Shown piece after piece: positions 1 through 64,000 of a DNA stretch of 64,000 bases. The position numbers and the translations under genes are program-made. Below the pieces are notes generated by a model. It did no database searches. It was not told the origin of the DNA and worked only from the letters and a program-made list of their open reading frames with translations. This stretch comes from Anaerolineales bacterium (GTDB lineage: Bacteria; Chloroflexota; Anaerolineae; Anaerolineales; Villigracilaceae): assembly GCA_030680795.1 (NCBI GenBank), contig JAUXUL010000010.1, forward strand, positions 124,001 to 188,000, read 5' to 3'. The stretch's first letter is position 1; each line of letters begins with the position of its first letter.

Positions 1-58
1 TTTACCGAACCCGTCGAGATAAAAAGCATCACATGCCCCGTTCCAATTTAAAATGTCC

Positions 59-64
59 TAAAAT
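59..64 (+). promoter_or_regulatory. Candidate -10 box (TAAAAT) of a leaderless gene
   Basis: TAAAAT ends six bases before the ATG at 71. No Shine-Dalgarno lies between them, so transcription would begin at or next to the start codon. No convincing -35 is visible. The same arrangement recurs at several other genes in the window. Confidence 0.4.
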
Positions 65-70
65 AGTGTC

Positions 71-1033
71 ATGCATAAACTTTTGCTACTTTCCAAACAT
101 GAAAATCAATATCGTTCTTTGATTGAGAAGGCGTGCCTGCCTGATCTAATCTTCGAGTCGACTACGACTCCAGAGATTGACATTGTCTTCGGCGAGCCCG
201 ACCTCATCAAAGACGCCCTCGCCTCACTCCCCGCCCTGAGCTGGGCACAATCCAATTGGGCTGGCGTTGAGCCTTTGCTTGATTCTGCCGGGCTTCGCAA
301 AAGCAATTACATCCTCACCAATGCGCGCGGCGTCTTTGGCGGGTTGATGTCTGAATATGTCTTCAGTTATCTGCTCGCACATGAAAGAAAAATCTTTAAG
401 CGCGCTCAAGCACAAACTGCCAAACAATGGGAGACGTCCATCACAGGCTCATTGCGCGGAAAAACCATCGGCTTGCTCGGCGTCGGCTCGATTGGCGCGG
501 AAGTGGCGCGCACGGCAAAGTTTTTTGGCATGACTGTCCGCGGTTATACGCGGGCTAGTGAGACAAGCGCACACGTAGACAGGTACTTCCATCCTCTGGA
601 GTCACACAACTTGCTGTTTGACATGCAGGAGCAAACTCCTGCACTCCAAGAGTTTGCAGATGGACTCGATTATCTCGTCAGCATCTTGCCCAACACAAAA
701 GGGACCCTAAAGATTGTAGATGCAAACCTGCTCAATGCGCTTCCATCCCACGCCGTTTTCATCAACGTCGGACGCAGTTCTGCGGTGGACGAATCTGCAT
801 TGAGAAAAACCTTGAATCAGAACAAAATCGCAGGTGCGGTGTTGGATGTATTTGAACAAGAGCCGCTTCCAAAAGATCATCCCTTCTGGGTAACGCCCAA
901 TCTGCTCATGACCTTTCACACTTCCGCACCGAGCCTGCCAGAAGATATTGCTAAATTATTCATTGAGAATTACATGCTGTTCAACGAAGGAAAACCGCTA
1001 AAATATCAAGTTGATTTTGAACGTGGATATTAA
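71..1033 (+). CDS. D-2-hydroxyacid dehydrogenase, NAD-dependent
   Basis: This 320-residue protein belongs to the D-isomer-specific 2-hydroxyacid dehydrogenases, cytosolic enzymes that interconvert 2-oxoacids and D-2-hydroxyacids with NAD(P)H. The dinucleotide-binding glycine motif GVGSIG is at residues 137-142. The catalytic Arg is in NVGRS (R235), the Glu in FEQEP (E264) and the His in TFHTS (H283), all in the family order. The length is typical. Substrate cannot be read from sequence; the N-terminal half is closest in style to the glyoxylate/hydroxypyruvate-reductase-like branch. An MFS carrier and a threonine dehydratase follow on the same strand, so a small organic- or amino-acid metabolism cluster is possible. 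The start is the first ATG, six bases after a -10-like box. Confidence 0.88.
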   Translation: MHKLLLLSKHENQYRSLIEKACLPDLIFESTTTPEIDIVFGEPDLIKDALASLPALSWAQSNWAGVEPLLDSAGLRKSNYILTNARGVFGGLMSEYVFSYLLAHERKIFKRAQAQTAKQWETSITGSLRGKTIGLLGVGSIGAEVARTAKFFGMTVRGYTRASETSAHVDRYFHPLESHNLLFDMQEQTPALQEFADGLDYLVSILPNTKGTLKIVDANLLNALPSHAVFINVGRSSAVDESALRKTLNQNKIAGAVLDVFEQEPLPKDHPFWVTPNLLMTFHTSAPSLPEDIAKLFIENYMLFNEGKPLKYQVDFERGY

Positions 1034-1035
1034 GA

Positions 1036-1106
1036 ACGGGAATTGGGAGTCGTGAGTCGGAAACTGGGCACTCCAATTTCCGATTCCCCATTCCCGACTC
1101 CCATAA
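1036..1106. repeat. Imperfect palindromic intergenic repeat
   Basis: The 88-base gap between the dehydrogenase and the MFS gene is mostly an imperfect inverted repeat built from GGGAGTCG and GGAAA blocks and their complements (TTTCC, CGACTCCC). It could fold as a hairpin in the transcript. It resembles mobile palindromic repeats, not a simple terminator, because no T-tract follows. Confidence 0.5.
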
Positions 1107-1121
1107 ACTTCAGGAGCAATC

Positions 1122-2336
1122 ATGACAACACAATATAAGATTTATCCTTACCGCTGGGTGGTGCTGGCAGTTTTCATGTTCGTCAACGTCACCATCCAAA
1201 TCCTGTGGATTTCGTACGCGCCAATCACAGGCCCCGCTGCTGCTTTTTATGCAGTGGACGACTTACAAATTGGATTGCTGTCCATGTCGTTCATGATCGC
1301 TTTCATTCCGCTGTCCATTCCAGTTTCATGGGTCATAGATACGTATGGCTTTCGGCTGGCGGTCAGCATTGGCGCAATCATGATGGGGATTTTTGGAATC
1401 CTGCGCGGAATGGCAGGCACGAACTACACACTGGTCTTGTGGAGCACCTTCGGCATTGCCGCCGCCCAACCGTTCCTGCTCAACACATGGACAAAAGTCC
1501 CAGCCAACTGGTTTGCACTTGAAGAACGCGCCACTGCGGTTGGAATGGTGACGCTGGCGGGTCTCGTCGGCACTGCCTTAGGCATGGTCTTGACGCCGAT
1601 ACTCATGGAAAGTATGGCTATTCCAACCATACAACTTTATTATGGCAGCATTGCCGCAGTTTCGGCTGTTTTATTTATTGTGTTATCACGCGAGACACCG
1701 CCCACCCCGCCCTGCCCGCCTGGAGGCGAAGTCCGCGCCTTGATGTTGGATGGCTTGAAACATGCTCTAACCGTGAAACCGTTTTGGTTTGATCTCGCCA
1801 TTGCTTTTATCGGGCTGGGAATATTCAATGGCATTACTACATGGGTTGAGAGTATTATCCGTCCGCGCGGATTCACGCCCACTGACGCAGGCACACTCGG
1901 CGCGCTGATGATCGTCGGCGGTGTCATCGGCGCGGTGGTTATCCCGGCACTTTCCGACAAACTACACAAGCGTCAACTTTTTCTCTACATTGCGTTCCTT
2001 GGCGCAATCCCAGGTTTGATCGGATTAACTTTCGCCACAAGCTCCACACTGTTATTTGCCTCCGCTTTCGTCCTGGGATTCTTCCTCACGAGTGCCATGC
2101 CGATCGCCATGCAATACGCCGCAGAAATAACACACCCCACACCAGAAGGCACATCCAACGGCTTGATTCAACTCTTTGGTCAAGCCGCCGTTGTCTTTGT
2201 CTTTATCATGGAAGCATTGAAAAGCGCGGATGGTTCCTTCACACGCGCCCTTCTACTTGCAGTTGGATTATTGGTTATTAGTCTATTCTTTATTTCGCAG
2301 ATGAAAGATCCAAAGGAACTAGTCCAGGAAAAATAA
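1122..2336 (+). CDS. MFS transporter, FLVCR-like
   Basis: A 404-residue polytopic membrane protein with about 12 hydrophobic segments, the usual size of a major facilitator carrier. The N-terminal region (YRWVV, then LSMSFMIAFIPLSIPVSW, then DTYGFR) resembles the FLVCR-type branch of the superfamily, and the loop DTYGFR stands where MFS motif A is expected. Substrate is unknown; FLVCR relatives move choline or haem in animals, which should not be transferred to this protein. AGGAG precedes the ATG by about six bases. The threonine dehydratase gene starts 10 bases downstream with its own Shine-Dalgarno, so the two are very probably co-transcribed. Confidence 0.8.
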   Translation: MTTQYKIYPYRWVVLAVFMFVNVTIQILWISYAPITGPAAAFYAVDDLQIGLLSMSFMIAFIPLSIPVSWVIDTYGFRLAVSIGAIMMGIFGILRGMAGTNYTLVLWSTFGIAAAQPFLLNTWTKVPANWFALEERATAVGMVTLAGLVGTALGMVLTPILMESMAIPTIQLYYGSIAAVSAVLFIVLSRETPPTPPCPPGGEVRALMLDGLKHALTVKPFWFDLAIAFIGLGIFNGITTWVESIIRPRGFTPTDAGTLGALMIVGGVIGAVVIPALSDKLHKRQLFLYIAFLGAIPGLIGLTFATSSTLLFASAFVLGFFLTSAMPIAMQYAAEITHPTPEGTSNGLIQLFGQAAVVFVFIMEALKSADGSFTRALLLAVGLLVISLFFISQMKDPKELVQEK

Positions 2337-2345
2337 GGAGAGTCT

Positions 2346-3290
2346 ATGATCCCAACGCTACATGACATCCACCAGGCCGCACAACGGATTCGTCCCTACG
2401 CGCACCGCACGCCTGTGTTAACCAACGAGAGCCTCAATCAACTGGTTGGCGCGCAGGTCTTTCTAAAATGCGAGAATCTTCAAAAAGCGGGCGCTTTTAA
2501 ATTTCGCGGCGCATGCAATGCGGTCTATTCATTAAGTGACGAAGAGGCGGCGCGCGGAGTCTGTACACATTCATCGGGAAATCATGCGCAGGCATTGGCT
2601 TTGGCGGCACGGATACGTGGAATCCCTGCTTATCTCGTCATACCAAATAATGCGCCTTCAGTGAAGAAAAATGCCGTCGCGGGGTATGGCGGTCAGATCA
2701 CATTTTGTGAGCCAACGCTCGAGGCGAGAGAAAGTACCTTGGAAAGGATCAGCCTCGCTACGGGCGCGAGCGTCGTTCATCCATATAATGATGAGCGCGT
2801 CATCGCAGGTCAAGGGACGGCGGCGTTGGAACTGCTGGAAGATTATCCTGATCTGGATGTCATCATTGTGCCCGTCGGCGGCGGCGGATTGTTGAGCGGC
2901 ACATCCATCGCGGCGACAGAAACCAAAAAAAATATCCGTGTGATGGCAGGCGAACCCGAAATGGCAGATGACGCCTTTCGTTCGATGAAAGCGGGAGAGA
3001 TCATACCATCCGTGAATCCAAAAACGATTGCAGATGGTTTGCTTCCTTCGCTTGGCAAACTCACATTTCCCATTATTCAAGAACGAGTGGAGCAAATTGT
3101 GACGGTCAGCGAAGCGGGTATCATTGAATCCATGAAGTTTGTCTGGGAACGCGCGAAGATCATCATCGAACCATCCGCAGCGGTTGCGGTTGGTGTTTTG
3201 TGGGAAAAGAAGGTAGATTTGAGCGGGTTGAAGGTTGGCATTATCTTAAGTGGCGGTAATGTGGATCTGGAAAAACTTCCCTGGCAATGA
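2346..3290 (+). CDS. Threonine/serine dehydratase (PLP fold type II)
   Basis: A 314-residue PLP enzyme of the serine/threonine dehydratase family, which deaminates threonine or serine to the 2-oxoacid. The Schiff-base lysine is K52 in GAFKFRGA. The substrate-binding SSGNHAQ motif is at 76-82 and the phosphate-binding glycine loop VGGGGLLSG at 177-185. There is no C-terminal ACT-like regulatory domain, so this is the short catabolic (TdcB-like) or serine-racemase-like form and not biosynthetic IlvA. AAGGAG lies eight bases before ATG. It follows the MFS gene in an apparent operon, which suggests that an imported or exported hydroxy- or amino acid is the common theme. Confidence 0.88.
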   Translation: MIPTLHDIHQAAQRIRPYAHRTPVLTNESLNQLVGAQVFLKCENLQKAGAFKFRGACNAVYSLSDEEAARGVCTHSSGNHAQALALAARIRGIPAYLVIPNNAPSVKKNAVAGYGGQITFCEPTLEARESTLERISLATGASVVHPYNDERVIAGQGTAALELLEDYPDLDVIIVPVGGGGLLSGTSIAATETKKNIRVMAGEPEMADDAFRSMKAGEIIPSVNPKTIADGLLPSLGKLTFPIIQERVEQIVTVSEAGIIESMKFVWERAKIIIEPSAAVAVGVLWEKKVDLSGLKVGIILSGGNVDLEKLPWQ

Positions 3291-3376
3291 TCGCCATCGG
3301 ACTGTACTTTCGGAGCCGAATATAGCCCGCGCTCCGTTATAGCGGATGGACTCTAGATTCATATATGCAGATTCAA

Positions 3377-3406
3377 AAAAATCGCCATCGTACATTGGCG
3401 ATTTTT
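3377..3406. terminator. Bidirectional hairpin terminator
   Basis: A perfect 11-bp stem (AAAAATCGCCA / TGGCGATTTTT) with an eight-base loop ends in a T-run on both strands. It sits between the convergent threonine dehydratase and CBS-domain genes and can terminate both. Confidence 0.8.
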
Positions 3407-3441
3407 CATAAGCCTCTTAAATCAGCCGAAGACAATAAAAT

Positions 3442-3879
3442 TCAACGTCCGCCGCCTGTGATGTAATGCTCCAATTGGGAGATCGTGAATCTTTGCACCT
3501 CTACCACTTCTTTCAAGACATCACGAACGGATATCAAGCCTAGCAATTTCTGGCCATCAAAGACCGGCAGGTGGCGAATGTTCTTATCAATCATCAAAGC
3601 CATGCACTCTTCAAGCTGCTGACCTGCTTCCACGTAGATCACTTTTGAGGTCATGATCTCGCTGACTTTTGTTTTTTTGGATGTTTTGCCTGCCAAATCC
3701 ACCTTGCGGGCACAATCCCGCTCAGAAAGAATTCCTTCCACTTTATTACCGCGCAAAACCAGCAAAGCGCCTATGTTGTGCTTTGCCATAAAGGTTAGGG
3801 CCTCATAAACGGTTGCATCAGGCAGGATCGAAAAAACTTCACTTCCCTTCTTACGGATCATATCGCGCACTGTGGGCAT
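3442..3879 (-). CDS. CBS-domain pair protein
   Basis: A 145-residue soluble protein made of two tandem CBS modules (about residues 8-65 and 75-130), a Bateman domain of the kind that binds adenine nucleotides. Landmarks are the first-repeat stretch YEALTFMAKHNIGALLV and the second-repeat stretch NIRHLPVFDGQKLLGLISVRD. Stand-alone pairs like this are usually called IMP-dehydrogenase-like regulatory proteins; the ligand and the partner are unknown. The start at 3879 (MPTVRD) is preferred over an upstream in-frame ATG because AGGAG lies seven bases before it. The gene is monocistronic. Confidence 0.85.
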   Translation of the reverse strand: MPTVRDMIRKKGSEVFSILPDATVYEALTFMAKHNIGALLVLRGNKVEGILSERDCARKVDLAGKTSKKTKVSEIMTSKVIYVEAGQQLEECMALMIDKNIRHLPVFDGQKLLGLISVRDVLKEVVEVQRFTISQLEHYITGGGR

Positions 3880-3936
3880 GGGATGTCTCCTGGGTGGGTT
3901 TTTCCAAAGTATAGACAATAAATTGAATAATGACAA

Positions 3937-4252
3937 GATATGTCATTTTCATTTCAGAGTATCACATGTCATGTTTAATACACAGCCGCACACGTCTCGG
4001 GCTGGGACGTCAGGATGCCGAGCGTATCAACCATATCTTCCAAGGGAAAAATCTCACCTATATCGTGACTTTCCCTCAAAAAGCCTGTTCTCCCCGCGAA
4101 GGGACGAAGACCACGAAGATTTTCAAGGGAAAGTTCAAGAATCTAAAGAACATCCCCAAGTTTTTTTCGTTTCGCTTCGCGGTCAATAAAATTCCATCGC
4201 GCCCTTAGCTTCTTCGCGGTAAAAAGAATATTTTTGCAGTGGACACTATAGT
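3937..4252. other. Non-coding stretch with no recognisable gene
   Basis: Short open frames here have no Shine-Dalgarno, no family resemblance and atypical composition. The stretch holds repeat-like text (for example GCGAAGGGACGAAGACCACGAAG-type wording around 4098-4120) and AT-rich DNA. It reads like decayed intergenic or element DNA leading into the MITE-like element and the tRNA relic. Confidence 0.5.
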
Positions 4253-4364
4253 ACTTACGCAAAATTCTTCATAGAAGCACCTTCTCTATGGTACGGTTTG
4301 AAAAATCGACGTTTGACGCTTTTGGCGCGTCTGCTACCCTCGAAATATGCAATTCTGCGTAAGT
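4253..4364. mobile_element. MITE-like element or insertion-sequence relic
   Basis: The ends are inverted copies of a 14-base sequence: ACTTACGCAAAATT at 4253-4266 and AATTCTGCGTAAGT at 4351-4364, with one mismatch. The 112-bp interval encodes nothing recognisable. Terminal inverted repeats with a short non-coding interior fit a miniature transposable element or a solo remnant of an insertion sequence. No clear target-site duplication is visible, so the call is tentative. Confidence 0.4.
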
Positions 4365-4377
4365 CCCTAATATGAGT

Positions 4378-4402
4378 AAGACTCCCTCGGGTTGGGAGTC
4401 TT
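4378..4402. terminator. Relic tRNA-Pro terminator hairpin
   Basis: AAGACTCCC / GGGAGTCTT with loop TCGGGTT is base-for-base the same hairpin as the one at 9643-9667 behind the intact tRNA-Pro. The T-tract that follows the intact copy on the minus strand is not kept here. Confidence 0.7.
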
Positions 4403-4414
4403 ATCGTTTTGTCT

Positions 4415-4460
4415 GTGGGGTGGAGAGATTTGAACTCTCGACCTCACGGACCCGAACCGT
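4415..4460 (-). pseudogene. 3'-half relic of tRNA-Pro (att-like direct repeat)
   Basis: On the minus strand this holds the anticodon loop and 3' anticodon stem, the variable region, a complete T arm (GAGAG-TTCAAAT-CTCTC) and the 3' acceptor strand of a tRNA-Pro. The D arm and the 5' acceptor strand are absent. Identity with the intact tRNA-Pro gene at 9682-9755 is complete from the variable region to the anticodon stem and breaks at its 5' edge. The T-arm changes are compensated, so the piece descends from a once functional tRNA. The hairpin beyond the 3' end is also shared. This is what integration at a tRNA 3' end leaves behind. Confidence 0.75.
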
Positions 4461-4503
4461 TTGATGTAACTAAATTTTCTATTATCTTCAATTCCCAAAA
4501 AGG

Positions 4504-4509
4504 TATAAT
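4504..4509 (+). promoter_or_regulatory. Candidate -10 box (TATAAT), leaderless start
   Basis: A consensus TATAAT ends seven bases before the ATG at 4517, with no ribosome-binding site between. It makes an upstream in-frame start inside the tRNA relic, or the ATG at 4508 overlapping the box, unlikely. No clear -35 is seen. Confidence 0.5.
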
Positions 4510-4516
4510 GAATTCC

Positions 4517-5977
4517 ATGACGATGCGAGGTTCAACTTTAATATCACGTTCCTCCCAATACCTGCTTGCTATTGGATTCATTGCCCTGGTCACAGCGATT
4601 TTATTCAGCTTGCGTGAGGCGCTCGATACGACCCTGGTTGCTCTTTTGTATTTAATTCCACTCGGACTGATCACCGCTTATTGGGGGCTTGGACCTGGCA
4701 TCACCAGCGCGTTGGTGACCTTTCTTACGTTTAATTACTTTTTTATCAAACCCTATTACACCTTCGCAGTCCATCGCTCAACAGATATAGTGATCCTAAT
4801 CATATTTTTGATTGTAGCAATTGTAATCAGCCAGTTGGTTGGACGCATGCAGTCCGGTCTTGCCGCGGCAACAGCGCATGAACGCGAAGCTACGCAACTC
4901 TATGAACTAAGCACTGCACTCGCGGGACTGCAAGATGGGCTTACTATTGCGAAAATTCTTGCCAAACAGGTACAGGATGTTTCACAGGGCGAAACAGTGG
5001 AATTGAATATCACAGGGACGCAGTCTTTTGCCTTCCGTTTACCTGAATCAAATCAACTAACACGTCCGCCCGAATGGGTTGTTCCCATACAGGTGGCACG
5101 CGGTATTCTCGGGGAGATTCGGCTTTGGAGAGCGGCGCCAGCCCTAACATCCAGCGAGAAGCGGTTGTTGCAGACGTTCGCCAACCAGGGCGCATTAGCG
5201 CTTGAACGGGCGCGACTCGCACAAGCAGAGTCCCGTGCGCGAGTCCTCGAAGAGAGTGACAGGTTGAAATCCGCAATACTGTCGTCGGTTTCGCACGAGC
5301 TGCGAACGCCGCTTTCCACCATCAAAGCTGCGGCTTCGAGTTTAAGAAGCAACGATGTCAATTGGGATTCCGCCGCCCGCCCTGAGTTGATCGCCGCCAT
5401 TGATGATGAAGCAGACCATTTGAATATGCTGGTTGGTAATCTGCTCGACATGTCGCGCATTGAGTCGGGTGTGCTTAAGCCAAAGCGCGAGTGGAATATT
5501 TTGTCTGAGATCGTCGGGAGTGTTCTGGCGCGCATGAAGCATCTGGCAGAGGAGCATCGTATTGAAGTGGATATGCCTGAGAGCCTGCCGCTCATACCTG
5601 TGGACTATGTACAGATGGAACAGGTCTTTACGAATCTGGTAAGCAATAGCGTGAAGTATGCGCCAGAGAAATCCATGATAAGTATGCGTGCATTTGTGGA
5701 GGGCGATTCGATTCATGCGGTGGTCAGCAATCAGGGGCCGCAGGTGCCACAGGAACATCTCGAAAGAATCTTCGATAAATTTTTCCGCATTACTGCTGCA
5801 GATCGAGTAACGGGCACGGGTCTTGGGCTTTCGATTTGCAAGGGGATCATCGAAGCGCATGGAGGTCGGCTTTGGGCGGAGAATATACCTGATGGTCTGG
5901 CTTTTAATTTCACATTACCGCTGCTTTGGGAAGGCGTTTCACCCCAAAAACTGCCCATGGATACGGAGACCGAATGA
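4517..5977 (+). CDS. KdpD-like sensor histidine kinase lacking the N-terminal KdpD/USP domains
   Basis: A membrane histidine kinase of about 486 residues. It opens with the four-helix DUF4118 membrane block of KdpD (roughly residues 10-120), then a GAF-like region, a HisKA dimerisation domain with the phospho-acceptor His in SSVSHELRTPL (about residue 260), and a HATPase with N box NLVSNSVKYAP and G box GTGLGLSICKG. Full KdpD (about 900 residues) has an N-terminal KdpD domain and a USP domain that are missing here. Reading frame continues upstream into the tRNA relic, but the text there is translated tRNA. The gene overlaps the KdpE-like regulator by ATGA. No kdpFABC is nearby; the likely target is the downstream permease. 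Confidence 0.85.
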   Translation: MTMRGSTLISRSSQYLLAIGFIALVTAILFSLREALDTTLVALLYLIPLGLITAYWGLGPGITSALVTFLTFNYFFIKPYYTFAVHRSTDIVILIIFLIVAIVISQLVGRMQSGLAAATAHEREATQLYELSTALAGLQDGLTIAKILAKQVQDVSQGETVELNITGTQSFAFRLPESNQLTRPPEWVVPIQVARGILGEIRLWRAAPALTSSEKRLLQTFANQGALALERARLAQAESRARVLEESDRLKSAILSSVSHELRTPLSTIKAAASSLRSNDVNWDSAARPELIAAIDDEADHLNMLVGNLLDMSRIESGVLKPKREWNILSEIVGSVLARMKHLAEEHRIEVDMPESLPLIPVDYVQMEQVFTNLVSNSVKYAPEKSMISMRAFVEGDSIHAVVSNQGPQVPQEHLERIFDKFFRITAADRVTGTGLGLSICKGIIEAHGGRLWAENIPDGLAFNFTLPLLWEGVSPQKLPMDTETE

Positions 5978-6669
5978 ACAACGCGCCACATATTCTCGTA
6001 ATTGATGATGAACTACAGATTCAGCGCGCAATCCGGACCATCCTGACTGAAAAAGGATTCAAGGTCACCACAGCGAGTCGCGGTGAAGAAGGACTCACGC
6101 TGGCGGCAATGAATGAACCTGATATCATAATCCTTGATCTGGGATTGCCTGATATGGACGGCGTGGAAGTCTGCACACGCCTGCGCGAGTGGACGCTCTG
6201 CCCGATCATTATTTTGTCTGTGCGTGACAGCGAACGTGATAAAGTCGCTGCGCTCGATAAAGGCGCTGATGATTATCTGACGAAACCCTTTGGAATTGAA
6301 GAGCTGCTGGCACGCGTGCGTGTGGCATTGCGTCACTCCACGAACAGACAGGGAACGCAGAGCAAAGTTATCCATGCTGGCTTGCTGATGATCGATCTTG
6401 CGTGGCACATCGTCAAATGTGGTGATGAGGAAATTAAGTTAACTGCCACTGAATATAAATTACTTGCTTATCTCGCCGCCAATCACGGACGTGTGCTCAC
6501 ACACCAAAACATTCTTACGAATGTATGGGATCCCGCCGATGCCAACCACACTGAATATCTGCGTGTCTATATGCGCCAGCTTCGTAAAAAGCTCGAAGTA
6601 AATCCTGAACGCCCACAGTTTCTTCTCACTGAACCCGGGGTTGGCTATCGCTTTATAGCGGATGAGTAA
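5974..6669 (+). CDS. KdpE-like response regulator (OmpR/PhoB family)
   Basis: A 231-residue two-component regulator. The receiver domain (about 4-120) keeps the acidic pocket in VIDDE, the phospho-acceptor Asp in IIILDLGLPDMDG and the conserved Lys in DDYLTKPFG. A winged-helix Trans_reg_C domain fills residues 130-230, ending in PGVGYRF. Overall it reads like KdpE. The ATG at 5974 overlaps the kinase stop (ATGA), which fixes this start over an earlier in-frame codon and indicates translational coupling. It presumably receives phosphate from the kinase and regulates the potassium-permease genes 140 bases downstream. Confidence 0.9.
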   Translation: MNNAPHILVIDDELQIQRAIRTILTEKGFKVTTASRGEEGLTLAAMNEPDIIILDLGLPDMDGVEVCTRLREWTLCPIIILSVRDSERDKVAALDKGADDYLTKPFGIEELLARVRVALRHSTNRQGTQSKVIHAGLLMIDLAWHIVKCGDEEIKLTATEYKLLAYLAANHGRVLTHQNILTNVWDPADANHTEYLRVYMRQLRKKLEVNPERPQFLLTEPGVGYRFIADE

Positions 6670-6702
6670 AGCTCCAACATTTCGTATTTTCCAAACCTTC
6701 CA

Positions 6703-6731
6703 ACGCCCTGCAAAAGGGCGTTTTTATTTTT
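6703..6731 (+). terminator. Rho-independent terminator after kdpE-like gene
   Basis: ACGCCCT / AGGGCGT stem with a five-base loop, followed by TTTTATTTTTTC. It separates the two-component operon from the USP-permease operon, so the latter needs its own promoter. Confidence 0.8.
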
Positions 6732-6806
6732 TCTTTATACGATTGCCCAATATTTTTGTCACCGTTTTATGCGGGACGGATAGGATTCATGTATCTATGA
6801 GGTGAC

Positions 6807-7442
6807 ATGAACAAACCTGTTGTGAATCCCCCTGCTTTGACAGTAACTCCCGCTTCTTATCCACACCTACAGCTTGCCCGCCGTTTAATTGTCCTTGTGC
6901 CTCGGCTTGATGCTGATCTTACCGTTGCAACACGCAGAGTGTGGGAGTTGGCAAATGCGACAGGCGCGCACATCCAGTTCCTCGGTCTATATAGTGACCC
7001 GGCGCAGGAGCCGAGTCTGAGACGTGAATTGGTTACCATGTCTGCGATGGTGAAAGATGGAAGGGTATCTGCAGAGGCAATTGTCATATTTGGAAAAGAT
7101 TGGGTGGATGTTGTAAAGTCGCGCTGGCAGGCAGGTGATACGGTTGTGTGCTTTGATGAGCACCGTGTAGGTTTGTCCCGCAAGCCGCTGAGCCAGATTT
7201 TGCAATCGGATTTGGATATACCTCTTTATATCCTTTCCGGGCTTTATCCACAAAACGATTCGCGTTCAAACTGGCCCGCCCAGGTCGTCGCATGGATTGG
7301 TTCCCTTGCCATCATCCTCGGCTTTTTGGTGCTTCAGGTCAAGGTCAATCATCTCGCAAAAGACTGGACTATCGTATTACAGCTGCTTTCCATCCCGGTT
7401 GAAGCCTGGTCGATCTGGGTTTGGAACAGCCTGGTCGGATGA
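6807..7442 (+). CDS. Small USP-fold membrane-anchored protein
   Basis: A 211-residue protein. Residues about 20-150 have the alternating pattern of a universal-stress-protein-like alpha/beta domain (RRLIVLVPRLDADLTVATRR, then HIQFLGLYSD, then VVCFDE). This is followed by a linker and two hydrophobic segments (about 160-210, WIGSLAIILGFLVL and ILQLLSIPVEAWSIWVW). The family is not securely recognised. KdpD normally carries a USP domain between its sensor and membrane parts; the neighbouring kinase lacks it, so this may be the detached ligand-sensing part. This is inference. GAGGTG precedes ATG by two bases, and the permease begins 33 bases after the stop. Confidence 0.65.
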   Translation: MNKPVVNPPALTVTPASYPHLQLARRLIVLVPRLDADLTVATRRVWELANATGAHIQFLGLYSDPAQEPSLRRELVTMSAMVKDGRVSAEAIVIFGKDWVDVVKSRWQAGDTVVCFDEHRVGLSRKPLSQILQSDLDIPLYILSGLYPQNDSRSNWPAQVVAWIGSLAIILGFLVLQVKVNHLAKDWTIVLQLLSIPVEAWSIWVWNSLVG

Positions 7443-7475
7443 CCCACAGGAAAATAATCAGTCAAACTGGAACAT

Positions 7476-9443
7476 ATGATCAAACTCGAAGATAATTCAC
7501 AAACATCGTTTATTGAACGAGCTACAGATTACAAACCACCGCATACCTTGCGTTCCTGGTTTATAGGTCGCCCCTTATCCACTGCGGATGCATCCCATCA
7601 AACCATCGGAAAGGCCGTTGGCCTTGCTGTTTTTGCATCGGATGCGCTTTCTTCCACCGCATATGCCACACAAGAGATACTTGTAATTCTCGCTGCGGCC
7701 GGAACTTTGGCATTTGGTATTGTATTCCCAATTTCCATTGCCATCATTATCCTGCTGGGAATTGTTACAATTTCGTATGAGCAAACTATCCATGCCTATT
7801 CGGATGGCGGTGGTGCATATATCGTAGCGCGCGATAATATTGGCGAATTTCCAGCTCTTATTGCCGGGGCTTCCCTTCTAACTGATTACATTCTCACAGT
7901 ATCGGTTTCGATTGCATCTGGAGTTGCGCAGGTCATTTCTGCATTTCCAATTCTATATGACTATCGTGTTTTGCTCTCCGTTGGCTTCATCCTATTTGTC
8001 ATGATGATGAATTTACGCGGTGTAAAAGAATCAGGGACTGCTTTTGCCATCCCCACCTATATCTTTATCATGTTGATGTTCATCACAGTTGGGACTGGTC
8101 TTTTTCGCTTGTTTATTACCAACACACTCGGAACTGTGGTTGATCCACCAGGGTTGGAGATGCTTCATGGTATCTCAAAGATTACGCCCTTTTTAATATT
8201 ACATGCCTTCGCAAGCGGCACCACGGCACTTACAGGTGTTGAAGCGATCTCGAATGGCATTACTGCTTTCAAAGAACCACGCAGCAAGAATGCAGGTGTC
8301 ACCTTAATCTGGATGTCCCTCATTCTTGGCTCACTTTTTCTGAGTATTTCCTATCTCACAAAAGAAATTGGCGCAATCCCATCGGAAAGCGAAACGGTGA
8401 TCTCGCAATTGGCACGTACGATTTTTGCCGGGCGCGGCACTTTGTATCTCATGGTGATCGGTGCTACTACCGTTATCCTCATTATGGCTGCGAATACGGC
8501 CTTTGCAGATTTTCCACGTTTAGGCGCTCTTGTTGCGAAAGATGGATTCCTTCCCCGCCAGCTTACATATCGTGGAAGCCGTCTGGTATACTCGCGCGGC
8601 ATTGTAGCACTCGCCGCGATCGCATCCATCATACTTATAATCTTCAAGGCAAGTGTGACACGCCTTATCCCATTGTATGCGATTGGTGTATTTCTTTCAT
8701 TTACGCTTTCACAAGGCGGCATGGCGCTTCGCTGGCATAAGATCGGAAAACTCAAACCAGGTGAGGAGAAGTTTGAACGTGGCTCAACCCTGCGCTTTGT
8801 AAAGGATTGGCCCATAAAAATGGCCATCAACGGATTTGGGGCAGTATGTACAGCAATTGTGATGATGGTCTTTGCTGTAACCAAATTTTATGATGGCGCA
8901 TATATTGTTTTGATTCTTATTCCCGTTATGGTTGGGGTGTTCTGGTGGATTCATCATCACTACAATGGACTTGCCAAAAAACTTTCCCTTGATAATTTCG
9001 GGGTCATCTCCCCGCATACCATTCGTCATCGTGTCATCATGCCGGTCAGCGGTGTGCATCAAGGGACACTCGCAGCCCTTCGTTATGCACGCATGTTGTC
9101 GGATGACGTAACAGCGGTACATGTCACGATTGAGCCGGCAGATGCTGAAAAAGTCCGTCAAAAGTGGGAAACGTGGGGTGAAGGCGTACGCATGGTAATG
9201 TTGGATTCACCCTATCGTCTCTTCCTTGAACCTTTATTGGGATATATCGCTGATATTGCACGGCAGCGTCAGCCGGGTGAAACCCTCACCATTGTTGTGC
9301 CTGAATTTGTTTCAGACAGCCACTTGACTGCAGCATTGCATACGAACACAGCAGATCTCCTTCGCAGTCAACTTAAACGCCAACATGGGGTCGTTATTAT
9401 CAACGTGCCTTATCACGTGCATGATAAAGATGGCGAATATTAA
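7476..9443 (+). CDS. KimA/YdaO-like APC-superfamily permease, probable K+ importer
   Basis: A 655-residue membrane protein with about 12 transmembrane segments over residues 45-480 and a cytosolic C-terminal alpha/beta domain of about 150 residues (VIMPVSGVHQGTLAALRYAR onward, USP-like). The N-terminal motif ASDALSSTAYATQEIL and the stretch YSDGGGAYIVARDNIG, then LLTDYILTVSVSIASG, match the KimA (YdaO) type of K+/H+ symporter in the KUP branch of the APC superfamily. KimA in Bacillus is controlled by c-di-AMP; no diadenylate cyclase or ydaO riboswitch is visible here. With a KdpDE-like pair and a USP protein beside it, potassium uptake is the best guess. Generic amino-acid permease is the alternative. 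Confidence 0.8.
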   Translation: MIKLEDNSQTSFIERATDYKPPHTLRSWFIGRPLSTADASHQTIGKAVGLAVFASDALSSTAYATQEILVILAAAGTLAFGIVFPISIAIIILLGIVTISYEQTIHAYSDGGGAYIVARDNIGEFPALIAGASLLTDYILTVSVSIASGVAQVISAFPILYDYRVLLSVGFILFVMMMNLRGVKESGTAFAIPTYIFIMLMFITVGTGLFRLFITNTLGTVVDPPGLEMLHGISKITPFLILHAFASGTTALTGVEAISNGITAFKEPRSKNAGVTLIWMSLILGSLFLSISYLTKEIGAIPSESETVISQLARTIFAGRGTLYLMVIGATTVILIMAANTAFADFPRLGALVAKDGFLPRQLTYRGSRLVYSRGIVALAAIASIILIIFKASVTRLIPLYAIGVFLSFTLSQGGMALRWHKIGKLKPGEEKFERGSTLRFVKDWPIKMAINGFGAVCTAIVMMVFAVTKFYDGAYIVLILIPVMVGVFWWIHHHYNGLAKKLSLDNFGVISPHTIRHRVIMPVSGVHQGTLAALRYARMLSDDVTAVHVTIEPADAEKVRQKWETWGEGVRMVMLDSPYRLFLEPLLGYIADIARQRQPGETLTIVVPEFVSDSHLTAALHTNTADLLRSQLKRQHGVVIINVPYHVHDKDGEY

Positions 9444-9482
9444 AGAGTAACCGATATAAATTTCATCGTCGTAAGAGAAAAA

Positions 9483-9520
9483 ATAAAGCAGATTTCAATA
9501 AAAATTGAAATCTGCTTTAT
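9483..9520. terminator. Strong hairpin after the KimA-like gene
   Basis: A perfect 17-bp inverted repeat (ATAAAGCAGATTTCAAT and its complement) with an AAAA loop lies 40 bases after the permease stop. It ends the islet operon. Confidence 0.75.
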
Positions 9521-9642
9521 ATTACACCTCCACCATACAGACGATACCCAGTTTTAGGTTCGGTGTGAATATAGGTTGGCTTTGCAGGATCAGGTTCGAG
9601 TTTTGCACAGTCCTCTGTAAGAGGATACTCTCACCTATAAAA

Positions 9643-9667
9643 AAGACTCCCTCGGGTTGGGAGTCTT
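9643..9667 (-). terminator. tRNA-Pro terminator
   Basis: AAGACTCCC / GGGAGTCTT hairpin. In the tRNA direction it is followed by a run of T (TCTTTTTTAT). It is identical to the relic hairpin at 4378-4402. Confidence 0.8.
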
Positions 9668-9681
9668 TCTTGCTTTGCCTG

Positions 9682-9755
9682 TCGGGGTGAGAGGATTTGA
9701 ACCTCCGACCTCACGGACCCGAACCGTGCGCTCTACCGGTCTGAGCCACACCCCG
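9682..9755 (-). tRNA. tRNA-Pro, anticodon CGG
   Basis: All arms fold: acceptor CGGGGTG / CACCCCG with the C1-G72 pair typical of bacterial tRNA-Pro, D arm, anticodon stem CACGG / CCGTG with loop TTCGGGT (anticodon CGG), and T arm GGAGG-TTCAAAT-CCTCT. The discriminator base is A and CCA is not encoded. The 3' half is repeated as a relic at 4415-4460 in the same orientation, so the 5.3 kb between them is bracketed by direct repeats lying on the 3' side of this gene. A good promoter stands upstream. Confidence 0.95.
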
Positions 9756-9802
9756 CAATGTCCCTTTGTGGGATCGTCCCCGTAAGGGGGAACAGCGTGT
9801 GA

Positions 9803-9830
9803 ATTATACCATCGCGATTTATTTTAGCAA
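9803..9830 (-). promoter_or_regulatory. Promoter of tRNA-Pro
   Basis: On the minus strand TTGCTA (9830-9825) is followed after 16 bases by a consensus TATAAT (9808-9803). Transcription would start about 40 bases before the mature tRNA 5' end. Confidence 0.7.
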
Positions 9831-9857
9831 GCCAGGTTATGGAGGCTGATTGGGAAT

Positions 9858-9979
9858 CGCCGTGATTAAAACCTTTTGGACACGGATTACACGGACGGAC
9901 ACTGATAATCACGGATTTTTTAAAGGCTTTTCTGTGCGATTCCGTGAAATCCGTGTCATCCGTGTACAGAATCACGGCA
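9858..9979. repeat. Long imperfect palindrome with CACGGAT motifs
   Basis: The outer arms GCCGTGATT (9859) and AATCACGGC (about 9970) enclose inner arms made of repeated ACACGGATTACACGG and its near-complement CCGTGTCATCCGTGT. No gene is seen. The shape is that of a dispersed palindromic repeat; it separates tRNA-Pro from the convergent end of the next gene. Confidence 0.6.
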
Positions 9980-9993
9980 ACTCCCGGAGGGCC

Positions 9994-10923
9994 CTATGGA
10001 TTCAGAGTTACTTCGATACTATAGACATAAATATATTTCCCCAACTCCGGGTCAGTGACGCTTAAGAGCGGATTGTCCTGCCGAAAGGTCAGGCGGGCAG
10101 TGGTTGGTTCGGTCACTTTATATGGAAGAGTTGTTTCAAAGGATTGAGTTTCAATTCCATCAAATGTCAACATACGCGCGACACCTGGTTTTCCATCCGA
10201 AGTAATTAATTCAACAAACATGGGCTGGTCATTGAAAGGCCAGATGCGTCCTTTAAGGCTGACCTCGCCTGCATAAAAATTGGCTTTCTCTTTAAGCCCT
10301 TCAACCATTACTCTTTCATAGATCATATTTCCGGGCGGGTTGATTTGAGCAGAGCCAATGGAATATAAAAGCACAGGCATTGTGTTCAAGGCCTGAATAC
10401 GCCCAAAATCATCTTTACTGCTGATGCGGATATAGCCTGCTTCGGCAACGGCGCGAATTTCAAATTTCAGGTCAAACCGGCGGAAGATGCTTTTTAGGTT
10501 TCGGGTTACCCGTTCAAGGTCACGCTGCAAGACACGGCCATCTTCACCCAGTAAATCAACTTGCACGATCTCGCTTTCACCGGAGACGAGCATTACCTGT
10601 ATGTTGATAGGGGAAATTACACTGGAGGCAGGCCCAGGGTTCATAAAACGGATTTGCGCAAAATCCGAGAAGCCCGCCGCAAATGTAGGCGTCGGACTAG
10701 GAAGCTCAGTTAATTGGATGGGGAGTTCTGTTGAAACAGCGGTTTCAGACGGCATTGCAGACGGGGCTAATGCATCCGCCGTGGCAAATGCGGCTTGACC
10801 CGTAAGAGCCACCACTGTCGAGAGGTAATTGGGAGGGTAAGGCGTGGGCGTAGACTTTGCTGTTTGCGAGCAGGCAGATAAAAGTCCAAGAAACGAGGCG
10901 ACGATAATTGTTTTATGTTTCAT
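9994..10923 (-). CDS. Lipoprotein of unknown function
   Basis: A 309-residue secreted lipoprotein. The signal peptide ends in a good lipobox (LLSAC, Cys at about residue 18). A short Ser/Thr/Pro-rich stretch follows, and residues 85-309 look all-beta. The family is not recognised. The pattern RFMNPGPASSVISPINI at the domain start recalls immunoglobulin-like modules of bacterial surface proteins, but no catalytic motif is visible. It would sit on the outer face of the cytoplasmic membrane. There is no clear Shine-Dalgarno. A hairpin stands between it and the upstream carboxypeptidase gene, so it may be transcribed on its own. Confidence 0.7.
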   Translation of the reverse strand: MKHKTIIVASFLGLLSACSQTAKSTPTPYPPNYLSTVVALTGQAAFATADALAPSAMPSETAVSTELPIQLTELPSPTPTFAAGFSDFAQIRFMNPGPASSVISPINIQVMLVSGESEIVQVDLLGEDGRVLQRDLERVTRNLKSIFRRFDLKFEIRAVAEAGYIRISSKDDFGRIQALNTMPVLLYSIGSAQINPPGNMIYERVMVEGLKEKANFYAGEVSLKGRIWPFNDQPMFVELITSDGKPGVARMLTFDGIETQSFETTLPYKVTEPTTARLTFRQDNPLLSVTDPELGKYIYVYSIEVTLNP

Positions 10924-10935
10924 AGTTAATAGGCA

Positions 10936-10960
10936 AGACGCCCTTCCTGGAAAGGCGTCT
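10936..10960 (-). terminator. Hairpin between carboxypeptidase and lipoprotein genes
   Basis: AGACGCC / GGCGTCT stem with an 11-base loop, followed on the minus strand by only a weak T-stretch. It is a probable terminator or attenuator. Confidence 0.5.
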
Positions 10961-10977
10961 CTTTGTGCTCATCCAAT

Positions 10978-12474
10978 TTAAAGTCCGTAAATATCGCTAT
11001 ATTTCCTTGTCAGATAACGGACATAAGCGGCGGAGTCGATTCTTTCGCCAGTGACTTTTTGCACCAGGTCCTGCGGATCATACTTGTGGCCATGCACGTG
11101 AATCTTTTCGCGCAGCCAGCCGAGAAGTTGATCGAAACTGCCTTTGCGGATCTGGTCATCCAGGTCGCGGATATCTTGATTGATCGCCTCCCATAATTGC
11201 GCCGAGATGATATTGCCAAGCGCGTAGGTGGAGAAGTAACCGACCATGCCGCCCGACCAGTGGACATCCTGTAAAACACCTTTTGCATCATTTGGGGGTG
11301 TAACACCGAGATACTCCTGCATTTTCGTGTTCCAGATTTCAGGCAGGTCTTTGACGGCGATACCCCCGTCTGCCATGCCAATTTCAATTTCCAGGCGCAG
11401 CATGATGTGCAGGTTATAGGTCGCTTCATCGGCATTCACGCGGATCAAGGAAGGCAAGACTTTATTGATGCCTTTGTAAAATGATTTCGCCGTGACGCCA
11501 TCCAGCTGCGAGGGAAAGGCTTTTTTCAATTCGGGGAAGAAATGCTCACAAAATGGAAGCGAGCGGCCAACAAGATTTTCCCACATGCGGGACTGTGATT
11601 CATGCACTGCAAGAGATGTGCCGTTTTCGAGAGGTGTGCGCTCGTAGGCGGGATTGATGCCCTGCTCATACATGGCATGACCCGATTCGTGCATGGCGCT
11701 GAAAATGGTCGCGATTGGGCTGCCTGCTTCAAAGCGGTTTGTAATGCGGACATCGTTCACACTAAAGGAGGTTTCAAATGGATGCGGTGCTTTGTCCTGT
11801 CTGCCGCGGCTGAAATCATAACCGAATTTGGCAATGATCTTTTCACTAAAATCCCATAATTTCTTTTCGTTATATTTTTTGTGCAGGAAATCGTCACCTA
11901 CCTGCCTGGCTAATTTAATCGCATTAATAAGTTCAACCTGTTTTGGCCGCAGGTTACCAAATATCTCCTGCACTTCAGCAGTTTTCAAACCAGGCTCGAA
12001 ATCATCCAGCAAAATATCATAAGGATGATCGGAGGGTGGGAAGAACGAAACATATTTCTTTACCAGGTCCACCACTTTTTCAAGATGAGGGCGGAAGATG
12101 GAAAAATCAGACTTGGATTTTGCCTCCACCCAGGCTTCGAAGGCCTTCGAGGCCGCTATCGCCTGCTCTGCCACAAACGAGGCAGGCACACGCATGGTCT
12201 TATCATAATTGCGCGCGGCTACACGGACGAGCGCCGCTTCGTCTGAATCGGAGCCCGCAAATTCATACTTGAGTTCATCGAGCAGCTTGCCCACTTCCTG
12301 AGAAGTGGCTTTTTCATGGGCGATCTTCCCCAGCGTGGCTAGCTGCCGACCACGGGCATCACTTCCACCGGGCGGCATGTTGACCTGCTCGTCCCAACCC
12401 AGCACGCTCCCGGCATGATTCAAATCGGAAACCTCGCCAAGTATTTCGTTTAGTTGATTCAATTTTTCAGACAT
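10978..12474 (-). CDS. M32-family metallocarboxypeptidase (Taq-type)
   Basis: A 498-residue cytosolic zinc carboxypeptidase of family M32 that removes C-terminal residues from peptides. The HExxH zinc motif is in AMHESGHAMYEQG, followed by the family stretch ERTPLENGTSLAVHESQSRMWEN, which supplies the third ligand region. The size equals the family norm of about 500. An in-frame ATG 53 codons upstream is rejected, because GGAGG lies six bases before the ATG at 12474 and homology-like sequence (MSEKLNQLNEIL) begins there. The gene is flanked by lipoprotein genes; no functional link is evident. Confidence 0.93.
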   Translation of the reverse strand: MSEKLNQLNEILGEVSDLNHAGSVLGWDEQVNMPPGGSDARGRQLATLGKIAHEKATSQEVGKLLDELKYEFAGSDSDEAALVRVAARNYDKTMRVPASFVAEQAIAASKAFEAWVEAKSKSDFSIFRPHLEKVVDLVKKYVSFFPPSDHPYDILLDDFEPGLKTAEVQEIFGNLRPKQVELINAIKLARQVGDDFLHKKYNEKKLWDFSEKIIAKFGYDFSRGRQDKAPHPFETSFSVNDVRITNRFEAGSPIATIFSAMHESGHAMYEQGINPAYERTPLENGTSLAVHESQSRMWENLVGRSLPFCEHFFPELKKAFPSQLDGVTAKSFYKGINKVLPSLIRVNADEATYNLHIMLRLEIEIGMADGGIAVKDLPEIWNTKMQEYLGVTPPNDAKGVLQDVHWSGGMVGYFSTYALGNIISAQLWEAINQDIRDLDDQIRKGSFDQLLGWLREKIHVHGHKYDPQDLVQKVTGERIDSAAYVRYLTRKYSDIYGL

Positions 12475-12507
12475 GAAATCCTCCAATGGGTTATGCAAAT
12501 TTTGGAT

Positions 12508-12567
12508 TTGCGAGGGCGCACTCGTTCTGCCCGAAGCAATCCAGCAACGATATGGGGATTGCGATTC
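12508..12567. repeat. Degenerate copy of the CGTCATTGCGAG-type palindromic repeat
   Basis: TTTGCGAGGGCGCACTCGTT, then CCCGAAGCAATCC, then GGATTGCGATTC matches the core words of the repeat family seen at 24.7, 26.5, 30.6 and 32.3 kb, with decay at the outer ends. The remainder of this 235-base gap (to 12709) holds nothing I recognise. Confidence 0.5.
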
Positions 12568-12709
12568 GACAAACGCCTCAAACTTAACGGAACCCTGACT
12601 CTGTTTTCCCGAGCATTTCATCCGCTCTGGCAATTAGCAAAACATCAACATGATTGTATCGTAAGAGCAGATAAATTGGCATCCCTCTCGCGGAGACCGA
12701 TCCTCGTCC

Positions 12710-13441
12710 CTACGGACACTTATGTGTTACGCCCAGGCCATTGATGGTAATGTACGCTGTCACACCTTCGCGGATTTCAAACTTTTGAGCTTCAGGCTCA
12801 CCGGGGACGAACAAGTCAAAGGCGGTGTAACTGCCGGGGTTGACTTGGACTTCATTTTTATATTGAGCGTTTGTGTACAACGATGGCAGGTAAATATCGC
12901 CGGGCGCGATGAACATATCATGTTCCGTGCAATTTTTGATGTAGGCAGGCAGAGGCCACTCGGTAAAGGTGAAATCCGGCAAATTGTTCAAGTCACCATC
13001 GATATTAGAGTACCCCGTTTGAATGGAAACCCAGCCTGTTTTTTCGGAATTTGGGATCAGCACTTGTACCCAATTTGAGAGCACGTCACTCGCGATCACT
13101 TCGGCGCTTGTATCTTTATTGAGAACTGCAATTGGGTTATATTCCAAACCCGGTCCGCGGCGGATGTAAAGATTCCCTCTCAGCGAGGTGATCGTGACCT
13201 GTGGCGCGGGCGTGGGGGGAATTTCCGTCGCGGCTGGAACAGGCTTACCCTGAGTTTGATCGAAGGATGTCGGCGCACTCGAAGCGAGAGGCGTTGAAGT
13301 CGCCAGGACTTGAAATTCAGCCTGGGTTGCTTCGATCTCCCTTATCGTGGGTAAGGCTGGCGCATCCAACCTTGCTCGCAGGCATCCCTGAGTGATCACA
13401 GCGATGACCAGGAGAAATAATGATTGCCTGAATATTGACAT
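12710..13441 (-). CDS. SH3b-domain lipoprotein
   Basis: A 243-residue protein with an N-terminal hydrophobic signal ending VITQGC (a weak lipobox, Cys at about residue 20) and a Pro/Thr-rich linker. A bacterial SH3 domain follows at about residues 82-140, with the hallmark NLYIRRGPGLEYNPIAVL and GWVSIQTGYS. SH3b modules usually bind cell-wall peptides. The C-terminal 100 residues are beta-like and unassigned. The gene begins two bases after the stop of the ABC permease, so it is the last gene of the export operon and may assist or anchor that transporter; this is inferred from position only. Confidence 0.75.
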   Translation of the reverse strand: MSIFRQSLFLLVIAVITQGCLRARLDAPALPTIREIEATQAEFQVLATSTPLASSAPTSFDQTQGKPVPAATEIPPTPAPQVTITSLRGNLYIRRGPGLEYNPIAVLNKDTSAEVIASDVLSNWVQVLIPNSEKTGWVSIQTGYSNIDGDLNNLPDFTFTEWPLPAYIKNCTEHDMFIAPGDIYLPSLYTNAQYKNEVQVNPGSYTAFDLFVPGEPEAQKFEIREGVTAYITINGLGVTHKCP

Positions 13442-13443
13442 AT

Positions 13444-14700
13444 TTACTCGTACCGCAAGGCTTCGACTGGCTCTAAATTCGCGGCGCGGCTGGCGGGATA
13501 AATGCCGAAGAACAAGCCGATTATCGCTGAAAAGCTCGTTGAAAGTAGGATCGCATCCGTGCCAACAATCGGGGTAAAGTTATTTCCCGTTGCCGCGGCC
13601 ACCTGCCCCACTACAAAGGCAATCAGCCAGCCGAACATAATGCCGATGATGCCGCCGATCAAACTAAGCAGGGAAGACTCAGTCAGAAACTGGAGCAGGA
13701 TATCGCGCTTGCGAGCGCCCAGGGCTTTTCGCAAACCGATCTCGCGGGTACGCTCGGTGACGGATACCAGCATGATATTCATAATACCAATTCCGCCGAC
13801 CAGCAGGGAAATGCCTGCAATACCGCCCAGGAAAATTGTAAGAACACCTGTGATGGTTGCAAAGGTGGAGAGGAAATCCTGTTGCGTGAAAATCGTGAAG
13901 TCATCCACCCCAATCGGGGTGCGGTGGCGTTGACGCAGAATATTCGAGATCTCATCCACCGCCAGTGGCACAGACTCCGCTGAGGTGGCTTGCACGAAAA
14001 GGACATCTATTTCATCGCGCGAGGCGCGTTTAATCAGGCGCGCTTGCGCAGTTGAAAATGGGATGTAAGCGGCATTATCTTCACTGCCAAATGCGCCGCC
14101 GCCTTTTGCAACCAGGACACCGATCACTCGGAAGGGCTGGCCTTCAATGCGGATGGTTTCACCGACAACCCCATCGGCATGCCCAAAAATTGCTTCTGCC
14201 GTTTCGGGTCCAAGCACCACGACAGACATAACCCCATTCATGTGTTCTTCATTAATAAACTCACCCTCGGCCAGTTCCAAATTCCGCACTAGGGAATAGG
14301 CAGGAGTCACGCCTGAAATTGTTGTGGTGGAATTTTCGCCTGCAAATGTGATCGTCCCATTTCCCTGGATGGCAGGAGCGGCTGATTCCACCGAAGGTGC
14401 AGCAAACGGATCTGCAATGGCCGCTGCATCTGCCAGAGTAAGCGGGCGTTCATTGTTACCGCTTCTTTGGTCGCCAGGGCCGGGCGGACCATTTGGTGGA
14501 GGGCCGCTAAAGACAAACAAAAGATTTGTGCCGATGCTTGAAATGGAGCCGGTAATGGAGGCCTGTGCGCCATTGCCAACCGCAAGCATAGCGATCACTG
14601 CGGCAACGCCGATGACAATGCCAAGCACAGTCAGGCCGGAACGCATCTTATTGCCGTTCAAACTTTCAAGAGCTTCAAAGACTGCCTGGGTAAAGCTCAT
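13444..14700 (-). CDS. MacB/YknZ-like ABC transporter permease
   Basis: A 418-residue permease of the MacB/FtsX type. One N-terminal transmembrane helix (GLTVLGIVIGVAAVIAML) is followed by a large extracytoplasmic MacB_PCD domain (about 45-275) and three C-terminal helices containing GISLLVGGIGIMNIMLVSVTERTREIGLRKALGA, the FtsX-family signature loop. The ectodomain contains a Gly/Pro-rich insertion near residue 65. It works with the ATPase encoded upstream (4-base ATGA overlap) and the membrane-fusion-like protein. In a cell without an outer membrane this set would act like YknXYZ, exporting peptides or toxic compounds. The substrate is unknown. Confidence 0.9.
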   Translation of the reverse strand: MSFTQAVFEALESLNGNKMRSGLTVLGIVIGVAAVIAMLAVGNGAQASITGSISSIGTNLLFVFSGPPPNGPPGPGDQRSGNNERPLTLADAAAIADPFAAPSVESAAPAIQGNGTITFAGENSTTTISGVTPAYSLVRNLELAEGEFINEEHMNGVMSVVVLGPETAEAIFGHADGVVGETIRIEGQPFRVIGVLVAKGGGAFGSEDNAAYIPFSTAQARLIKRASRDEIDVLFVQATSAESVPLAVDEISNILRQRHRTPIGVDDFTIFTQQDFLSTFATITGVLTIFLGGIAGISLLVGGIGIMNIMLVSVTERTREIGLRKALGARKRDILLQFLTESSLLSLIGGIIGIMFGWLIAFVVGQVAAATGNNFTPIVGTDAILLSTSFSAIIGLFFGIYPASRAANLEPVEALRYE

Positions 14701-15398
14701 TTTTTCCTGCCTTTATTTTCTTCCACAGATGAGTCAATCTCGCCATCCCGTAAGCGGATGACACGCTGGGTTTGCTCGGCAATGTAGGGGTCGTGCGTCA
14801 CGATGATGAGCGTCGTACCGCGTTCTTTATTGAGGCTGAGCAGAAGATCCACGATCTCTTTTCCTACTTTCGAGTCCAGATTACCGGTCGGCTCATCAGC
14901 CATGATCATGGCTGGGTCATTGACAATAGCGCGTGCAACTGCCACACGCTGCTGCTGTCCGCCCGATAATTCATAAGGACGATGGGTCATACGATCTTTC
15001 AAGCCCACTGCTTCAAGAGCCGCTTGCGCGCGTTCGCGACGGCCGTCTGTAAGCCCCGAATAACGCAAAGGCAATTCGACATTCCCCAAAGCGGTTAAGC
15101 GCGAAAGCAGATTAAAACTTTGAAAGACAAAGCCGACCTTGCGGTTACGAACACTGGCGAGTTGATCATCATCCATATCGGCAACTGATTCGCCATCCAA
15201 AATATATTCACCCGATGTGGGCTTATCCAAACAGCCGAGCGTATTCATCATGGTGGATTTGCCTGAACCGGAAGGTCCCATAATGGAAAGCGCTTCGCCG
15301 CGTTCGATCGTAAATGATACGTTACGCAAGGCTTCCACATCAAACTCGCCCATCCTGTAGGTTTTTGTGATATTACGAGCTTCGATCACCCAATCCAT
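14697..15398 (-). CDS. MacB/LolD/YknY-like ABC transporter ATPase
   Basis: A 233-residue cytosolic ATP-binding subunit. Walker A is GPSGSGKST, the signature is [15 protein letters not shown], Walker B runs into [13 protein letters not shown] and the H-loop is VTHDP, all characteristic of the MacB/LolD/FtsE clade. The start at 15398 (MDWVIEARN) is chosen over an in-frame ATG eight codons earlier: GGAGG lies six bases before it, and the upstream gene ends one base before. It couples ATP hydrolysis to the permease encoded by the next gene. Confidence 0.93.
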
Positions 15399-15399
15399 A

Positions 15400-16656
15400 T
15401 CAGCCTCCGAATGGCATGCCATTAGTAGAGGGTGGATTCAATATGATCAAATCGCCTTCCTTGATATCGCCTTCTACAAGCGTACTATCTGTACCTGATG
15501 TGGAACCGAGCTTCACCTTGACCTGCACAGGCAGGCCGTCAATGAGCACGTATACCACCCGATCACCATCCACCAAACGGACGGCCCGGTTGGGGATCAG
15601 CACCACATCTTTTACTTCTTCAACCACAATGTTGACAGCGGCGGTCATACCCGGTTTTACAAGTTCATCGGCATCATCCAATTCAATGGTGACCGTAAAA
15701 CTGACTACGCCCTGCACGGTATCGCCAGCCTGCCCCACCTGTACAACTTCACCATGATATTCCCTGCCCAGGATCGCATCAAATGTAAGCATACCAGGCT
15801 GACCGAGAGAAACGCTGTTGATATCCACTTCCGAGACCTGCACATCCACCAGAAGATGAGAGAGATCGTCAATCCGGAAACCAACCGTCCCGGCCGTGAC
15901 TTGATCTCCAGCGGCCGGGTTTGCCTGTGTAATGGTTCCATCAAAGGGCGCGGTCAAATAGGCCATATTTAATGTGGACTGAGCCGCAGCAACACGCGCT
16001 TCTGCGGCGGCGGCCTCAGCGGAATCTGCGCCGCCCAGCAGGCGCTCATAAGCGCGGCGGGCATCAGCAAGGCGGGCCTCCGCCAGAGCCAGGTCTTTAT
16101 CTGCCGTGACAACTGTGTCCTCGCTGGCATATCCCTTGTACTGCCTCGATTTTAATACGCCAAATTCATAAAAATAATCAGTGATTTCTATCTTGCCGTT
16201 GAGTTTCATGCGCCAGTTATAGGCTTTATCGTAGGCTTTCTCTGCGTTATCCACAGCTTTCTGGGCTTCCAAACGAGCCGTATCAGAGGTGAGCAGATCC
16301 TCCAACGCCTTTTGCGCGCTGAGCAGGTCTGCTTCGGCGAGGATAATGTTCTGGCTGAGAGAGTTTTTATCGAGGCTGGCCAGCGCTTCGTCACGAGCGA
16401 CGCGGCTGCCCACTTCCACGTTGACAGACTGCACGATGCCGCTCGTCTGCCAGATCAGCGCTGCGCTTTGTTTTGCACGCACACTTCCGGTCGCACCGAC
16501 AGATGCGACTAAATTTCCACGCTCGACAGGCGTTGTTTGAAAAGCAACAACATCATTTCCGCTTGAATTGGCAAATATGATAACCAGCAAAACAATTGCC
16601 ACTACACCCACAATGATCCACGTTCTGCGGGAAAATCTCGAAAAAAATTGTTTCAT
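15400..16656 (-). CDS. MacA/YknX-like periplasmic adaptor (HlyD family)
   Basis: A 418-residue adaptor. It has an N-terminal membrane anchor (WIIVGVVAIVLLVIIFA), a first biotinyl-lipoyl half (SGIVQSVNVEVGSRVARDEALA), a long alpha-helical hairpin (about 95-215, rich in Ala, Asp and Leu with the stretch DSAEAAAAEARVAAAQSTL), the second lipoyl half (APFDGTITQANPAAGDQV) and beta-barrel domains to the C terminus. It would connect the MacB-like permease with the cell exterior or envelope. Of two in-frame ATGs, the downstream one at 16656 is preferred, because GGAGG abuts the first ATG directly while leaving nine bases to the second. Confidence 0.9.
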   Translation of the reverse strand: MKQFFSRFSRRTWIIVGVVAIVLLVIIFANSSGNDVVAFQTTPVERGNLVASVGATGSVRAKQSAALIWQTSGIVQSVNVEVGSRVARDEALASLDKNSLSQNIILAEADLLSAQKALEDLLTSDTARLEAQKAVDNAEKAYDKAYNWRMKLNGKIEITDYFYEFGVLKSRQYKGYASEDTVVTADKDLALAEARLADARRAYERLLGGADSAEAAAAEARVAAAQSTLNMAYLTAPFDGTITQANPAAGDQVTAGTVGFRIDDLSHLLVDVQVSEVDINSVSLGQPGMLTFDAILGREYHGEVVQVGQAGDTVQGVVSFTVTIELDDADELVKPGMTAAVNIVVEEVKDVVLIPNRAVRLVDGDRVVYVLIDGLPVQVKVKLGSTSGTDSTLVEGDIKEGDLIILNPPSTNGMPFGG

Positions 16657-16792
16657 TATGTTCATCCTCCGGAAATACAGTCAGGCTGCAATGGGACAAT
16701 CTTACCAGCCTGTATAAACCAGTTTATCAAATATTTGTGTATTAATTGTGTGGAACTATTTTAATTCAGGTACACAGAATCGAACCTTTTTA

Positions 16793-16820
16793 TTGACTGA
16801 CATTAATGATTGTCTAATAA
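16793..16820 (+). promoter_or_regulatory. Candidate promoter for the GltD-like gene
   Basis: TTGACT at 16793-16798 and TAATAA at 16815-16820 are separated by 16 bases within the 287-base divergent intergenic region. Transcription would start about 115 bases before the GltD-like ATG. No riboswitch-like structure was recognised in this leader. Confidence 0.45.
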
Positions 16821-16943
16821 GAAATTTATGACGATTATCCCTTGGTTTCGTGACATTTACGCCTATGTCTGTCCAAATAGATTAGGTATCATCACATGAA
16901 GAGACTTTATTTTATATGTACGTTTTTATCCTGATTTGGAGGC

Positions 16944-18389
16944 ATGATGCAGGCTGTACCCAGTGAATTTTTAGCGATTGACCGCAAAGAACGCGCCAAT
17001 CGGCCATTCTTCGATCTTGACCTGCGCGCGCCTGAAGTACGAACTTGCGATTTCGATGATGTGGTCATTGAATTTGATCCTGAACGCGCCATGCTGGAGG
17101 CGGCTCGCTGTATCCATTGCCCGGATCCTGCGCCCTGCATGGTGGCTTGCCCTACAGCCAACGATATCCCCTCTGCGATGTGGTTAATTGAACAAGGACG
17201 TTTTGTAGATGCGGCTGGCATTTATCACAAGACCAGTTCCCTGCCCGAGGTCTGCGGACGCGTCTGTCCGCATGAGGCACTCTGCCAGGGTTCCTGTGTT
17301 TTGAACAAACATCAGCAGCCCGTGCTTTGCGGTCAACTGGAAGCCTTTACAATGGACTACGAACGCCGCAGCCATGGTTATATAATTCCCGTTGGCACAC
17401 CCAATGGCAGGCAAGTCGCCATCATTGGCGCAGGCCCCGCCGGACTCGGATGCGCTGATCTACTTGTGCAAAGAGGCTATCAGGTGACGATTTTTGAATC
17501 CAAGCCCGCGCCCGGTGGATTGCTTGTTTATGGCATTCCAAATTTCAAGCTTCCCAAAGATGTGTGGCAGGAAAAATGGGGAGAATTTGAACGTGCCGGC
17601 GTGAAATTCGTTCCGAATACCTATATTGGTAAAGATAAAACGATCAACAGCCTTTTTGGTGAGGGCTTTGGTGCCGTCTTCATTGGCGTTGGCTCTGAAA
17701 TTGATGCAAAAATGGAGGATACACCCGGCACAGATTTGCCCGGTGTTTATGAAGCCACAGACTTCCTCATCCGCGGGAATGTGGGGCCTGATCAACTTCC
17801 AGAGAATATGCGTAAGCCTCTTGAGATTGGCAAGCGCGTCGTTGTCATTGGCGGCGGCGATACAGCCTCCGATTGTTTGCGAACCGCATTGAGACTCGGT
17901 TCAGAAGAAGTAACCTGCCTGTATCGCCGTACGGAAAAGGAAATGCCGGGCGGAAAGAAAGACCGCCAGATGGCGCGCGAGGAAGGCGCAAAATACCGCT
18001 TCCTCACCCAGCCTGTCAAATTCATCGCAGGCGCGGATGGCAAACTCGCAGCCGTCGAATGTATTGAAATGAAACTCGGCGAAGCGGACGCAAAAGGACG
18101 CCGTAAACCTGTTCCGGTGGAAGGCTCAAACTTCAGCGTTGCCGCAGATACGGCCGTTCTCGCGCTTGGTTATTGGCCAGACCCCATCCTGGGTAAAACC
18201 ACACCAGACTTGGAAACACATGATTGGGGCTTGATCAGTGTGAAAAACAAAGCCACCGGCGAAACATCGCGCGCGGGCGTATTCTCCGGCGGCGATTGCG
18301 TTACAGGGCCGGACCTCGTTGTCACAGCCATGGTGGCCGGAAGAAAAGCCGCGCAAGCAATTGACGAATATATAATGAATAAGAAATAA
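16944..18389 (+). CDS. GltD-like NAD(P)H-dependent oxidoreductase (glutamate synthase small-subunit family)
   Basis: A 481-residue iron-sulfur flavoprotein. An N-terminal ferredoxin-like domain carries two Cys clusters (C56, C59, C65, C69 and C104, C108, C114, C118). An FAD-binding Rossmann motif (VAIIGAGPAGLGCA, about 155) and an NAD(P)H-binding motif (VVVIGGGDTASD, about 298) follow. This architecture is that of GltD and its paralogues, which feed electrons from NADPH to a partner subunit. No gltB or other partner is adjacent, so the electron acceptor is uncertain. GGAGG is followed by ATGATG, and the second ATG (16947) has better spacing. A terminator follows at once. Confidence 0.85.
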   Translation: MMQAVPSEFLAIDRKERANRPFFDLDLRAPEVRTCDFDDVVIEFDPERAMLEAARCIHCPDPAPCMVACPTANDIPSAMWLIEQGRFVDAAGIYHKTSSLPEVCGRVCPHEALCQGSCVLNKHQQPVLCGQLEAFTMDYERRSHGYIIPVGTPNGRQVAIIGAGPAGLGCADLLVQRGYQVTIFESKPAPGGLLVYGIPNFKLPKDVWQEKWGEFERAGVKFVPNTYIGKDKTINSLFGEGFGAVFIGVGSEIDAKMEDTPGTDLPGVYEATDFLIRGNVGPDQLPENMRKPLEIGKRVVVIGGGDTASDCLRTALRLGSEEVTCLYRRTEKEMPGGKKDRQMAREEGAKYRFLTQPVKFIAGADGKLAAVECIEMKLGEADAKGRRKPVPVEGSNFSVAADTAVLALGYWPDPILGKTTPDLETHDWGLISVKNKATGETSRAGVFSGGDCVTGPDLVVTAMVAGRKAAQAIDEYIMNKK

Positions 18390-18416
18390 CCTGTTGTGAG
18401 GGCAGGCTGCGTGGAA

Positions 18417-18440
18417 GGGCGAGGCATAAAAGCCTCGCCC
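18417..18440 (+). terminator. Terminator of the GltD-like gene
   Basis: A perfect 9-bp GC-rich stem (GGGCGAGGC / GCCTCGCCC) with loop ATAAAA, followed by TTCGCTTTTGTT. The promoter of the next gene begins only about ten bases further on. Confidence 0.85.
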
Positions 18441-18451
18441 TTCGCTTTTGT

Positions 18452-18457
18452 TATAAT
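18452..18457 (+). promoter_or_regulatory. -10 box (TATAAT), leaderless start
   Basis: A consensus TATAAT ends seven bases before the ATG at 18465, with no Shine-Dalgarno. The preceding terminator makes a promoter here necessary. Confidence 0.6.
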
Positions 18458-18464
18458 CACCCTC

Positions 18465-19763
18465 ATGTTCAAGTACATCATACGAGGGCTTGGAATCACA
18501 CTTGCCCTGATCATGCTCGCATCAATCACGGGATACAGCAACCCGTCCCTCACGCACCCCATTGAAAAAGTGCGCGCTTACACACGTCAGATGGAATTCA
18601 ACTATGTTTCGTGGATGTCCGATGCCGCAATCATCAAATTGCGCGCCGCTTCGGCCGGCATCCCATATACACTTGATCATGCAACCCAAAAACAGATCGT
18701 AAACGAATATTTACGCACCACCCAATTCATTCTCGAAAAAGAATACCTGCTCGCCCAAATCTATGGAGATGCCGCGATCACAGACAAGGAACTTGCATCT
18801 GAATCATTACGCGGCGAACTTGCAAAACTATATGCCAGGCAAAGTGAACTTATCCCGCTGGCAGAGGCGGTATTACAAGAGCAGATCAGTCAGATACTGG
18901 CAGAGATCGGGCTGACATCTGCCGGCCAACCTGTACCGAACGTTTGGTATCACTCCACCCCGCTGCCAATGGCGCTGATCGTTTCTCCGCGCGACCATAT
19001 CGAACAAATCGCAAACATCTCCGTCAATACAGATCTGACGGTTGACGAACAAGCCTCACTTGAAAGCAATGTAGATCAAGGCCTCAATACCTCTTCACTG
19101 GTTGTGAATATCGGCGGCGTTGGGGTTTACCCAACCATGGTCATGCGCACCACAAACTTAGACTGGGCGCTCAATACCATCGCACATGAATGGATCCATA
19201 ATTACCTGACATTCCGCCCGCTTGGATTTTTATACACCAACACGTCTGAACTTCGTACGATGAATGAGACCACCGCAGCCATAGCCGGAGATGAAATTGG
19301 AGCGCTCGTCGTTGAGCGGTTTTATCCTGAATTGACAGCCGCCTCATCATTGAGACTTCAACTACGCTCAGCCCAGACCTTGAGCCTGACCTCTGCTCCG
19401 ATTGACCACCCCGAACCCGGAGATTTTTTGCGCCCCCCCTTTGATTTCCGCGCAGAGATGCATGAAACGCGCATCACTGCAGATACCCTGCTTGCCGATG
19501 GAAAAATAGAAGAAGCGGAGGGGTACATGGAGGAGCGCCGCCTGATATTCTTGAAAAACGGATATTTGCTGCGTAAACTCAACCAGGCGTATTTTGCATT
19601 TCATGGAGCCTATGCAGATCTGCCCGGCGGCGCGGCCGGCCAAGACCCCGTCGGTCCGGCTGTGCGGGCATTACGCGCCCAGAGCGAATCCCTCGCAGAT
19701 TTCGTCAACAGCATGTCGTGGATGTGGAAATATGAACAATTACAGGAAGCGGTAAATCAATAA
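18465..19763 (+). CDS. Putative membrane-anchored zinc metallopeptidase
   Basis: A 432-residue protein of no family I can name. An N-terminal hydrophobic segment (residues 5-25) anchors or exports it. The only catalytic signature is HEWIH at residues 241-245 in IAHEWIHNYLTF, followed about 30 residues later by MNETTAAIAGDEIG, which would fit a gluzincin-like HExxH plus Glu arrangement. The rest is largely helical. The start at 18465 is chosen because the longer upstream frame translates a terminator and promoter. It heads a run of five co-directional, nearly overlapping genes, including a PrsW-like protease and an exported foldase-like lipoprotein. This suggests a role in envelope protein quality control (inference). 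Confidence 0.6.
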   Translation: MFKYIIRGLGITLALIMLASITGYSNPSLTHPIEKVRAYTRQMEFNYVSWMSDAAIIKLRAASAGIPYTLDHATQKQIVNEYLRTTQFILEKEYLLAQIYGDAAITDKELASESLRGELAKLYARQSELIPLAEAVLQEQISQILAEIGLTSAGQPVPNVWYHSTPLPMALIVSPRDHIEQIANISVNTDLTVDEQASLESNVDQGLNTSSLVVNIGGVGVYPTMVMRTTNLDWALNTIAHEWIHNYLTFRPLGFLYTNTSELRTMNETTAAIAGDEIGALVVERFYPELTAASSLRLQLRSAQTLSLTSAPIDHPEPGDFLRPPFDFRAEMHETRITADTLLADGKIEEAEGYMEERRLIFLKNGYLLRKLNQAYFAFHGAYADLPGGAAGQDPVGPAVRALRAQSESLADFVNSMSWMWKYEQLQEAVNQ

Positions 19764-21011
19764 ATGAAACAAATCCCATTCATCTTTTTGTTATCCGTTG
19801 CAGGCAGTTTCATCCTCAGTGGATGTATTAGTCGAACAGAAACTCCGCCCGTACCCGCCCTGATCGTTGAAAACCCGGTCATCATGGACACACCCACTCT
19901 CGCATTCGGCTGTTCGGTTAAATTCGCAGACGTAGAACCAACCTCAATGCCCAATTCTGCATCCTTTTTCCCTCCCGTCAGCGCAGCGGATTTTTCGATG
20001 GGGCCAGCTGACGCATCAGTGACCATTGTTGAATATTGCGAGTTTCAATCACAGGGTTGCGCGGGCATGGCGAATGTTGTCAGGGAATTGTTGCAGAATC
20101 ACGCCAACCTGCGCTTCATTTTCCGCCCCTTGCCATTGATCGGCATCTTGGATAAATCAGACAAAGCCGTTCTGGCCGCACTGGCAGCAGATGAGCAAGG
20201 TCAGTTCTGGGCCATGTATGATTTATTGTTCACAAAAAATAATGAATGGGCGGGATTAAGACCGGGCGACTTTAACGCCTGGGTTGCGGGGGAAGCCTCC
20301 AAAATGGGCATTGACGGCGGCCAACTCACAGCTGCGCTCCAGTCCGATCAGACGACGACCAGAATGATGTCCATGTATGAAGCGGCGAAGCAATTAAGTA
20401 TCCCCGCGGTTCCGCTGGTGCTGATCAACGGTAAGCTCCAGCAATCCTATGTGCTTGATTATCAAAACATGAGCGACACGATCGGCTTGATCACATTGGG
20501 GCAGAAACAATTTACTGAATGCCCGCCATTTAATATTGACACATCTAGGCAATATATTGCCACGCTCAAAACGGAAAAAGGAGATATTGTGATCGGGCTA
20601 TTTCCTGATAAAGCACCGCTGGCTGTCAATTCATTTGTGTTCCTGGCGCGAGCAGGCTGGTTTGACGGTGTCACTTTTCATCGTGTGATCCCCGGCTTTG
20701 CCGCGCAGGCCGGCGACCCAAGCGGCACGGGCAGAGGCAATGCGGGTTATTTATTCAATAACGAGATCAACAATTTGCTTTTTGATAAACCCGGCCTGGC
20801 GGGCATGGCAAACTCCGGGCCGGATACAAACGGAAGCCAGTTCTTTATCACATTTGCGCCTGCGCCTGATTTGAATGGCAGCTACACAATCTTTGGTCGA
20901 GTACTAAGCGGTTTGGATGTGGCCGAGCAATTGACGGCGCGAGATCCCTCACAAGGCACGCTCTTGCCGCCGGGTGATAAGATCATCAGCGTGACGATTG
21001 AAGAAAAATAA
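19764..21011 (+). CDS. Lipoprotein fusing a DsbA-like thioredoxin fold to a cyclophilin-type prolyl isomerase
   Basis: A 415-residue exported lipoprotein (lipobox LSGC, Cys21). Residues about 75-245 are a thioredoxin-4/DsbA-like domain beginning FSMGPADASVTIVEYCEFQ. In place of the CxxC redox motif it reads FQSQGC (94-99), so the first catalytic Cys is replaced by Ser, although Cys92 lies close by. Residues about 265-412 are a cyclophilin with the active-site words FHRVIPGF, AQAGD and NGSQFFIT intact; the late position is LNGSYTIFG. Prolyl isomerisation is therefore likely, disulfide exchange doubtful. It starts directly after the upstream stop and overlaps the next ATG (TAATG), so it is translationally coupled. 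Confidence 0.85.
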   Translation: MKQIPFIFLLSVAGSFILSGCISRTETPPVPALIVENPVIMDTPTLAFGCSVKFADVEPTSMPNSASFFPPVSAADFSMGPADASVTIVEYCEFQSQGCAGMANVVRELLQNHANLRFIFRPLPLIGILDKSDKAVLAALAADEQGQFWAMYDLLFTKNNEWAGLRPGDFNAWVAGEASKMGIDGGQLTAALQSDQTTTRMMSMYEAAKQLSIPAVPLVLINGKLQQSYVLDYQNMSDTIGLITLGQKQFTECPPFNIDTSRQYIATLKTEKGDIVIGLFPDKAPLAVNSFVFLARAGWFDGVTFHRVIPGFAAQAGDPSGTGRGNAGYLFNNEINNLLFDKPGLAGMANSGPDTNGSQFFITFAPAPDLNGSYTIFGRVLSGLDVAEQLTARDPSQGTLLPPGDKIISVTIEEK

Positions 21012-22252
21012 TGCAAACAAATAAAACTCACTGGTCCTCCATTTTGACCTTGGTTGTATTTTGTCTCAGCATACTGACTTTGTTATTGATCGCATCCGGC
21101 CTGGGGATAAGTTCTTTGTTCGACCTTTTTTCAGACAGCGGCAACCCTGCCGCTAAAATGATCGGCGCATTTGCCTTCGGTTTTGAATTACTTGTTTTGC
21201 TGGCATGTTCATGGTTCGTGATTCAAAAAACCATGCGGCGGGAGCAGGCTGACCTGCCCTTCAATTTTCCGTTTGCAAGCTGGCAAATTTCCGCGGCCAT
21301 CGGAATTGTTATTTTTACTGCGGTAGTTGGCGGCCTGGTCGCAGTCACAGAGATCGCCTGGCTGGGCTGGTTCGCGCTCCCTGTCTTAACTTTACTCGTC
21401 ATCATACCGCCCATTTGGATGCTTTTTGGGATCGGCACAAACGGAATAGATATTGGTCCGCGCTGGCGTTTTTTTGCAATCCTTGGTTTGAGTATGACGG
21501 CAGCTCCCGTGATCATGGTCGTACTCGAAATCATCTTGCTGTTGGGAATCTTCATTGGCGCTGCAGTTCTGATCGGGATAACACAACCTGACCTGCTTCA
21601 AGAGATCTACAAGCTTGTTCGCACTCTCGAATTCGAAACGGATGAGCAAGTGATCCTGAGTTTGCTTTCGCCTTACATTACCAACCCTATCACCATTGCC
21701 GCCGGTATCGGGTACATAGCCATCATCGTGCCTTTCATTGAAGAGCTGCTGAAGCCCCTAGCGGTCTGGTTATTTGCGAAGAAGATCGAAACGCCCGCAC
21801 AGGGATTTGCGATGGGATTATTGAGCGGCGCAGGCTTTGCCTTGGTTGAAAGCCTGAATGCAAGCGCAGACGGCACGATCAATTGGCCCGTTATCGTCAG
21901 CGTACGGGCATGGACAAGCCTTCTGCACATGACTACCTCGGGTTTGGTTGGCTGGGGCATCGTCTCCGCCTTTCGTGAGAAACGCATTGGGCGGTTGTTT
22001 GCCGCATATTTTACGGCTGTATTAATTCACGGCATCTGGAATGCCTGCGCCGCGGGAACGGGCCTCTCAGCCATTGGCGAATCAATTGGAAAGCCCGAAT
22101 GGCTGCTTAATTTTGTCCCTGCCCTGGTGAGCGGACTGCTCGTACTTGGCATCGGGATGTTCGCCGTTTTACTCGCATCCAACCGAAAACTGAGAGGGGC
22201 GTCTATCACAACCGCAGCTGAAAAATTGGAGGACGAAGAACGAGTACAATGA
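21011..22252 (+). CDS. PrsW-family intramembrane metalloprotease-like protein
   Basis: A 413-residue polytopic membrane protein with about ten hydrophobic segments. The PrsW hallmarks are present in order: FIEELLKPLAVW (the Glu-Glu motif), GAGFALVESLN, an Arg-containing stretch with LLHMTTSG, and LIHGIWNA (His and Asn of the last motif). PrsW relatives cleave membrane substrates such as anti-sigma factors in Bacillus; the substrate here is unknown. The start codon overlaps the upstream stop by one base, and its own stop overlaps the next start by four bases (ATGA), so it is locked into the operon with the metallopeptidase and foldase genes. Confidence 0.85.
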   Translation: MQTNKTHWSSILTLVVFCLSILTLLLIASGLGISSLFDLFSDSGNPAAKMIGAFAFGFELLVLLACSWFVIQKTMRREQADLPFNFPFASWQISAAIGIVIFTAVVGGLVAVTEIAWLGWFALPVLTLLVIIPPIWMLFGIGTNGIDIGPRWRFFAILGLSMTAAPVIMVVLEIILLLGIFIGAAVLIGITQPDLLQEIYKLVRTLEFETDEQVILSLLSPYITNPITIAAGIGYIAIIVPFIEELLKPLAVWLFAKKIETPAQGFAMGLLSGAGFALVESLNASADGTINWPVIVSVRAWTSLLHMTTSGLVGWGIVSAFREKRIGRLFAAYFTAVLIHGIWNACAAGTGLSAIGESIGKPEWLLNFVPALVSGLLVLGIGMFAVLLASNRKLRGASITTAAEKLEDEERVQ

Positions 22253-23094
22253 TCCACATGAATTATTCATCCACCGCGCGCGCAGGCGACCTGGCCCAAC
22301 TGGTCGGCCTGACACACAAACAGTTTGTTCTGACACTCAAAACAGGCGGGGATTTTCAAAGCCATCGCGGCGTGCTCAAGCACGATGACCTGATCGGCAA
22401 ACCATGGGGTTCGCACGTCTTCAGCCATACAGGCGCGCCTTTCTTTTTATTACAGCCATCCATATCTGACCTGCTCAACGATCTGCCTCGCACCACACAG
22501 ATCCTCTATCCGAAAGATATTGGCTACATTCTGATTCAAATGAGCGTCGCCAGCGGTCAAACCGTGATGGAGGCTGGCACCGGCTCCGGCTCGATGACCA
22601 TTGCCCTGGCTTCAGCGGTCGGCGCAGAGGGAAAAGTCATCTCGTACGAGCAAAAACAGGATGTACAAAATCTTGCCCGAAAAAATATCGAACGTCTTGG
22701 GCTCGCTTCGCGCGTAGACTTCAAACTGCGCGACATCCAGGAAGGTCTCGACGAAGCTGACGCAGATGCCTTCTTCCTCGATGTGCAAAATCCATACAAC
22801 TATATCGGGCAAGTCCGCGCGGCGCTCAAGCCCGGCGGATTCTTTGGCACACTGCTGCCCACTTTCAACCAAGTGGAAAAAACATTGAACTCATTGAAAA
22901 AATATAATTTCGCATTTGTAGAAGTATGCGAGCTATTGCTTCGTTATTATAAACCTGACCCGCATCGCATCCGCCCGACGGATCGGATGGTGGCGCACAC
23001 AGGCTTCTTGATGTTTGCGAGAAAGATCGAACCAGGTTCTGACCCTCGTGGAATAGAACTGGCAAATGAAGTTGGCATGGAAGAAGAAACCTGA
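22249..23094 (+). CDS. trmI: tRNA (adenine-58-N1)-methyltransferase TrmI
   Basis: A 281-residue SAM-dependent enzyme that makes m1A58 in the T loop of tRNAs. An N-terminal small beta domain is followed by the Rossmann methyltransferase fold with motif I EAGTGSGSMT (108-117), the acidic residue in VISYEQ and the motif DAFFLDVQNPY. The C-terminal RPTDRMVAHTGFLMFARK is characteristic of TrmI. The length agrees with bacterial and archaeal TrmI. The start overlaps the PrsW-like stop (ATGA); a second ATG lies three codons later. The Nudix gene follows with no gap. Confidence 0.93.
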   Translation: MIHMNYSSTARAGDLAQLVGLTHKQFVLTLKTGGDFQSHRGVLKHDDLIGKPWGSHVFSHTGAPFFLLQPSISDLLNDLPRTTQILYPKDIGYILIQMSVASGQTVMEAGTGSGSMTIALASAVGAEGKVISYEQKQDVQNLARKNIERLGLASRVDFKLRDIQEGLDEADADAFFLDVQNPYNYIGQVRAALKPGGFFGTLLPTFNQVEKTLNSLKKYNFAFVEVCELLLRYYKPDPHRIRPTDRMVAHTGFLMFARKIEPGSDPRGIELANEVGMEEET

Positions 23095-23697
23095 TTGAAT
23101 TTAACTGAAGATTACATCACCCAAAATCTCCTCACAGCCGCACAAAACGCAGCCGACTCGGACGGTTATGCAGAAATCCCTGTAAAACCAGATACATTTC
23201 TAAAATGCGCGGCTGTGCTTGTACCACTTACCCTTTACCAGGACGAATGGCACATGCTCTTCACCCGCCGTACGGAGCGCGTCGAATCGCACAAAGGACA
23301 GGTCTCCTTCCCCGGCGGTGCATGTGACGAAGGCGAGACCACGCCCGAACAAACCGCCCTGCGCGAAGCCGAGGAGGAGATCGGCCTGAACCCCGCCGAC
23401 GTAAAAGTCCTCGGAAGACTCAGCCACTTGATAACCATCAGCAGTTTTCGGGTGAGTCCGATCGTGGGCGTCATCCCCTGGCCCTATGCTTTCAGGGTGG
23501 CGGGCGTCGAAGTAGCGCGCATTTTTACGATCCCGTTAGCGTGGCTTGTAAATAAAAAAAATTACTGGGAATTTTCACTGCGCGAATCTGAACGCTCGTT
23601 GATCGCGTATCATCCTTACGACGGCGAATTACTCTGGGGTGCCACTGCGAGAATAACGGTGAATTTCCTGAAAACACTTGATATATTAAAACCATAG
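23095..23697 (+). CDS. Nudix CoA pyrophosphatase-like hydrolase
   Basis: A 200-residue Nudix hydrolase. The Nudix box GGACDEGETTPEQTALREAE continues with EEIGL, giving all conserved Gly and Glu residues. The upstream motif RRTERVESHKGQVSFPGG is the CoA-hydrolase signature (NudL/Pcd1 type), so coenzyme A or a CoA derivative is the likely substrate, split to phosphopantetheine and 3',5'-ADP. The start is a TTG placed directly after the trmI stop codon (TGA-TTG), which suggests reinitiation; no ATG is available early in the frame. It is the last gene of the operon. Confidence 0.88.
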   Translation: MNLTEDYITQNLLTAAQNAADSDGYAEIPVKPDTFLKCAAVLVPLTLYQDEWHMLFTRRTERVESHKGQVSFPGGACDEGETTPEQTALREAEEEIGLNPADVKVLGRLSHLITISSFRVSPIVGVIPWPYAFRVAGVEVARIFTIPLAWLVNKKNYWEFSLRESERSLIAYHPYDGELLWGATARITVNFLKTLDILKP

Positions 23698-23776
23698 TTT
23701 TTCCCAAAGGTGTCGCTCCGCTCACCTCGTCCCGCTGTTTTTCGGGAGAACGACAAACGAAAGACTTAATACAAAA

Positions 23777-23803
23777 AACCCGTCATCCATTCGATGACGG
23801 GTT
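23777..23803. terminator. Bidirectional terminator between Nudix and L25 genes
   Basis: A perfect 10-bp stem AACCCGTCAT / ATGACGGGTT with loop CCATTCG lies between convergent genes. An A-run precedes it, giving a T-run for the minus-strand transcript. Confidence 0.8.
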
Positions 23804-23820
23804 CTCGGTTTGCGCAAAAC

Positions 23821-24519
23821 TTACTTCTTGGGAGCGCTTTCTTCTTCTTTCTTACCGCGTTCCACGCTAATATCCGGTGTGACAGCTTCAGCGTCAGGAA
23901 CCAGAGCAGCAGCGGCGGCCTCGGCAGCGGCAGCATCAGCGGCAACATCAGCGGCATTTTCCTTGACAAGCGTGGCAATGATCGCAATTTCATCGCCGTC
24001 ATCCAACACAAGCACACGCTCCGCGTTGGGAACGATAATATCGCCCACGTGAATATTATCGCCGATCTCCTTGAGGGAGGAAATATCAACAGTAATACGC
24101 TCGGGCAGGTCAACGGGCAAACACTCTACCTCGAGCGCATCCAAACGATGCACAAGCACGGCGCTGTAATCCTTCACAGCGGGAGAAACGCCCACATAGG
24201 TCAGGCGCACCTTCGTGCGGATCTTTTCAGTCAGATCCAATGCAAGAAAATCAATATGCGTAAGAACGCCTTTGATAAAGTTACGTTGTTTCTCACGCAC
24301 AATGGCAGTGAATTCCGCGCCATCCACATCCAGCGTTACAAGGCTGGATGATGTCAGCTTTGCCAATGTGAGGCTGGCAGTATGTGCTTCCAATGAAATG
24401 GCGATCGGTTCGACGTGACGACCATAGATCACAGCCGGCAAAATACCCGCCCGGCGCAAAGCTTTGACCTGCTTGCCGGTGACATCGCGTTTATTAGCCT
24501 TAAGTACAACTTTTTCCAT
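23821..24519 (-). CDS. rplY: 50S ribosomal protein L25 (CTC family)
   Basis: A 232-residue 5S-rRNA-binding ribosomal protein of the long CTC/TL5 type. The N-terminal L25 domain has the typical TGKQVKALRRAGILPAVIYG. The C-terminal beta domain (about 95-185) includes LVHRLDALEVECLPVDLPE, and the tail is rich in Ala and Glu and ends in Lys. The start at 24519 (MEKVVLKANKR) is preceded by AAGGAG, so the longer in-frame extension is rejected. It is monocistronic. Confidence 0.93.
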   Translation of the reverse strand: MEKVVLKANKRDVTGKQVKALRRAGILPAVIYGRHVEPIAISLEAHTASLTLAKLTSSSLVTLDVDGAEFTAIVREKQRNFIKGVLTHIDFLALDLTEKIRTKVRLTYVGVSPAVKDYSAVLVHRLDALEVECLPVDLPERITVDISSLKEIGDNIHVGDIIVPNAERVLVLDDGDEIAIIATLVKENAADVAADAAAAEAAAAALVPDAEAVTPDISVERGKKEEESAPKK

Positions 24520-24717
24520 CGTTACTCCTTGGGCACCTCTCACCGTGATTCGCACGGTTACCTTCACCCGCTAAAATGATTTTCTGAAAAGCGGCCGCGC
24601 CGCTGAACATTTGACATATTGCTCTGCCATCTGGCAGAAAATGCGCCCCCTCGCGGAGGCGCAAAGTGGACATCGGCTTGGATTTTATACGGGTGGGAGT
24701 GTTTCGTCAAGTAAAAA

Positions 24718-24829
24718 CAAGCATGTCGTTGCGAGACGGCGCACTCCCGTCGAAGCAACCACCCTGCTTCAAATGGAGATTGCTTCGGGCAAAAAGCAAG
24801 AGCCCCCTCGCAACGACATGGCAAGAGCG
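24718..24829. repeat. Palindromic dispersed repeat (CGTTGCGAG...CTCGCAACG type)
   Basis: It begins ATGTCGTTGCGAGACGGCGC, passes through GTCGAAGCAACC and GGAGATTGCTTCGGGC, and ends CCCTCGCAACGACAT. The ends are inverse complements, so the whole unit can fold on itself. It belongs to the same family as the repeats at 26.5, 30.6 and 32.3 kb. Confidence 0.8.
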
Positions 24830-24909
24830 CGCCATTGTCCACGGCAACCGCGAGTTGATCCGCTTCGCTTCGCGTAAGGGGAAGGTCAAGAAGGTAATTG
24901 AAAAATTCA

Positions 24910-25018
24910 GGCTATCATTAAACAAGACCCTAAAGGCTTCTTCCGTTAACCTTCACCACGTCTGGTAGGATGGTCTTGCATACAATGACGACTGATAGCC
25001 GAGAACACCTTTAGGTCT
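24910..25018 (+). other. Interleaved complementary segments (possible pseudoknot)
   Basis: GGCTATCA (24910-24917) pairs with TGATAGCC (24993-25000), and AGACCCTAAAGG (24925-24936) pairs with CCTTTAGGTCT (25008-25018) apart from one bulged base. The order A-B-A'-B' is that of a pseudoknot and not of nested stems. It could be a structured RNA or part of a mobile repeat. The promoter of the next gene lies downstream, so this would not be in that gene's own leader. Confidence 0.35.
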
Positions 25019-25074
25019 ATTATTGAAATGAGGAGACCTGAACCATATCCGAAATCAAAGCGGAAGAATCATGT

Positions 25075-25080
25075 TAAACT
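25075..25080 (+). promoter_or_regulatory. Candidate -10 box (TAAACT), leaderless start
   Basis: TAAACT ends six bases before the ATG at 25087 and there is no Shine-Dalgarno. This is weaker than the TATAAT examples but has the same spacing. Confidence 0.35.
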
Positions 25081-25086
25081 ATTCCT

Positions 25087-26532
25087 ATGACACTCCCTTT
25101 CCCTTCCATTGGTAAATCAAAAGATGAAATCCTGGCAGCCATGCGCGCCGCACGCGATCATGATGTGCAATGGCAAAAGGGACGCGCTTTCAGCCTGGTC
25201 TACCACGCCGGGAAAGATGTGGATGATCTGCTCAAGGAAGCCTCCCTTTTATTTTTCTCCGAGAATGGCTTGAACCCCGCCGCCTTCCCGTCCCTGAGAA
25301 AGTTTGAATCAGAGATCACTGCGATGGCGGCTTCGCTGTTGGGCGGTGATGACAACACTGCCGGGACGGTCACCTCCGGCGGCACCGAGTCGCTCTTGAT
25401 GGCGGTCAAGACCGCCCGTGATTGGGCGCGCAAAAATCGTCCGGAGATTAAACAACCGGAGATGATCCTGCCGATCACAGGACATCCAGCCTTTGAAAAG
25501 GCAGCAGAATATTTTGGAGTTAAGGCGCTTCATATTCCCGTTCGGGCTGATTACCGCGCCGACGTGGATTCTGCCCGCCAGGCTGTGACTGCCAATACCA
25601 TCCTGATGATCGGCTCTGCTCCGGCCTATCCACATGGGGTCGTGGATCCAATCCGCGAGCTGGCGGCAATTGCACAGGAACATGGAATCCTCTTTCACAC
25701 GGATGCCTGCGTCGGTGGTTTCATGCTGCCCTTTGTTCGCAAACTCGGTTACAGCGTGCCTGACTTTGACCTATCCGTGCCGGGCGTGACCTCGATTTCA
25801 GCGGACCTGCACAAGTACGCTTATGCCGCCAAAGGCGCTTCCGTCATTTTATATAAAACTGCTGAACTACGCCGCCATCAAATGTTTGTTTATACCGATT
25901 GGCCGGGTGGGATTTATCCGTCACCGGCGATGGGAGGCACGCGTTCCGGCGCTCCGATCGCGGCCGCCTGGGCAGTCCTGAATTATCTCGGCGAATCCGG
26001 CTATCTTGAAATGACCGATCAGGTCATGAAAGCGGCTCGTCGTTTGCAGGCAGGTGTGAATGCCACGCCTGGATTAAAGGTTATCAGTAACCCGGAGATG
26101 AGCGTGTTTGCGATCGGTTCCGATGTTTTGGATGTTTATTCCCTGGCGGATGAACTGACGAAGCGTAACTGGCATCTTGATCGCCAGCAATTCCCCCCGA
26201 CCTTGCACATGACTGTACAGTTTGGTCATATCAATGTGGTGGATGAATTTTTGAGTGATTTGACTGATGCTTCGAATGCTGTCCTCAAACCAAGTTTTGA
26301 GAAGACAGCCAACGCCTGGCTGATCAAGCTCGCCAATTTCCTCGTGCGGATCCTGCCCGAAGCCTGGGTCACGCGCCTGATGGATAAAGCCTCGTCCCTG
26401 CTGGGAGGCGGGGGCAGCCTGCCCGCCAAGATGGCTCCGATGTACGGGCTGATCGGTTCGCTTCCCAATCGAGGAGATTTGAAAGAAATGATGTTGGACC
26501 TACTGGATGGAATGACACGCTACAAGCAGTAA
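25087..26532 (+). CDS. Sphingosine-1-phosphate-lyase-like PLP enzyme (group II decarboxylase fold)
   Basis: A 481-residue fold-type-I PLP enzyme. The order of motifs follows sphingosine-1-phosphate lyase: TVTSGGTESLLMAVKTARDWA, then HTDACVGGFMLPFVRKLGY, then PGVTSISADLHKYAYAAKG with the PLP lysine at K243, then SGAPIAAAWAVLNYLGE. It lacks the N-terminal membrane anchor of the eukaryotic enzyme, like the known bacterial examples. It would cleave a phosphorylated long-chain base to an aldehyde and phosphoethanolamine, or decarboxylate an amino acid; the first is favoured by the motif match. A GPH-type symporter follows about 120 bases downstream across a palindromic repeat. Confidence 0.8.
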   Translation: MTLPFPSIGKSKDEILAAMRAARDHDVQWQKGRAFSLVYHAGKDVDDLLKEASLLFFSENGLNPAAFPSLRKFESEITAMAASLLGGDDNTAGTVTSGGTESLLMAVKTARDWARKNRPEIKQPEMILPITGHPAFEKAAEYFGVKALHIPVRADYRADVDSARQAVTANTILMIGSAPAYPHGVVDPIRELAAIAQEHGILFHTDACVGGFMLPFVRKLGYSVPDFDLSVPGVTSISADLHKYAYAAKGASVILYKTAELRRHQMFVYTDWPGGIYPSPAMGGTRSGAPIAAAWAVLNYLGESGYLEMTDQVMKAARRLQAGVNATPGLKVISNPEMSVFAIGSDVLDVYSLADELTKRNWHLDRQQFPPTLHMTVQFGHINVVDEFLSDLTDASNAVLKPSFEKTANAWLIKLANFLVRILPEAWVTRLMDKASSLLGGGGSLPAKMAPMYGLIGSLPNRGDLKEMMLDLLDGMTRYKQ

Positions 26533-26636
26533 CGTCATTGCAAGTAACGTCATTGCGAGGGGGGCGTTCTTCCCAACGAAGCAATCCCCTCGCAAGCGGA
26601 GACTGCTTCGCGCGAAGCGCTCGCAAGGACATCAGC
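26533..26636. repeat. Palindromic dispersed repeat (CGTCATTGCGAGG type)
   Basis: It starts with a doubled TAACGTCATTGC, then GAGGGGGGCG, CGAAGCAATCCCCTCGC, GGAGACTGCTTCG and ends GCTCGCAAGGACAT. It fills the gap between the lyase-like gene and the symporter. The symporter's AAGGAG lies just outside its right end. Confidence 0.8.
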
Positions 26637-26651
26637 TCCAAAGGAGAAAAC

Positions 26652-28088
26652 ATGACCACAACCAACAAGCAGGGTTATCTTTCAATTTGGACAAAACTGG
26701 CTTACGGCAGCGGTGATTGGAGCCTGGCCAGTTTCGGAACGCTCCGTCAGGTTTTTTACGCCATCTTTCTTACGGATGTGGTTGGTCTCGAGCCGCGTCT
26801 GGCTTCCTTTGCAGCGCTGATCAGCATTATCTGGGATGCGTTCAATGACCCGATCGTTGGTACCATTAGTGATCGGGTGCGATCACGTTGGGGACGTCGT
26901 CGTCCATTCTTTTTACTTTTTTCAATTCCATTTGGTTTGAGTTTTATCGCTCTCTGGTGGGCGCCGCCATTCGATAATCAGTACCTGCTTGCCGCCACTG
27001 TCAGCTTGACGTTTATGCTGAGTGACACACTTCAGACTCTCGTTTCCATCCCATTTTATGCGTTAACTCCTGAAATGACCCCTGATTACGATGAACGAAC
27101 AAGTCTCACTGGCTACCGTATGTTCTTCAATTTACTGGCTTCGCTGGCTACTGCAGTTGCCGCGCCGGCTATTGTGGATGCGGCCCTGGCAGGCGGCGCA
27201 ACCCAACAGCAGGGTTATTTCATTGTCTCGGCACTTTTTGGCGGATTAGCCGTCCTCCCGTTTTTTGTCATATTTGCGGTCGTGCGTGAACGCAGCAATG
27301 CCGCCGATGCCGCTGAACCTGAAATCCCATTTTTACAGACTTTACGTACCGCATGGAAAAATGTCCCCTTCCGATTTGCGACCGGCCTTTACATGCTCAA
27401 TTGGATCACCTTCGATCTGGTTGCATTAGCTCTGCCATTTTTTCTGGCTTATTGGGTTGCCAAAGGGGACTTACTTCAAAAGGCGCTCGGCCTTCCGCTT
27501 GAATCAGCCGTCTTTGCTTGTCTGCTGGTGACTTCGGTCATTGTCCTGCCGTTTTGGGTTTGGCTGGCGCGCAAACTTGGAAAACAACGCGCCTACATTA
27601 TCGGCATGTCGTTTTGGGCTATCGTGCAATTGCTGATCTATTCCATTCAACCGGGGCAGATCACCTACATCCTCGTGCTGGCAGTCATGGCAGGCATCAG
27701 CGTTTCGACAGCCCATGTTTTGCCGGACGCCATTTTTCCGGATGTGATCGAGTGGGACGAACTGCATACAGGTCACCGTCGCGAAGGCATCTACTATGGC
27801 GTCAAAAATTTTGTGCGGAAATTGACCGGCGCACTGGCGATCTTTATCGCCCTGCAAACCCTTGGCTGGTTCGGATATCAATCTCCTCCCGTTGGCGCGA
27901 CCCAGTTTTCTCAACCTGCCTCTGCGTTGCAAGCTATTCGTTTTTTGATTGGTCCATTGGGAACGTTATTCTTGTTCGGTGCGGTCACAATGGCCTGGTT
28001 CTATCCGTTGACAAAGGAAAGGCATGCCCGAGTCCGCGCCCTGTTGGAGAGGAAGAAAGAACGGGCGCTTGCAAAGAAAGCGGAATAG
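26652..28088 (+). CDS. GPH-family (MelB-like) sugar:cation symporter
   Basis: A 478-residue carrier with about 12 transmembrane segments. The N-terminal signature of the glycoside-pentoside-hexuronide family is clear: KLAYGSGDW, then DAFNDPIVGTISDRVRSRWGRRRPF. It imports a glycoside or sugar acid with Na+ or H+; the substrate is not readable. The start at 26652 follows AAGGAG by five bases. The longer frame would translate the palindromic repeat and is rejected. It is convergent with the YkvA gene, with a hairpin between them. Confidence 0.88.
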   Translation: MTTTNKQGYLSIWTKLAYGSGDWSLASFGTLRQVFYAIFLTDVVGLEPRLASFAALISIIWDAFNDPIVGTISDRVRSRWGRRRPFFLLFSIPFGLSFIALWWAPPFDNQYLLAATVSLTFMLSDTLQTLVSIPFYALTPEMTPDYDERTSLTGYRMFFNLLASLATAVAAPAIVDAALAGGATQQQGYFIVSALFGGLAVLPFFVIFAVVRERSNAADAAEPEIPFLQTLRTAWKNVPFRFATGLYMLNWITFDLVALALPFFLAYWVAKGDLLQKALGLPLESAVFACLLVTSVIVLPFWVWLARKLGKQRAYIIGMSFWAIVQLLIYSIQPGQITYILVLAVMAGISVSTAHVLPDAIFPDVIEWDELHTGHRREGIYYGVKNFVRKLTGALAIFIALQTLGWFGYQSPPVGATQFSQPASALQAIRFLIGPLGTLFLFGAVTMAWFYPLTKERHARVRALLERKKERALAKKAE

Positions 28089-28393
28089 TGCAGGCTATGT
28101 CAAGCGAACAGCCATCTTGCTTTACATACAAACCTCGTCTGGGTAGCTTGTTGAAAACTATTTACGAACCAAATATGCACATCATGTTCTCCTGAACAGC
28201 GTTTGTAAACCCCTCCGTTATGGACTCTCGCCCACCAAACGGAATCCGTGAAAAAGTCCGTTGACAGTCTCATAGACCGTTTATTCCCACTGCATTCCCC
28301 TTCTCATTGGACATTCTTCGGGGACGATGCGCGAAAGGGTAGAAGGCGAGGTCACGTGTGCTAATCACTCACCTCGCCAGTTTGTGTTTTCTT
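28089..28393. other. Gene-free 305-base region ending in a terminator
   Basis: Apart from the hairpin near its right end, I see no gene, no known repeat and no promoter of note in this convergent intergenic region. Confidence 0.5.
28345..28378. terminator. Hairpin between convergent symporter and YkvA genes
   Basis: GGCGAGGT / ACCTCGCC, 8-bp stem with an 18-base loop, followed by a T-rich stretch on the plus strand. It is located just before the YkvA stop codon. Confidence 0.6.
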
Positions 28394-28789
28394 CTAATTG
28401 GTCTTTCCCTGACTCTGTTTCCAATCCTTATACTTATGCAGGTCCTGCTCGACCAATATCAAACAGGCGCCCATGACCGCGACATCGTCCAACTGACCGA
28501 TCAAGGGCAGCATATCTGGGATCAAGTCGAATGGATTGAGTATATAGATCAGTGTAAAGACGATCGAGGCGATCGATCCATAAGGAATCTGGCGATATGC
28601 CCCAGACCAATAATCCTTAACGATCGCGATCAGCAATTGCCCATCTTCTATAAACCGCGCCAGCGGACCTTTGGCGCTGAATTTCTTTTTGATCTCTTCA
28701 GATTTACTGATTACTTTTTCAACGTCCTTTTCAGTGACGTTTTGAGCTCCTTCTTTTACAAACTCTTCCTTCGGTTTGTTCAACATCAT
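28394..28789 (-). CDS. YkvA-family protein (DUF1232)
   Basis: A 131-residue protein. The N-terminal half is charged and helical. The C-terminal DUF1232 block contains IPYGSIASIVFTLIYILNP, then FDLIPDMLPLIGQLDDVAVMG, the family hallmark with a short hydrophobic helical hairpin. Function is unknown. AAGGAG six bases before the first of two adjacent ATGs fixes the start at 28789; the longer frame is rejected. Upstream on the minus strand lies an inverted repeat (TGATAC ... GTATCA around 28826-28846) that could be an operator. Confidence 0.8.
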   Translation of the reverse strand: MMLNKPKEEFVKEGAQNVTEKDVEKVISKSEEIKKKFSAKGPLARFIEDGQLLIAIVKDYWSGAYRQIPYGSIASIVFTLIYILNPFDLIPDMLPLIGQLDDVAVMGACLILVEQDLHKYKDWKQSQGKTN

Positions 28790-29000
28790 GTCTTGCTCCT
28801 TTTCACTCTCCGCAATATGGGAGTGATACGATTTGATTGTATCAAATACGTAACAGCCTAAAACCATTCATTTACCCGTTTCAGAGTCCGTTGACCAATT
28901 CCCCATGCCATTGATATCCTGCTAAAACCTGCCCGCCTGGGCAAATGGGCGTGCGGCGCAAGTATCATGGTAAAAAAATATTTCTACCCTTACATACGAG

Positions 29001-29006
29001 TATAAT
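29001..29006 (+). promoter_or_regulatory. -10 box (TATAAT) of the spermidine-synthase-like gene
   Basis: A consensus TATAAT stands 27 bases before the ATG at 29034 and would leave a leader of about 20 bases. No clear -35 is seen. Confidence 0.45.
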
Positions 29007-29033
29007 CCGCCCATCTTATCCCATGGAACAACA

Positions 29034-30587
29034 ATGAAACGCTACCTGCTCTTCACTGTTTTTTTCTCCGGCATGACCACCCTGGCCGCCGAATTGACCG
29101 CGGGCCGCCTGATCGGCAACGTCTTCGGCACGAGCAATCTCGTCTGGGCCAGTATTATCGGCTTGATCCTGATCTACCTCACGCTGGGATATTTCCTCGG
29201 CGGCAAATGGGCGGACAAAAACCCAACACCTGGCGCCATGTATCGCATCCTTGCCTGGGCGGCTTTCACAGTGGGGCTTGTGCCTTATATCGCTGGACCA
29301 GTTCTCAGGTCCGCTGCGAGCGCGTTTGAAGCCTTGAGTGTCGGCATCCTGGCCGGGTCGTTTGTCGCCGTGTTAATTCTGTTCATTGTCCCGATCACAT
29401 TGCTTGGCACGATCTCACCTTATGCAATCCGCCTTTCTGTGGACGACACGACAAAGACAGGTCAAATCTCCGGGCAGATCTATGCCATCTCGACCCTTGG
29501 TTCATTCATCGGGACATTCCTGCCGACATTGGTCACCATTCCAACCATCGGCACTACTAAAACATTCCTGGTCTTCGGATTATTTTTACTGTTCGTTGCG
29601 CTGGGGGGTCTGGGAAAATTTGCAGGCAGGCATGAAATGTTCAAGTTTATGTGGATGCCCGTCCTGCTGGTGATCATTGCCCTTCTCTCCGCGGGTCAGT
29701 CGCTCAAGAATTATACCGGGCAGGTCTATGAAACTGAGTCTGCCTACAATTACATTCAAGTACAGGATGTCAATGGCTTTACACTTTTGCGCTTGAACGA
29801 CGGGCAGGGTGTTCATTCCATTTATCATCCCGACATTTTATATTACAACGGTCCGTGGGAACAGTTTTTGGTGGGGCCGTATTTTTACGAAAACCGCTCG
29901 CCAGATGAAATCAGACGCATGGCGATTGTCGGTCTCGCCGCAGGTACGGCTGCGCGTCAAGCCACAGCCGTATATGGTGAAGACCTCATCATTGACGGTT
30001 ACGAACTCGATGAAAAAATTGTGGATGTCGGCAGGAAATATTTCGACATGAACATGCCGAACTTAAATGTCTACATTGGCGACGGACGTTTGAACCTTGA
30101 ACGAAGTCCATATCAATACGACATCATCGCAGTGGACGCCTATCGCCCGCCCTACATTCCCCCGCACATGACCACGCTCGAATTCTTCGAGATCAGCGCT
30201 TCGCACTTAACCGAGGCAGGGGTGCTGACCCTCAACGTTGGCTCCGTCCCCGGCGACCGCCGCCTGATAGACGGACTCGCCACCACGATGGCAGTCTTCT
30301 TCCCCTCCGTGCACATCATGGACATCCCCGGCACATTGAACACGATGATCTTCGCCACCAAACAGCCGACCACACCTGCAAACTTTGCTGCAAATATGAC
30401 CAGACTAGCGCAAGACCCCAGCCTCCACCCTCTGCTCGTCACTACAATGGCAGCCACTTTTGCGAACATGAAGCCCGGTTTCGAAACCACCACCGTCTTC
30501 ACTGACGACCTCGCCCCCATCGAATGGATCGTCAATGACATGGTCATAAGTTTTGTGCTTCAGGGCGGGCTGGAATTTTTGCAGTAA
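29034..30587 (+). CDS. Membrane protein with C-terminal spermidine-synthase-like domain
   Basis: A 517-residue protein. Residues 1-220 contain six or seven hydrophobic helices of the type found in the fused MFS/spermidine synthase proteins. Residues about 235-480 form a Rossmann methyltransferase-like polyamine-synthase domain, with MAIVGLAAGTAARQ at the nucleoside-binding loop, DGYELDEKIVDVGRKYF, the Asp pair in YIGDGR and AVDAYRPPYIPPHMTT. The usual glycine-rich GGGDG is replaced by GLAAGTA, so aminopropyl transfer is not assured. It probably acts at the membrane on an unknown substrate. It is followed by a palindromic repeat and a DUF1461 gene. Confidence 0.8.
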   Translation: MKRYLLFTVFFSGMTTLAAELTAGRLIGNVFGTSNLVWASIIGLILIYLTLGYFLGGKWADKNPTPGAMYRILAWAAFTVGLVPYIAGPVLRSAASAFEALSVGILAGSFVAVLILFIVPITLLGTISPYAIRLSVDDTTKTGQISGQIYAISTLGSFIGTFLPTLVTIPTIGTTKTFLVFGLFLLFVALGGLGKFAGRHEMFKFMWMPVLLVIIALLSAGQSLKNYTGQVYETESAYNYIQVQDVNGFTLLRLNDGQGVHSIYHPDILYYNGPWEQFLVGPYFYENRSPDEIRRMAIVGLAAGTAARQATAVYGEDLIIDGYELDEKIVDVGRKYFDMNMPNLNVYIGDGRLNLERSPYQYDIIAVDAYRPPYIPPHMTTLEFFEISASHLTEAGVLTLNVGSVPGDRRLIDGLATTMAVFFPSVHIMDIPGTLNTMIFATKQPTTPANFAANMTRLAQDPSLHPLLVTTMAATFANMKPGFETTTVFTDDLAPIEWIVNDMVISFVLQGGLEFLQ

Positions 30588-30593
30588 AGAATC

Positions 30594-30729
30594 GTCCGTT
30601 ATTGCGAGCCGCGCTCTTGTTCTTGGCAGCGAAGTAATCCCCAATTAATCAGCAAGGACTGATCAAAAGATTCTCCTTGTTATCTGGAGATTGCATCGAC
30701 GGGAAGAGCGCCCTCCTTCCAACGACATA
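30594..30729. repeat. Palindromic dispersed repeat (CGTCCGTTATTGCGAG type)
   Basis: TTATTGCGAGCCGCGCTCTT near the left end and AGAGCGCCCTCCTTCCAACGAC near the right end bracket GCGAAGTAATCCCC and GGAGATTGCATCGACGGG. It is a member of the same family, about 135 bases long, with an extra inner portion. Confidence 0.75.
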
Positions 30730-30733
30730 ATAA

Positions 30734-31423
30734 ATGGAAACTATGAAACTCAATCTCCCTACCATCCTCTCCTACCTTGTCTCCCTGCTCACCCCGCTCG
30801 CTTTGATCGGACTGGCGCTTCGCATCCTGCTCACTCCTGTGTACTTCACCATCGAATACAACATGCCCTACTTCCCGGCGGATGAATATGGCTTCACCAA
30901 AGCAGATCGTCTGCAATGGGCGCCCTTCGCAGTGGAATACCTGGTCAACAGCGCGGATATTTCCTACCTCGGCGACTTGAATTTCGAAGATGGCAGCCCG
31001 CTTTATGGGCAACGCGAGCTCAACCACATGAAAGATGTCAAGAATGTGGTACAGGGTTCTTTGCGGGTTTGGTATAGCTCACTTGCAATCCTCATCCTGC
31101 TGGCTATCTTCGCTTCACGCGGAAGCTGGATTCCTGACTACATAAATGGCCTGCGCCGCGGCGGCATGTGGATGATCGGGCTGTCGGCTTCACTCGGTTT
31201 CATTGCGGGCGCGGGCATTCTGCTCAACCCCGATATTTTCTGGGCATTTTTCTCAGGGTTTCACACCCTGTTCTTTGCAGGCAATTCCTGGCTGTTCTAT
31301 TATTCAGACACCCTTATTCGCCTCTTCCCGATCCGCTTCTGGCAGGATGCTTTTCTTTGGGCAGCCGTTTTGTCACTGGGCGGAGGCACAGGCCTGGCTT
31401 ATGGATTAAAACAACGTGTATAA
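30734..31423 (+). CDS. DUF1461 (TIGR01906-type) integral membrane protein
   Basis: A 229-residue protein with four hydrophobic helices: one at about 12-35, and three in the C-terminal half. The long first extracytoplasmic loop carries the family pattern DEYGFTKADRLQWA, then FEDGSPLYGQRELNHMKDVKNV. Function is unknown; related proteins in Gram-positive bacteria are linked to lipoprotein or cell-wall lipid modification (Lit-like), which is offered as context only. Two in-frame ATGs lie within four codons and neither has a clear Shine-Dalgarno. Confidence 0.78.
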   Translation: METMKLNLPTILSYLVSLLTPLALIGLALRILLTPVYFTIEYNMPYFPADEYGFTKADRLQWAPFAVEYLVNSADISYLGDLNFEDGSPLYGQRELNHMKDVKNVVQGSLRVWYSSLAILILLAIFASRGSWIPDYINGLRRGGMWMIGLSASLGFIAGAGILLNPDIFWAFFSGFHTLFFAGNSWLFYYSDTLIRLFPIRFWQDAFLWAAVLSLGGGTGLAYGLKQRV

Positions 31424-31538
31424 TTCGAGTTGTAGAGAATAGATAATTCTTATTAAGAGATTTACAATCAGAATCAGAAATGGAATAAAGTGTTAATGTC
31501 AGCGATACGCCAAAGTAAATTCCCAAATTAAGGAGCAG

Positions 31539-32300
31539 ATGATGACTGAATTATTATCTCTAAAAGACCGGGTTGCCATAGTGACTGGCGGTGCGCAAGG
31601 TATAGGTTATGCAATTGTTGAGATGCTTGCCCAGTGCGGCGCAAGCATCATGATTGCTGATGTGATGACCGATAAAGCCGAAGCAACAGCAAAGGAAGTT
31701 GCCGATAAAACGGGTCAGAAGGTTTTGGCAAGATCTGTGAATGTGACGGAGAGCGCCAGCGCAAAAGCGATGGTTGACGCCGCGGTGGAGCAATTTGGCA
31801 AGGTGGATATCCTGGTCAACAACGCAGGAATCACACGCGATAATTTAATCATGCGGCTTTCGGAGGAAGATTGGGACGCGGTGTTGGACATCAATCTCAA
31901 AGGCGCGTTCAATTGTTCGCAGGCAGTGGTGCGCCCAATGATGAAACAGCGATATGGCCGCATCGTAAATATTTCCTCCGTCTCTGGAGTCGTCGGGCAG
32001 GCAGGGCAGACGAATTATTCTTCATCCAAAGCGGGTTTGCTTGGTTTCACCAAAGCGCTCGCAAAAGAAGTCGGTTCGCGCAACATAACAGTGAACGCGG
32101 TTGCGCCAGGCTTCATTGAGACAAGATTGACAGTAAACTTACCGAAGGAAATCAAGGATATTTCCATGAAGTTAACTCCTATGGGGCGTTTTGGAACGCC
32201 TAAAGATATTGCGTATGCGGTGGCTTTTCTGGCATCCGAAGAAGCGTCTTTCATCACGGGCGCCACTTTGCAAGTGGATGGCGGGATGGCAATGACGTAA
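31539..32300 (+). CDS. fabG: 3-oxoacyl-ACP reductase FabG-like short-chain dehydrogenase
   Basis: A 253-residue SDR enzyme. The NADP-binding TGGAQGIG is at about 16-23, NNAG at about 91, the catalytic Ser in NISSVSG, and Tyr and Lys in NYSSSKAG. The C-terminal end GATLQVDGGMAMT is typical of FabG, which reduces 3-oxoacyl-ACP in fatty acid synthesis. No acyl-carrier gene is adjacent, so another SDR substrate is possible. AAGGAG is followed by CAGATGATG; the second ATG (31542) has the better spacing. It heads a co-directional series with asp23, nusB and tatBC. Confidence 0.85.
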   Translation: MMTELLSLKDRVAIVTGGAQGIGYAIVEMLAQCGASIMIADVMTDKAEATAKEVADKTGQKVLARSVNVTESASAKAMVDAAVEQFGKVDILVNNAGITRDNLIMRLSEEDWDAVLDINLKGAFNCSQAVVRPMMKQRYGRIVNISSVSGVVGQAGQTNYSSSKAGLLGFTKALAKEVGSRNITVNAVAPGFIETRLTVNLPKEIKDISMKLTPMGRFGTPKDIAYAVAFLASEEASFITGATLQVDGGMAMT

Positions 32301-32307
32301 CAACATT

Positions 32308-32413
32308 TACGTCATAGTGAGGGCGCTCTTGTTCTCCCTGGCACCGCCCGCCACATTGTCCCGACGCTTTTTTGGGAGGGCGGGTGTGTCCGAAGCAATC
32401 CCCTCGCAATGAG
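32308..32413. repeat. Palindromic dispersed repeat supplying the asp23 ribosome-binding site
   Basis: TTACGTCATAGTGAGGGCGC at the left and CGAAGCAATCCCCTCGCAATGAGGAG at the right mark a copy with a substituted central part (CACCGCCCGCCACATTG ... GGGAGGGCGGGTG). The AGGAGAGG used by the next gene lies at its right edge. Confidence 0.75.
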
Positions 32414-32425
32414 GAGAGGTAAACC

Positions 32426-32773
32426 ATGACAGAAAAAACACAAGGCAAAACAACCGTATCACCCGAAGTATTGACCACCATTGCGCGCCTCTCTGCACTG
32501 GGCGTACCCGGCGTAAGCAGACTCGCACCCGTTTCAGGCGGGGTGAATCGCTTCTTCAAACGAGGAGCAGGTGACGGTGTGCGCATTGAAACGGAGGAGA
32601 ATACCGTCTACGTAGATATGCATCTCATCCTCCAGGAAGATGTCAACATCCGCGAAGTCAGCCGAAACGTCCAACAGAATGTGACACGCGCCCTTCAAGA
32701 GATGGTCGGCATGGACGTTGGACATGTGAACATTCACATCGAAGACATAGACTACGAGGACGACGAGGCTTGA
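32426..32773 (+). CDS. Asp23/Gls24-family envelope stress-like protein
   Basis: A 115-residue protein with the Asp23 fold. It opens with VSPEVLTTIARLSALGVPGVSR, followed by the beta region VYVDMHLILQEDVNIREVSRNVQ and VGMDVGHVNIHIEDIDYE. In Gram-positive bacteria Asp23/Gls24 proteins lie under the membrane and respond to envelope stress, and they often adjoin nusB, as here. The start is preceded by AGGAGAGG. The nusB gene begins four bases after the stop. Confidence 0.88.
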   Translation: MTEKTQGKTTVSPEVLTTIARLSALGVPGVSRLAPVSGGVNRFFKRGAGDGVRIETEENTVYVDMHLILQEDVNIREVSRNVQQNVTRALQEMVGMDVGHVNIHIEDIDYEDDEA

Positions 32774-32777
32774 CCTT

Positions 32778-33239
32778 ATGAAACCCCGCACCAGGGCGCG
32801 CTCCATTGCCCTGCAAGTACTTTACGAAACTGATATAGCAGCAAATCATCTTCCAGGCGACGTATTGAAATCGCGGCTGGAAGAGATTACTCTAACTGAT
32901 GATCTTGCTGAATTTGCAAGGCAGATCGTCTTTGGCGTAGTTCCCCTGACACAAGACCTTGATCAACTGATTGCAAAATACGCCCCCGAATGGCCGCTTG
33001 ACCAGATCGCAGCCATTGACCGTAACATCCTGCGAATTGCCTTTTGGGAGTTTGCGGTTTCCCGCGAAACACCAGTTAAGGTTGCCATCAACGAAGCAGT
33101 CGAACTTGCGAAACTTTATGGCTCAGATTCTGCGCCGCGCTTTATCAACGGTGTCTTGGGCACACTTGTAGAGCACGAACACGAAATCCATCAAATTATC
33201 AGGAACAGAATTGCTCACGAAGCAAAAATAGGATCATAA
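32778..33239 (+). CDS. nusB: Transcription antitermination factor NusB
   Basis: A 153-residue all-helical RNA-binding protein acting with NusE (S10) at boxA in rRNA antitermination. Family landmarks are RSIALQVLYETD at the N terminus, AIDRNILRIAFWE and the C-terminal VAINEAVELAKLYGSDSAPRFINGVLG. Length and composition are typical. Order asp23-nusB is conserved in many Gram-positive-like genomes. TatB follows after three bases. Confidence 0.93.
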   Translation: MKPRTRARSIALQVLYETDIAANHLPGDVLKSRLEEITLTDDLAEFARQIVFGVVPLTQDLDQLIAKYAPEWPLDQIAAIDRNILRIAFWEFAVSRETPVKVAINEAVELAKLYGSDSAPRFINGVLGTLVEHEHEIHQIIRNRIAHEAKIGS

Positions 33240-33242
33240 CTC

Positions 33243-33701
33243 ATGGAAATCCTTGGCATTGGCATGTCTGAACTTATATTCATTGTGATCATTGCGTTGA
33301 TCGTACTTGGCCCGAAAGATATGCAAAAAGCGGGCAGGACCCTTGGCAGGTTCCTTCGCAATATTGTTACCTCAGACGGCTGGAAGATGTTTCAACAAAC
33401 TTCACGCGAACTGCGAACCCTGCCAAACAAATTGATGCGTGAAGCAAATGACGAATTGAATCAGATCGGCAATCAGGTCGGGAAGGAGATCAACAGCGCC
33501 TCAGACTCGACCCTTCGACACGGTGAGCGAGAGACGAACCGTCAGGACAACGCCTCGCAGAGAGTTCAAACCCCTAATATGCCTCCACGCTCCCAGCCTT
33601 TTCCTGCCGCCTCCACACCAGCAAAACCAGCTGAAATTATGGCATCCTCCTCCGGCACTGAACAAAAAGAAAACGAAAGCGACCAGCAGAAAGATGCGTA
33701 A
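33243..33701 (+). CDS. tatB: Sec-independent translocase protein TatB-like (TatA/B family)
   Basis: A 152-residue protein. The short N-terminal membrane helix has the TatB-type start MEILGIGMSELIFIVIIALIVLGPKDM, broken here by the family's GP hinge, followed by an amphipathic helix (about 28-45) and a long hydrophilic tail. Adjacent tatC confirms the assignment to twin-arginine export. The tail (about residues 90-102, TLRHGERETNRQ) is encoded by a dispersed repeat also found at 47.65 kb in non-coding DNA. The stop overlaps the tatC start by eight bases. Confidence 0.88.
   Translation: MEILGIGMSELIFIVIIALIVLGPKDMQKAGRTLGRFLRNIVTSDGWKMFQQTSRELRTLPNKLMREANDELNQIGNQVGKEINSASDSTLRHGERETNRQDNASQRVQTPNMPPRSQPFPAASTPAKPAEIMASSSGTEQKENESDQQKDA
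33511..33548. repeat. Dispersed repeat copy inside the tatB tail
   Basis: CCCTTCGACACGGTGAGCGA is followed by GAGACGAACCGTCAG. The same words, with few changes, occur in inverse orientation at 47645-47682 outside any gene. In tatB the copy is read in frame without breaking the gene. Confidence 0.65.
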
Positions 33702-34647
33702 ATTTTTTCAGGGCTTGTGGCGGGGCGTCATTGCCGTTTTCCGCTTTATCTTCAACGTCATTGCCTTTCCCTTCCGCCTTGCCTTTGGTATTCTCGCGTT
33801 CCCCTTTCGGAAGATCCACCAATTTCACAAATTCCTGAATACCGAACCCGATGAACGACCCATCACAGAAGTATTCATTGACCTGACCACAAATAAAGAT
33901 ACGCGCCAGATGCTGTGGGATCAAATTGAAGCATTGCGCATGCACATCCTGCGCGCAGTGATTGCGCTGACGATCACAGTCATTGCTTCACTCTGGATTG
34001 CGCAGGACCTACTGGAGTTTCTCGCCATCCCTGTGGATGGGTTGGAAAAACTGCAAGCCATTCAAGTGACAGAGGAGATCGGCGTATTTATGCGCGTGGC
34101 CATGTATGCGGGCATCGCGGCGGCATTTCCTTACATTGCATTTGAAGTTTGGCTTTTTGCTGCGCCCGGCTTGAAACCGCGCGAAAAAAAGATGGGGCTG
34201 GTGGGCATCCCGTTTGCCACCCTGCTATTTTTAACCGGCATGGCATTTACATACTTTATCCTGATTCCGGCCGCGCTTCCATTTCTTGGGAGTTTTACAA
34301 AGATTGCTCAGTTCTGGGCGGCGAGTGAATATTTTGCATTTGTCACAGGCTTGATGTTTTGGATCGGCATATTCTTTGAATTTCCACTGGTCATCTATGT
34401 CTTATCGTCCATGGGACTGGTGAAACCCGCCATCCTTGCTCAACAGTGGCGGATGGCAATCGTCATCATTGCCATCGTTGCCGCGGCCGTCACACCCACC
34501 ATTGATCCGGTCAACATGGGGTTGGTCATGCTTCCCATGATTTTGTTATACTTTATCAGCATCGGTCTGAGCTACATCGCCGACGCCGGGCGAAAGCAGA
34601 AAATTGCCCAAGAGGAGGCAAATGTCAATGTTGAGTCAGCAGGCTAA
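33694..34647 (+). CDS. tatC: Sec-independent translocase protein TatC with N-terminal extension
   Basis: A 317-residue six-helix membrane protein, the core receptor for twin-arginine signal peptides. The conserved N-terminal region is normally within ten residues of the start; here the equivalent (QIEALRMHILRAVIAL, with the Glu/Arg pair) begins at about residue 80. The preceding 65 residues are basic and aromatic-hydrophobic (FRFIFNVIAFPFRLAFGILAF) and may form an extra amphipathic hairpin. Later landmarks are AAPGLKPREKK, which corresponds to the loop before helix 3, and FEFPLVIYVLSSMG. The ATG at 33694 overlaps tatB by eight bases, fixing the start. Confidence 0.9.
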   Translation: MRKFFQGLWRGVIAVFRFIFNVIAFPFRLAFGILAFPFRKIHQFHKFLNTEPDERPITEVFIDLTTNKDTRQMLWDQIEALRMHILRAVIALTITVIASLWIAQDLLEFLAIPVDGLEKLQAIQVTEEIGVFMRVAMYAGIAAAFPYIAFEVWLFAAPGLKPREKKMGLVGIPFATLLFLTGMAFTYFILIPAALPFLGSFTKIAQFWAASEYFAFVTGLMFWIGIFFEFPLVIYVLSSMGLVKPAILAQQWRMAIVIIAIVAAAVTPTIDPVNMGLVMLPMILLYFISIGLSYIADAGRKQKIAQEEANVNVESAG

Positions 34648-34686
34648 GGTCCCGCGCGTGGCGGTTGATTTATTCGAGGAGAGAAA

Positions 34687-37218
34687 ATGAACAGGTTATC
34701 ATTATTACCCACAGGGCGCCGCTATCTCATCGCGGCCATCGTGCTTGCCCTGGTTGGGCAGGGGTGTACATTATCATTATTTGACTTTCCAATCAACAGC
34801 GGCAGCCCGACACCGACCCCGGGGATTACGATTCCTTCCCCAACACCGCAGCCTATGGCGCAGACCACTTTCATCGTAACCCTGCCCGAACCCCTTCAGC
34901 CAAACGAAACCCTTACGATCGCAGTGATGGATGAAGTAACCGGACTTTCTTTGAATGCCACACAATACCCAATGAGCGCGCGCGATTCGCTCACCTACAC
35001 AGCGGTATTGCCTCTGACTTATAACTCGGTTGTCAAATATCGATATATCCGCCGCGGCGACTCGCAGGTGATCGAAGATACAAGTCTCGGCACAGTCATC
35101 CGCTATCGTTTGCATTTTGTAACGGCGCCCGCTGAAGTACAGGATATCATTGCAGATTGGGGAGACAAATCCTACGCGCGCCCGACTGGTACGATTCTGG
35201 GACAGGTATTCAATTCCGATACTGGCTCGCCCCTGCCAAACCTACTGGTGACTGCCGGCGGAGTTCATAATTTATCCGATTCTTTGGGACGCTTCGAATT
35301 GAGCGGCCTGCCGGTCGGCACTCAGCAAATGGTCGCATACAGTCTCGATGGAATGTATCTACCCTTTCAGCAGGGTGCAACTGTGGCTGACGGCAAGACC
35401 ACCATCGTTGACCTGCGCGTAAAACCGGTCCAACTTGTAAATGTCACCTTCAATGTTATAGTTCCCGCCTCCACTGTGCCCGGCGTGCCTGTGCGTATTG
35501 CAGGAAATATTTTGCAACTCGGCAACACATTTGCAGACCTGCTTGGCGGCGTAAGCACAAACACAGACCGAATGCCCGTTATGAATTTACAACCAGACGG
35601 GCGATATGAAATCACACTCGGTTTACCAGTCGGTGCCCATATTCAATATAAATACACCCTGGGCGACGGCTTCTGGAATGCTGAGCACAAAACCGACGGG
35701 CAATGGAACCTGCGGGAGTTCAGCGTCCCATCCCAGGATATGACCCTTGAAGACAGCGTGGCCGCCTGGTCGGCTGGTGATTCAGCCCCCATCCTTTTTG
35801 AAGTAACGGTCCCATTTGTCACACCGCCCGGTGACATTATTTATATTCAATTTAATATTTTCGGCTGGATGGAGCCCATCCCCATGTGGCCGCTCGGCAA
35901 TAACCGCTGGGCCTATAAACTATACGGGCCATTGAACGTGCTTGGCTCGTTTTCGTACCGCTATTGTCGCAATGGACAATGTGGCAGCGCGGACGATGAG
36001 CAGACAATCGGCTCATCACCAAGCGGACGACAGGCGCTTACCAGCATCCTGGGGCAGGATATTAGAGACGTCGTTGGCACATGGAAATGGTTCGAAAACC
36101 CGGAGCCGACTACGCTGGTAGGAGCAGCCATTACGCCGCGCGCTGACAGTTTTGTTGCAGGCATTGAATACCAATCCACCTATCGGCCAAACTGGTCATA
36201 TTACGCGCCGCAGGCCTTTGCAAACACACAAGCGTTGGGCTCCAACTTGGCTGTTCTCACCCCAAGCTGGACATATACCAACATCTCCCCCCTGCGCTTC
36301 ACAACTGTGCCCGGTCAAGACCCAATGTGGATCGACTCTGCCATTATGATCTCGCAAGCGCGCGCATTGGGACTTAACGTAGCCCTCTTCCCGACGGCCA
36401 CCTTCCCGGCCTCATCGGATACTTCCACCTCGCTCAGTACAAGCTTTTGGCTGGGTGCGCCACGAGACGCAGGATGGTGGCAGACGTGGTTTACCCGCTA
36501 CCGGGCATTCGCGGTCAATTATGCAGACCTCGCCTCCCAAACAGGCTCACAGACTCTCATACTCGGCGGTGACTGGGTTACGCCCGCACTGCCCGGTGCA
36601 ACTTTACCGGACGGCAACCCATCCGACACGCCGGCAGATGTGGAGACGCAATGGAAGGCCATCATTGCAGATGTGCGCGCGCATTTCAAGGGGCAGATAT
36701 TCTGGGCAATGCCATACACCCAGTCCAGCATAACAACGCCGCTGAATTTCCTGCAGGATGTGGACGGGATTTACCTGTTGTGGTCTGCGCCGCTTACCAC
36801 AAGTCAAAGTGCTACAAAAGCGGACTACGCGAACGAAGCCGGGCGGCTGCTGGATAATGAAGTTGCGCCGCTTGTCTCGTTGTTGAACAAGCCCCTCATC
36901 CTAGCCATTGCGTATCCTTCTGCATCAGGCGCAGCCGGCGGGTGTATTGCAAATCAGGCGGGCGGATGTTTTGATCTGTCCGCCTTATCCAGGCCCAATG
37001 CAGATATCAGTTCCGTCAATTTGGATCTGCAAACCCAGGCGGATGTGTACGAAGCCATGCTGACTGCGGTCAATGCCCGCTCATGGATTTCAGGCTTTGT
37101 CAGCCGCGGGTATTATCTGCCAGCGGCCTTGCAGGACAAATCCACATCCATTCACAGCAAACCCGCCGCAGATATTTTATGGTACTGGTATCCGCGTTTG
37201 ACAGGTGTAATAAAGTAG
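34687..37218 (+). CDS. Large exported lipoprotein-like protein with starch-binding-type domains and a C-terminal TIM-barrel-like domain
   Basis: An 843-residue secreted protein. The signal ends in a weak lipobox (LVGQGC) and is followed by a Pro/Thr linker (SPTPTPGITIPSPTPQP). Then come, by pattern, a CBM20-like beta domain (about 58-160), a carboxypeptidase-regulatory-like domain (about 168-245, GTILGQVFNSDTGSPLPN), and two more CBM20-like domains (about 250-350 and 365-460). The C-terminal 370 residues, with LGLNVALFPTATFP, TLILGGDW and GQIFWAMPYTQ, look like a glycoside-hydrolase-type barrel (GH113-like style). Catalytic acids cannot be assigned with confidence. A role in binding or cutting extracellular polysaccharide is inferred. 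Confidence 0.65.
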   Translation: MNRLSLLPTGRRYLIAAIVLALVGQGCTLSLFDFPINSGSPTPTPGITIPSPTPQPMAQTTFIVTLPEPLQPNETLTIAVMDEVTGLSLNATQYPMSARDSLTYTAVLPLTYNSVVKYRYIRRGDSQVIEDTSLGTVIRYRLHFVTAPAEVQDIIADWGDKSYARPTGTILGQVFNSDTGSPLPNLLVTAGGVHNLSDSLGRFELSGLPVGTQQMVAYSLDGMYLPFQQGATVADGKTTIVDLRVKPVQLVNVTFNVIVPASTVPGVPVRIAGNILQLGNTFADLLGGVSTNTDRMPVMNLQPDGRYEITLGLPVGAHIQYKYTLGDGFWNAEHKTDGQWNLREFSVPSQDMTLEDSVAAWSAGDSAPILFEVTVPFVTPPGDIIYIQFNIFGWMEPIPMWPLGNNRWAYKLYGPLNVLGSFSYRYCRNGQCGSADDEQTIGSSPSGRQALTSILGQDIRDVVGTWKWFENPEPTTLVGAAITPRADSFVAGIEYQSTYRPNWSYYAPQAFANTQALGSNLAVLTPSWTYTNISPLRFTTVPGQDPMWIDSAIMISQARALGLNVALFPTATFPASSDTSTSLSTSFWLGAPRDAGWWQTWFTRYRAFAVNYADLASQTGSQTLILGGDWVTPALPGATLPDGNPSDTPADVETQWKAIIADVRAHFKGQIFWAMPYTQSSITTPLNFLQDVDGIYLLWSAPLTTSQSATKADYANEAGRLLDNEVAPLVSLLNKPLILAIAYPSASGAAGGCIANQAGGCFDLSALSRPNADISSVNLDLQTQADVYEAMLTAVNARSWISGFVSRGYYLPAALQDKSTSIHSKPAADILWYWYPRLTGVIK

Positions 37219-37299
37219 AAAAGGAAGAGGAAAGAAGCGCAGTAGCGCAGGATCTCATCTTGCGCTGCTGCTCTATAAATTAATTTCTTTGGAGGAGCA

Positions 37300-39876
37300 A
37301 TGAAAAAAGCAGGCCAGATCGTTGGTCGGATTCTGATCGGTGTCATTATTCTTGCATTACTTGCAGGCGCGGGAGGTTTTTACTATTTCAAAAGCCACCT
37401 GCCAAACAACGTGGCAAAAGAATCGTTTCCACAGATTGACGGTGAAATTAAGATAGATGGCCTCGACGCCGCAGTGGACATCTATCGCGACAGCATGGGC
37501 ATCCCGCACATCTACGCCTCCACATCCCACGACTTATTTTTCGCGCAGGGCTATGTCCATGCGCAAGATCGTTTCTGGCAAATGGATTCGTGGCGTCATA
37601 TCGGTTTGGGTGAACTCTCGAAAATGTTCGGGAGCGGGCAAGTGGAAACCGACTCATTCCTGCGCACCCTCGGCTGGAGGCAAACCGCCGAAGCAGAATG
37701 GGAACAACTAAGCCCACAATCAATAGCTATTTTGCAAGCATACACCGAAGGCGTGAACGCTTATCTCAAAGATCATGCTGACACTGCTCTCAGCCTCGAG
37801 TATGCCGTGCTCGGATTGCTCAGTCCGGATTACGTCATCGAAGCATGGACCCCCATCCACTCGCTGACCTGGGGCAAAGCCATGGCCTGGGATTTGCGCG
37901 GCAACATGGGCGAAGAGATCGAACGCGCCGTTCTGCTCAAAACATTTACGCCTGAACAAATAGATGAGTTGTTCCCGCCTTACCCATCCGATCATCCTGT
38001 TATCGTCAACAAAATGGGTGACAGTACGACACAAGCCGCAGGTCAATCATCAAACGCTTTACCAGATTATCAGCCATTCACAGATGACCTTGAACAAACC
38101 GCTGAAAACATCGCCCTGCTCGATCCCCTGCTCGGTAAACTCAGTGACGGCATCGGTTCGAACTCGTGGGTGGTCTCCGGCAAGTTGACATATACGGGGT
38201 TGCCTTTGCTCGCGAACGATCCACATCTCTCCATTCAAATGCCTTCCATCTGGTATCAGGTTGGTCTGCACTGCGTTGAAAAAACCACTGACTGTCCCTT
38301 TGAAGTTGCAGGCTTTTCATTTGCAGGCGTACCCGGTGTCATCATCGGGCACAACGACAAGATTGCCTGGGGAATGACCAATACCGGTCCTGATGTAATG
38401 GATCTCTACATTGAAAAGATTAATCCTGAGAATCCCAATCAATATGAAGTCAATGGCCAATGGGTGGATTTTGTCACTCGGGAAGAAACAATTTCGGTCG
38501 TCGGCGGCGAAGCGGTCAACCTCACGGTCCGCAGCAGCCGCCATGGCCCGGTCATCTCCGATGCGTATGGCCCGCTCAAAGATCGGGGCGATCCCAAAGA
38601 TACTGAATTCGAAGCCTTCAAAGATCGCGCAGGCGTTGAACTGCCTGAACAATATGTTATCGCGCTGGCATGGACTGCGCTGACTCCATCCTCTCCGTTC
38701 GAAGCCATCTGGGGATTCGACAAAGCGCAAAATTGGGATGAGTTCCGCGAAGCCGCAAGCACCTTTCATGTGCCGGCCCAGAACCTGGTCTATGCCGATG
38801 TGGATGGCAACATTGGCTATCAAATGCCCGGACAAGTGCCCATTCGCGCCAACGGCGATGGCCGCTATCCCGTCCCCGGCTGGACAGATGAATACGAGTG
38901 GACAGGCTTCATTCCCTTCGAGGAGCAGCCTTACACTTTCAACCCCGCCGAGGGTTATATCGCAGCCGCCAACAACCAGGTGGCGCCGAGTGATTATCCA
39001 TACCTCATCACGGTTGATTGGGAATACGGCTTCCGTGCAAACCGTATTGTGCAAATGATTGAAGAAGTACCCGGCAAAATTGACATCGCCTATATTCAAA
39101 AAATGCAAGGCGACGCGTTCGATGCCAGCGCGGCTGTGCTCGTCCCCGTTTTATTGCAGACGAAGATCACTGATTCACACCTGACCGAGGTGCGGTCTCT
39201 GTTGTTTGATGAATGGGATTTTCAAGCGACGGCTGATTCCGCTCCTGCCGCCTTGTACGCCTCGTTCTGGACTCACTTGCTGGCCGATACTTTCAACGAT
39301 GACCTGCCCGAAAGATATTGGCCCGAAGGCGGCGACCAATATTTCGAGGTAATTCGTAATATCGTCAATGATAACAATAGCGCCTGGTGGGATGACAAAT
39401 CCACAACAGACAAAGTGGAAACCCGCGACGACATCTTCGCCAAAGCGTTCGCCGAGGCTGTAACCGAAATGGAAAAAACACTCGGTAAAGATCCCACGAA
39501 ATGGGAATGGGGCGACCTGCACACGGCCACCTTCCGCAATGGAACCTTGGGCGAATCGGGCGTATTTCTGATCGAAGACTTGTTCAACCGAGGGCCTTTC
39601 CCCACAGGCGGCGGAAAATCCATCGTCAATGCAACGAGCTGGTCTACGATTGATAGCTATCAAGTCACGGATGTCCCATCGATGCGCCAAATTGTGGATT
39701 TGGGCAACCTGAACAACTCCCTCACCGTCCACACCACAGGACAATCAGGCCACGCATATCACAAGCATTATGATGACATGGCTTCCATGTGGGCAAGCAT
39801 TCAATATTACCCCATGTGGTGGGAACAGGATTCCATTGTCAAGGACGCGGAAGGGTATTTGCAGTTAGTACCGTAA
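37300..39876 (+). CDS. Penicillin acylase family protein (Ntn hydrolase, S45)
   Basis: An 858-residue precursor with an N-terminal membrane segment (IGVIILALLAGAGGFYYF). The alpha-chain part starts IYRDSMGIPHIYA, then FFAQGYVHAQDRFWQMD. The nucleophile Ser is expected at residue 287 in GIGSNSWVVSG, where autocleavage would create the beta chain; LLANDPHLSIQMPSIWYQ and GVPGVIIGHNDKIAWGMTN follow as in the family. Members hydrolyse amides such as penicillins or acyl-homoserine lactones (quorum quenching); the natural substrate here is not known. The enzyme is probably on the outer face of the membrane. GGAGGAG precedes ATG. Confidence 0.9.
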   Translation: MKKAGQIVGRILIGVIILALLAGAGGFYYFKSHLPNNVAKESFPQIDGEIKIDGLDAAVDIYRDSMGIPHIYASTSHDLFFAQGYVHAQDRFWQMDSWRHIGLGELSKMFGSGQVETDSFLRTLGWRQTAEAEWEQLSPQSIAILQAYTEGVNAYLKDHADTALSLEYAVLGLLSPDYVIEAWTPIHSLTWGKAMAWDLRGNMGEEIERAVLLKTFTPEQIDELFPPYPSDHPVIVNKMGDSTTQAAGQSSNALPDYQPFTDDLEQTAENIALLDPLLGKLSDGIGSNSWVVSGKLTYTGLPLLANDPHLSIQMPSIWYQVGLHCVEKTTDCPFEVAGFSFAGVPGVIIGHNDKIAWGMTNTGPDVMDLYIEKINPENPNQYEVNGQWVDFVTREETISVVGGEAVNLTVRSSRHGPVISDAYGPLKDRGDPKDTEFEAFKDRAGVELPEQYVIALAWTALTPSSPFEAIWGFDKAQNWDEFREAASTFHVPAQNLVYADVDGNIGYQMPGQVPIRANGDGRYPVPGWTDEYEWTGFIPFEEQPYTFNPAEGYIAAANNQVAPSDYPYLITVDWEYGFRANRIVQMIEEVPGKIDIAYIQKMQGDAFDASAAVLVPVLLQTKITDSHLTEVRSLLFDEWDFQATADSAPAALYASFWTHLLADTFNDDLPERYWPEGGDQYFEVIRNIVNDNNSAWWDDKSTTDKVETRDDIFAKAFAEAVTEMEKTLGKDPTKWEWGDLHTATFRNGTLGESGVFLIEDLFNRGPFPTGGGKSIVNATSWSTIDSYQVTDVPSMRQIVDLGNLNNSLTVHTTGQSGHAYHKHYDDMASMWASIQYYPMWWEQDSIVKDAEGYLQLVP

Positions 39877-39914
39877 TAAAAAAACGTATAAACCCTGCAC
39901 GATCCTAGGTAATG

Positions 39915-39952
39915 AAAGACTCCTGATGGTTTAGAAACCATCAGGAGTCTTT
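39915..39952. terminator. Bidirectional terminator, 18-bp perfect stem
   Basis: AAAGACTCCTGATGGTTT and its exact complement enclose a two-base loop, followed by TTGTTTTTG. It lies between convergent acylase and DedA genes. Confidence 0.9.
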
Positions 39953-40003
39953 TGTTTTTGTCGCCATCCATCCCCCACAAGAACGCCGAGGTAATCTACC
40001 TGA

Positions 40004-40636
40004 TTACTTCTCTGCGCGGCGAGCCTTCCACCATTCGAAGACCATCGGAAGGATCGAAAGCAAAATAATCACAATGATCACATACTCAAAATTATTTCGC
40101 ATGAAAGGAATATTGCCGAAGAAATATCCGGAAAAGGTAAAGAGCGCCACCCACGTAATGCCACTAACAAAGTTGTACGTAATGAAATAACCGTAGGTCA
40201 TCTTGCCAATCCCCGCCACAAACGGCGCGAACGTGCGCACGATCGGAACAAAGCGCGCCAGGAAGATGGCCTTGCCGCCATGCTTTTCAAAGAAGGCATG
40301 GGTCTTGTCGAAATATTCCTTCTTGATCCATTTGATGTTGTAGGCGCGTTCCCCCAGATAGTGACCAATGGAGTAGTTGACTGTATCACCGAGAATGGCC
40401 GCGATCATCAACAACCCCGCGAGATACCAGACATTCAATGAACCCAGCGCCGCGAATGTGCCTGCCGCAAATAACAACGAATCGCCGGGTAGGAACGGCA
40501 TGATCACCAAGCCCGTCTCAACAAAAATCACTGCGAACAAAATACCGTAGGTCCATGTGCCGTATTGACTGATGACGGTATCCAAATACTCATCCAAATG
40601 CAGGAACAGATCAACCAAAAAAGATACAACTTCCAT
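40004..40636 (-). CDS. DedA-family membrane protein
   Basis: A 210-residue protein of the DedA/SNARE-associated (VTT) family, with hydrophobic segments at about 30-60, 68-90, 140-165 and 175-200. The family motifs are VIMPFLPGDSLLFAAGTFAA, the glycine in GDTVNYSIGHYLGE, and FLARFVPIVRTFAPFVAGIGKM with the conserved Arg residues. DedA proteins are undecaprenyl-phosphate or phospholipid flippase-type transporters needed for envelope integrity. AAAGAGAG precedes the ATG. A long palindrome lies upstream. Confidence 0.9.
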   Translation of the reverse strand: MEVVSFLVDLFLHLDEYLDTVISQYGTWTYGILFAVIFVETGLVIMPFLPGDSLLFAAGTFAALGSLNVWYLAGLLMIAAILGDTVNYSIGHYLGERAYNIKWIKKEYFDKTHAFFEKHGGKAIFLARFVPIVRTFAPFVAGIGKMTYGYFITYNFVSGITWVALFTFSGYFFGNIPFMRNNFEYVIIVIILLSILPMVFEWWKARRAEK

Positions 40637-40664
40637 GTTTTATGAACTCTCTTTCAGAATTTGT

Positions 40665-40716
40665 AAGTGACAGTCACCTTTACCCACAGGGTGCTACGCA
40701 AAGGTGACTGTCACTT
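40665..40716. repeat. Perfect 17-bp inverted repeat (AAGTGACAGTCACC type)
   Basis: Arms AAGTGACAGTCACCTTT (40665-40681) and its exact complement (40700-40716) flank an 18-base loop, then TTTTATTTC. It can act as the terminator of the minus-strand gene upstream, but the internal symmetry (GTGACTGTCAC) and length suggest a mobile palindromic repeat. Confidence 0.7.
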
Positions 40717-40742
40717 TTTATTTCTTATCCAACGGGCGGGGA

Positions 40743-41021
40743 TTATACACCGCTTTCATTTTTCGTCTCGATGCGGCTTAACCAATCACCAACTGCTAAA
40801 ACTAAAGCGCTTCCGATCACGCCCATGCCCATATCCAGTGCGCCGAACATAAACAAATTCCAGCCGAGCCACATACCGACTAACTGCCCCAACGAGAAAC
40901 CGAGCACGCTCAAACCAATATATAAAAACAGGTGCCATCCGCCTCCGCCGCGCAGGAGATGGAACAACACGCCGCAAAGCAATGCGATCAACAAAGCAAA
41001 GAGAAGAGCGGGAATGGTCAT
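40743..41021 (-). CDS. Small membrane protein of unknown function
   Basis: A 92-residue protein with three hydrophobic stretches (residues about 1-20, 30-52, 55-80) and a Gly-rich turn (RGGGG). No family is recognised. The start at 41021 (MTIPALLF) is chosen because hydrophobic sequence begins there; the longer frame adds a hydrophilic, repeat-like head. No Shine-Dalgarno is visible. It lies between mnmA and dedA on the same strand. Confidence 0.55.
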   Translation of the reverse strand: MTIPALLFALLIALLCGVLFHLLRGGGGWHLFLYIGLSVLGFSLGQLVGMWLGWNLFMFGALDMGMGVIGSALVLAVGDWLSRIETKNESGV

Positions 41022-41129
41022 AGATAGAATGAATGATGAAGGATGAGCGCTTCGATTGAAATTCGCGTCGTAATCCACATAATATTTTGCATGTCTGGCT
41101 ACTATCCTATTCTGGCTACGCGCAAGGCT

Positions 41130-42224
41130 TTACTGGATGATGATTCCGCCGCCGAGCATCACCTCGCCTTGATAGAACACGGCCGCCTGGCCTGCCGTCA
41201 CATCCCGAACAGGCGCATCAAACTTAACTGCGGCCTGCTCCCCTTCCATAGGGCTGACCAGCGCCTCGACCTCTTTCGCCGTATAGCGTATCTTCACTTG
41301 CGCACGGAACGGTTCACGCGGCGTTTCGCCAGAAGTCCAATTGACATCACGTGCGGTTAATTCTGTAAAGCCAAGTTCTTCCAATGTGCCAACTATCAGC
41401 GTATTGCGCCTGCCCCGAGCATCGTCGAAGGGTGATACATGTTTCGTAATAACAAATAAAGGCACAGGCGACGCGACATTCAATCCCTTACGCTGACCGA
41501 TGGTGTAGTTCGCCAGTCCATTATGCTGACCGATTGACTTGCCAGCGGTGGTCACAATTTCGCCGGGCTTCAACATTTCAGGCGCATTGCGCTGGAGGAA
41601 ATTACGATAATCATCGCCGGCGAGAAAACACAAATCCTGGGAATCTGCCCTCGCAGCAGTCGGCAGGCCGAAGTCAGCGGCGAGGCGCCGTATTTCGGGC
41701 TTGGGAAATTCACCCACAGGAAAAAGCGCATGAGCGAGCTGATCCTGATTCAAGACATGCAGAACATAAGACTGATCCTTGAAATGATCCACAGCACGCA
41801 AAAGTTCGTGTCGTCCGTCGTCCGTCATCCGTCGTCTAACATAATGTCCTGTCGCCATAAACTCTGCACCGAGAGCAAGCGCGTGATTCAATAGAAAGGT
41901 CCAGCGGATCTGACGATTGCAAATCAAACACGGGTTTGGCGTTTCGCCGCGCGCGTATCCATCCAGAAAATATTGCACAACCGTTTCTTTGAAAACTTCC
42001 TTCGCGTCAATCACATAAAACGGAATATCAAGTATGCCCGCCACGCGCCGCGCCTGCGCCATCGCATCGGGCGTGCAACAACGGTTGGATTCTTCTTTGC
42101 CGGGTTCAGACCATAAGCGTAACATCATACCGGTAACATCATAGCCCTGCTGTTTAAGCAGAGCCGCGGCTACAGAGGAATCCACGCCGCCTGACATGGC
42201 GACCACTACTTTTTGCTTACTCAT
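41130..42224 (-). CDS. mnmA: tRNA-specific 2-thiouridylase MnmA
   Basis: A 364-residue cytosolic enzyme that thiolates U34 of tRNAs for Lys, Glu and Gln. The PP-loop is AMSGGVDSSVAA near the N terminus. The first catalytic Cys is in NPCLICN, and the second in DSQDLCFLAG, the persulfide-forming pair. GHYVRR, then FKDQSYVLHVL match the family. The start at 42224 (MSKQKVVV) is preferred because a TATAAT stands nine bases before it; the longer frame would begin upstream of that promoter. Confidence 0.93.
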   Translation of the reverse strand: MSKQKVVVAMSGGVDSSVAAALLKQQGYDVTGMMLRLWSEPGKEESNRCCTPDAMAQARRVAGILDIPFYVIDAKEVFKETVVQYFLDGYARGETPNPCLICNRQIRWTFLLNHALALGAEFMATGHYVRRRMTDDGRHELLRAVDHFKDQSYVLHVLNQDQLAHALFPVGEFPKPEIRRLAADFGLPTAARADSQDLCFLAGDDYRNFLQRNAPEMLKPGEIVTTAGKSIGQHNGLANYTIGQRKGLNVASPVPLFVITKHVSPFDDARGRRNTLIVGTLEELGFTELTARDVNWTSGETPREPFRAQVKIRYTAKEVEALVSPMEGEQAAVKFDAPVRDVTAGQAAVFYQGEVMLGGGIIIQ

Positions 42225-42233
42225 GATGAGATG

Positions 42234-42239
42234 ATTATA
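42234..42239 (-). promoter_or_regulatory. -10 box (TATAAT) of mnmA, near-leaderless
   Basis: On the minus strand a consensus TATAAT ends nine bases before the ATG at 42224. No Shine-Dalgarno is present in the gap. Confidence 0.55.
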
Positions 42240-42357
42240 ACGCTTGAAATGACAGATAAATGCAATTGTGCGCAAGCAGGTAAACAGGTAGAAAGGTAGA
42301 CAAGTCGAAAAAACAAAACGTCTCCCTTTCGCTCGAACAGGGAGGCATTGTTCAAAC

Positions 42358-42401
42358 GTAGTAACGGCTTTAGTCGTCCGAGTGACTGAAGTCGCTACTA
42401 C
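42358..42401. repeat. Imperfect palindrome (GTAGTAACGGCTTTAGTCG type)
   Basis: GTAGTAACGGCTTTAGTC and GACTGAAGTCGCTACTAC are near inverse complements. It stands directly after the alaS-end relic, between it and mnmA. A hairpin of this kind is a typical dispersed intergenic repeat. Confidence 0.65.
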
Positions 42402-42407
42402 AATTTT

Positions 42408-42536
42408 TTATTTCAGTTTCTCTTCAACCGCTTTCGCAACTTTACTCAACGCCTCGTTGACATTGCCATCGGGTAAACTGCCTTGCGCCAGATTCGGACG
42501 TCCCCCGCCTTTGCCGCCGATGCATGTGAGGAGTCC
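42408..42536 (-). pseudogene. Relic of an alaS 3' end
   Basis: The minus strand encodes LLTCIGGKGGGRPNLAQGSL, then PDGNVNEALSKVAKAVEEKL and a stop. This aligns with the last 42 residues of the complete alaS in the window (LITGIGGKGGGHPNLAQGSL, then PDAGQVKDALAKVV...) at roughly 70% identity. It has no start of its own and begins within a few bases of the hicA stop codon. It is a displaced or duplicated gene end, not a functional gene. Confidence 0.85.
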
Positions 42537-42543
42537 ACTTGCG

Positions 42544-42768
42544 TTAGCGATGACGGAGAAATTCTTCGACGGTGAGACCGATGTCTTTGGCAATTTGTCT
42601 CGGCAAGATTGGCGAAATATCACGGCCGGCATGAAATGGGACGGTGGTTCCGCGCCTATTGGAATGGCGAAATTGACGATGAGAACCGCGTTGCCGCATC
42701 TCCACAAAACCAAGTTTCTCCAAAATGGCGGTGACTTCCCTCGGCTTTAGGACAGGCGGCTTTGACAT
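42544..42768 (-). CDS. hicA: HicA-family mRNA-interferase toxin
   Basis: A 74-residue double-stranded-RNA-binding-fold toxin. PPVLKPREVTAILEKLGF, then the catalytic-His motif RQRGSHRQF, then GTTVPFHAGRDISPILPRQI are diagnostic. HicA cleaves mRNA when free of HicB. The start lies two bases after the hicB stop, so the order is antitoxin first. The pair is inserted between alaS and a relic of the alaS 3' end. Confidence 0.92.
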   Translation of the reverse strand: MSKPPVLKPREVTAILEKLGFVEMRQRGSHRQFRHSNRRGTTVPFHAGRDISPILPRQIAKDIGLTVEEFLRHR

Positions 42769-42770
42769 GG

Positions 42771-42983
42771 TTATGCTACAACAACTTCCTGCGTGCCGAT
42801 AAACTCGGTTTCGAATTCAGGTTCGCCATCCTCAAGAAGCATTTCGATTACTTCCCGAAGGTTATCGCGCAACTCGTCAAGCGTTTCAGCCTGAGTATGC
42901 GCCCCTGGAAAACCAGGGACGTAGCCAACGTACAGACCAGTATCAGAATCTTTTTCCACGACAGCGGTAAATGTTTTACTCAT
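42771..42983 (-). CDS. hicB: HicB-family antitoxin
   Basis: A 70-residue protein with the HicB partial RNase-H fold: FTAVVEKDSDTGLYVGYVPG, then FPGAHTQAETLDELRDNLRE and a C-terminal helix. It lacks the DNA-binding domain of longer HicB proteins, so it probably does not repress its own promoter alone. It begins 15 bases after the alaS stop and may be read through from alaS. AAGG stands six bases before ATG. Confidence 0.9.
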   Translation of the reverse strand: MSKTFTAVVEKDSDTGLYVGYVPGFPGAHTQAETLDELRDNLREVIEMLLEDGEPEFETEFIGTQEVVVA

Positions 42984-42998
42984 AGGAGCCTTCGAAAT

Positions 42999-45815
42999 CT
43001 ATTTTACCTTTTCTTCGACGACTTTCACGACTTTAGCCAACGCATCCTTGACTTGTCCCGCATCAGGCAAACTACCTTGCGCCAGATTCGGATGTCCGCC
43101 GCCTTTGCCACCGATGCCTGTGATGAGATCGCCAGCTTTAAAACCGCGTTGTACCAATTCCTTACCAGCAACTGCCACTAATTTTCCTTCATCATTAGCA
43201 AATATTGCTGTGCCACCTGTGTATTTTTGTGTAAACTTGTCAGCCATTAAGCGCATTGTATCTACATCGGCATCAGGTATTTCCATTGCAAGGAATGGAA
43301 CCCCAAAAACTTCTCGCACGTTCAACATTTGAACTTCAAATATTGAATCTGCTTGTTTGGCACGAAGATTTGCCAGTTCCTGCTTGAGATCGGAGATCTC
43401 ATCCTGTAACGCTTCTACTTTGGCAGGGACTTCTTCCACGGTGGATTTTAAAGCGCCAGCAGTCTGCTTCAACGCTTTGAATCTTTTTGTGACCAAGTCA
43501 TACGCGCCGCGGCCCGTGACTGCTTCGAGGCGGCGAATGCCTGCCGCGGCCGAACCTTCACTGAGGATCAGGAATGCGCCGATGTCGGAGGTGCGCTCCA
43601 AGTGCGTGCCGCCGCAGAGTTCGTAAGAGTATTTTTTGGAGTCAGGGAGCTTGCTGCCTGTTTTGTCGGACAGCAAGCTATCCGACTCCAAAATGGAAAT
43701 CGTTCTTACGGTCTCGCCGTATTTCTCGCCGAAGAGCGCCAGCGCGCCTTCCTGCTTGGCTTTATCGAGTGACTTGGTCTCTTTGTGGACAGCCATATCT
43801 TCGGCTATCGCTTCATTGACCATCTTTTCGACACGTTCGATTTGTTCGGGCGTCATGGCTTCGGGATGGTTGAAGTCAAAACGCAAGCGATCGGGCGCAA
43901 CAAGTGAACCTGCTTGAACCGCGCCATTCCCCAATACTTCGTGAAGCGCTTGGTGGAGCAAGTGCGTGGCGGTGTGATTGCGCATGATGTTGTGACGACG
44001 GGTCGCGTCTACTTCGGCGATGGCTTTGTCGCCAACTTTGGGTTGACCAGAGATAACCTGCCCGATGTGGGTGATGACACCAGCCGAGGCGCGGCGAACG
44101 GAAGTGATTTCGATCTCCCAGCCCCCGCCCCCCTCTCGGTCTCCCCCCAAATTCTTAGAATATTGGGGGAAATGGCGGATGTAACCTTCATCGTTCACCT
44201 GACCACCAGACTCAATGTAGAAACCAGTCTTTGGCAGTATCACTTCAACTTGATCATCCAAAGCAGCCGACTCAACCGATTGGCCATTCACAATCAGAGC
44301 AAGCACTTCAAGACCTGTGTACTTGTCCGCTTGCGCGTGTGTGCCTGCATACGGATCATACTCAACACCATCTTTACCCAACTTCTTTTTCGCTTGCAGG
44401 TCTTTCAAAATATTCGCGAAGAATTCCGAATGTTCACCGCCGAGTTTGCCCATGGCTTTGCCGCCGCCGGAGGCTTTGCTATGATGTCCCTTTGCTTCAT
44501 TGAAACCTGCCTCGTCAACATCGAGTCCCTGTTCGCGGGCGATGTCGCGGGAGATTTCGAATGGCAGACCATACGTGGCGTATAGGTCGAAGGCCTTGTG
44601 ACCGTCTAAGAGCAGGGAATTGGACGCTTCGCGTTGGAGATTGGAGAGTAGATTCTCTAAATGAGCGGTACCAGCTTCCACCGTCCGTGCGAAGCGGACT
44701 TCCTCGCGAGTCAGGTTATCAAAAATGGTGGCCTTGTTCTTTTCCAGTTCGGGATAAAAGCCGCCATATTCAGCAATCACGGCTTCGGCAACTTTGGCAA
44801 GGAACGGTTCATTGAGTCCGATCTTGGTGCCAAAACGGGCAGCGCGGCGGATGATCATGCGCGTGACATAGTTGCGCCCACCGTTGCCAGGCACGACGCC
44901 ATCGGCGATCAGGAAGGCAGCGGAACGGGCATGGTCGCAGATGACGCGATAGGGCGTGAAGTCGGCTTCCATCTCGGAAACTGAATGACCCGTGAGCGAA
45001 CGCAGGACGTCGAGCGAACCTGTGAAGAGGTCGGTCTTGTAATTGGAGTCGACACCTTGCAAAACGGAGACGATGCGCTCGAAGCCCATGCCCGTATCTA
45101 CATGCTTGGCAGGCAATGGCTCGAGGCGGCCGTCTTCGAAAAGATTGTATTGAATGAAGACATTGTTCCACAGTTCGAGGTAGCGCGTGCATTCACCGTT
45201 CACGCCGCAGACATGCTCAGTGCCGCGCAGGTTGTCGCGCTCTTCGCCGAGGTCAAGGTGGATCTCAGAACACGGCCCGCACGGACCGAACTCTGCCATT
45301 TGCCAGAAGTTATCCTTGCGCCCGAAAAATAATACATGCGCAGGGTCGAAGCCGGGCTGCGCCTTCCAAATATCGGCGGCTTCATCGTCGCGCGGGATGT
45401 CGCCCTGATCATCTTCAAAACAAGTGGCGTAGATTTTATCTTTGGGCAAGCCCCACACATCGGTTAGCAACTGCCACGACCAGGCGATTGCCTCTTTTTT
45501 ATAGTAATCTCCAAACGACCAATTGCCGAGCATTTCAAAAAAGGTGTGATGCGTATCGTTACGGCCGACGTCATCGAGGTCGTTGTGCTTGCCCGCCACG
45601 CGCATACACTTCTGCGAATCCACGGCGCGCTTGTACGGCTTTTTATCCGTGCCGATAAAGACGTCCTTGAACTGCACCATGCCCGAGTTGGTGAACAGCA
45701 AAGTGGCATCCCCGCCCGGCACAAGCGACATGGACGGCACAGCCGTATGTCCGTGCTCGACGAAGAAATCTATAAAATCCTGGCGGATCTGGTTGCCGGT
45801 TGGTTTTTTGCTCAT
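42999..45815 (-). CDS. alaS: Alanyl-tRNA synthetase
   Basis: A 938-residue class II synthetase that charges tRNA-Ala, slightly longer than the usual 870-900. The catalytic N terminus opens QIRQDFIDFFVEHGHTAVPS, and motif 2 lies near NDTHHTFFEMLGNWSFGDYYKKEA. The editing domain has HTATHLLHQALHEVLG and CGGTHLERTSDIG, the zinc ligands. The C-Ala domain ends in the Gly-rich GGKGGGHPNLAQGS. A segment near residue 565 (RHFPQYSKNLGGDREGGGGW) is encoded by a palindromic repeat and is absent from ordinary AlaRS (my alignment from memory). GGAG precedes ATG, and TATAAT at 45849-45844 is the likely -10. Confidence 0.95.
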   Translation of the reverse strand: MSKKPTGNQIRQDFIDFFVEHGHTAVPSMSLVPGGDATLLFTNSGMVQFKDVFIGTDKKPYKRAVDSQKCMRVAGKHNDLDDVGRNDTHHTFFEMLGNWSFGDYYKKEAIAWSWQLLTDVWGLPKDKIYATCFEDDQGDIPRDDEAADIWKAQPGFDPAHVLFFGRKDNFWQMAEFGPCGPCSEIHLDLGEERDNLRGTEHVCGVNGECTRYLELWNNVFIQYNLFEDGRLEPLPAKHVDTGMGFERIVSVLQGVDSNYKTDLFTGSLDVLRSLTGHSVSEMEADFTPYRVICDHARSAAFLIADGVVPGNGGRNYVTRMIIRRAARFGTKIGLNEPFLAKVAEAVIAEYGGFYPELEKNKATIFDNLTREEVRFARTVEAGTAHLENLLSNLQREASNSLLLDGHKAFDLYATYGLPFEISRDIAREQGLDVDEAGFNEAKGHHSKASGGGKAMGKLGGEHSEFFANILKDLQAKKKLGKDGVEYDPYAGTHAQADKYTGLEVLALIVNGQSVESAALDDQVEVILPKTGFYIESGGQVNDEGYIRHFPQYSKNLGGDREGGGGWEIEITSVRRASAGVITHIGQVISGQPKVGDKAIAEVDATRRHNIMRNHTATHLLHQALHEVLGNGAVQAGSLVAPDRLRFDFNHPEAMTPEQIERVEKMVNEAIAEDMAVHKETKSLDKAKQEGALALFGEKYGETVRTISILESDSLLSDKTGSKLPDSKKYSYELCGGTHLERTSDIGAFLILSEGSAAAGIRRLEAVTGRGAYDLVTKRFKALKQTAGALKSTVEEVPAKVEALQDEISDLKQELANLRAKQADSIFEVQMLNVREVFGVPFLAMEIPDADVDTMRLMADKFTQKYTGGTAIFANDEGKLVAVAGKELVQRGFKAGDLITGIGGKGGGHPNLAQGSLPDAGQVKDALAKVVKVVEEKVK
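44116..44172. repeat. Palindromic repeat inserted in frame in alaS
   Basis: CCCCCAAATTCTTAGAATAT and GGGGG form an imperfect palindrome bordered by GGCGGGGG and CTCGGTCTC-type text. The same layout (CCCCCAAATT ... AATTTGGGGGAGGCCGGG) occurs inside the yqeC-mocA fusion at 49340-49402. Both are read through in frame. Confidence 0.65.
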
Positions 45816-45843
45816 CAGTGCTCCGAGAAATTTTAGTGGCGGA

Positions 45844-45849
45844 ATTATA
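45844..45849 (-). promoter_or_regulatory. -10 box (TATAAT) of alaS
   Basis: A consensus TATAAT on the minus strand stands 28 bases before the alaS ATG and leaves a leader of about 22 bases with a Shine-Dalgarno. No T-box motif is present. Confidence 0.5.
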
Positions 45850-45950
45850 CCAATGGAAAGGATGAAAGATGAAAGATGAACGCTTCGCGTGAATTTGGCT
45901 TCGCTTTGCGTCCCGCTGAAAGTTGGTTCGGTTTCGAGGGAGTTTATCTA

Positions 45951-46012
45951 CGCTGGTAGCCCGCACGGGGATGAATCACCCGTGCTATTTTTACGAAGTC
46001 CACTAAAGCAGA
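45951..46012. repeat. Hairpin repeat (GCACGGGGATGAATCACCCGTGC type)
   Basis: GCACGGG (45963-45969) and CCCGTGC (45979-45985) form the core stem with loop GATGAATCA. The flanks GGTAGCCC and ACGAAGTCCACTAAAGCAGAC add to the repeat-like character. It stands in the 270-base gap between alaS and the HEPN-type gene, in which no gene is seen. Confidence 0.55.
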
Positions 46013-46085
46013 CTCGGTTGTCGTGCTTTAAGATTATCTTGTATACTTGGTTTAGGTGTATTATCAAACCTATAAGCGAGAGTCT

Positions 46086-47393
46086 ATGTTATTGTGGGAT
46101 TATTTCAAAGAAACCGAATCGTTCATAAAGAGAATTTTCTTCTTTTATGAAGGAATTCGTTACGAAGGAAGCGGAGTAATGCAATGGAATCCAGCCAAAG
46201 GATTCCATATTGCCGCACAAGTTAAACCTGAAAACGAAATACCTTTCAGCAAAAATATAGGTTCTGTTGACTTAAGGCCATCAAGAAGAATTTACATGCA
46301 ATTAGGCAGCAACTCATTAGCAATTATTCCAGAAGTGAGGTTAAACGAACTTGACTTACTTATAAATCATCACGTAGTACTAAATGTAGGACGAGTAATA
46401 TTTATTCAAAGACGAGACGATAAACATGAACGGAAAAGCTGGTCAGGTGCAGGACTTTATGAACTAGCCGATAAACCCATTTTCCCAGATACAATTGCCA
46501 CAGAAACCAAAATCGGGGATTCAAAACCACTTGAAAGTTTCTCGCGTGCAGGGCTATATCACGATGACCCAAGCGGGGAACAAATCATTGGCAGATTTAT
46601 TGAGAACAAGTACTTCGAAGCAAATTGGTCATTTCCAAAAGAAATCTGGTCAAAAAATTATGGCTGGCAAATAGCAAACGGTATAAAAGAGGCTATTTCT
46701 ATTCTTGATGGGCAAGAAATTAAGATGAGAGTCCGAGAGGTTTATTACGAAAACAAATATGTCTATGAAGTGAACGCCCTAGGCAAAACCTCTTCTTTAG
46801 ATAGTATCTCACGGCTATTTGACAATGACGTTCTAAAGCGAAATGAAATAGTAAATCTTGCTAAATTCTTTGTAAAAGGGGGCGAAAAAGCAGGGATTTG
46901 TCGAAATATTTTTCAGCAAATCATAGAATCGTCCCATCAGAAATCTTGGCAAGCAAACGAATTGTTGCTTGCCACAATACTTGAGGCTGCCTTACGAAAT
47001 CTCTACAATCATCCTTTCAAGTCTGGCGCAAACAAGCAAGAAAATAAAATTGACATAAACAAACATCTAAAACGATTTAGAGAAGAATACCTTTCAAAAG
47101 ACGTTGAAGTTGGGCGGAAATGGAAAAACACTATCTACGAAGTCGTCAAAGCGCAAAAACAGTTGCGTGATAAGAACGCACATCCAGACTGGATGTTTAG
47201 TCAAGGGGGTGAATATTCAAAAGATGAAACTACAAAAGCATTGGATAACATGGTTATTCTTAGTCGGTTTTACGGCACAATGATAAAAGCACTAGCGGGT
47301 TTTGAAAATCTTACTCCAGTTTCATATAAGCCTGTAACCGATTGGAAGATAATGTCAATTGAAAGAGGGGTAAAAAAACCAGAGCAAAACTAA
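46086..47393 (+). CDS. AT-rich gene for a protein with a C-terminal HEPN-like domain (possible defence ribonuclease)
   Basis: A 435-residue protein, clearly more AT-rich than all neighbours and with different codon use, hence probably acquired. The N-terminal 200 residues are beta-rich (GVMQWNPAKGFHIAAQVKP, and later IIPEVRLNELDLLINHHVVL). The C-terminal 150 residues are helical with LLATILEAALRNLYNH and then LRDKNAHPDW. R361 and H366 form an R-x4-H motif, the HEPN ribonuclease signature. The layout recalls ApeA-like abortive-infection proteins, but I cannot confirm the family. It lies between hicBA-alaS and an antitoxin/PemK pair. The ATG at 46086 is preferred over one ten codons earlier because of a GAGAG just before it. 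Confidence 0.6.
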   Translation: MLLWDYFKETESFIKRIFFFYEGIRYEGSGVMQWNPAKGFHIAAQVKPENEIPFSKNIGSVDLRPSRRIYMQLGSNSLAIIPEVRLNELDLLINHHVVLNVGRVIFIQRRDDKHERKSWSGAGLYELADKPIFPDTIATETKIGDSKPLESFSRAGLYHDDPSGEQIIGRFIENKYFEANWSFPKEIWSKNYGWQIANGIKEAISILDGQEIKMRVREVYYENKYVYEVNALGKTSSLDSISRLFDNDVLKRNEIVNLAKFFVKGGEKAGICRNIFQQIIESSHQKSWQANELLLATILEAALRNLYNHPFKSGANKQENKIDINKHLKRFREEYLSKDVEVGRKWKNTIYEVVKAQKQLRDKNAHPDWMFSQGGEYSKDETTKALDNMVILSRFYGTMIKALAGFENLTPVSYKPVTDWKIMSIERGVKKPEQN

Positions 47394-47644
47394 TAACTAA
47401 CATGCTTATCAAGTCCGCCCCTTGGTCGAAAGCAATAAATTCGTACTTGAGAATCACGAGTCACATACAGAGAATTTGTATTGCCTTCATTACTATGTTT
47501 GGTATTTTATCTGTCAGAAACGCGTTCATCAGTCCGCCCCCCTTTCCATTCTTCCAGCAGGACATCCCCCCATTTTCGCAAGTTAAAGTTGGGTTTGGAT
47601 ATTAAGTCCACGGGCGGGAATGGTAGGACTGACCGACAGGCGGT

Positions 47645-47682
47645 GCGCTGACGGTTCGATTTTCGTTCACCGTGTCGAAGTG
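47645..47682. repeat. Dispersed repeat, non-coding copy of the tatB-tail repeat
   Basis: The minus strand reads CACTTCGACACGGTGAACGA, then AAATCGAACCGTCAGCGC. It matches 33511-33548 at most positions, in the opposite orientation. Confidence 0.65.
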
Positions 47683-47748
47683 TATCTTTGGCACGAGTCC
47701 ATTCGGGTGATTGTGTGGTCAATGGCGCGGGTTGAGAGTGGGGTCATG

Positions 47749-47801
47749 AAAACCTGTCAGGTCATCAATTGTCGTATAATAAAGCCAATCGCAACAGGTT
47801 T
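47749..47801 (+). promoter_or_regulatory. Promoter with flanking inverted repeats before the antitoxin gene
   Basis: TATAAT at 47775-47780 is flanked by AAACCTGT (about 47750) and ACAGGTTT (about 47794-47801), inverse complements about 40 bases apart. Toxin-antitoxin promoters are commonly autoregulated through such sites; an operator role is inferred. Confidence 0.4.
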
Positions 47802-47836
47802 ACTCAGGTACGACTTATAGAAAGGCAGAGTGAGAG

Positions 47837-48100
47837 ATGGAATTTCCGATGACAGCCATAGAAATGACAGGGACGGTTGACGAAAACCATCAACTGCAAC
47901 TGGATGGTACGCTTCCGTTTGCGGGACTGAAGCGTGTACGCGTCATTGTGCTTTCGCCACTGACGGAAGAGATGGATGAATGGAATGAAATCGAGTGGTT
48001 GAAAGCCTCTCTTAATAATCCCGTATTTGATTTCCTGAACGATCCCGTAGAAGATATTTACAGCCTGAGCGATGGAAAATCATTCCATGACGAAGCATAA
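47837..48100 (+). CDS. Small antitoxin-like protein paired with PemK/MazF remnant
   Basis: An 87-residue acidic protein. The N-terminal half (ALEMTGTVDENHQLQLDG-like in style, reading MTAIEMTGTVDENHQLQ) looks like a short beta-rich DNA-binding or DUF104-like segment. The C-terminal half is acidic and probably unstructured, as in toxin-neutralising tails. The family is not firmly recognised; the call rests on the 14-base overlap with a PemK/MazF gene. A second in-frame ATG lies four codons in. The leader has GAGAG just before ATG. Confidence 0.6.
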   Translation: MEFPMTAIEMTGTVDENHQLQLDGTLPFAGLKRVRVIVLSPLTEEMDEWNEIEWLKASLNNPVFDFLNDPVEDIYSLSDGKSFHDEA

Positions 48101-48350
48101 AGTTGTGCTCGTTCCTTTTCCATTTGATGATCTTTCAAGCACCAAGGTTCGTCCCGCAGTTTGCCTAACCGACTCTATCGGACCTCACAAACACGTTGTC
48201 CTTGCCTTTATCACCAGCCGCGTGCCAGCAGAGTCACTGCCAACAGATTTCGTCATAGCGGACACTGATACCGAATTTTCGACAACAGGCCTGCGCGTTT
48301 CATCCACATTACAATACAGACATGCACATCGCCCATGCGCTTCGGCTTGA
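48087..48350 (+). pseudogene. C-terminally truncated PemK/MazF-family toxin
   Basis: The 87-residue frame has the clear MazF/PemK start KVVLVPFPFDDLSSTKVRPA, then VVLAFITSRVP and TGLRVSSTLQ. Intact relatives are about 110-120 residues and continue with a Lys/Leu-rich helix. Here the sequence veers into RHAHRPCASA and stops, inside the promoter and first codons of the next gene. It has probably been cut by the rearrangement that joined it to yqeC-mocA. It overlaps the antitoxin-like gene by 14 bases. Residual toxicity cannot be excluded, but is unlikely. Confidence 0.75.
48310..48315 (+). promoter_or_regulatory. Candidate -10 box (TACAAT), leaderless start, inside the toxin remnant
   Basis: TACAAT ends six bases before the ATG at 48322 and lies within the 3' part of the truncated toxin gene. 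There is no Shine-Dalgarno. Confidence 0.4.
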
Positions 48351-49710
48351 CTCTCCCTCCGCCTCAAACCAGACCGTCAGCCTGGTCGGTGCGGGTGGAA
48401 AGTCTACTACCCTCTTTCAACTCGCCCGGCAAATTCAATCTCCTTCGGGCACGCAATCGCAAATCGTAACCGCCACCACTCACCTCGGCCTCTGGCAAGT
48501 TCCGCTTGCAGACCATCACATCATTGCCAATGATCTGAACGATCTTCAAAATATCCCGCTCGAAGGCCTCACCCTTGTCACTGGCGAGGTTGATCAGGAC
48601 CGTACAAATCCCGTCAGCGATCCCATCTTAAATTATCTGCGCGCATATTCAAAAGAACATAACCTCCCGCTCCTGATCGAGGCAGATGGTTCCCGCCAAA
48701 AATCGCTTAAGGCGCCCGCCTCTCACGAACCAGCCATCCCAGAGTTTACAGAAACGGTTATCGTTGTTGCGGGGATGTCCGCCATTAGCAAACCTCTCAC
48801 CGATGAGCACGTCCACCACGCTGAAATTTTTTCGCAACTCAGCGGATTGCAGATTGGTGAAACCATCACTCCGCAGGCAGTTATTTCCATGCTCACACAT
48901 CCACAGGGAGGGTTAAAAAACATTCCACCCCTTGCGCGGCGGGTCGTCCTCCTTAACCAAACCGATACGCCTGAACTGCGGTCCATCGCCTGCGGCATGG
49001 CGCGTCAATTGTTGGAGCATTTCCATTCTGTCGTGGTTGGGTCATTCGAGCAAAATATTTTTCACACCTTCGAACAGACCGCCGGCATTATCCTCGCCGC
49101 AGGTGAAAGCACTCGCTTTGGTTCCCCCAAACAACTGCTGGATTGGAAGGGCAAACCCTTTGTGCGACATATAGCCGAAACCGCGCTTCATTCCGGACTT
49201 TGGCCGGTGGTCGTCATCACAGGCTTTTGCGCCGCTGAGGTTGAATCCTGCTTAAAAGACCTGCCCGTACACAATGTCCACAACCCCGCATATAAACAAG
49301 GCCAAAGCGCTTCCATAAAAGCAGGCATCAACTTCCTATTCCCCTCCCCCAAATTCGATGGAAATTCTGTCGAATTTGGGGGAGGCCGGGTGGAGGTCGG
49401 GTCTGCTATATTTTTACTCGCCGACCAACCCCAGATCCCCTCCGATGTCATGCGCGCATTGAGAGAGTCACACGCGCGCGAACTGCAACCCATCATTGCG
49501 CCTCTCGTCCTTGAAGGACGCCGCGCCAATCCCGTGTTATTTGACCAGGTCACCTTCCCCGATCTTCTGCATCTGACAGGTGATATCGGCGGGCGCGCCA
49601 TTTTCTCCAAATACAAAGTAGAATATATCCCCTGGCACGATGACATCTTATTACTGGATGTTGATAAACCCGAAGACTATCAAAGATTGGTTGAAATTGA
49701 AAAACTTTAG
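48322..49710 (+). CDS. YqeC-MocA fusion, molybdenum-hydroxylase maturation protein
   Basis: A 462-residue fusion. Residues 1-245 are YqeC-like (selenium-dependent hydroxylase accessory family), with a P-loop-like SLVGAGGKSTTLFQLAR and LLIEADGSRQKSLKAP. Residues 252-462 are a MocA-type nucleotidyltransferase starting GIILAAGESTRFGSPKQLL, with LLADQPQIPSD. MocA attaches CMP to molybdopterin to form the cytosine dinucleotide cofactor of xanthine-dehydrogenase-type enzymes. A stretch near residue 340 (FPSPKFDGNSVEFGGGRVEV) is encoded by a palindromic repeat. No hydroxylase gene is in the window. A second MocA-like gene follows after nine bases. Confidence 0.85.
   Translation: MHIAHALRLDSPSASNQTVSLVGAGGKSTTLFQLARQIQSPSGTQSQIVTATTHLGLWQVPLADHHIIANDLNDLQNIPLEGLTLVTGEVDQDRTNPVSDPILNYLRAYSKEHNLPLLIEADGSRQKSLKAPASHEPAIPEFTETVIVVAGMSAISKPLTDEHVHHAEIFSQLSGLQIGETITPQAVISMLTHPQGGLKNIPPLARRVVLLNQTDTPELRSIACGMARQLLEHFHSVVVGSFEQNIFHTFEQTAGIILAAGESTRFGSPKQLLDWKGKPFVRHIAETALHSGLWPVVVITGFCAAEVESCLKDLPVHNVHNPAYKQGQSASIKAGINFLFPSPKFDGNSVEFGGGRVEVGSAIFLLADQPQIPSDVMRALRESHARELQPIIAPLVLEGRRANPVLFDQVTFPDLLHLTGDIGGRAIFSKYKVEYIPWHDDILLLDVDKPEDYQRLVEIEKL
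49340..49402. repeat. Palindromic repeat inserted in frame in the yqeC-mocA gene
   Basis: Perfect 13-bp arms CCCCCAAATTCGA (49346-49358) and TCGAATTTGGGGG (49370-49382) with an 11-base loop, followed by AGGCCGGGTGGAGGTCGGG. It is the same family as the alaS insertion at 44116-44172. The reading frame stays open and the catalytic motif LLADQPQ resumes just after it. Confidence 0.75.
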
Positions 49711-49719
49711 AGATAAATC

Positions 49720-50298
49720 ATGATCACAGCCGTCATTCTGGCCGCAGGTGAATCCAAGCGGATGGGGGAACCGAAAATGCTAATGCCCTGGGGCAGAAGC
49801 ACGGTCTTACAAACAGTCATTTCCACATTCCAATCTGCGGGTATTAAAGATATACTCGTTGTCACAGGCGGGGCGCACCAACAGGTAGAGGCGCTTATCG
49901 GAAAAACGGTTCAAACCGTTTTCAATGAAAATTATGTAACTGGGGAAATGTTAAGTTCCATCCAGTTGGGATTGTCTGTGAAAATGCGCGAGGCCAGCGC
50001 CGCACTCATTTGTCTTGGCGACCAGCCCCAGGTCGAGGAAAGAAGCGTGCGGAGCATTTGCGATGCCTTCCTTGAAACCAAATCCCAAATCGTAGTCCCA
50101 AGTTATCAAAAGCAGCGCGGACATCCCTGGCTTGTTGCGCAGCCTCTTTGGGGTGAACTGTTAGCCATGAAGCCGCCAAAAACAGCACGCGACTTTTTGA
50201 AAAAACACGCCCGCAAAATTCATTATGTAAACCTAAATACTCCCAATGTGATCGCAGACCTGGATACCCCCGAAGACTATATAATTTCCAGTTCGTAA
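49720..50298 (+). CDS. MocA-like nucleotidyltransferase (NTP_transf_3)
   Basis: A 192-residue protein. The N-terminal nucleotide-binding motif VILAAGESKRMGEPKMLMPW, the metal-binding LICLGDQPQV and the C-terminal DLDTPEDY are those of the MobA/MocA family. It is a second copy beside the YqeC-MocA fusion and may handle a different pterin cofactor nucleotide (CMP or GMP) or the same one. It starts nine bases after the fusion gene and is co-transcribed with it. It carries no repeat insertion, which makes it a useful comparison for the inserted copy. Confidence 0.85.
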   Translation: MITAVILAAGESKRMGEPKMLMPWGRSTVLQTVISTFQSAGIKDILVVTGGAHQQVEALIGKTVQTVFNENYVTGEMLSSIQLGLSVKMREASAALICLGDQPQVEERSVRSICDAFLETKSQIVVPSYQKQRGHPWLVAQPLWGELLAMKPPKTARDFLKKHARKIHYVNLNTPNVIADLDTPEDYIISSS

Positions 50299-50361
50299 CG
50301 GCTTGCTCACCCACACCTGAAATATGTTACACTCGCCCCAATTTCAAACCGGGAGCAAACT

Positions 50362-51282
50362 GTGAAATATTTTGTCATCGTCAATCCAACATCAGGCCGT
50401 GGGCTTGGTGGCAGATCAATTCCACAAATCGAATCCAGCCTGCGTAATTACGGGCTGGATTTTACGCTTGTGCAAACCGAACGCGTCTGGCATGCGGCAG
50501 ATTTGGCCGCAGGCGCCGCCCGCGATGGGTATGATGTGATTGTGTGCGCCAGCGGAGACGGCACCGTGAACGAAGCCATCAACGGCATCATGCGCGCGCG
50601 GAAAGATGGTCACAACAAAACCGCTTTCACCGTGCTAGGCACCGGCACAGGCAACGATTTTGCAGGCGGCACAGGCATCCCCACAAATTTGAACGACGGT
50701 TTGAAAGCCTTGAAGGAAAACAAACGCAAAAAAATCGATATTGGATTCGTGAAGGGCGGCGATTATCCCGAAGGCAGATATTTCGGAAACGGCATCGGCG
50801 TCGGCTTTGATGCGGCGGTTGGCAACGAGGCCATTAAAGTCCGCTGGACGCGCGGTTTGCCGGCCTATCTGATCGGCGTCATCAAAACCGTTTTCATTTA
50901 TTACAATCCCGCGCAGGTTGAAATCGTTCTGGACGGCAAGGAAACCATCCGGCAGGTTTCATTGATGATCTCCGTCATGAACGGACGGCGCATGGGCGGT
51001 GGTTTTCAAATGGCTCCTGAAAGCCAGCCCGATGATGGTCTCTTCGACCTGTGCATCGCCGAAACCGCCTCCAAGGGACGCATTCTGCAAATGATCCCGT
51101 ACTTCATCAAAGGGACACAAGCCGCGCTTCCTGAAATCCAAATGAAACGCGCCAAAACCGTTTCGATCAAATCACTGGATAGGACCTTCCCCGCCCACGC
51201 CGATGGAGAGTTCATTTGTCTTGACGGCTCACACCTGACCCTCGAACTGCTGCCGAAAGAATTGGAAATTGTCTGTGCCTGA
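50362..51282 (+). CDS. Diacylglycerol kinase family lipid kinase (DagK/YegS type)
   Basis: A 306-residue cytosolic lipid kinase. Motifs are FVIVNPTSGRGLGG, then CASGDGTVNEAINGIM (the GDGT ATP-binding motif), TVLGTGTGNDFAGG and, in the second domain, FGNGIGVGFDAAVGNEA. It phosphorylates diacylglycerol or a related lipid (sphingosine kinases share the fold). The start is GTG, with GGGAG seven bases before it. The downstream PlsC-like gene overlaps its end, so the two act together, probably recycling diacylglycerol into phosphatidic acid. Confidence 0.9.
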   Translation: MKYFVIVNPTSGRGLGGRSIPQIESSLRNYGLDFTLVQTERVWHAADLAAGAARDGYDVIVCASGDGTVNEAINGIMRARKDGHNKTAFTVLGTGTGNDFAGGTGIPTNLNDGLKALKENKRKKIDIGFVKGGDYPEGRYFGNGIGVGFDAAVGNEAIKVRWTRGLPAYLIGVIKTVFIYYNPAQVEIVLDGKETIRQVSLMISVMNGRRMGGGFQMAPESQPDDGLFDLCIAETASKGRILQMIPYFIKGTQAALPEIQMKRAKTVSIKSLDRTFPAHADGEFICLDGSHLTLELLPKELEIVCA

Positions 51283-51967
51283 ATCCAAGAATTCAACACG
51301 TTGGGTTATCAACTTCCTGATTAGAATTTACACGCGCATCACCTGCCGGCTGGATGCGCCAGACTTGCACAAATTCCCAATGCAGGGTCCATTGATCGCA
51401 ATTGCAAACCACACGGGACAGATCGAAGTGCCGATGCTATTCGCGCACCTGCAGCCTCGTCCGTTGACGGGCTGGGCAAAAGTGGAATCATGGGATAACT
51501 GGTTTCTGCGCTGGGTCTTTGGCGTCTGGGGAGCAATCCCTGTCCGCCGCGGCGAGGCAGATATGAAAGCGCTTAAACTTGCGTTGAAAGCTTTGGAAGG
51601 TGGAAAGATCTTTGGGTTGGCTCCCGAAGGCACGCGCAACAAAACAGGGAAACTCAAACGCGCCCTGCCAGGCACGGTCCTGATCGCACTTCACTCGGGC
51701 GCGCCAATCATCCCCGTTGCTCACTGGGGCGGCGAGGTTTATCTAAAAAACTTGAAACGCTTGAAACGCACAGATTTTCATATCCGCGTTGGCGAGCCAT
51801 TTACGATCAATGTCGAGGGTATCAAAGTCAATGGTGAAATCCGTCAGCAAATTGTGGACGAGATGATGTACGAACTTGCGAAATTACTCCCCGAGGAATA
51901 TCGGGGCGAATACAGCGATATTAGCATGGCAAAACACCGGTTTATAAAATATCAAGAGATCACATAA
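51269..51967 (+). CDS. 1-acyl-glycerol-3-phosphate acyltransferase-like protein (PlsC family)
   Basis: A 232-residue membrane-associated acyltransferase. The catalytic block I reads IANHTGQIEVPML, so the usual H-x4-D is H-x4-E. The FGVWGAIPVRRGEAD block is II-like, and LAPEGTRNKTGKLKRALPG is block III. The enzyme would acylate lysophosphatidic acid. The start is non-ATG: TTG at 51269, or GTG at 51275, both inside the end of the diacylglycerol kinase gene. Overlap and common theme make an operon certain enough. Confidence 0.85.
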   Translation: MSVPESKNSTRWVINFLIRIYTRITCRLDAPDLHKFPMQGPLIAIANHTGQIEVPMLFAHLQPRPLTGWAKVESWDNWFLRWVFGVWGAIPVRRGEADMKALKLALKALEGGKIFGLAPEGTRNKTGKLKRALPGTVLIALHSGAPIIPVAHWGGEVYLKNLKRLKRTDFHIRVGEPFTINVEGIKVNGEIRQQIVDEMMYELAKLLPEEYRGEYSDISMAKHRFIKYQEIT

Positions 51968-52006
51968 ACGTAATAAGGATTTTAGTCGGCAGAGAGCGGG
52001 AAAATA

Positions 52007-52435
52007 TTACAATTTAATTTGGTACGCATTCGTTTCCCTTTTCGTAAATCCCACGCTCAGATAAAGTTTATTCGCCGCTTTGCGCATGGGATTGGATGTA
52101 AGCGTGATATTGTTTGCGCCTTTTTCACGAGCTAGTTCGATGGCCCGCCGCATCAAGGCTTCACCAATTCCCTCTCCGCGCGCTGAAATATCCACAATCA
52201 CATCTTCAATGACCGAGCGGATGCCCGTCGGCACGCGGTAGACTGCGAGAGTCAACGCGCCAACAATATCGCCATTTTCATTGCGAGCCACCATCAGCGT
52301 GGAAGCTGTATCTCGGAGGAGAGCAGATAAATCGTCCAGTGAAGGAGGCGGATTGTTGTCGGTCAGTTGAGGGACGAGGCGTTGAAAAGCCTCATAAAGT
52401 TCATCATCCGCTTTTGTAACAATCTCAAATTGCAT
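52007..52435 (-). CDS. GNAT-family N-acetyltransferase
   Basis: A 142-residue acetyl-CoA-dependent transferase. The acetyl-CoA-binding motif A is SVIEDVIVDISARGEGIGEALMRRA (Arg/Gly-x-Gly-x-Gly/Ala loop), followed by GANNITLTSNPMRKAANKLY with the Asn and Tyr of the C-terminal half. The substrate is unknown. GGAAGG stands six bases before ATG. It lies downstream of the phosphatidylcholine-synthase-like gene on the same strand and is convergent with the PlsC-like gene. Confidence 0.88.
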   Translation of the reverse strand: MQFEIVTKADDELYEAFQRLVPQLTDNNPPPSLDDLSALLRDTASTLMVARNENGDIVGALTLAVYRVPTGIRSVIEDVIVDISARGEGIGEALMRRAIELAREKGANNITLTSNPMRKAANKLYLSVGFTKRETNAYQIKL

Positions 52436-52511
52436 TTAGCCTTCCTGCTCAGACGGCGTCCTGGCCGCCGGGGATTGCGGCTTGAGCGCTCTTTTAGCTT
52501 TTACAACAACG

Positions 52512-53234
52512 TCAATTTGCATTTGATCTTTTAGGAATTATGCTCAAGACAATGTAATAGGCAACATAAATAAACGAAGCCCAGACGACCCATTTCGGGT
52601 GGCTGGGATACTGGATTAGACCCCAAATTCCAATGGCGCCGTAAAGATAAGTCAGCGCAAGCGTCAGTGTTCGCAAATAACTATTGCGGGTGGGGTAAAT
52701 ATATTTAATCGGAATAAAAACCATGACATTGAACAACATCAGAAAACCAAAATTCAGCCATTGCGGCAGGTTCATCAAAAGCATGTAGAGCGCGGCTACA
52801 TTCCAATAGGACGGGAAACCCTTGAAATGGTGGTCATCTGTTTTCGCGTCAGTTTGCGTGAATTGATATGCCGATGTCAACAGAATGGAACATGCGCCTA
52901 ACAGGCGGACGGGCGCCGGCAATACATTTGCTTCGATCAAAAATATGGCAGGCACCAGCACGTAGTTGAGATAATCGAGAATGTTATCGAGCAGTGCGCC
53001 GTCAATTTCGCTTGCATAAGTTTTTACATCCGCCCAACGCGCCAGCATCCCGTCAAAACCGTCTATCAGCATGGCCACGATCATCCAAATGATCATCGCG
53101 CGCCAGTTCTGGTCAAAAATGGCCAGGATCGCTAGCAAGCCGCAGACTGCGCCCAGCGCTGTAAAAAGATGCACGCCCCATGCGGCGATCACGCGCAAGG
53201 GATTTGGCTTATGGGCTATTGCAGAAATCGTCAT
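52512..53234 (-). CDS. CDP-alcohol phosphatidyltransferase, phosphatidylcholine-synthase-like
   Basis: A 240-residue membrane protein with seven or eight hydrophobic segments. The CDP-alcohol phosphotransferase motif is DGFDGMLARWADVKTYASEI continuing DGALLDNILDY. The spacing between the AR and the following G is longer than in PgsA or PssA and matches bacterial phosphatidylcholine synthase (Pcs), as does the trailing YVLVPAIFLIEA. Pcs condenses CDP-diacylglycerol with choline. Another alcohol acceptor is possible. AAGGA precedes the ATG. Confidence 0.75.
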   Translation of the reverse strand: MTISAIAHKPNPLRVIAAWGVHLFTALGAVCGLLAILAIFDQNWRAMIIWMIVAMLIDGFDGMLARWADVKTYASEIDGALLDNILDYLNYVLVPAIFLIEANVLPAPVRLLGACSILLTSAYQFTQTDAKTDDHHFKGFPSYWNVAALYMLLMNLPQWLNFGFLMLFNVMVFIPIKYIYPTRNSYLRTLTLALTYLYGAIGIWGLIQYPSHPKWVVWASFIYVAYYIVLSIIPKRSNAN

Positions 53235-53355
53235 AGGTTATTCCTTTGATAATGGGAAATGTAAAAACGCAAACATGGAAACACGGCTGCAAGGAAATCG
53301 GTGCGTTGAAATTATAAATGAAAACAGACTTCGGGGTTATTCAACTTCCGAAGTC

Positions 53356-53427
53356 CAATTACTTGATCGCTGATTACTTGATTGGTGATCACTGATTACT
53401 GATCACTAATTACCGATCACTGATCAC
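53356..53427. repeat. Short degenerate tandem repeat (GATCACTGATTACT type)
   Basis: Units of roughly 8-15 bases built from GATCACTGAT, GATTACTT and GATCACTAATTACC run up to the ileS stop codon. Unit length and sequence vary, there are no spacers, and it is not CRISPR. It may be a slippage-prone tract or decayed repeat. Confidence 0.6.
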
Positions 53428-56400
53428 TGGCTCGTCTTCACCAACCCGACCTTTATCTTCTCTCCTTCAAATTTATCTTCAACAACAGATGCATTCCGCG
53501 GCGGACTCTCAAAGGATAATTTGGTCGTGAGCGTTTCGGCTTTGATGTAAGCCTCGTGCGCCTCCACTGCCGCCCTCAAGCCTGGCGAGGCTTCGACGAA
53601 GAGTTCCACACGATCGGCAACATCCAATCCGGTGCTCTTGCGCAGGTCCTGCACGCGGCGCACAAATTCACGCGCCAATCCTTCCGTCACAAGTTCAGGT
53701 GTCAAATCCGTGACGAGTGCGGCCACATAGGCGCCTTGCTCTGCAACCGCGAAACCTTCCTTCGCCACGGCTTTCACTTCCACTTCATCTGAGAGGATAT
53801 CGTAAACCTCACCGTCCATAACCACTTTGATAGGACTGCCGGATTGCAAGGTCTTCGCCACTTCTTCAGCATTCATGGCGAGTAACGCTTTTTGGAGGGC
53901 AGGGAACTTATTGCCATATTTCTGCCCGAGCTGCTTGGGCAGAGGCTTGACAGTATGAGTAAGCGCTTCTGTGGAAGCATCCAATAATCGGACTCGCTTG
54001 ACATTCAACTCGTCCGCGATGACATCCATATTATTCATCAAAGCTTTGCGTTCTGCGGGGTTACCCACCGAGAAAGCGGCTTCCGCGAGAGGCTGGCGCA
54101 CTTTGCGATTGGCCTTCTGCCTGGCAGAGTGGCCGAGCGACACAACCCGCATGATAAGTTGCATATCACGGTTGAGGGATTCGTCAATGAACTCGTCCAT
54201 CAGCTGCGGCCATTCTGCGAGATGCACAGATTCAGGCGCGGTCTGATCCAGCGAGCGGACGAGGTTTTGATACAACTCTTCCGCGAGGAACGGCATGGCA
54301 GGTGCGATCAACTTGGCAACTGTCGCCAACGCAGTGTACAGCGTGGAATATGCAGCCTGCTTATCTGGGCCTGAGTCATTCTTCCAAAAGCGGCGCCGTG
54401 AGCGGCGCACATACCAGGTGGACAGGTTTTCAACGAACTTCTCTATCGGGCGGGTCGCATTCAAGACATCATATTCTTCATACGCTTTGGTCACATCACG
54501 GACAAGCACATTCAATTCTGAGAGCAGCCAGCGGTCGAGATCATTGGTCGGCGCAGTAACAGTAAGACCTACCGGCTTGTCGAGGTTGGCGTAAGTTACA
54601 AAGAACGAGTAGACATTCCACAGCGTAAGCGTAAAACTGCGGATGACATCCCCAACCAGGTCGGAAGAGAAGCGGCGTTCCTGTCCTGGAGGCGAGGCGG
54701 TGTAGAGATACCAGCGCAGCGCATCCGCACCGTGCAGATTCAGCACATCCCAGGGTTGAACTATATTGCCAAGCGACTTGGACATCTTACGTCCCTCGCC
54801 ATCCTGAATGTGACCTAAACAGATCACATTCTTGAATGAGACATCATCGTTCAGCAAAGTGCTGATGGCATGAAGCGAATAGAACCAGCCACGAGTCTGA
54901 TCCACTGCTTCGCAAATATAATCCGCTGGGAATTGTTGTTTAAACTTTTCCTGATTCTCGAACGGATAATGCCATTGCGCGTAAGGCATCGAACCAGAGT
55001 CGAACCACACATCAATCAGGTCTTTCACGCGAGTCACGCGATGCGTGCCGCCGCACTCAGAGCACTTCCAGTGGACTTCATCCACGTACGGGCGATGCAG
55101 GTCTAATTCAGTTAAGTCCCTGCCTGCTTTTTCAGATAGTTCCGTAATGGAGCCAACGCATTCACGATGCCTGCAATCCTGATTTTCACATTCCCAAACG
55201 GGAAGCGGCGTGCCCCAATACCGCTCGCGGCTGAGCGACCAGTCAATATTGTTTTCAAGCCAGTTTCCGAAACGCCCATTCTTGATATGCTCGGGAACCC
55301 AGTTGATCGTCTTGTTTAATTCCACGAGGCGGTCACGCTTTGAACTCGTCCGGATATACCAGGATTCACGCGCGTAATAGAGCAAAGGAGTCTTACAGCG
55401 CCAGCAGAACGGATAGGTATGAGTCAACGTGCCCGCGCGAAATAAAAGGCCGCGCGCTTCCAAATCCTTTATGATTTGCGGATCGGCATCCTTGACGAAG
55501 ACACCCCGCCATGGGGTGATCTCAGGGATAAAAGTACCGTCAGGCTGGACAGTCAGCAGGATCGGCAAATCATGCTGCTTCGCCATTTCCATATCTTCCG
55601 CGCCAAAGGCGGGAGCCTGATGCACAAGACCAGAGCCGTCTTCTGTAGTAACAAAATTGCCAAGCACAACAAAATAAGCAGGCTTATCCACTGGAACAAA
55701 AGTGAAGAGCGGTTTGTATTTCACGCCTTTCAACTTCCTGCCTTTGAAGGTATCCACCACCTTTACTACTTCATCCTTGAATATCTTTTCGACTAAATTC
55801 TTTGCGAGGATAATCTTTTCTTTTGTGCCATTGTTATCGCGCTCCACAGTAACATAGTCCACCTCGGGGTGTGCGGCGACAGCTACATTGGCGGGCAATG
55901 TCCACGGCGTCGTTGTCCAGACCAGCAGGGAGGTATCTGGCTTATCCGCCAGCGGCATACGCACAAAAACCGAGGGGTCGGTGGCGTCATCGTAACCAAG
56001 AGCTACTTCATGGTCGGAAAGAGGCGTGCCGCAGCGCGGGCAATACGGCACAACCTTGTATCCCTTGTAGAGCAGCTCTTTATCCCAGAAATTTTTCAGG
56101 ATCCACCAAACTGATTCGATGTATTCGTTGGTGTAGGTCACATAGGCGTCTTCGAGGTCAACCCAAAAGGCGATGCGGTCTGTGAGTCTTTCCCAATCCT
56201 GAATGTAGGTAAAAACAGACTTCCTGCAAAGCTCGTTGAATTTGTCTATGCCGTATTCCTCGATCTGCTGTTTGTTGTTGAAACCAAGCTGCTTCTCCAC
56301 TTCGATCTCAACCGGCAGGCCGTGTGTGTCCCAGCCGCCGCGGCGCGAGACATGGTATCCGCGCATGATCTTATAACGCGGGAACATATCCTTGAAGGCG

Positions 56401-56585
56401 CGCGCCAGCACGTGATGGACGCCCGGGCGTCCATTCGCAGTGGGAGGGCCTTCATAAAATATATATTCTGGATTGCCCTTGCGCTGCTCGACCGTTTTCT
56501 TGAAGATGTCCTGTTTTTTCCATAGCTTGAGAATATTCTCTTCCATCGAAGGCGCATCGAGTTTTGGGGATACTGATTTAAACAT
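53424..56585 (-). CDS. ileS: Isoleucyl-tRNA synthetase, type 2 (IleRS2)
   Basis: A 1053-residue class I synthetase. The first signature motif reads GRPGVHHVLARAFKDMFPRY, so the canonical HxGH (HIGH) is replaced by G55-V-H-H58, the swapped GxHH form. The second motif is KMSKSLGN. The editing domain (about 190-400) includes LLVWTTTPWTLPANVAVA. WFDSGSMPYAQWHYPF and QTRGWFYSLHAIS are typical. Overall similarity and length are those of the eukaryote-like IleRS2 clade, associated with mupirocin resistance. Expression is controlled by the upstream T-box leader. The first ATG has a GAGGAAACCAACC leader. Confidence 0.95.
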   Translation of the reverse strand: MFKSVSPKLDAPSMEENILKLWKKQDIFKKTVEQRKGNPEYIFYEGPPTANGRPGVHHVLARAFKDMFPRYKIMRGYHVSRRGGWDTHGLPVEIEVEKQLGFNNKQQIEEYGIDKFNELCRKSVFTYIQDWERLTDRIAFWVDLEDAYVTYTNEYIESVWWILKNFWDKELLYKGYKVVPYCPRCGTPLSDHEVALGYDDATDPSVFVRMPLADKPDTSLLVWTTTPWTLPANVAVAAHPEVDYVTVERDNNGTKEKIILAKNLVEKIFKDEVVKVVDTFKGRKLKGVKYKPLFTFVPVDKPAYFVVLGNFVTTEDGSGLVHQAPAFGAEDMEMAKQHDLPILLTVQPDGTFIPEITPWRGVFVKDADPQIIKDLEARGLLFRAGTLTHTYPFCWRCKTPLLYYARESWYIRTSSKRDRLVELNKTINWVPEHIKNGRFGNWLENNIDWSLSRERYWGTPLPVWECENQDCRHRECVGSITELSEKAGRDLTELDLHRPYVDEVHWKCSECGGTHRVTRVKDLIDVWFDSGSMPYAQWHYPFENQEKFKQQFPADYICEAVDQTRGWFYSLHAISTLLNDDVSFKNVICLGHIQDGEGRKMSKSLGNIVQPWDVLNLHGADALRWYLYTASPPGQERRFSSDLVGDVIRSFTLTLWNVYSFFVTYANLDKPVGLTVTAPTNDLDRWLLSELNVLVRDVTKAYEEYDVLNATRPIEKFVENLSTWYVRRSRRRFWKNDSGPDKQAAYSTLYTALATVAKLIAPAMPFLAEELYQNLVRSLDQTAPESVHLAEWPQLMDEFIDESLNRDMQLIMRVVSLGHSARQKANRKVRQPLAEAAFSVGNPAERKALMNNMDVIADELNVKRVRLLDASTEALTHTVKPLPKQLGQKYGNKFPALQKALLAMNAEEVAKTLQSGSPIKVVMDGEVYDILSDEVEVKAVAKEGFAVAEQGAYVAALVTDLTPELVTEGLAREFVRRVQDLRKSTGLDVADRVELFVEASPGLRAAVEAHEAYIKAETLTTKLSFESPPRNASVVEDKFEGEKIKVGLVKTSQ

Positions 56586-56623
56586 GGTTGGTTTCCTCGT
56601 TACCTAGTTGAATAGTTGGAATG

Positions 56624-56658
56624 AATAAAAAAACGCCCATCCCAAAAGGGACGAGCGT
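56624..56658 (-). terminator. T-box terminator of ileS
   Basis: On the minus strand ACGCTCGTCCC pairs with GGGATGGGCGT across a short loop and is followed by seven T. It is the terminator competing with the antiterminator that contains the T-box sequence. Confidence 0.85.
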
Positions 56659-56795
56659 GATGCCCGCGGTGCCACCCAAATTCCTGTCATAAAGACAGAC
56701 ACTCGATCGAGTACGGCTTGTTTGCTTATACTCTTGTTCCCATAACGAAGAACAATTTCGGATTCCCTACTCTCAGTCAATTATTCAACGAACAG
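56628..56795 (-). promoter_or_regulatory. T-box leader controlling ileS
   Basis: The minus strand carries the T-box sequence GGTGGCACCGCGGGC (56676-56662), then the terminator. Upstream are several helices: TTGTTC/GAACAA near 56745, the palindrome ACTCGATCGAGT near 56706 and GTCTGTC/GACAG near 56690. Uncharged tRNA-Ile is expected to stabilise the antiterminator. Stem I appears short. An ATC triplet occurs at about 56762 but I cannot place the specifier loop with confidence. Confidence 0.88.
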
Positions 56796-57014
56796 ACTAT
56801 CAAACTACAAAACTAATTGACTGATTTCAGTGCACAGCTTCGGGAGGATTTTCAATTGCCTGCGCGTATCCGCTTCACACCTGACCTCGGACTCGCTGAC
56901 CGTTTCGACAGATTTACTCGTTCCCATCAACGCTTTTATTTATTGGATTATACACACGGAAAACATAATCTGCAAGAGCATGGTTTTCACTTTTTAAATC
57001 TTACCGATTTCAGG

Positions 57015-57043
57015 TTGACTGTTTCGTATCAGACAGGTATAAT
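57015..57043 (+). promoter_or_regulatory. Near-consensus promoter of the S1-domain gene
   Basis: TTGACT (57015-57020), a 17-base spacer and TATAAT (57038-57043). The leader would be about 35 bases and contains AGGAG. Confidence 0.8.
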
Positions 57044-57082
57044 CCTTCTTCGGTATTACTTCAAACAGCAGGAGATCAAACT

Positions 57083-57853
57083 ATGGCTACACCCGATAGC
57101 GCGCCCGCCGTAGCGCTTGAACTAAAAACTAAACTTAGCGGCAAAATTTTGAAAACCACTCTCGCGGGGGCGCTCGTTGATATTGGTCAAGCACTACCCG
57201 GCGTAATCCACATCTCACAACTTCAACAGGAGGCGGTCAATAAAGTGGAAGATGTTGTCACAGAAGGACAACAAGTTGAAGTTTGGGTACGACGTGTGAA
57301 GAAAGATCGCATCGAACTCACCATGATCGAACCCCTGGCCTACGAATGGAAAGAAATCCAGCCCGAATTGATCGTCAAAGGTAAAGTTGTTCGCCTCGAA
57401 TCCTACGGTGCCTTTGTAGACTTTGGAGCAGAACGCCCCGGCCTTATCCACGTCAGCGAACTCACACACGGCTATGTCAAGACCGCCAGCGAAGTTCTCA
57501 AGGAAGGCGAAGAGATCGAAGCAAAGGTTTTGGACGTGGACCGCCGCAAACGACAGATCCGTTTGAGCATGAAAGCGCTCCAAGCCAAAGCTATTGAAGC
57601 CGCCAAACCTGAACGCGCAGAGCGCAAAGGACCGGGAAAACGCAAAGGCAAAAATGAAGACCAGTCCTACACAATGGAAGTTGAAGCGCCAAATGAGCCG
57701 CAGTTCACTGCCATGCAAATGGCCTGGCAGCAGGCGCTGGAAAAGTCTAAAGGAAAAGGGAAAGTTCGCCGTAAATCCTACAAGTCTGCTTCGGAAGAAC
57801 AGGAAAAACTCTTCAGCAGCACTTTGGAAAACCGACTTCCAACTGGTGGATAA
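57083..57853 (+). CDS. Two-S1-domain RNA-binding protein
   Basis: A 256-residue protein with two S1 (OB-fold) repeats: residues about 14-80 (KLSGKILKTTLAGALVDIGQ, GVIHISQL) and about 93-165 (IVKGKVVRLESYGAFVDFG, GLIHVSELTHGYV). A highly basic Lys/Arg/Glu-rich tail follows. It is shorter than ribosomal protein S1 (four to six domains) and resembles the small S1-like proteins of Firmicutes and Chloroflexota. It probably binds mRNA or the ribosome. AGGAG stands eight bases before ATG. Confidence 0.88.
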   Translation: MATPDSAPAVALELKTKLSGKILKTTLAGALVDIGQALPGVIHISQLQQEAVNKVEDVVTEGQQVEVWVRRVKKDRIELTMIEPLAYEWKEIQPELIVKGKVVRLESYGAFVDFGAERPGLIHVSELTHGYVKTASEVLKEGEEIEAKVLDVDRRKRQIRLSMKALQAKAIEAAKPERAERKGPGKRKGKNEDQSYTMEVEAPNEPQFTAMQMAWQQALEKSKGKGKVRRKSYKSASEEQEKLFSSTLENRLPTGG

Positions 57854-57855
57854 CA

Positions 57856-57884
57856 AAAAGAGCGGGTTTTGAACCCGCTCTTTT
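57856..57884. terminator. Bidirectional terminator between S1-domain gene and prfB
   Basis: A perfect 13-bp stem AAAAGAGCGGGTT with its complement and a three-base loop, with T-runs on both strands. Confidence 0.9.
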
Positions 57885-57900
57885 GATTCTTCAATATTAA

Positions 57901-58987
57901 CTACTTTGAAGTACTCTTCAAATAGGCTCCCATAAAACCATCCAAGTCGCCATCCAAAACGGACTGGGCGTTCCCAACCTGAAAATCCGTGCGGTGATCC
58001 TTGACCATTTGATAAGGGTGCAGAACATACGAACGGATCTGGCTGCCCCATTCCGCTTTTGTGTATTCACCGCGCAGGACGGCTCGCTCCTCTTCTCTTT
58101 CAGCCTTGCGAAGTTCAAGCAAACGCGCCCGCAGGATACCCATGGCAAATTCACGATTCTGAATTTGCGAACGTTCATTCTGACAAGTCACTACAATGCC
58201 GGTCGGAATGTGAGTTAAGCGTACGGCAGTGGCATTCTTTTGAACATTTTGTCCGCCCGCGCCTGAGGAACGAAATACATCCATTTTTATATCGCTAGGG
58301 GTAATGTCAATATTCGCCTCCTCCAGGGAGACCTGCGGCAGGACTTCGACCAGCGCGAACGAAGTATGCCTGCGATGGGCCGCATCAAATGGGGAGAGCC
58401 GCACTAAACGATGTACACCTTTTTCGGAACGCAAATGACCAAACGCATAATGCCCGCCCACTGCGATGGTCACGCTTTTTATGCCGGCTTCTTCACCCGC
58501 TGTAGTATCTACAATTTCGGCGGTAAAACCATGATCTTCGATCCAACGCAGGTACATGCGTTGAAGCATTTCAGCCCAATCTTGTGAATCTGTCCCGCCT
58601 GCACCGGCATGGATCGCCAGAATGGCACCGTCATGGTCGTAAGGACCCGAAAGCATCGCTGCGAACGAACGCTGCTCCAAATCGGATTCGAGCTTCTTGA
58701 TCTCGGCTACCAAATCTGTGCGCAGAGATTCGTCTTCAAGTTTTGCCAATTCGATCAAATCATGAAGTTGTTGTTTTAACGAATTCCAGGATACAACCTC
58801 TTCACGCAGGCTTGAGACAGTTTTCATCACTTTCTGTGCGCTGGTGGAATCATTCCAAAATTCCAAGTGCTCTATATCGTTTTCGAGTTGTGAAAGTTGA
58901 AGTTCTTTGCCCACCAGGTCAAAGACGCACCATTAACAGCTGAGTCAGGTCATTCGCGACCTGCAAACGTTGAAGCAAGTCTTGCAT
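57901..58987 (-). CDS. prfB: Peptide chain release factor 2, with programmed +1 frameshift
   Basis: RF2 recognises UGA and UAA. The first 22 codons run from ATG at 58987 (AGGAG upstream) to CTT at 58924-58922 and meet an in-frame TGA at 58921-58919. The slippery context CTT-TGA-C is the standard RF2 autoregulatory site, and a +1 shift continues in the long frame to give about 361 residues. The RF2 stop-recognition motif SPF is in RLSPFDAAHRR, and the catalytic GGQ in SSGAGGQNVQKN. A GGTG a few bases before CTT may act as the stimulatory Shine-Dalgarno-like element. FtsY is encoded upstream. Confidence 0.93.
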
Positions 58988-59002
58988 GCTATCTCCTAAA
59001 GA

Positions 59003-59051
59003 TGGTGGTTTCGATACGGGCGGGAAAACCGCCCGCCCTACTCAACCACCA
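59003..59051. repeat. Nested palindrome between ftsY and prfB
   Basis: Outer arms TGGTGGTT and AACCACCA enclose inner arms GGGCGG and CCGCCC around AAAA. It can form a strong hairpin. It is probably a dispersed repeat that also attenuates transcription from ftsY into prfB. Confidence 0.65.
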
Positions 59052-59061
59052 CATAAAATAA

Positions 59062-59970
59062 TTATGATGTCAAAATTCCATCTACAAATGCATGCGGGTC
59101 AAACGGCATTAGATCTTCGGGTTTCTCACCCAAGCCGGCAAACAGAATCGGCAAATCCAACTCACGCTGAATGGCGAAGGCCATGCCGCCGCGCGCGGAT
59201 GAATCCAGTTTCGACAATATTACACCCGTTACGTTAACTGCTTCTTTAAATGCACGCGCCTGTTGCAGGGCATTCTGACCTGTGGTTGCATCCATCACAA
59301 GCCAAATTTCATGCGGGGCACCCTCAAACGCCTTGCCAACCACCCGATTAACTTTTTTCAGTTCTTCCATTAAATTGAAACGAGTGTGTAGACGTCCGGC
59401 TGTATCTATCATGACAATATCCACGCCGCGGGCGACTCCTGCTTGAACGGCATTGTAGGCCACTGCGCCGGGGTCGCTCTCGGGAGCGCCTACGATCACA
59501 TCCACTTTCAACCTGTCACCCCAAACCTGGAGCTGGTCCATCGCTGCGGCACGGAAAGTGTCTGCGGCTGCAAGCAGGAGTTTCCTTCCTTGCGCATGAA
59601 AACGGGAGGCCAATTTTGCAATGGTTGTGGTTTTACCGGAACCATTGACGCCCACGACCAGGATGACGGTTGGTTTGCCCTCGAAATTTAAAGCAGGTGG
59701 CGTTTCGAGGCGCGAGCGGAGTTCCTGTTTCAGCGCAAAGAAAAGCTCATTGGCGCGGATCAGGCCTGCGGTGCGCGTGAGGCGCTTGAGAGAATCCAAA
59801 ATGGAGGTTGTCGTATCAATGCCCAAATCCGCTTGAATAAGAAGGGCTTCAAGACCATCCCATGTTTCATTATTGATCTCAGAGGCGCCAAGTATGGATG
59901 CCATTTGCCCAAATGCGGATTTTCTTGTTTTGGAAAGTCCATCCTTCCAGCGGGAGATGATGTTAATCAT
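59062..59970 (-). CDS. ftsY: Signal recognition particle receptor FtsY
   Basis: A 302-residue SRP GTPase without the long acidic A domain of enterobacterial FtsY, as usual in Gram-positive-like bacteria. The helical N domain occupies residues 1-90. G1 is [16 protein letters not shown], the [11 protein letters not shown] motif is intact, G3 is DTAGRLHT and G4 is [11 protein letters not shown]. It docks ribosome-SRP complexes to the membrane. A TATAAT eight bases before the ATG, without Shine-Dalgarno, suggests a leaderless message. Confidence 0.95.
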
Positions 59971-59978
59971 GAGCCGCG

Positions 59979-59984
59979 ATTATA
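59979..59984 (-). promoter_or_regulatory. -10 box (TATAAT) of ftsY, leaderless start
   Basis: A consensus TATAAT on the minus strand ends eight bases before the ftsY ATG at 59970. The divergent thioredoxin gene probably uses TATACT at 60000-60005 on the plus strand. Confidence 0.55.
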
Positions 59985-60061
59985 TCAGGGAATTTATGTT
60001 ATACTCCAGCGGCTAAATCAAGAAAGCGATAAAAGCGCTTGAAAAGCATAAAGGAAGAAAA

Positions 60062-60406
60062 ATGTTGAGTGAACCTATTCATGTCACAGACGAAGCCTTT
60101 GAAAAAGTGGTCATGCAATCACCGCTGCCGGTGATCGTGGACTTCTGGGCGGCATGGTGCAACCCGTGCAAGATGATTGCCCCCACGCTGGAAAAACTTG
60201 CGAAAGAACAAGAGGGCAAATTGATCGTCGCCAAAGTCAATACAGATGAACACTCTGAATGGATGCAAAAATTTGGCATTCAAGGCATCCCTACGTTGTT
60301 GTTCGTTTCAGGCGGCAAGGTGGTGCATCGTCAGGTCGGCGCTTTGCCAGAACGAATGCTGCGGGAAGTTGTCGTGCAATTCATGGAAGTTATCGGTCAA
60401 AAATAA
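60062..60406 (+). CDS. trxA: Thioredoxin
   Basis: A 114-residue cytosolic redox protein. The active site is DFWAAWCNPCKMIAP (WCNPC in place of the usual WCGPC). The cis-Pro loop is GIQGIPTLLFVSGGK. Size and fold pattern are standard. The Gly-to-Asn change between the cysteines may alter redox potential. AAAGGAAG lies six bases before ATG. A lipoprotein gene follows after 23 bases. Confidence 0.93.
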   Translation: MLSEPIHVTDEAFEKVVMQSPLPVIVDFWAAWCNPCKMIAPTLEKLAKEQEGKLIVAKVNTDEHSEWMQKFGIQGIPTLLFVSGGKVVHRQVGALPERMLREVVVQFMEVIGQK

Positions 60407-60429
60407 GACTCTATCTTAAGGAGTTGGCT

Positions 60430-61113
60430 ATGAAGAAAATGCTTGTTTTGATGGTTGTGCTTGTTGCGACGCTTAGTGGATGCCTGCCAGCCATGCTACA
60501 ACCCGAAGCGGCCAACCCAACTCTTATAACAGAAGCAGATCTTCAAACGACTGCTGAGATCCTTTCACAACAAACGCTACAGTCTTTGCCGACAGCAACC
60601 GTCGCACCAAGTGAGACAGCGGTTGTCATGACCGCCACAGAGACGCCTATACAGAGTACGCCAACCGCAACACAAAATCCAATATTGCTTACTTTGACCG
60701 CGACATTGGGCACTGGCACTGTCTCGGCGAATAACGAAACCCCTGTTAGTGGCACATTGCCATTCACAGGAACCCCGAGCGCCACTGCGAAGCCTGCATT
60801 TAGCGCCACACCCACCCTGGAAGCTCGCCCACTATCTTATGGCACATTGCCGCCCAATTTGCCTTCTGGAACCATCACCCTGATCAACAATGCGAAAGTG
60901 GATGTTTACATCTCTTTGCGGAGTGTAACCAAGGAAGGGTATATTACAATCCTGGAATATCCCATAAAATCAAGCGTCGAGGCCAAGGCTCCCGCAGGCA
61001 AATATACTTATGTTGCCTGGGTCGGCGGCAAACAATTCACCGGCGCATTTTCCCTGTCCAAAGGTCAGGACCTGGTGATCAATATTTTCAAAGACCGAAT
61101 TGGTATTAAATAG
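60430..61113 (+). CDS. Small lipoprotein A, Thr/Pro-rich linker plus C-terminal beta domain
   Basis: A 227-residue exported lipoprotein (lipobox TLSGC). A long low-complexity Thr/Ala/Pro linker (about 40-140) leads to a compact beta domain (about 150-227) with TITLINNAKVDVYISLRSVT and APAGKYTYVAWVGGKQFTG. The family is not recognised. AAGGAG eight bases before the ATG at 60430 fixes the start. The 3' 220 bases are the left part of a tandem duplication; a broken second copy lies at 61958-62345. Confidence 0.75.
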   Translation: MKKMLVLMVVLVATLSGCLPAMLQPEAANPTLITEADLQTTAEILSQQTLQSLPTATVAPSETAVVMTATETPIQSTPTATQNPILLTLTATLGTGTVSANNETPVSGTLPFTGTPSATAKPAFSATPTLEARPLSYGTLPPNLPSGTITLINNAKVDVYISLRSVTKEGYITILEYPIKSSVEAKAPAGKYTYVAWVGGKQFTGAFSLSKGQDLVINIFKDRIGIK

Positions 61114-61149
61114 AAATTACTCAAATTAAGAAATGAAATGGAGAAATAA

Positions 61150-61743
61150 ATGTTAAAAAAACTAATCCCTGTCCTTTTGGCGATTGCAGTATTGCTAACT
61201 GCATGCGCTCCGCAAGGCGCACCCACATTAGCACCCGCAGAGGTTGAAGGCACTGCTGTAGCAGCGGCCTGGACGATCGTGGCGATGACTCAATTAGCCC
61301 TCCCAACCGCTACACCCGTACCGCCGACAGAAACACCGAGCCCTACCCCATTACCCACCTTCACACCTTTTCCATTACCAACCCTGGAATTGTCCCTGCC
61401 GACAGCCACGCAAGCCACAGGCGATTGTCTAAAGCCATTGAATGTTGCAGAAGCGGGTCCTCAATCTTCCGTGCGACTTGAAAACGTATCCGGGGGTAAT
61501 AAGGTTACACTATCATTAAACTTACGCACCAACTTGTTCGGACAATGTGGATATGTAGGTTACACCTTAGGAAAAAATGAAAAGCTTGTGGTTTCCCTGC
61601 CTAAAGGCGAATACTATGCATATGCGTGGATAACCTACAGTGATGGTGACACAAGCAACGCGTCCGGCTATGTCAATAATCGCGTTGGTGATAATCACTT
61701 GTTTGTTGTAAAGATCAAAAAAGAAGTCATCTCTGTACCTTAG
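61150..61743 (+). CDS. Small lipoprotein B1
   Basis: A 197-residue lipoprotein (lipobox LLTAC). The N-terminal region has APQGAPTLAPAEVEGTAVAA and a Pro/Thr linker (TATPVPPTETPSPTPLPTF). A C-terminal beta domain (about 98-197) ends in FVVKIKKEVISVP. The family is unknown. It is the left copy of a duplicated gene; B2 at 62373 is almost identical over the first 85 residues and the last 45 or so, and very different between. GGAGAAATAA precedes ATG. It is co-transcribed with lipoprotein A. Confidence 0.78.
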   Translation: MLKKLIPVLLAIAVLLTACAPQGAPTLAPAEVEGTAVAAAWTIVAMTQLALPTATPVPPTETPSPTPLPTFTPFPLPTLELSLPTATQATGDCLKPLNVAEAGPQSSVRLENVSGGNKVTLSLNLRTNLFGQCGYVGYTLGKNEKLVVSLPKGEYYAYAWITYSDGDTSNASGYVNNRVGDNHLFVVKIKKEVISVP

Positions 61744-61768
61744 GATGCAATAAACCTACATCCACAAA

Positions 61769-61802
61769 TAACAGAAGCCACACTCTGTTGCGGCTTCTGT
61801 TA
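61769..61802 (+). terminator. Terminator after lipoprotein B1
   Basis: A perfect 11-bp stem TAACAGAAGCC / GGCTTCTGTTA with a 12-base loop, followed by TTTAATAT. It is the duplicated counterpart of the hairpin at 63002-63033. Confidence 0.8.
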
Positions 61803-61812
61803 TTTAATATAT

Positions 61813-61957
61813 TATTCACTCGCTCGTACTATCCTGGCGCCTAACATTCGCAATTTCTCATCCACTCACTCATCGCCTCTTTCGATTTGAACAACATTGC
61901 GTATTTCCGAGGTCCCTTTCGCCGTCAATGCCGCCAGCATCAGAGCGATACCTGCAA
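61813..61957 (-). pseudogene. Relic of the murA 3' end
   Basis: The minus strand encodes AGIALMLAALTAKGTSEIRN, then VVQIERG, matching the C-terminal MurA residues AGMALLLAALAAKGTSEIRN. It has point differences and a short deletion near the end. It has no 5' part and joins lipoprotein A sequence at the duplication junction. Confidence 0.85.
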
Positions 61958-62345
61958 GGCGAAAGTGGATATTTACATCTCTTTGCGGTGTGTAACCAAG
62001 GAAGGGTACATAACGATTCTTGAATATCCCGTGAGTCCATTGCAAAAACAAAATACTTAACGCGAAGGCGCAAAAGCGCAGAGAAATTCTGAAATTCGGA
62101 TTGAAAATCTTGAAAATATAGCCGTCAAATAGCTCAGAATCCCCTCGCGGCTTTGCGTTATGCTCTTGACCTATAGGCAGTGCAGTCTCCCATAAAATCA
62201 AGCATCGAGGCCAAAGCTCCCGCAGGCAAATATGCTTATGTTGCCTGGGTCGGCGGCGGACAAATCACCGGCGCATTTTCCCTGTCCAAAGATCAGGACC
62301 TGGTGATCGATATTTTCAAAGACAGAATTGGTATAATATGGAAAT
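61958..62345 (+). pseudogene. Broken second copy of lipoprotein A
   Basis: GCGAAAGTGGATATTTACATC onward matches lipoprotein A codons for AKVDVYISL; after TGAATATCCC the match stops, and it resumes at CCCATAAAATCAAGC (62189) through to FKDRIGI. It lacks the signal peptide and linker and is split by an insertion, so it is not functional. Confidence 0.85.
62031..62187. repeat. 157-base insertion carrying a GCAAAGCGCAGAG-type repeat
   Basis: The insert contains TTAACGCGAAGGCGCAAAAG near its left and CTCGCGGCTTTGCGTTA near its right, which are partly inverse complementary. Its precise ends are defined by comparison with the intact copy at 60960. It resembles a dispersed palindromic element that jumped into the relic. 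Confidence 0.65.
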
Positions 62346-62372
62346 TACTCGAATTAAGAAATGGAGAAATAA

Positions 62373-62978
62373 ATGTTAAGAAAACTAATCCCCGTCCTTT
62401 TGGCGATTGCAGTATTGCTAACTGCATGTGCTCCGCAAGGCGCACCCACATTAGCGCCCGCAGAGGTAGAAGGCACTGCCATAGCAGCGGCCTGGACGAT
62501 CGTGGCGATGACTCAATTAGCCCTCCCAACCGCTACACCCGTACCTCCGACAGAAACACCCAGCCCTACCCCATTACCCACCTTCACACCTTTTTCATTA
62601 CCAACCCTGGGATTATCCCTGCCGACAGCCACTCCGAAAACTGCTACTGGAGCCTGTGATGGAATCATGAATATTGCCGAAGCTGGGCCTAAATCTAATG
62701 TACGGATCGAAAATGAATCTGGAGGAACGGCTACTTTTTCGCTGTACCTCGGTAAACCTAACGCATTTGCCCAATGTGGATTCGTGCCCGGCTTATCCCC
62801 ATTGAGTAAAAACAGTAGTTTGACAGTTTCCATACCGAAGGGCGAGTATTTTGCTTTTGCGTTGATCGCTTATCCGGATGGCTCTTCAAGCAACGCATCC
62901 GGCTATGTCAATAATCGGGGCGGGGATAACCACACGTTTGTTGTCAAGATCAAAAAGGAAGTTATCGTTGTACCTTAA
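62373..62978 (+). CDS. Small lipoprotein B2
   Basis: A 201-residue lipoprotein (lipobox LLTAC), the right copy of the duplicated gene. Signal, linker and the C-terminal NASGYVNNRGGDNHTFVV nearly equal B1. The centre of the beta domain (about 92-150, for example FAQCGFVPGLSPLSKNSSL) has diverged strongly and has a different length. Function is unknown. GGAGAAATAA precedes ATG as in B1. No promoter of its own was identified. Confidence 0.78.
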   Translation: MLRKLIPVLLAIAVLLTACAPQGAPTLAPAEVEGTAIAAAWTIVAMTQLALPTATPVPPTETPSPTPLPTFTPFSLPTLGLSLPTATPKTATGACDGIMNIAEAGPKSNVRIENESGGTATFSLYLGKPNAFAQCGFVPGLSPLSKNSSLTVSIPKGEYFAFALIAYPDGSSSNASGYVNNRGGDNHTFVVKIKKEVIVVP

Positions 62979-63001
62979 TAGATCGATAACAACCATAAAC
63001 C

Positions 63002-63033
63002 AAAAAGAAGCCGCAATAATGCGGCTTCTTTTT
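63002..63033. terminator. Bidirectional terminator between lipoprotein B2 and murA
   Basis: A perfect 14-bp stem AAAAAGAAGCCGCA and its complement with loop ATAA, giving a T-run in both directions. Confidence 0.9.
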
Positions 63034-63035
63034 GG

Positions 63036-64000
63036 TTACTCGCTCACCCGTTCGATTCTGGCGCCCAATAAACGCAATTTCTCATCCACGCGCTCGTAGC
63101 CTCTTTCGATTTGAATCACATTGCGTATTTCCGAGGTCCCTTTCGCCGCCAGTGCCGCCAGCAGCAAAGCCATGCCTGCGCGAATATCCGGGCTCTCAAG
63201 TTTTTCACTGAACAACTGTGTCGGACCTTGAATCAAACAGCGGTAGGGATCGCATAAAATAATTCTTGCACCCATGCCGACCAGCTTGTCTGTAAAATAC
63301 ATTCTGCCCGAGAACATCCAATCATGGATAAGCACAGAACCGGCAGCCTGAGTCGCAACTGTGATCGCGATGCTGATCAGGTCGGTTGGAAAAGCAGGCC
63401 AGACGTTCGTCTTGATCTCAGGGATGGCCCCATCAAGGTCGGAAATTATCTTAAGCGATTGTTCCGCTGGGACAAGCAGGTCATTCCCATCCACCTGCCA
63501 GTGGACTCCCAGACGATGAAAGACCTGCCTTACCATTTCAAGGTGCTGAACACCGGCATTGCGAATGCGAATTTCCCCGCGAGTTACAACCGCCGCTCCG
63601 ATATAGCTGACCACTTCCAACAGGTCGGGGCCGATTGTAAATTCACCGCCATGCAAACGCTGAACACCCGTGATGTGCAAAGTATTCGAACCAATGCCTT
63701 CAATCTGCGCCCCTAATAAATTTAGAAAGGCGCACAGCTCCTGGACATGCGGCTCAGAGGCTGCGTTGCGGATCTGGGTTTTTCCTTTGGCAAGGACCGC
63801 CGCCATGACAGCGTTTTCTGTGGCAGTCACACTGGCTTCATCCAATAGAATATCGGCCCCGTGGAGTTCTGCTGCTTCAATATCGAAGATGCGGTCATAA
63901 TTGACTTTTGCGCCAAGCGCATGCAAAGCCAGGATATGCGTATCCAGGCGGCGGCGGCCAATGACGTCCCCTCCCGGGGGAGGCAGGCGCACTGCTCCAG
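63036..64000 (-). CDS. murA: UDP-N-acetylglucosamine 1-carboxyvinyltransferase (MurA), partial
   Basis: The C-terminal 321 or so residues of MurA, the first committed enzyme of peptidoglycan synthesis. The 5' end lies beyond the window. The active-site loop reads LPPPGGDVIGRRRLDTHI; the catalytic Cys (C115 in E. coli numbering) is replaced by Asp, encoded at 63968-63966. This is the natural variant known from mycobacteria and chlamydiae that does not bind fosfomycin covalently. Later landmarks are TATENAVMAAVLAKG and the C-terminal RAGMALLLAALAAKG, then GYERVDEKLRLLGARIERV. The last 145 bases are duplicated at 61813-61957. Confidence 0.92.
   Translation of the reverse strand, partial: GAVRLPPPGGDVIGRRRLDTHILALHALGAKVNYDRIFDIEAAELHGADILLDEASVTATENAVMAAVLAKGKTQIRNAASEPHVQELCAFLNLLGAQIEGIGSNTLHITGVQRLHGGEFTIGPDLLEVVSYIGAAVVTRGEIRIRNAGVQHLEMVRQVFHRLGVHWQVDGNDLLVPAEQSLKIISDLDGAIPEIKTNVWPAFPTDLISIAITVATQAAGSVLIHDWMFSGRMYFTDKLVGMGARIILCDPYRCLIQGPTQLFSEKLESPDIRAGMALLLAALAAKGTSEIRNVIQIERGYERVDEKLRLLGARIERVSE

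Follow-up and report, generated by a model that had tools for sequence, protein, structure and literature searches.

Organization of the alaS locus

The analyzed window comprises 64 kb of the genome of an uncultured Chloroflexota bacterium (G000), in which open reading frame (ORF) calls place alaS, 15 bases, hicB, hicA, 10 bases, a relic of an alaS end and mnmA in this order on the minus strand. The alaS gene (42999..45815, minus strand) is complete and codes for an alanyl-tRNA synthetase of 938 amino acids with the Pfam domains tRNA-synt_2c, tRNA_SAD and DHHA1. The 15-base spacer (42984..42998) separates its stop codon from a predicted hicB-like antitoxin gene (42771..42983, 70 amino acids), which precedes a predicted hicA toxin gene (42544..42768, 74 amino acids). 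Assignment of the pair is based on the HicA_toxin domain (PF07927, 68.2 bits, cut-off 27) and an adjacent HicB-type partner (UPF0150/PF21748, 34.5 versus 27.3 bits), while the additional HicB_lk_antitox match (PF15919) is marginal with 27.6 bits against a cut-off of 27. Alignment to the alaS end delimits the relic, which spans 126 bases (42408..42533, minus strand) and carries its own TAA stop. Beyond it follows a gene which we take to be mnmA (41130..42224, minus strand); its start was placed at an upstream TTG in the ORF list, but comparison with the related genome G001 favours the ATG at the upper end. The preliminary description had given the order from alaS to the relic correctly, although the second alaS end does not begin just at the hicA stop but 10 bases after it. 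As the separate genome G001 has an identical layout, with 97% DNA identity in hicBA, the arrangement is neither due to chance nor to an assembly error. mnmA is located downstream of alaS in G001, G023 and G006 as well.

Three segments can be distinguished towards the 3' end of alaS, all on the minus strand. A diverged, AT-rich patch in the C-Ala region (43122..43418, approximate boundaries) was recognized by its GC content, with a minimum of 0.39 in 150-base windows, and by its low identity to G001 (59% of nucleotides); its best match in the sample reaches 52% at the amino acid level. This patch, different in G001, is a separate exchange. It is followed by the stretch coding for the conserved motif GGKGGGxPNLAQ (43074..43127) and by the last 75 nt of the gene (42999..43073), presumably an incoming tail, in which G000 and G001 are identical and none of 11 fourfold degenerate sites differ.

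Origin of the two alaS ends

The relic and the intact alaS end of G000 share 79% DNA identity over 128 aligned columns (E = 3e-27), 83% over 80 columns without gaps, and 71–73% of 45 residues at the protein level, so that the roughly 70% identity previously given for the two copies applies to the protein and not to the DNA. With 89% identity, the relic is closer to the alaS end of another species (G052) than to its own (79%), and it is thus not most similar to the neighbouring alaS at the DNA level. In agreement with the earlier claim, a fresh duplication is therefore disfavoured. The intact tail has no close match outside G001 (81% to G019 and G052), and the relics of G000 and G001 pair with a support of 72 in a tail tree resting on only 120 nt per tail.

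Comparison of G000 with G001 revealed a young shared tract. Across the tail and hicBA only 4 of 83 fourfold sites differ (5%), versus 46 of 164 in mnmA (p = 7.5e-6), 13 of 60 in the first 120 mnmA codons (p = 0.003) and 137 of 336 in the alaS core, with a fourfold divergence of 28–41% in the flanks. Constraint could partly account for the low synonymous divergence of hicBA, although HicA differs at 7 amino acids between the two genomes. Similarity also extends into the spacer on the far side of the relic (174 of 183 positions identical), and the young tract may therefore continue beyond it. As no close sister of G000 without the insert was found, we can only infer which end of G000 and G001 is the incoming tail and which the displaced native one.

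This assignment is more direct in G088, a genome with a different cargo. Its relic groups with the alaS end of the genus-mate G069 (86% over 117 nt, ultrafast bootstrap 97), whereas its intact tail shares 86% identity with G009 from another genus (bootstrap 88) and 80% with G069. In the tail tree, however, the G088 tail is not far removed from G069 (distance 0.27, compared with 0.21–0.24 for G050, G009 and G046), and the two fall into one clade (support 78). When the final 900 nt of the G088 gene are compared in windows, G069 is closer than G009 in 13 windows out of the 18 that precede the final two (2 ties, 3 opposite), including 0.97 versus 0.92 in the window from −135 to −75; in the final two, by contrast, G009 is ahead of G069 (0.82 versus 0.75 and 0.87 versus 0.69). 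Over its terminal ~90 nt the intact gene is hence closer to another genus than to the genus-mate. Judged by these affinities, a native-type end is displaced in G088 and a foreign-type tail came in, i.e. the intact gene acquired its 3' end from outside while its former end lies displaced downstream, as in rhs loci. The preliminary proposal that an incoming alaS end plus cargo recombined and displaced the native end is supported by G088 and extended by inference to G000.

Second alaS ends in related genomes

Among 152 family genomes searched (126 with a match), an intact alaS is accompanied by a second alaS end in four, and a scan of 61 alaS loci likewise detected four; none was found in the other 57 loci, a few of which have less than 1 kb of flank. 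Mapping of the trait on the alaS core tree requires three changes, i.e. about three events. The inserts measure ~0.5–1.6 kb, each locus holds a single relic, and tail and relic are homologous in all four cases (73–93% DNA identity). As for other cargo between alaS and a relic, for which the preliminary description had suggested to look, hicBA in G000 and G001 is replaced by a DUF6056 protein in G023 and an unknown protein of 182 amino acids in G088. The relics of G000, G001 and G088 begin inside the GGKGGGxPNLAQ motif, 128 nt (G000/G001) and 113 nt (G088) before the stop and hence within 15 nt of one another. The shift in identity falls within this motif when G000 is compared with G001, and a short distance downstream of the motif in G088, which together with the relic starts marks the motif as the likely crossover zone. 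In contrast, the start of the G023 relic lies upstream of these by at least 170 nt, and this case may be a duplication, because relic and intact end are mutual best matches (93% over 293 nt).

Extension to the order (334 genomes, 304 with a match), judged by per-genome match counts, yielded no clear further alaS case. Double matches in G189, G349, G097 and G369 were rejected, the second match lying in other frames of ~410–434 amino acids, as were second matches in G079 and G204, located inside frames of 427 and 278 amino acids. Four genomes were excluded from judgement, either because a contig boundary falls within or close to the alaS tail (G003, G006) or because the alaS match stops early (G008, G042). 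In G293, an alaS tail is located at a contig start.

Comparable layouts at other genes

The same layout was observed at acs with two relics (114 and 47 nt), at an ALDH-like gene with three (95, 77 and 28 nt), at a VWA-domain gene followed by hicBA (G040 and G016) and at a UvrD-like gene (G033). Arrays of displaced ends are thus present at the ALDH-like gene and acs and absent at alaS. In 9 of 11 same-strand units the relic follows the cargo stop within 19 bases or less, a proximity that random end-joining does not predict. The fact that relatives share the layout, with different cargo as well as at different genes, suggests recurring docking of small genes at gene ends, leaving the genes unbroken.

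Direct repeats flank the central gene at 16 of 69 HicA or ParE loci and at none of 30 GNAT loci (p = 0.002), both sets being those returned by searches and not random samples. Only five of these toxin–antitoxin (TA) loci (L006, L201, L206, L222, L223) contain gene-end relics (5/69 versus 0/30, p = 0.32), and an enrichment of TA pairs behind gene-end relics is thus unsupported. The remaining 11 repeat-flanked loci comprise paralogs or a whole-gene repeat (L191, L010), a REP-like repeat (L193), a head copy (L219) and seven loci without an assigned class (L011, L204, L224, L236, L237, L239, L244). Among small genes generally, 33 of 475 are flanked by direct repeats; the present locus is among these, and many of them cluster in a small number of repeat-rich regions.

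A symmetric DNA test of 914 genes from three genomes detected a tail-only copy within 4.5 kb at 6 genes, including alaS, two of which rest on just 27 and 35 bases, and a head-only copy at 1 gene adjoining an integron-like array. The excess of tails over heads has the expected direction and is small. A protein-level scan did not recover the second alaS ends of G000 and G001, a miss probably caused by low-complexity masking, and returned head matches at 7 genes. Four of these were inspected: a glycosyltransferase-like gene in G026 has a genuine copy of its start (53%), while the other three resemble spurious ORFs or repeats.

Mechanism of acquisition

We consider it probable (roughly 0.78) that homologous recombination anchored in the alaS 3' end, similar to C-terminal displacement in rhs loci, brought hicBA to this site. 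Foreign DNA with a small cargo attached to an alaS 3' end would have crossed over with the resident alaS within the best-conserved part of its 3' region; the intact gene would then close with the incoming tail, directly followed by the cargo, behind which the resident tail would persist as the relic. This could proceed through a single crossover with a circular molecule of tail and cargo, or through a linear piece whose other end was joined via short homology. Gene 3' ends may serve as landing places, because an essential gene stays whole and its promoter can read same-strand cargo.

Prophages and islands are known to enter gene 3' ends and to bring their own gene end, and a recombinase, absent now or acting in trans, might likewise have used the alaS motif for an element with its own alaS end. 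The nearly identical relic starts of two separate events (G000/G001 and G088) in one motif, the rebuilt intact gene and the compact cargo are in line with such site-specific integration, which we nevertheless regard as unlikely. No integrase family was detected among the insert proteins in a Pfam scan or among the 25 commonest Pfam families listed for 103 neighbouring proteins, and searches of 60 alaS loci and of the window with a home-made profile, imperfect and including some wrong ORFs and therefore a weak test, gave no match. Moreover, the G023 relic starts far outside the motif, and the relic lengths vary within one locus, as seen at the ALDH-like gene and acs, which favours ordinary homologous recombination. 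The resemblance to tRNA-end integration drawn in the preliminary description is consequently limited to the anatomy. A tandem duplication of the alaS end with hicBA within the lineage, followed by loss of the second hicBA and decay, appears highly improbable: the G023 relic and end are closest to one another, and a repeat of ~1.0 kb with 80% identity that includes the murA end of this window looks like such a duplication, but the G000 relic is closer to G052 than to its own tail and the G088 relic and tail are closest to different lineages, so that for these loci a fresh duplication is disfavoured. Insertion of an integron cassette at a secondary site has a nearly negligible likelihood. The relative G026 does contain an array of repeats with GTTAGGC, presumably the attC core, together with a pair we take to be HigBA-like. 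The repeat at alaS, however, is host-gene coding sequence, neither it nor the 10-base junction of hicA and relic contains an attC core by eye, and we know of no integron insertion that duplicates 126 bases of a host gene.

Homologous recombination at the gene end has several parallels. Tip displacement in rhs loci gives an intact gene a new 3' end with accompanying genes and shunts the old end downstream, repeated events leading to arrays, and homologous recombination with a circular intermediate was proposed (Jackson et al. 2009, PMC2935791). New 3' end, displaced old end and arrays are shared with the alaS-type loci, whereas rhs tips are non-homologous alternatives and alaS tails encode near-identical housekeeping sequence with a separate gene or TA pair as cargo. 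Because tail and relic are homologous, we classify the locus as working like rhs displacement and not as a member of it. For effector–immunity displacement at T6SS loci of Vibrio cholerae, homology-facilitated illegitimate recombination is proposed, yet unproven (Kirchberger et al. 2017, PMC5361080). A homologous anchor on one side, illegitimate joining on the other and old genes or gene ends shifted downstream would be common features, but immunity genes and effector ends are displaced there, and here the end of an essential synthetase.

Larger elements also share the integration at a gene 3' end. SGI1 is a 42.4 kb island at trmE, and prophage e14 enters icd; genes with islands or prophages at their 3' end stay functional. 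Elements of this type bear an integrase and are far larger than the alaS inserts, in which none was detected. Integron cassettes consist of a small gene with a recombination sequence within a few bases, and they stack. A short distance from gene to repeat and stacking are shared with the present loci, but no attC was seen by eye, and the repeat is the host gene's own, gene-specific end.

We put forward, tentatively, a broader reading, which we consider rather doubtful: small ORFs, often TA pairs, might travel in these Anaerolineales as compact units with the gene end as shared docking site, resembling integron capture without an integrase of their own. Such a unit would consist of the ORFs, their stop, about 20 bases or less and a copy of the last 30–130 bases of the host gene; units would stack behind the intact gene and cross species via gene-end exchange.

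The distribution of chromosomal TA pairs is patchy, and the route taken by short integrase-free modules is often unclear. Each relic behind a cargo is a legible trace of one acquisition that reveals anchor, direction, perhaps the order of stacking and sometimes the donor lineage. If a full survey confirms the pattern, small genes would have a general landing zone in gene 3' ends, and tests of how they are acquired could be based on sequence. The pattern also calls for caution, as an aminoacyl-tRNA synthetase can have one history at its C-terminal end and another in the rest of the protein. The searched open-licence literature, in the parts accessible, contains no report of such a layout at alaS or of a TA pair between a gene and its displaced end.

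Search for a donor of hicBA

Full-length hicBA DNA was found only in G000 and G001 among the 152 family genomes, which thus provided no donor; two other matches are fragments of 77 and 23 bases. No close HicA was found elsewhere in 400 genomes of the order, where the best other match is 55% identical. Ten further HicA loci comprise nine without an internal direct repeat and one (L296) with two.

Second alaS ends in the family

In the window, which corresponds to positions 124001-188000 of contig 22 of the source genome G000 (a 3.45-Mb draft of 54 contigs), alaS (42999-45815, minus strand) is followed on the same strand by a spacer of 15 bases, hicB and hicA. Ten bases beyond hicA lies another alaS end with its own stop codon (the relic, 42408-42533), and mnmA follows, confirming the placement of hicBA between two alaS ends. 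A tRNA-Pro(CGG) at 9681-9755 was the sole tRNA detected in the window.

Using the alaS C-terminus as a query against 151 genomes, G000 among them, 60 alaS regions were retrieved and scanned together with the window. A downstream second alaS end was present in four of these 61 loci, a count that leaves out a chance-level match at locus L097 (E 0.76) and the frame-broken alaS of locus L077, and that includes four loci with less than 1 kb of downstream sequence (L054, L067, L071, L083) where inserts could escape the scan. The L077 gene (contig 2 of the two-contig genome G017, ~310-319 kb) lies in two frames, possibly owing to a sequencing error. A profile of 28 alaS tails matched 126 of 152 family genomes and found the pair in the same four, while across the order (304/334 genomes matched) it revealed no additional clear alaS-end pair. 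Cargo other than hicBA does occur between alaS and the relic: G000 and G001 share hicBA at the identical position (97% identity), G023 carries a 479-aa DUF6056 protein and G088 a 182-aa protein for which no Pfam match passed the cut-off. On the alaS core tree (57 rows), the four second-end rows require three changes.

Probable direction of displacement

The G088 relic showed 86% identity to the alaS end of the genus-mate G069 and grouped with it (ultrafast bootstrap 97), whereas the intact tail was closer to G009, from another genus (86% identity, bootstrap 88), than to G069 (80%). The 120-nt tail tree is coarse: the G088 tail lies at a distance of 0.22 from G009 and 0.27 from G069, with one clade (support 78) holding both. 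Over the final 900 nt of alaS, G069 was closer to G088 in 13 of 18 upstream windows, with two ties and three opposite, and still led at -135 to -75 (0.97 vs 0.92), whereas G009 led in the last two windows (0.82 vs 0.75, then 0.87 vs 0.69). Because of this switch, the G088 tail was probably replaced at or directly past a conserved motif, GGKGGG, in which the relic likewise begins, 113 nt ahead of the stop.

In G000, the relic is not most similar to its own alaS, with 89% identity to the G052 end vs 79% to its own; among the alaS ends compared, nothing outside G001 exceeded 81% identity to the intact tail. Between G000 and G001, 4/83 fourfold sites differ in the tail and hicBA, compared with 46/164 in mnmA (13/60 in its first 120 codons, p 0.003) and 137/336 in the alaS core. 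Since fewer of these sites differ, the tail and hicBA block appears to have a younger common ancestry than its flanking genes, its right edge being blurred by low spacer divergence (174/183 identical beyond the relic). The relics themselves are identical at 103/119 positions, and HicA differs at seven amino acids. The G023 relic and its own alaS end are each other's nearest match, so that a near-kin donor and a duplication are both possible. Taken together, the affinities of the G088 relic and tail, the G000 relic and the fourfold divergence support the preliminary description, in which an incoming alaS end probably displaced the native one.

Part of the C-Ala region of alaS (43122-43418, minus strand, about -420 to -124) is AT-rich and strongly diverged in G000, not in G001, to which it shows 59% identity. 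Its tested part reached at most 52% protein identity to any alaS in the sample, and its origin was not found among these. This stretch is a second exchange, apart from the hicBA event.

The same layout at other genes

Within the sequence retrieved, the arrangement recurs at several other genes. In G060, acs (AMP-binding and ACAS_N domains) is followed by two toxin-antitoxin-like units that both finish with a relic of the acs end (L092 4205-5723, contig 50). The first has a RelB-like ORF below the Pfam cut-off, an apparently frame-broken toxin and 48 aligned relic bases; in the second, a ParE toxin accompanies a 74-aa ORF matching no family (relic 115). In G031, an ALDH-like gene precedes three cargo units closed by gene-end copies (L302 939-2893, contig 94). 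A PIN protein and a 77-aa ORF make up the first (relic 96), a ParE locus the second (relic 76) and a SnoaL-like protein the third (relic 27-29). A VWA-domain gene carries hicBA in G040 (relic 63) and G016 (relic 30); here 8/33 fourfold sites of hicB differ, compared with 67/146 for its host gene (p 0.03), a difference in the direction seen at alaS. A UvrD-like helicase gene of G033 is followed by a ParE pair and two more small ORFs, after which comes a relic of 78. Relic layouts with no toxin-antitoxin call were seen in G026, where the cargo behind a gene for a 511-aa membrane protein is sulfatase-like, at an MBL-like gene of G127, a genome from another family, and at one amidase and one ABC-F gene of G000, whose cargo is mostly on the opposite strand. 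Kept apart from these is a tandem repeat of ~1 kb and 80% identity (window 60400-63100) comprising a murA-like gene end, a lipoprotein-like gene and a neighbouring gene end, the copy of murA in it being a relic that carries a stop. The names ALDH, UvrD, MBL, amidase, ABC-F, murA and sulfatase are presumed assignments made by reading the sequences.

Possible mechanisms of insertion

The suggested analogy to integrase-driven insertion at tRNA ends found no support in the tests possible. Screened with an imperfect integrase profile, neither the window nor any of the 60 alaS loci gave a match, and no integrase was among the 25 most frequent Pfam families in 103 neighbouring proteins. While two alaS events begin their relics within 15 nt, as a fixed attachment site at the gene end would predict, relic starts vary within single loci at the ALDH-like gene and acs, which counts against such a site. 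The distance from cargo stop to relic was counted in 11 same-strand units, leaving out acs unit 1 with its apparently frame-broken toxin; the stops in G016 and in the second units at acs and ALDH were read separately. It amounted to 10 bases (G000/G001), 16 (G088) and >70 (G023) at alaS, 2 at acs, 6, 2 and 19 at the ALDH-like gene, 19 at UvrD, 13 in G016, 9 in G026 and 156 in G040, and was thus at most 19 bases in 9/11 units. A circle of tail and cargo would, by one crossover in the tail, give exactly the observed product; circular-intermediate integration is proposed for rhs (PMC2935791). A linear alternative would be homology-facilitated illegitimate recombination, as proposed in PMC5361080. 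Random end-joining does not explain the compact cargo-relic spacing, and mainly for this reason a less likely reading, in which the cargo would travel as compact gene-end cassettes, is kept under consideration. The alaS case is a variant of known 3'-end displacement, in a housekeeping gene and recurrent within the family.

Controls and related repeats

A symmetric DNA test of 914 genes returned six tail-only copies, alaS among them, and one head-only copy. Direct repeats flank 16/69 toxin-antitoxin loci vs 0/30 GNAT loci, a comparison confounded by integron-like arrays, and 33/475 small genes in general; gene ends account for only 5 of the 69. One such array (L166 2333-6578; G026 contig 1, ~382-387 kb) has 56-103-bp repeats between small genes, some containing GTTAGGC, and includes what we take to be a HigBA-like pair. 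At L219 (G000 contig 54), a ParE-type toxin-antitoxin pair sits where a ParA-like gene begins, and 35 bp of this gene start are repeated upstream (1192-1225 and 1761-1795), a head rather than a tail copy. A further repeat cluster surrounds small genes at L134 and L133 (G000 contig 22, ~207-211 kb) and includes a REP-like CCCTTCCCCC...GGGGGAAG element.
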